DNA of 13,759 nucleotides from Anaerolineae bacterium. GTDB taxonomy: Bacteria > Chloroflexota > Anaerolineae > 4572-78 > J111. The notes below the pieces were generated by a model, which had not been told where the DNA came from, did no database searches, and saw only the letters and a list, made by a program, of their open reading frames with translations. Both the position numbers and the translations under genes were made by a program. This document shows, piece after piece, positions 1-13,759 of the stretch. How positions within the stretch are numbered: position 1 is the first letter of the stretch; every line of letters starts with the position of its first letter. The stretch is taken from positions 1 to 13,759 of the forward strand of contig JAGRBY010000133.1 in the NCBI GenBank assembly GCA_020433835.1, given 5' to 3'.

Positions 1-1
1 G

Positions 2-475
2 CTTCTGCACCAACTGTCCGGCCTCAACCTGCCGATTGGCGCAATCGCTGCCGGCAGCGCCGCCGGTCTGGCGCTGGTGGGGCCGCTGCTGGTAGGTGTC
101 GTCTTGCTGGCCGGCCTGGTGGTGCTGCTGGTGTTTTTGGTGCGGCGCTTCAAGTGGCGCTGGTTTGGTCGCGCTGACTCTGGCTACAGCAGCCTGGCCG
201 GTCAAGATGCTACCCGTCGGCTGATCCTTAATCTCTACCGGCAGGCCGTTCGATTGCTGACGCGTCGTCGCCGGGTATCGCCCCGGGCCGCCTCGGAGAC
301 AATGGCGGAGTATGCGCGTCGAGCCGGATCGCTATCTGCGCTGGCCACATTAACCGACCTGGCCGAAATTGCCGCTTATCGGCCCATCGCCCCGGAGGCC
401 GAGGTGGTTGAGCAGGCGCGGGCGGCGTTACAAACTTTAAAAAATGAAACTGTTGAAGAAATTAGTCAAAAGTAG
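2..475 (+). CDS. C-terminal part of a membrane protein with DUF4129-like domain (5' end outside window)
   Basis: The frame is open to the left edge, so only about the last 157 residues are visible. They begin with a hydrophobic Gly/Ala/Leu/Val-rich membrane segment (visible residues about 24-47). A basic stop-transfer stretch (RRFKWRW) follows. The cytosolic tail then has a helical pattern, LILNLYRQAVRLL...RRVSPRAASETMAEYARRAG...LTDLAEIAAY. That pattern (YRQAVRLL, R.SETP.E.A, LT.L.E.A.Y) is what is seen in DUF4129, the domain usually found at the C-terminus of TgpA-like transglutaminase-core membrane proteins. The part that would show a transglutaminase core lies outside the window, so the full architecture is inferred. 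The gene is GC-rich, like the genes in the right half and unlike the block that follows. It ends in TAG at 473-475. The GTG at 77 is only an internal codon. Confidence 0.7.
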   Translation, partial: LLHQLSGLNLPIGAIAAGSAAGLALVGPLLVGVVLLAGLVVLLVFLVRRFKWRWFGRADSGYSSLAGQDATRRLILNLYRQAVRLLTRRRRVSPRAASETMAEYARRAGSLSALATLTDLAEIAAYRPIAPEAEVVEQARAALQTLKNETVEEISQK

Positions 476-550
476 TAGTGACATAGCTCAAAAGTTGTGA
501 TATAGTAGTAGTATAGTAGTTTGTAGTTGGTGATAGGGGGAAACCCGGTT

Positions 551-556
551 AGAAGG
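551..556 (+). promoter_or_regulatory. Ribosome binding site of the FnIII-like secreted protein
   Basis: AGAAGG lies 6 nt before the ATG at 563 and supports that start. The AT-rich leader between 476 and 550 contains interrupted TAGTAG runs. No convincing -35/-10 pair could be read there. Confidence 0.5.
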
Positions 557-562
557 TAAGTT

Positions 563-1054
563 ATGTACCATGGCCACCTGTATAAATCGATTTTATTTTT
601 CCTTTTAGTGTTTGTGCTCGTTGCTTCCGGATTTTCTTGGCCGGAGGAAGATACTCAGCCGCAACCTTCTCAGAACGTTGAGGATGATACTGCACTATCT
701 ATAGCGGGCTATGGAGCCTATAGCCAGCCACCTTGCCCTTCAACGCGACCGCTTTGTGATTTTACGGGTACGGTCTCGCGTACGACGCGCGGCAAAGTTG
801 ATTTAAGCTGGCGTTATACCGAAAGTGTTTCTCAAGGTGTGTTTTTAATCGAGCGTTCCACCGATGGCCAAACGTGGAATCTCGTGATTACCTGTAAGCA
901 ATCCCCTACAACCGCAACCAGTTATTTTTGCTCGGATTTGGGCTTAAGAAGCGGTACAACCTATTACTATCGGGCGTGTACAGAAAAAAGCCTGATAGGC
1001 ACGCGATGTTCTCCCTTCAACGTAACCTGGCCCATAAACGTAACCATGCCCTGA
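563..1054 (+). CDS. Small secreted fibronectin type III-like protein with six cysteines
   Basis: This is a 163-residue protein of unknown specific role. Residues 1-25 look like a signal peptide or membrane anchor: a short polar start with Lys8, then ILFFLLVFVLVASGF. A Pro/Gln/Asp/Glu-rich spacer follows (about 27-45). From about residue 68 the sequence has fibronectin-III-like features: GKVDLSWRY, an FLIERSTDGQTWNLV strand pair, and SGTTYYYRACTE near the end. The last fits the usual Y.YRV.A strand. Cysteines at 58, 65, 111, 123, 139 and 149 all fall outside the signal segment, which suggests disulfide bonds in an exported protein. It is convergent with the STAND gene, 17 nt end to end. Its AT-richer composition differs from the gene to its left. 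Binding or adhesion is only a guess from the fold, and a lipoprotein-type anchor is not supported. Confidence 0.72.
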   Translation: MYHGHLYKSILFFLLVFVLVASGFSWPEEDTQPQPSQNVEDDTALSIAGYGAYSQPPCPSTRPLCDFTGTVSRTTRGKVDLSWRYTESVSQGVFLIERSTDGQTWNLVITCKQSPTTATSYFCSDLGLRSGTTYYYRACTEKSLIGTRCSPFNVTWPINVTMP

Positions 1055-1061
1055 TGGTTAC
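1040..1061. terminator. Perfect 8-bp hairpin between convergent genes, possible bidirectional terminator
   Basis: GTAACCAT (1040-1047) and ATGGTTAC (1054-1061) form a perfect inverted repeat with a 6-nt loop. It straddles the stop codon of the upstream plus-strand gene (1052-1054) and ends 11 nt before the end of the minus-strand STAND gene. No T-run follows on either strand, so intrinsic termination is not assured. Confidence 0.35.
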
Positions 1062-1071
1062 AAGCCGCAAT

Positions 1072-4000
1072 CTACTCACTTCTTAAAAGTTCAAGCGCTG
1101 CATCATCGATGGGATTCGATCCGAGATTGAGTCTGTTTAACCACTCCTCACGAACAGGCCCATATTGATCATATAAGCCGTTGCTTTTGGACCACGCGAT
1201 AAAATGGGCAAGATCGGATGCTGCTGTGTCGTAGTTTTGGCGAACTTCGGTTAATGCCAAAATTATCGCTCTGTCATGACGTATCCACCCATCATCAGGG
1301 GCTAAAGCAACAGCCTGGTTACAAGCCTCAACCAAATCTTTGGGATTACCCCCGTAAATACCCAGATGACAGAGATCATTCCAATAGATGGCGGTTTTTC
1401 GCAAAGAGGGATTTAAGATGACAACCTCTTTAGAGATCTCTATTGCGCCGTCTATCTGACCTTGTTGGGCTAAGGTGGCGCTTAACTCGATGAGGCTAAC
1501 TGTTATATTTTGAATGATCTCCAGTTTTGTTTGGAGAATTTTTTGTCTTTCAAGTTCATCATTTTTCGATTCTAACAACGTGTCTACTAGCTGTAGCCCC
1601 TGTTGGAAGTGGTTTTTTGCGCCCTCGATGTCTCCTGCCTCAGCCAGTTGTTTGCCCTGTTCGATCTGATCGCTGTAATTGACGATAATAAAGTCTTCGA
1701 AATTGAGCTGTAGATCGGGCGCAATGTCTTTTGCCTGTTGTAATAGTTTTTGTGCTCCTAATAAATCGCCCGATAAACTTGTTTCGCGAGCACGTTCAAG
1801 CAAGGCTCGCGCAATTTCAGTGTTAGGAACAATATCTAAGGTTGGCTCCAATTCTAAAGCGCGTTTATATTGGTTTTGTGCGCCGGCGATGTCGCCATCC
1901 TTGGCCCGTTCTTTGGCTTCGTTAAAGAAACTGGGACCTAAGTTGAGTTGAGGACATGTTTTTCGATAAGGTCCCACTTCAAAGAAATATTGGGCCCATT
2001 CCGACCAGGTTAAATTTCGCCCGGCGTGCCGGCAAGCCTCCTCAAGCCACGTTGTTAAACTGACTTCCCAAATTCTTACCGTACCGCTGATGTCTCCGGA
2101 GACGATGGTTTGCCCATCGGGGCTAAACGCAACCGTGTTGACTGCATTATTGGCCGTATAAACTCCGATCGGTTGATGTGAAGCCGTATCCCACATAAGA
2201 ATTTGAGAATCTCCGCTGCCGGAGACAAGCGTATTACCGTCCGGGCTGAAAGCAAGGGCAAAAATGCCGTCCTTATGACTGCTGAAGGGAGAACCAATCT
2301 GCTGGCGGTTACTCACGTCCCAGATGCGTATCGTTTTGTCGCCACTAGCGGAGGCCAGCCTATGGCTGTCGGGGCTAAACGTCACACTGTTTACAGCACC
2401 ACTATGGCCGGTGATGGTATACGGCACATCCGGCGAGCTTTTTAGATCCCATAGCAAAATGTTTCTGGTTTCATTGCCGGCCGCGAGAAATTGGCCATCG
2501 GGGCTGAAAGCCAAACTGGTTACTGTACCGGCCGTATTTGTAAGCACCGTGCCGGTTGGCACAGTTGCCGATAGATCCCATAGAAAAATCGTATTATCCG
2601 CGCCACCGGAGGCCAAGGTCTGACCATCGGGACTAAAAGCGACGCTGTTGACCCAATCGGTATGCCCTGGCAGGGTTGTGCTAATCGGGTCGGATGAGGA
2701 TAAATCCCATAAGATGATGTTGCTGTCCGCGCTACCGGAGGCCAAGGTCTGACCATCGGGACTAAAAGCGACGCTTTTGACCCCATCGGTATGCCCTAAT
2801 AGGGTTGTGCTAATCGGGTCGGATGAGGATAAATCCCATAAGATGATGTTGGTGTCCGCGCCACCGGAGGCCAAGGTCTGACTATCAGGACTAAAAGCGA
2901 CGCTGTTGACCCAATTGGTGTGCGCTGCGAAGGAATGGGTTGGGCCTCCGTAACCGTCTCGTTTTAGCGCGGTTAGCAAAACCGCTATGGCATTATTGGT
3001 CGGGAATTTATCAACAGCTTCTTTACTTAAAAGTAAGGCTAATTGATTATTGTCGCCTTGGTTGCTATTGAGTTGTGTTAAAGCAATATTGGCCAACCGA
3101 ATAGATTGGGCGATATTTTCTGCTCTCTCAGCCCGTTGCCATTGGGTATTAGCCTGATCCCATTGATACCAGGCCACAATTGCTATTCCAACAGCGATGA
3201 CCAACATTATCGTTATGGTCACGATGGCCCATCTCAATCTTTTATTCGCTCTTAATTGTCGTGTTTGCTCTTCTTCCGCTGCCTGGCTCGCTTGCAGAAA
3301 TTGTTTTTCCAGATGGGTGTCCAGATGATCAAATTGCTTTAAGGCCTCAACCAATTGCGGCCCCTTATACAACTTGGTGGCGGGTTTGCCTTCATTACGC
3401 CATTCTTGAGCCGCTTTGAGAATAGGGTATTTATCGCGCCATTGATCGTTTGAGCGGATAATAGGTTCTATAAAGCGATCGTGTCCTAACTCATACCACT
3501 GTTGGTTGGCCCTTTCTTCTGTACGTAAGAGGAATGCGTTCTGTAATTTGTCGACGATGTGGTTGGGTAGGTGGCCGGTTTTTGTCTCTCCCCGGAGAAC
3601 CAAGTTTCGAATAGTGTTGCCGATTATAAGCTCGCGCTCAAACCAATCGCGTAATTCAGACTCAGATAAATTCGGTTCGTCGTGGGTGACGGCTTTGAGG
3701 GTATCTTCATAAAATTGGGCCAAAGCGCTATCAACAAACTCTGCTAAACTTTCGTTGTTAGCAAGCTTCTTTAGATCAGCTTCAGTGATTTCACCTTGTG
3801 AGTCAGTATGGTCGAGTTGTTCCCACAGTTTGTGACACACCACCTGCAACTGAACCGGCTCGATAAATTGCCCTTTTACGTAATCCGAAGAGCCATTCGC
3901 TTGTGCGATGCGAACGCGTCGAAGGCTATCGACCAGAATCTCAGCAACGTTGGGGGCGAAAGGGCGACCGTGTTTTTCAGCCGGACCTGTTATAGCCAGC

Positions 4001-4650
4001 AAGCCGGATTTTTGATCCATGCGGTGCATATGAAGCCGGCTTCTCAGCCGACCGGGAAGCAGCCATTCGTACCGTTCTAGAGAAGCGACATAATCTTCTC
4101 GCAGAGAAAGCACCACCCATAGTTTATCATACGCGGCCATCGTGGTACGCAACTGCCTAAAAAAATCTTCCCGATGCCGCCATCGATCGGGATGGGTGGT
4201 AAGAATCTCTTCAAATTGGTCAATAATCAAAACGTGTACCGAATCTTGGAGAGAGTCATCGGGAGGGGGGATAAATTTTGATTGTTTAAAGTAATCAACC
4301 AGTGGAGTTGAGGCCAACGTGTAAATATCGTTTTGATTTTCATCGATGCTGAGGAGCAGATTGAGTACAAAAATATTATCGACTTCGTCATCGTCGACAC
4401 TGAGCGGCTCGCCCCCAACTCGGCCGATTGGCAAAACATAGAAGTTTTCTTCTTCTAGAGCGGGAATGAGGCGCGTATTAATTAAAGAGCTTTTTCCCGC
4501 TCCGGATTGCGCATAAAAAAGAACCAATCGTTTCGACATCACAAGCGATATCAGATTTCTTGATTCCTGCTCTCGTCCAAAAAAGAGATCTTTATCTTCT
4601 CGCCCAAACGTTCTTGGACCAACATAAGGATTTCTTGTGCTGGCTATCAA
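1072..4650 (-). CDS. nSTAND-type NTPase with transmembrane helix, WD40 propeller and TPR-like tail
   Basis: This 1192-residue STAND ATPase is of the kind used as a signal-dependent switch in immune or cell-death modules. Residues 7-26 carry the family opening (NPYVGPRTF.RED...FFGRE). Walker A is SGAGKSS with Lys53; Walker B is VLIIDQFEEIL with Asp144 and two following Glu residues. LSLREDYVASL (181-191) and LGHDRFIEPI (388-397) match later STAND motifs. Residues about 473-494 form one hydrophobic helix. About 572-860 make seven WD40 repeats, enough for one propeller; repeats 1-3 are nearly identical. A linker with ACRHAGRNLTWSEW and YRKTCP follows, then TPR-like repeats (about 885-1130). The start is TTG at 4650: an in-frame TGA lies two codons upstream and the conserved domain starts at residue 7. 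AGGA lies 10 nt before it. It begins 7 nt after the SIR2-like gene, so translational coupling is likely. What the sensor domains recognise cannot be read. Confidence 0.9.
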   Translation of the reverse strand: MIASTRNPYVGPRTFGREDKDLFFGREQESRNLISLVMSKRLVLFYAQSGAGKSSLINTRLIPALEEENFYVLPIGRVGGEPLSVDDDEVDNIFVLNLLLSIDENQNDIYTLASTPLVDYFKQSKFIPPPDDSLQDSVHVLIIDQFEEILTTHPDRWRHREDFFRQLRTTMAAYDKLWVVLSLREDYVASLERYEWLLPGRLRSRLHMHRMDQKSGLLAITGPAEKHGRPFAPNVAEILVDSLRRVRIAQANGSSDYVKGQFIEPVQLQVVCHKLWEQLDHTDSQGEITEADLKKLANNESLAEFVDSALAQFYEDTLKAVTHDEPNLSESELRDWFERELIIGNTIRNLVLRGETKTGHLPNHIVDKLQNAFLLRTEERANQQWYELGHDRFIEPIIRSNDQWRDKYPILKAAQEWRNEGKPATKLYKGPQLVEALKQFDHLDTHLEKQFLQASQAAEEEQTRQLRANKRLRWAIVTITIMLVIAVGIAIVAWYQWDQANTQWQRAERAENIAQSIRLANIALTQLNSNQGDNNQLALLLSKEAVDKFPTNNAIAVLLTALKRDGYGGPTHSFAAHTNWVNSVAFSPDSQTLASGGADTNIILWDLSSSDPISTTLLGHTDGVKSVAFSPDGQTLASGSADSNIILWDLSSSDPISTTLPGHTDWVNSVAFSPDGQTLASGGADNTIFLWDLSATVPTGTVLTNTAGTVTSLAFSPDGQFLAAGNETRNILLWDLKSSPDVPYTITGHSGAVNSVTFSPDSHRLASASGDKTIRIWDVSNRQQIGSPFSSHKDGIFALAFSPDGNTLVSGSGDSQILMWDTASHQPIGVYTANNAVNTVAFSPDGQTIVSGDISGTVRIWEVSLTTWLEEACRHAGRNLTWSEWAQYFFEVGPYRKTCPQLNLGPSFFNEAKERAKDGDIAGAQNQYKRALELEPTLDIVPNTEIARALLERARETSLSGDLLGAQKLLQQAKDIAPDLQLNFEDFIIVNYSDQIEQGKQLAEAGDIEGAKNHFQQGLQLVDTLLESKNDELERQKILQTKLEIIQNITVSLIELSATLAQQGQIDGAIEISKEVVILNPSLRKTAIYWNDLCHLGIYGGNPKDLVEACNQAVALAPDDGWIRHDRAIILALTEVRQNYDTAASDLAHFIAWSKSNGLYDQYGPVREEWLNRLNLGSNPIDDAALELLRSE
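2606..2935 (-). repeat. 129-bp tandem repeats encoding WD40 blades
   Basis: Two full units (2606-2734 and 2735-2863) and the start of a third (from 2864) follow each other at an exact 129-bp (43-codon) period. Each begins on the plus strand with CCGGAGGCCAAGGTCTGA. By eye the two full units differ at about 7 of 129 positions. They encode the first blades of the propeller, including the repeated LSSSDPIST segment. The other blades of the same propeller are much more diverged. Confidence 0.9.
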
Positions 4651-4657
4651 GGCTCAA

Positions 4658-5698
4658 CTATCCTAAATGGTTCCACAAATTACTAACAAACCCTTCAACA
4701 TCACTCCAGTAAATCTTAAATTTATAGGTACTGAAGTAGTTTGCTAAATAGTTCTGAACTTGTTGTTTATTTTTTATGCTATTTTCCGGACCAGGGTTTA
4801 ATTGAATAAGAAGGTTATGGGGGCGATTAAAGTTTGAGGTTTGTAGTATTCTTTTGATACTGCCCCTAAAGGCAACTCTAAAATCCCAGCCATAGAGGTT
4901 GTAACCAAGTAAGAAGAGTGCTGTTCTCGATAGTGATTCATGGACAACTATCGGAATGCCACCCGGCCTATCGCCGGGCCGTTCGAGATCTTGAGAGATG
5001 TTCTCGAGAAAATCAAAGTAATTATCTTCTGTTAAAACTAACGATTGAGGGATTGTATCAATTCCAAGCAGATGATAAACAAGCGGATTTTCAACTGTGG
5101 GTTTAACATTGGCCTGCGGTGTTAGGCTGGCAAGCAGGCCATCGGGTTCAAATGTATTCCATAAAGCCTCGTTCCAATGATAAACCCCAATTTGCGGCGA
5201 TCGGCCCGCTTCCTCAAGGGCTTTTTCCATTAAGGTGTGGTAGCTGGTCGTTAAATACAAGGGTAAAGGCAATTTCGCCAGGATAGAAAAGGGGTTACTT
5301 GGCCTTACCACAGCACTGATATAATCTAACTGTTTCGCTATATCAGACAAAGTTAGCTCAGATAACCCATCTTCCAAAAAACCCAGAAAACTGGGGTTAC
5401 TGTTAGGGGCAGTTTTGTTGACCTCTAACAGTTTTTTCTTGAGAAAATCGAGAAAATCAACTTTGGTTAGCCACTCATCGCCGCCATTGATCACGCAGTA
5501 ATAGAGGGCTATATGAGCCAAATTGCTGATGTCTGATAACGGATATTCTATTTTTTCGGCCCACTCCTCGGCAATATCTTTATGCCCAAATAGGTGGGTG
5601 AGAGTAAGCTTATTGCTGAGTAAGGGGGTAAGTTTCTCTTGTTTAATCAGTTGGACAAGATAAGACCATTTGACCTCTTCGTCCGTGTTCTCTGGCAT
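4658..5698 (-). CDS. SIR2-like protein with degenerate NAD-binding and catalytic motifs
   Basis: This 346-residue protein matches SIR2-like (SIR2_2-type) proteins in overall pattern. It has IAEEWAEKIEYPLSDISNLA near residue 42, LPLPLYLTTSYHTLMEKAL (143-161), VYHLLG...SLVLTEDNYFDFLE (207-232), LFLLGYNLYGWDFRVAFR (261-278) and the ending YWSDVEGFVSNLW. In the usual family these correspond to TTNYD, the HG motif and LGYSL.DWDFR. Three key elements are changed. The GAG-type glycine-rich loop expected near residues 25-31 reads PLLSNKL; TTNYD reads TTSYH; and the HG His is Leu211. NADase or deacylase activity is therefore doubtful. No signal peptide or membrane segment is visible, so it is probably cytosolic. 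The ATG at 5698 is preceded by GAGGA, 10 nt upstream. It lies between the TIR-FGE gene (114 nt upstream) and the STAND gene (7 nt downstream), probably in one transcript. Confidence 0.8.
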   Translation of the reverse strand: MPENTDEEVKWSYLVQLIKQEKLTPLLSNKLTLTHLFGHKDIAEEWAEKIEYPLSDISNLAHIALYYCVINGGDEWLTKVDFLDFLKKKLLEVNKTAPNSNPSFLGFLEDGLSELTLSDIAKQLDYISAVVRPSNPFSILAKLPLPLYLTTSYHTLMEKALEEAGRSPQIGVYHWNEALWNTFEPDGLLASLTPQANVKPTVENPLVYHLLGIDTIPQSLVLTEDNYFDFLENISQDLERPGDRPGGIPIVVHESLSRTALFLLGYNLYGWDFRVAFRGSIKRILQTSNFNRPHNLLIQLNPGPENSIKNKQQVQNYLANYFSTYKFKIYWSDVEGFVSNLWNHLG

Positions 5699-5750
5699 AA
5701 GAAAATAGTCCTCAAGTAGCGAAGGTGTTTGTTAGACTTTATCGGAATGA

Positions 5751-5803
5751 AGGTGACAGTCACTTAACGGCTATATGTAAGACCAAAAAAGTGACTGTCA
5801 CCT
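5751..5803. repeat. 53-bp palindromic REP/MITE-like element (short form)
   Basis: The perfect 15-bp inverted arms are AGGTGACAGTCACTT (5751-5765) and AAGTGACTGTCACCT (5789-5803), around a 23-nt interior. Each arm also contains the 11-bp near-palindrome GTGAC(A/T)GTCAC. The same arms bound the 83-bp elements at 7246 and 12753; this copy is 30 bp shorter. It starts 9 nt beyond the TIR-FGE stop and may act as a 3' stem-loop between the two genes. No obvious target-site duplication flanks it. Confidence 0.85.
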
Positions 5804-5812
5804 GGCTTCACT

Positions 5813-7015
5813 TTATTCTTCTAAAACAACTCGAAAGCCAATTGTTTTGTGGGCAGCATCCGGATAATAGCAGCCTCGTGACGTGATTTTTAGGCGTTCC
5901 AGGGGGTCATTATAATCACCACCCCGTAGCACTCTATAAACATTCGTCTCTGCCTGCAGGTCTTCGCGTCCGTCATCGGCTTGATAGGGATAGACATAGT
6001 CACATTTATTCCACTGTTGCCCCCAAAGGGTAGATGTCCACTCCCAAATGTTACCAACCATATTATAGCAGCCGTAAACACTCGCGCCGTCAGGGAAGGC
6101 TCTCACCGACGCTGTTTGGTCCGTAAAACAGTTACACAGCTTATGATCCCACGTATTACCCCAAGGATAAGTTCGACCGTCACTCCCTCGGGCTGCCTTT
6201 TCCCATTCAATTTCAGTAGGCAAACGATATCGCTTGCCGGTTTGCTCGCTGAGCCATTGACAATACGCCAGGGCGTGATACCAGCTAATCTTAACGGCCG
6301 GGTGATCGAGTTTCTCTATCGGTACAAATCGACCTGACCATTCGTAACTGCTATTGCCTTTCTCTCTAGTATCATAGACAAATTTTAGATATGCTTCATT
6401 TGTCACCGGATACTTTCCAATGTAATAACCCGGCAGAGTTACCTCATGTTGGGGAGTTTCCCAACTCAATATATCTGATGCCGGTTGTGTTCCTACCAAA
6501 AAAGGACCGGCGGGAACAAAAACGGTTTCCGGTTCAAAGGGGTCTTCATCCTCCAAATCATTATCACTATGATTACATGTCACAACAGCAGCAATTTTTT
6601 GAACTACCGTTGTTAGTTTTTCATCAACATAGCTGCCATTATTTCCCCAAACCGGTTCACCATTGTCGGGCAATACCTCAATATCCCGCAACCACACAAC
6701 GTCTTGCCAGTAGCAAGCTTTGGCGATTACAGGCACAATGGTCAATTTGTGAAGGCTTTTTTGTTTTAGTAGTGAGGGAAGGACGTTGTCTAAAATATAA
6801 TTTGAGTGGAAAAAGTTGGCTGTAACCAACAAAATGGCAAGCTTAGCTTGATAAATAGCTTGATCAATTTCAGCCTCGGTTTCCATACCGGCCAGAATGT
6901 GAGATTCATCCCAGAGTTTGAGCTTTTTGTCTCGCTCTAAAATGCTCAGATGGGTTAGAAGCGTATTTTTTTCTTCTTCGTCCTTATGATCGTAAATAAT
7001 AATAGCTGGTTCCAT
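5813..7015 (-). CDS. TIR domain fused to FGE-sulfatase (C-type-lectin-like) domain
   Basis: This is a 400-residue two-domain protein and the first gene of the minus-strand cluster. Residues 1 to about 145 are a TIR_2-type domain: AIIIYDHKDEEE for the first strand, WDESHILAG...EIDQAI for the BB-loop region, AILLVTANFFHSNYILDNVLPSLL for the next strand and helix, then TIVPVIAKACYW. At the normally glutamate position of that helix (NELPPLL or DIE in relatives) it has Val78, so NAD hydrolysis is questionable. An acidic linker (150-163) leads to the FGE-sulfatase domain (about 165-399): FVPAGPFLVGT, YYIGKYPVTNEAYLKFV, YRLPTEIEWEKAARG, YPWGN, YNMVGNIWEWT, RVLRGGDYN and TIGFRVV. It lacks the paired Cys arrangement of true formylglycine-generating enzymes and is probably a binding module. 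AAAGGGA lies 8 nt before the ATG. Two degenerate NAD-domain genes and a STAND gene in a row suggest a defence or conflict role, which is inferred. Confidence 0.88.
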   Translation of the reverse strand: MEPAIIIYDHKDEEEKNTLLTHLSILERDKKLKLWDESHILAGMETEAEIDQAIYQAKLAILLVTANFFHSNYILDNVLPSLLKQKSLHKLTIVPVIAKACYWQDVVWLRDIEVLPDNGEPVWGNNGSYVDEKLTTVVQKIAAVVTCNHSDNDLEDEDPFEPETVFVPAGPFLVGTQPASDILSWETPQHEVTLPGYYIGKYPVTNEAYLKFVYDTREKGNSSYEWSGRFVPIEKLDHPAVKISWYHALAYCQWLSEQTGKRYRLPTEIEWEKAARGSDGRTYPWGNTWDHKLCNCFTDQTASVRAFPDGASVYGCYNMVGNIWEWTSTLWGQQWNKCDYVYPYQADDGREDLQAETNVYRVLRGGDYNDPLERLKITSRGCYYPDAAHKTIGFRVVLEE

Positions 7016-7129
7016 GTTTATTATCCCTTTGGTGACCAGTTATTGTGGAGCAGACCGTTATTGAGATCGTTATTAAAAAAAGGAAGGAGTAGAAATTGAA
7101 GAATAACTTGGCTGAACTGAAGTGATAGT

Positions 7130-7158
7130 ATTATAGCATAAATTTTGGGTTTTGCCAT
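7130..7158 (-). promoter_or_regulatory. Candidate sigma70 promoter of the TIR-FGE/SIR2/STAND cluster
   Basis: Read on the minus strand, ATGGCA (7158-7153, 4 of 6 to TTGACA) is followed after 17 nt by a perfect TATAAT (7135-7130). Transcription would begin near 7123, leaving about 107 nt of leader before the ATG at 7015. The -35 match is weak, so the call rests mainly on the -10 box and the spacing. Confidence 0.45.
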
Positions 7159-7245
7159 TAGGTATTTTTAGCTATGTTAAGAAGTAAAAAGCCGCTATTT
7201 TGACAGCATTATGCCAAGCACAGGTGTCATCTCAGGACAAAAGTC

Positions 7246-7328
7246 AGGTGACAGTCACATATTGGTAATAAATCAGCGTTCGATTAGCCCAAATAGATCG
7301 ATTTAGGGCGTCCAAATGACTGTCACCT
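7246..7328 (-). repeat. 83-bp palindromic REP/MITE-like element, copy in reverse orientation
   Basis: The ends are AGGTGACAGTCA (7246-7257) and TGACTGTCACCT (7317-7328), a perfect 12-bp inverted pair. Reverse complemented, the full 83 bp aligns without gaps to the copy at 12753-12835, with 61 of 83 positions identical by eye. The shared interior includes GGCTAA and ACGCT. The strand given is relative to the 12753 copy taken as plus. No target-site duplication is evident. Confidence 0.85.
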
Positions 7329-7406
7329 TTATAATTGTGCAAGCCCTGAGTTATAAATAAACTGCGTGGCTTTAACGATATGTTGTACTAGTTAAAATTT
7401 CCTACA

Positions 7407-7435
7407 TTGTATCTTCTTTCAAATCTCGTTATAAT
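7407..7435 (+). promoter_or_regulatory. Sigma70-type promoter of the acyl-CoA ligase gene
   Basis: TTGTAT (7407-7412) and a perfect TATAAT (7430-7435) are separated by exactly 17 nt. A start near 7442 gives a leader of about 29 nt to the ATG at 7471. The ribosome binding site is weak; only TAGAG (7461-7465) is present. Confidence 0.65.
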
Positions 7436-7470
7436 GATTAGAGAAATCAAACATTTCCAGTAGAGTCATC

Positions 7471-9156
7471 ATGTCCAAACCCTGGCTGCAATTTTACGAT
7501 AAACAAGTTTCCCCCGAACTCACCGTTCCGCATCTCACCCTGCCTGAGTCATTAGCCAATGCAGCCAAAAAACATCCCAAGCAAACAGCTCTGGTTTACC
7601 TGGGCGCTCGAATTCACTATCGGCAGCTTAAAAACGAGGTCGATGCCCTGGCGGCGGCGCTCTATGCGCTGGGCGTAAGGCAAGGCGACTGCGTGGGTAT
7701 TATGATGCCCAACTGCCCGCAGGCGGTCATCGCCTACTACGCTACCCTCACCCTGGGAGCGATGACGGTCATGACCAATCCGCTTTATGTGGAGCGCGAA
7801 TTAGAGCACCAATGGCGCGATGCCGGCGTCGAGATCGTCATCAGCCTCGACATCTTTTGGCCTCAGATTGAGGCGGTACGCAAGCACTTGCCGCTGAAAC
7901 ACGTTATTTTAGGTGGTGTTCAGGATTATATGCCGCTGCTCAAACGGACCTTGGCTCCCCTTGAGCTAAAACGCAGGGGTAAATGGGTCGATGTGACCTA
8001 CAACGAAACGGTCCACGCCTTCAAAAAATTGGTCGGTGCTAAATACCCTGCGCCGCCGCCTATCACGCTAAGCCCGGATGATGTCGCCTGTTTGCAATAT
8101 ACCGGCGGGACCACCGGCTTACCCAAAGGCGCGATGTTAACCCATCGCAATTTGCTGTCCAGTCTGTGCCAAATTCGCTCATTTCTCTTGTACGAACAAC
8201 AGGATGATGAGCTAATCGCGCTGGCGATTATGCCGCTTTTTCACGTATATGGCATGAACGCCCTTATGAATATGGCGATTTATATGGGGGCGACGTTGGT
8301 GCTTATCCCACAACCTGAGATCAAAACGATTGTCGATGCTATCGTCGTTGAGCGGCCTACCTTTTTTGCCGGAGTGCCGGCCCTATTTGTGGCTCTCAAT
8401 AACTACCACTCCATCGACCAGGTCAACTTGACCTCTATCAGGGCCGTATTCAGTGGCGCAGCCCCCTTAGCCGTGGATGTTATGGAGCAGTTCGAAACCC
8501 GCACCGGCGCTCGGATCGCGGAAGCGTATGGCATGACGGAAGCGTCTTCGGTAACACACGTTAACCCCCTCAATGGGCAGCGTAAATTTGGTAGCATTGG
8601 TGTGCCTATTATCGGTACTGATGCTAAAATTGTGGATGCTGAAGACCCCGGCAAAGAGTTAGGTGTCGGGGAGGTGGGCGAGTTGATGGTCAAAGGCCCC
8701 CAGGTGATGCGCGGCTATTGGCATCGAACGGAAGAAACAGCGGTCAGTCTGGTTGATGGTTGGCTGCGCACCGGCGATATTGCCCGTATGGATGAAGAAG
8801 GCTACTTTTACATTGTTGATCGTAAAAAGGATCTTATCCTGAGTGCCGGGTACAACGTTTATCCCCGCGAAGTTGAAGAGGTGTTGTACCAGCACCCCAA
8901 GGTTGAAACAGCCGCAGTGATTGGTCTGCCGGATGGTATACGCGGCGAGAAAATTACCGCGTATGTGACGCTTCTGCCCGGCGAAAGCGCCACCGCGGCC
9001 GATATTCGCAGTTTTTGCCGCGAGCGGTTGGCTCCCTACAAGCAGCCGCGTAAAATTGTTTTTCGAGATGAGCTACCAAAATCATTGGCCGGCAAGGTTT
9101 TACGCCGTAAATTACGCGAAGAAGCGTTAGCCGAAATAGAAAAATCGTCCGGTTAA
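7471..9156 (+). CDS. fadD: Long-chain fatty acid--CoA ligase (AMP-forming)
   Basis: This 561-residue member of the ANL (acyl/aryl-CoA synthetase) superfamily has the usual length for FadD-type enzymes. It activates fatty acids with ATP to acyl-AMP and then forms acyl-CoA, feeding beta-oxidation or lipid synthesis. The motifs are complete: P-loop YTGGTTGLPKGAMLTH (210-225), LFHVYGMN (256-263), SGAAPL (328-333), YGMTE (353-357), GWLRTGDIA (430-438), DRKKDLILSAGYNVYP (450-465) and the C-terminal catalytic Lys542 in LPKSLAGKVLRR. No signal peptide or membrane helix is seen, so it is cytosolic or membrane-peripheral. It has its own promoter and stands alone between a divergent cluster and the tricorn-type gene. 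The chain length of the substrate cannot be read from the sequence, and medium-chain or aryl acids remain possible. Confidence 0.92.
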   Translation: MSKPWLQFYDKQVSPELTVPHLTLPESLANAAKKHPKQTALVYLGARIHYRQLKNEVDALAAALYALGVRQGDCVGIMMPNCPQAVIAYYATLTLGAMTVMTNPLYVERELEHQWRDAGVEIVISLDIFWPQIEAVRKHLPLKHVILGGVQDYMPLLKRTLAPLELKRRGKWVDVTYNETVHAFKKLVGAKYPAPPPITLSPDDVACLQYTGGTTGLPKGAMLTHRNLLSSLCQIRSFLLYEQQDDELIALAIMPLFHVYGMNALMNMAIYMGATLVLIPQPEIKTIVDAIVVERPTFFAGVPALFVALNNYHSIDQVNLTSIRAVFSGAAPLAVDVMEQFETRTGARIAEAYGMTEASSVTHVNPLNGQRKFGSIGVPIIGTDAKIVDAEDPGKELGVGEVGELMVKGPQVMRGYWHRTEETAVSLVDGWLRTGDIARMDEEGYFYIVDRKKDLILSAGYNVYPREVEEVLYQHPKVETAAVIGLPDGIRGEKITAYVTLLPGESATAADIRSFCRERLAPYKQPRKIVFRDELPKSLAGKVLRRKLREEALAEIEKSSG

Positions 9157-9157
9157 A

Positions 9158-9173
9158 GAGACAGCGGTGTCTC
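9158..9173 (+). terminator. Short hairpin just after the acyl-CoA ligase gene
   Basis: GAGACA (9158-9163) and TGTCTC (9168-9173) form a perfect 6-bp stem with a GCGG loop, one base after the TAA. No T-run follows, so it is at best a weak terminator or an mRNA 3'-end structure. Confidence 0.3.
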
Positions 9174-9280
9174 ACGGTAATCGCTACCATTGCCACACCG
9201 ACCGGACGTGCCAAGTCCCTCTCTCCCAAACAAGCATAGCTTTAGGCATGGCAATTAAATAGTTTTATGGCGATAAGGCG

Positions 9281-9373
9281 ATGAAGCGATTTTTAAGGCG
9301 GTTCATAATCGCATCTCTTCTGTCTTTCGTCAGCATGCGCCTGTTTTTACTTTTTTATCTGCGTAATTCATAA
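9281..9373 (+). CDS. Possible 30-residue cationic hydrophobic peptide ORF (doubtful)
   Basis: An ATG at 9281 opens a 30-codon frame ending in TAA at 9371-9373. It encodes a basic start (MKRFLRRF) followed by a mostly hydrophobic stretch (IIASLLSF, LFLLFYL). This pattern would suit a small membrane peptide. The only purine-rich stretch (AAGG) lies just 2 nt before the start, too close for a normal ribosome binding site. It could equally be leader sequence of the next gene. I do not recognise it. Confidence 0.18.
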   Translation: MKRFLRRFIIASLLSFVSMRLFLLFYLRNS

Positions 9374-9386
9374 CTAATCCTACTTT

Positions 9387-9392
9387 AAGGAG
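9387..9392 (+). promoter_or_regulatory. Ribosome binding site fixing a GTG start of the tricorn-type gene
   Basis: AAGGAG lies 6 nt before GTG at 9399. This strong site decides the GTG start, because no ATG lies nearby in frame. The following residues (NGYYHYPAINQDTVVFVCEDDLW) are the expected N-terminus of the family. Confidence 0.75.
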
Positions 9393-9398
9393 TCTTTC

Positions 9399-12300
9399 GT
9401 GACGAACGGATATTATCACTACCCGGCGATAAATCAAGACACCGTTGTTTTCGTGTGTGAGGATGATCTCTGGACCGTACCTGCCAATGGCGGTGTGGCT
9501 CGCCGCCTAACTACCAATCTGGGGATTTCTTCTCATCCGGCGCTATCGCCTGATGGCCAACGCTTGGCCTTTATCGGTCGCGAAGAAGGGGAAGCTGAAG
9601 TATACGTTATGCCGGCTAAGGGGGGCGACACCCAACGGCTCACCTACTTAGGCAGCAGCACCACCGTTTTAGATTGGACCACCGACGGAAAAATTATCAT
9701 CGCCAGCGACGCCGGGCAGCCTTTTGCTCGATTAACCCCGCTCTATACGCTCGACCCCCACGGCGGGCAGCCAGAACCACTGCCCTACGGACCGGCGCGA
9801 TCTATCTCCTTTGGGCCTGAAGGCGGTTTAGTTATTGGCCGTCGGGCCGAAGATTTGGCCCGCTGGAAGCGCTATCGCGGCGGCACCGCCGGCGATATCT
9901 GGATCGATATCAAGGGTAGTGGTAAATTCAAATCGCTGCTGAACCTGAAAAGCAACCTGGCCTGCCCCATGTGGATCGGTGAGCGCATCTACTTTTTATC
10001 CGATCACGAAGGCATCGGCAACATTTACTCGTGCGATATCAAGGGCAAAGATATTCAACGCCACACCCATCACGAAGACTTTTACGTGCGCCAACCCGAT
10101 ACAGACGGCCGGCGCATCGTGTATCGAGCCGGAGCCGATCTCTATATTTTTGACCCGGCCCAGAAGAATAAAAGCGCCATCCAAAAAATCGTCATCGAAT
10201 ACTACAGCCCCCGCGTTCAGCGCAGCCGCAAATTTGTGTCGCCTGAGTCGTATATAGAGGAAATCGCGCTGCATCCGGTCGGCCACAGCGTCGCTATGTC
10301 GGTGCGGGGCAAGGTTTTCTCGATGGCCAATTGGGACGGCGCGGTTTTTCAATACGGCGAGCGGCAGGGCGTGCGCTATCGCCTGGCCGAATGGCTCAAC
10401 GACGGTAAACGCTTGGTGATGGTCAGCGATGCCACCGGCGAAGAAACCCTGGAAATCCACACCGATGGTTCGCTGCCGGCCACAGAGCATGCTGTCGAGC
10501 GGGTGGAGAATCTGGATTTGGGCCGGGCCGTTGGATTAGTGGTCTCGCCGAGGGACGATGCCGTCGTCATCGCTAATCATCGGCTGGAGTTGCTCTATGT
10601 CGATCTCAAACAAAGAAGCACCCGCATGCTCGACAAAAGCAATTATGGCCGTATCGCCGGTATCGACTGGTCGCCTGATGGTCAGTGGATAGCGTACGGG
10701 TTGCGCACATCGCACCACACCTGCGCTATTAAAATGTGTCATATCGAAACAGGCGAGACCCATTTTATTACCTCGCCCAATAACTTTTTCGATTTCGGCC
10801 CCAGCTTCGATCCCGGCGGTAAATATCTTTACTTCATTTCCTACCGCGAGTTCGATCCGGTCTATGATCGTCTCTACTTCGATCTTAACTTTCCCAGAGG
10901 CAGCCGCCCCTATTTGGTCACCCTGCAAGAAGATTTGCCGAATCCGTTTATGATTATGCCTCCTAATGCCAACAATGGCAGCAAACCCGAGGAGAAATCG
11001 AAGAACGAAGATGGTAAAAGCGATGAAGTCGACAAAACCGAGTCGGAAACCAAGGACGAAAAGAAACCCCAAAACGGCGAAAAGTTTATGCGGATCGATT
11101 TTCAGGGCATCACCCAGCGGGTGTCGGCCTTTCCGGTTTCTGAGGGGCGCTACAGCCAGGTGCGTGGAGTGAAAGATAAGGTCTACTTTACCTCGTTTCC
11201 CATCGAGGGCAGCCTAGGGCGCTCTTGGCGTAACAGCGGCCAAGAAGCCGGTAAGGGGGCGCTGGAATGGTATGACTTTGTTGAGCATAAAAAAGAGTTT
11301 GTGGTTAGCGGCTTGAATGGGTTTGATGTCAATCGCAAACGTGATTATTTGATTTATCGCTCCGGCAGAAATATGCGGGTGCTTAAAGTGGGCGATAAAC
11401 CGGACAACAATGCCTCCGGCTATACCAAAAAGAGCGGTTGGCTCAAACTGAACCGACTAAGTGTTGAAATTAGCCCGCCGCAAGAATGGGCGCAAATGTT
11501 TCGCGAGGCCTGGCGGCTTCAGCGCGATCACTTCTGGAGCGAAGATATGTCCAGCGTTGATTGGCAGAGCGTTTACCAACGCTACTATCCGCTGGTTGAG
11601 CGTATCTCGACCCGCGCCGAATTCTCCGACCTGCTGTGGGAGATGCAGGGCGAACTGGGCACCTCGCACGCCTACGAGATTGGCGGCGATTATCGCCGGC
11701 CACCTCGCTACAGCCAGGGCTTTCTCGGCGCTGACTTTGAGTACGACGCTGTGTCCGATGGCTATCGCTTCACCCACATTGTGCAAGGTGATACCTGGAT
11801 TCGCCGCAGCGACTCGCCCCTGAACCGCTTGGGCGTCAACGTTAAACCGGGCGATATTCTGCTGGCTATCGACGGTCAGCGCCTCAGCCGTGATGTATCA
11901 CCTCAACAGAGGCTGGTCAATCGTGCCCACGATGAGGTTCAGCTTACCGTACTCGCCGCAAACGGCGATAGCCCCTCTCCCAACGGAGCCGATTCGAAAC
12001 CGCTGGCCCGTACTGTCCTGGTCAGAACCTTGGCCGATGAAACTTCGGCCCGCTATCGTGAATGGGTCGAAGCCAATCGCCGCCGCGTTCATGACGCCAC
12101 GGATGAGCGCGTAGGGTACGTTCATATTCCTAACATGGGGCCAATTGGGTATGCCGAATTCCACCGCTACTATCTGTCTGAGGCTGAGCGACAGGGTTTA
12201 ATTGTCGATGTGCGCTTTAACGGCGGCGGTCACGTATCGCAGTTGCTCATTGAGAAATTGGCCCGTCGCCGGTTAGGATACGATCAACCGCGCTATGGGG

Positions 12301-12731
12301 CCGCAACAAGCTACCCCTACCACGCTGTTTTGGGGCCGATGGTTGCGCTCGCCAACGAATACGCCGGCTCTGATGGCGATATCTTTAGCCACGTCTTTAA
12401 ACTGATGAAATTAGGACCGCTTATCGGTAAACGTACATGGGGTGGCGTGATTGGCATCTCGCCGCGCCATGCCCTGGCTGACGGGACGATAACGACCCAA
12501 CCGGAATTTTCTTTCTGGTTCGAAGATGTCGGCTGGGGTGTTGAAAATTATGGTACCAACCCCGATATCGAGGTTGATATCAAACCGCAGGATTATGCGC
12601 GTGGCAAAGATACCCAGCTTGATCGTGCCCTTAAAGAGATTTTGAAGCTGTTAGAGAAAAATCCGCCGCAAGTTCCTGATTTCGGCCCTCGTCCCAGGTT
12701 AGGGTTACCCAAGCTGCCCAAAACGAAATAG
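9399..12731 (+). CDS. Tricorn-type protease homolog (S41 family)
   Basis: This 1110-residue protein is close to the usual tricorn length. Tricorn cuts short peptides released by larger proteases. The N-terminal half is beta-propeller: the first blades read DLWTVPANGG, LTTNLGISSHPALSPDGQRLAF and VYVMPAKGGDTQRLT, and a second set includes IDWSPDGQWIAYG. A low-complexity Lys/Glu/Asp/Ser linker (about 525-560) interrupts the propeller region. The C-terminal half has a helical domain (about 690-755), a PDZ domain (about 774-855) and the S41 core (about 900-1080). The catalytic elements fit tricorn: GTSHAY with Ser756 and His757, AGSDGD with candidate nucleophile Ser991, and VENYGTNPD with Glu1049. 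RFNGGG (about 937-942) suits the oxyanion region. There is no signal peptide, so it is cytosolic. The gene is GC-rich and follows the ligase gene after 242 nt. A functional link between the two is not shown. Confidence 0.9.
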   Translation: MTNGYYHYPAINQDTVVFVCEDDLWTVPANGGVARRLTTNLGISSHPALSPDGQRLAFIGREEGEAEVYVMPAKGGDTQRLTYLGSSTTVLDWTTDGKIIIASDAGQPFARLTPLYTLDPHGGQPEPLPYGPARSISFGPEGGLVIGRRAEDLARWKRYRGGTAGDIWIDIKGSGKFKSLLNLKSNLACPMWIGERIYFLSDHEGIGNIYSCDIKGKDIQRHTHHEDFYVRQPDTDGRRIVYRAGADLYIFDPAQKNKSAIQKIVIEYYSPRVQRSRKFVSPESYIEEIALHPVGHSVAMSVRGKVFSMANWDGAVFQYGERQGVRYRLAEWLNDGKRLVMVSDATGEETLEIHTDGSLPATEHAVERVENLDLGRAVGLVVSPRDDAVVIANHRLELLYVDLKQRSTRMLDKSNYGRIAGIDWSPDGQWIAYGLRTSHHTCAIKMCHIETGETHFITSPNNFFDFGPSFDPGGKYLYFISYREFDPVYDRLYFDLNFPRGSRPYLVTLQEDLPNPFMIMPPNANNGSKPEEKSKNEDGKSDEVDKTESETKDEKKPQNGEKFMRIDFQGITQRVSAFPVSEGRYSQVRGVKDKVYFTSFPIEGSLGRSWRNSGQEAGKGALEWYDFVEHKKEFVVSGLNGFDVNRKRDYLIYRSGRNMRVLKVGDKPDNNASGYTKKSGWLKLNRLSVEISPPQEWAQMFREAWRLQRDHFWSEDMSSVDWQSVYQRYYPLVERISTRAEFSDLLWEMQGELGTSHAYEIGGDYRRPPRYSQGFLGADFEYDAVSDGYRFTHIVQGDTWIRRSDSPLNRLGVNVKPGDILLAIDGQRLSRDVSPQQRLVNRAHDEVQLTVLAANGDSPSPNGADSKPLARTVLVRTLADETSARYREWVEANRRRVHDATDERVGYVHIPNMGPIGYAEFHRYYLSEAERQGLIVDVRFNGGGHVSQLLIEKLARRRLGYDQPRYGAATSYPYHAVLGPMVALANEYAGSDGDIFSHVFKLMKLGPLIGKRTWGGVIGISPRHALADGTITTQPEFSFWFEDVGWGVENYGTNPDIEVDIKPQDYARGKDTQLDRALKEILKLLEKNPPQVPDFGPRPRLGLPKLPKTK

Positions 12732-12752
12732 GTATGAGCTACGCAGTTCAAA

Positions 12753-12835
12753 AGGTGACAGTCACTTTGATACAATATATCGCGCTATGTAGGCTAAACG
12801 GACGCTCGTATTCAATCGATAAGTGACTGTCACCT
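12753..12835 (+). repeat. 83-bp palindromic REP/MITE-like element
   Basis: The perfect arms are AGGTGACAGTCACTT (12753-12767) and AAGTGACTGTCACCT (12821-12835), extendable by one more base pair (12752 with 12836). The 53-nt interior matches the interior of the 7246-7328 copy on the opposite strand without gaps. It starts 21 nt after the tricorn-type stop codon, a typical REP position, and may stabilise or end that transcript. Confidence 0.88.
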
Positions 12836-13058
12836 TGCTGGATACCTCTAACGGCGTAACTTTTAATAGAGTGAGACTCAATTGGGTGGTTTAGAATTGA
12901 GTGGATATTTCACCTGTTTTTGAGGTGTTGGGTCGCCAACTAGAACATTTGCGCGATTGTAGTTATTAGCAATTTCTCCCATACTATATCTTGTGGAGTG
13001 AGACCCATACTGACCCCCATATGTTGTGCTTTTAGATGAAGATGCAAATGTTTCGGAT
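12836..13058. other. Non-coding spacer upstream of the gyrB promoter
   Basis: No gene can be supported here. The segment holds an 8-bp inverted repeat (ACTCAATT at 12876-12883, AATTGAGT at 12895-12902) and a CACCT/AGGTG hairpin with a T-rich loop (12911-12927). The 9-bp word GAGTGAGAC occurs twice in direct orientation (12869-12877 and 12996-13004). It could be a regulatory region or the decayed remains of a mobile element; neither is shown. No DnaA-box-like sequences were seen. Confidence 0.45.
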
Positions 13059-13087
13059 TTGAGAAATTAAGAAAAATCAGGTATAAT
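13059..13087 (+). promoter_or_regulatory. Sigma70-type promoter of gyrB
   Basis: TTGAGA (13059-13064, 5 of 6) and a perfect TATAAT (13082-13087) are separated by exactly 17 nt. A start near 13094 leaves about 41 nt of leader before the gyrB ATG. Confidence 0.75.
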
Positions 13088-13122
13088 ATAATGATGAAAA
13101 AGTGTGATTTTTACAACATTTT

Positions 13123-13127
13123 GGAGG
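13123..13127 (+). promoter_or_regulatory. Ribosome binding site of gyrB
   Basis: GGAGG lies 7 nt before the ATG at 13135 and confirms that start. Confidence 0.8.
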
Positions 13128-13134
13128 TTTTTTA

Positions 13135-13759
13135 ATGGTTTCACCTGTCCCCAATTCCTATACCGCAGACAAAATTACCGTTCTAGAAGGCCTTGAAGCC
13201 GTTCGACGTCGTCCAGGGATGTACGTGGGTGGAACTGATATCAAGGCGCTTCATCATTTAATTTATGAAGTCGTTGATAACTCCATCGACGAAGCTTTGG
13301 CCGGTTATTGTGACCATATTCGCGTAACCATCCATGCCGACGAAACCGTCACCGTCATTGACAATGGGCGGGGTATTCCGGTTGATGAGCACCCCCAGAA
13401 AAAAGTGTCGTCGCTTGAATTGGTGATGACCACACTCCACGCCGGGGGTAAGTTTGATCAGGGTAACTACAAAGTTTCCGGTGGGTTGCACGGCGTCGGT
13501 GTTTCGGCCGTCAATGCCCTTAGTGAGCGGTTGGTAGCGGAAGTCTGGCGCGATGGAGCCATTTGGCAGCAGACCTATAAGCGCGGTGTGCCGGACGGCC
13601 CGGTGAAGAAGGTTGGGGAGCTTCCCTCTGAAGATCGCGACAAAACCGGCACCACGATTTCCTTTAAGTACGATCCTGAAATTTTCAAAGAGGTGACCGG
13701 CTTTAATTGGAATACCTTGCTGGTTCGTTTCCGAGAAATGGCTTTTGTTACCAAAGGTA
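13135..13759 (+). CDS. gyrB: DNA gyrase subunit B, N-terminal part (3' end outside window)
   Basis: The first 208 residues are visible. This is the ATPase subunit of the type II topoisomerase that supercoils DNA. The GHKL ATPase motifs are intact: [16 protein letters not shown] (18-32), the N-box [10 protein letters not shown] with Glu45 and Asn49, DNGRGIPVD (76-84) with Asp76, and the lid motif [15 protein letters not shown] (116-130). The long [10 protein letters not shown] segment is typical of GyrB. A ParE assignment cannot be fully excluded without the C-terminal part, but the N-terminus reads as a standard GyrB. It has its own promoter and ribosome binding site. Its neighbours are not dnaA, dnaN or recF, so it is not in the classic origin cluster. 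Confidence 0.92.

Follow-up and report, generated by a model that had tools for sequence, protein, structure and literature searches.

The locus described here lies on an Anaerolineae contig (JAGRBY010000133.1), within a window of 13,759 nucleotides that is the whole stretch of DNA analysed. Three open reading frames follow one another on the minus strand, with 114 nt between genes 1 and 2 and 7 nt between genes 2 and 3 (TTG start), and they encode a TIR-FGE protein, a SIR2-like protein and an nSTAND protein with a membrane helix, a WD40 propeller and a TPR region (Table 1). A preliminary description had proposed this arrangement and these domains; ORF calls confirm the former, and Pfam matches together with a hydropathy scan the latter. 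The cluster is flanked by a weakly matched ORF (563-1054) and by an acyl-CoA ligase gene, and the annotated flank genes in the window are of the housekeeping type. The ligase is 91% identical to an Anaerolineae ligase. A single plausible promoter had also been placed upstream of the genes; this claim carries no weight, since 12 sigma-70-like sites were observed and 11.9 are expected from shuffles of the region. Promoter and terminator scans of the region stayed near shuffle level and an Rfam scan gave no match.

Table 1. Features of the three-gene locus, by position in the window
Feature	Position	Strand	Evidence
Gene 1, TIR-FGE protein, 400 aa, TIR and FGE (C-type-lectin-fold) domain	5813..7015	-	Pfam PF13676, PF03781
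TIR domain, residues 6-103	6707..7000	-	Pfam; PADLOC ThsB model 1e-17
N77-V78, Glu in 12/13 aligned relatives at the V78 column	6782..6787	-	Alignment
FGE-sulfatase domain, residues 162-397, no C-terminal-part cysteine pair	5825..6532	-	Pfam; sequence
Inverted repeat AGGTGACAGTCACTT...AAGTGACTGTCACCT, between genes 1 and 2	5751..5808	.	Strong hairpin, z -7.1
Gene 2, SIR2_2-like protein, 346 aa, SIR2 fold without the catalytic motifs	4658..5698	-	Pfam SIR2_2 2.4e-13; alignments; predicted structure
Place of the GAGxS motif, window reads PLLSNKLTL	5600..5626	-	Motif comparison
S152, where ThsA TTNxD has asparagine	5243..5245	-	Alignment
L211, where HG has histidine	5066..5068	-	Alignment
Gene 3, nSTAND1-TM-WD40-TPR protein, 1192 aa	1072..4650	-	ORF call; Pfam; hydropathy scan
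nSTAND1 NTPase, residues 8-395	3466..4629	-	Pfam PF20703, 2.2e-34
P-loop AQSGAGKS, residues 47-54, intact	4489..4512	-	Sequence
Predicted membrane helix, residues 475-493, positively charged flank towards the NTPase	3172..3228	-	Simple hydropathy scan
WD40 propeller, about residues 570-875	2026..2943	-	Pfam 8.5e-77, 7 stretches
C-terminal TPR region	1072..1983	-	TPR_2 1.7e-11

The nSTAND1 match of gene 3 reaches 120.1 bits (Pfam cut-off 27.1). Its P-loop conforms to the pattern [SG]xGK[ST], which is found in 63/63 SIR2-adjacent nSTANDs; a strict Walker A pattern fits one of these 63 and a second pattern 38, the P-loop of this family mostly beginning with A or S. Among the 55 partner proteins that extend for over 120 residues more, 48 have one hydrophobic helix after the NTPase, and in the window's protein five Lys/Arg precede the helix and one follows it. 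Beyond the helix, some relatives carry an M23 peptidase, an LGFP repeat or repeats of the BNR type, and SH3_3 and PPC matches occur just below the Pfam cut-off; domains of all these types are usually extracellular. As a single membrane helix with a positive flank on the NTPase side precedes it, the WD40/TPR part is predicted to lie outside the cytoplasm. Considered together, the charge pattern of the helix and the cell-exterior domain types of the relatives suggest that the sensor part probably lies outside the cytoplasm, and that the NTPase, the SIR2-like protein and the effectors lie within it.

Recurrence of the SIR2-like and nSTAND genes

Relatives of the SIR2-like protein were taken from one scan of the genome collection, as the best 80 loci of 146. 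A SIR2-like ORF was callable in 78 of these 80 (L031 and L050 were left out of the adjacency counts), and four of the 78 end at a contig edge, leaving 74. An nSTAND protein is encoded by the next gene on the same strand in 60 of these 74 loci, whereas only 8 of 677 other genes in the same loci are followed by one; the adjacency is therefore more than chance. Most of the adjacent nSTAND genes (53/60) overlap the SIR2-like gene or sit within 75 bp of it. Within two genes an nSTAND is present in 64/74 loci, and the ten loci without one count against our main reading. Neighbouring proteins were sampled with Pfam (37 of 69 downstream, 45 of 49 upstream), which confirmed nSTAND in 36 of the 37 downstream proteins submitted, the exception being MurJ in L009, and found WD40 in 17 of them. 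Directly upstream, an FGE protein is encoded in 15 of 72 related loci, again among the best 80 of 146.

A second sample of 400 Chloroflexota genomes contained SIR2-like genes (E <= 1e-10) at 23 places in 18 genomes. Two places lie at contig ends, and an nSTAND gene is directly downstream at 20 of the other 21; the loci L121 and L134 stop at the gene itself. Eight of the 23 places, one of them at a contig end, are sequences of the first scan, so that 13 of 14 new places agree. The cluster is not confined to the window's genome. Co-occurrence holds for the SIR2-like/nSTAND pair and, in the 15 loci above, for an upstream FGE protein; the TIR-FGE form accompanies the pair in one other fetched locus (L024), which we also count against the main reading. 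When the TIR-FGE protein was itself searched against 400 genomes, most matches covered the FGE domain alone, and in 2 of the 30 loci fetched (L087, identical to L024, and L091) a SIR2-like gene lay beside the match. A search for viral carriage yielded 25 stretches matching a pattern, none of them confirmed, and no relative was found on viral contigs.

The partner NTPases were compared with others of their type by means of a profile built from the NTPases of the SIR2 loci and applied to the best nSTAND1 loci in 30 of the same 400 genomes. The profile scored 332-528 bits on the partners in the second sample, apart from L133 with 132 bits, and 42-118 bits on the best stretch of each of the 30 ordinary nSTAND1 loci; no SIR2-like match was found beside the latter in flanks that extend at most 1.5 kb (for L141, less than 100 bp). 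In a tree computed by a quick method, the 30 ordinary nSTAND1s occupy one side of a branch with 99% support, and 91 rows that include all SIR2-adjacent NTPases but one occupy the opposite side of a branch with 99% support. L133 and L026_2962 fall among the ordinary nSTAND1s, and L133 is counted against the main reading. Relative to these 30 ordinary nSTAND1s, the SIR2-partner NTPases form a clade of their own. The phyla represented by the partner rows include Chloroflexota, Actinomycetota, Planctomycetota, Methanobacteriota, Pseudomonadota and Acidobacteriota, and Methanosarcina is among the carriers of the two-gene core.

Active sites and companion domains

Pfam finds SIR2_2 alone on the SIR2-like protein of the window, and no second domain, whether signal-binding, SLOG or other. 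The predicted structure is a confident model with ThsA as its best structural match: residues 5-346 of 346 align to residues 4-281 of ThsA, which constitute the SIR2 part of that protein. All three sirtuin motifs (GAGxS, TTNxD and HG) are nevertheless absent. Serine occupies the Asn site of TTNxD in 103 of 120 relatives among the matches listed, and the change is therefore old. A LTEDDY stretch is nearly invariant, its Glu being kept in 81/81 locus domains and in 120/120 proteins among the matches listed. In the SIR2 tree, the window's domain clusters with two SIR2-TIR fusions (P0002 and P0009; a 91% fork within a 96% set).

The TIR_2 match of gene 1 (1.3e-6) is accompanied by a much stronger FGE-sulfatase match (1.9e-52). 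Valine stands at the Glu column of the TIR domain in the window and in P0124. The Glu within the WCLDEL stretch of plant TIRs (PDB) falls on the preceding residue, N77; we take this Glu to be catalytic. Neither of the two NADase-type domains in the window thus retains its canonical residues. TIR and SIR2 domains had been cited as common NAD-targeting effectors, a reading that finds no support in the window because the SIR2 motifs and the TIR Glu are both missing. The first interpretation is supported in part. The match of the window's TIR to the SIR2-TIR fusions (P0009, 3e-41; P0002, 2e-35) is as good as its match to the nearest TIR-FGE proteins (P0125, 1e-40; P0124, 8e-37); given that the SIR2 domains also group together, both families are joined in one polypeptide in near relatives. 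The fusions retain the TIR Glu, and their TIR may therefore be an enzyme, a point against the main reading. In the other TIR-FGE trio (L024), the TIR is only 15% identical to that of the window and has its Glu at the N77 column, which suggests that TIR was probably acquired on more than one occasion.

The FGE enzyme requires a cysteine pair. This pair is absent from the C-terminal part of the window's FGE domain, and the domain is probably a binding module. Diversity-generating retroelements exist in the genomes of L003, L010 and L001/L021 (loci L084, L085 and L086), with 17/18, 20/21 and 18/19 mismatches, respectively, at template adenines; their variable repeats are the ends of other FGE genes beside the reverse transcriptase, with the template downstream. 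No template repeat for FGE diversification was found within the window, and the FGE ends of the SIR2 loci (L001, L003, L005, L010, L012 and L021) did not match the templates of L084-L086. The FGE end of L021 matches an FGE gene in L086, not the template. When the last 240 bp of the FGE genes of the loci were compared with all loci collected by then, the matches were FGE genes, and the two close FGE neighbours L035 and L054 display ordinary divergence. The window's FGE is at most a candidate retroelement target.

The domains that accompany the SIR2-nSTAND core vary. CHAT is fused to 45 of 81 SIR2 domains (by our own profile, with Pfam on 10 long or fused examples). Where SIR2 stands alone in the clade of the window, the upstream FGE protein bears CHAT in L001, L012, L028, L039 and L046, TIR in L024 and the window, and EAD7 in L003; other upstream FGE proteins in this clade have an N-terminal part without a Pfam name. 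TIR is found at the SIR2 C-terminus in P0002 and P0009. EAD7, recognised with a profile built from FGE N-termini, is inserted into SIR2 between the motif with the Asn and that with the His, at roughly residues 184-259, in 17 proteins among the matches listed, and is C-terminal in L074 and L076. CHAT, TIR and EAD7 thus each occur both fused to SIR2 and borne by FGE proteins.

Site loss in SIR2 was compared with the presence of another recognised effector, defined as CHAT, TIR or FGE by our own profiles in the SIR2 protein or the preceding gene. The Asn and His are both kept in 3/62 domains with such an effector versus 14/18 without, and all three motifs are intact in 0/62 versus 12/18; relatives of the L022 or L049 type have intact motifs. 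None of the 45 CHAT-SIR2 fusions keeps both Asn and His; the conserved CHAT His and Cys, presumably catalytic, are kept in 49 and 48, respectively, of 50 CHAT domains (45 CHAT-SIR2 and 5 CHAT-FGE). Fused and unfused domains differ in site loss with p = 7e-8 when kinship is ignored; the tree affords only 2-3 independent contrasts, with which a sign test (p = 1) has no power. A telling case is that of three Methanosarcinaceae proteins with a C-terminal CHAT (L047, L048 and L063): they have Thr for Asn, although the other members of their 17-row set (91%) retain Asn and His alike. Exceptions exist in both directions: the site is kept beside an FGE partner in L001, L012 and L015, and lost without a recognised partner in L002, L008, L009 and L021. 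These exceptions and the small number of independent contrasts also weigh against the main reading.

Proposed mechanism and rival explanations

There is good support for the SIR2-nSTAND pair and the swapping of its effectors, and a pseudoenzyme-adaptor mechanism is the best reading of the whole. We consider it rather probable that the operon encodes an NLR-like receptor anchored in the membrane, together with an adaptor derived from SIR2 and with exchangeable effectors. The nSTAND protein would be the switch: a ligand would be sensed by its WD40/TPR part, which probably lies outside the cytoplasm, and the cytoplasmic NTPase would then oligomerise with NTP. The SIR2-like protein would no longer be an NADase and would act as an adaptor or scaffold coupling the NTPase to the effector. 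TIR-FGE would dock on it via the TIR domain, the lectin-fold FGE adding binding. In relatives, the same core carries CHAT, a different TIR, EAD7 adaptors or what looks like an intact SIR2 NADase. Such an operon may serve in phage defence or in kin recognition.

Several other readings have to be weighed against this one. It is unlikely that the locus serves housekeeping or developmental signalling instead of defence, such as cell-surface sensing or kin recognition in filaments. In favour of this, the sensor is likely extracytoplasmic, some relatives have cell-wall-type domains, the annotated flanks are housekeeping genes and no relative was found on viral contigs; against it, the CHAT, TIR, EAD7 and STAND parts are those known from described conflict systems. 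The missing key residues of both NADase-type domains might also point to a decaying copy, the family being active elsewhere and the window's locus drifting to loss. This is improbable in view of three full-length open ORFs, a confident SIR2 model, an intact P-loop and an Asn-site Ser shared so widely among the listed relatives that the change must be old.

Two further explanations retain NAD as the output. An atypical enzyme, in which the SIR2-like protein, the TIR or both use other residues to deplete NAD, has a small chance, slightly better than that of decay. The invariant Glu of LTEDDY speaks for it, and sirtuin motifs can vary, since NG works in place of HG in Avs5 according to the available text (PMC12931631); the same text reports, however, that changing the TTNxD Asn to Ala, or placing Ala or Gln at the HG position, abolishes defence, and the window has Ser and Leu at these sites and has lost GAGxS as well. 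A Thoeris-like pathway, in which the TIR makes cyclic ADPR, the SIR2 protein then destroys NAD+ and the STAND protein is an upstream sensor, is very improbable: SIR2-like and TIR proteins do lie side by side, but the former has none of the sirtuin motifs and bears no second Pfam domain that might bind a signal, the window's TIR has no Glu, nSTAND is the next gene in 60/74 of the best 80 of 146 loci, and CHAT is fused to 45/81 SIR2 domains.

The receptor-operon reading can be extended, with less confidence and somewhat short of even odds, to the family as a whole. A widespread class of membrane-spanning NLR-like receptors in bacteria and archaea may have made a SIR2 NADase into a dead adaptor: the site would be kept where SIR2 is the sole effector and decay after takeover by CHAT-, TIR- or EAD-borne activity, and the protein would then dock an outward-looking STAND receptor to swappable effectors. 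If true, this would show an immune enzyme turning into an adaptor, one SIR2 family with a constant STAND partner presenting an intact NADase site, a site decaying beside an intact CHAT protease, or a bare connector. Annotators should be warned, since TIR plus SIR2 would be called Thoeris-like. The compact two-gene core (Chloroflexota, Actinomycetota, Planctomycetota, Methanosarcina and others) makes receptor-to-effector coupling testable across natural effectors.

Comparison with known systems

The CHAT, TIR, EAD7 and STAND parts are those of conflict systems described in the available texts of PMC8195603 and Dore 2024 (PMC10907252), and related literature, likewise available in part, includes Kaur 2020 (PMC7159879) and PMC13174449. 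A literature search, with supplements and most subscription journals outside its scope, found no paper naming a SIR2-nSTAND or CHAT-SIR2 pair. The human noncanonical sirtuins FAM118A and FAM118B keep the Asn and His needed for joint NAD activity, and the available part of that article (PMC12700824) mentions no STAND partner, whereas the window's SIR2-like protein has one adjoining.

Thoeris (ThsA/ThsB) resembles the window in pairing a TIR protein with a neighbouring protein of SIR2 fold, and ThsA is the best structural match. The window adds a STAND switch and is without the canonical SIR2 and TIR active-site residues, and the SIR2 part of ThsA takes up the whole of its SIR2-like protein. Membership of Thoeris was rejected on S152 and L211 for Asn and His, V78/N77 for the TIR Glu, and the lack of a signal-binding domain by Pfam. 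Avs5, as described in the available text (PMC12931631), combines an active SIR2 and nSTAND3 in a single protein; the window has two genes, an NTPase of nSTAND1 type (PF20703), a predicted membrane helix and no SIR2 motifs. Membership of Avs5 was likewise rejected (separate genes, nSTAND1 rather than nSTAND3, no TTNxD or HG/NG).

The available text of Kaur et al. 2021 (PMC8195603) describes conflict systems of the nSTAND1/FGS kind that include TIR, caspase and EAD components. These STAND-FGS systems share with the window an nSTAND1 NTPase, an FGE/FGS lectin-fold domain and interchangeable TIR, caspase-type or EAD components, and the window has an nSTAND1 above the Pfam cut-off with a TIR-FGE gene in the same operon. 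The window differs in that its FGE is on a separate protein and its NTPase splits from the 30 ordinary nSTAND1s. It also has a SIR2-like partner of the NTPase, which the available text does not name, its sole SIR2 mention found there concerning another system. The locus is best seen as a variant of STAND-centred conflict systems.

Conserved and inserted segments of the SIR2-like domain

The stretch SLVLTEDDY (window residues 219-227) is nearly invariant across the SIR2-like domains despite the decay of their catalytic motifs, and its Glu224 is retained in all 81 domains encoded at the loci and in 120 of 120 listed proteins. This stretch is a candidate partner-binding or structural site. In 17 listed proteins (P0025, P0027, P0061 and 14 more), the SIR2 domain is interrupted midway by an inserted EAD7 at approximately residues 184-259, with the Asn motif on one side and the His motif on the other.

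Variant architectures and retroelements in relatives

The nSTAND proteins of three related loci (L004, L005 and L014) carry an FHA domain at the N-terminus, ahead of nSTAND1, which suggests a phosphopeptide input. Beside the 879-aa triple fusion of Geodermatophilus, no adjoining nSTAND was called. Diversity-generating retroelements are present at L084, L085 and L086, in the genomes of L003, L010 and L001, respectively. At each, a reverse transcriptase adjoins an FGE gene and a downstream template, and mismatches between the gene end and this template fall nearly all at template adenines (17/18, 20/21 and 18/19, respectively).

Surroundings of the cluster

The Tricorn-like protease lies near the cluster, without evident link to it. 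The interspersed inverted-repeat element, found in exact forms in 2 of the 121 Chloroflexota genomes searched, looks REP- or MITE-like.

Coordinates of features in the window and at related loci
Feature	Location	Positions	Details
CHAT-SIR2-TIR fusion	L041	8804-11443	Geodermatophilus
FGE gene end	L084	1020-1136	
Downstream template	L084	2805-2921	
Tricorn-like protease	window	9399-12731	S41, PDZ, PD40 repeats; strand opposite to cluster
Inverted-repeat element	window	5751-5808, 7246-7337, 12744-12835	arms AGGTGACAGTCAC/GTGACTGTCACCT
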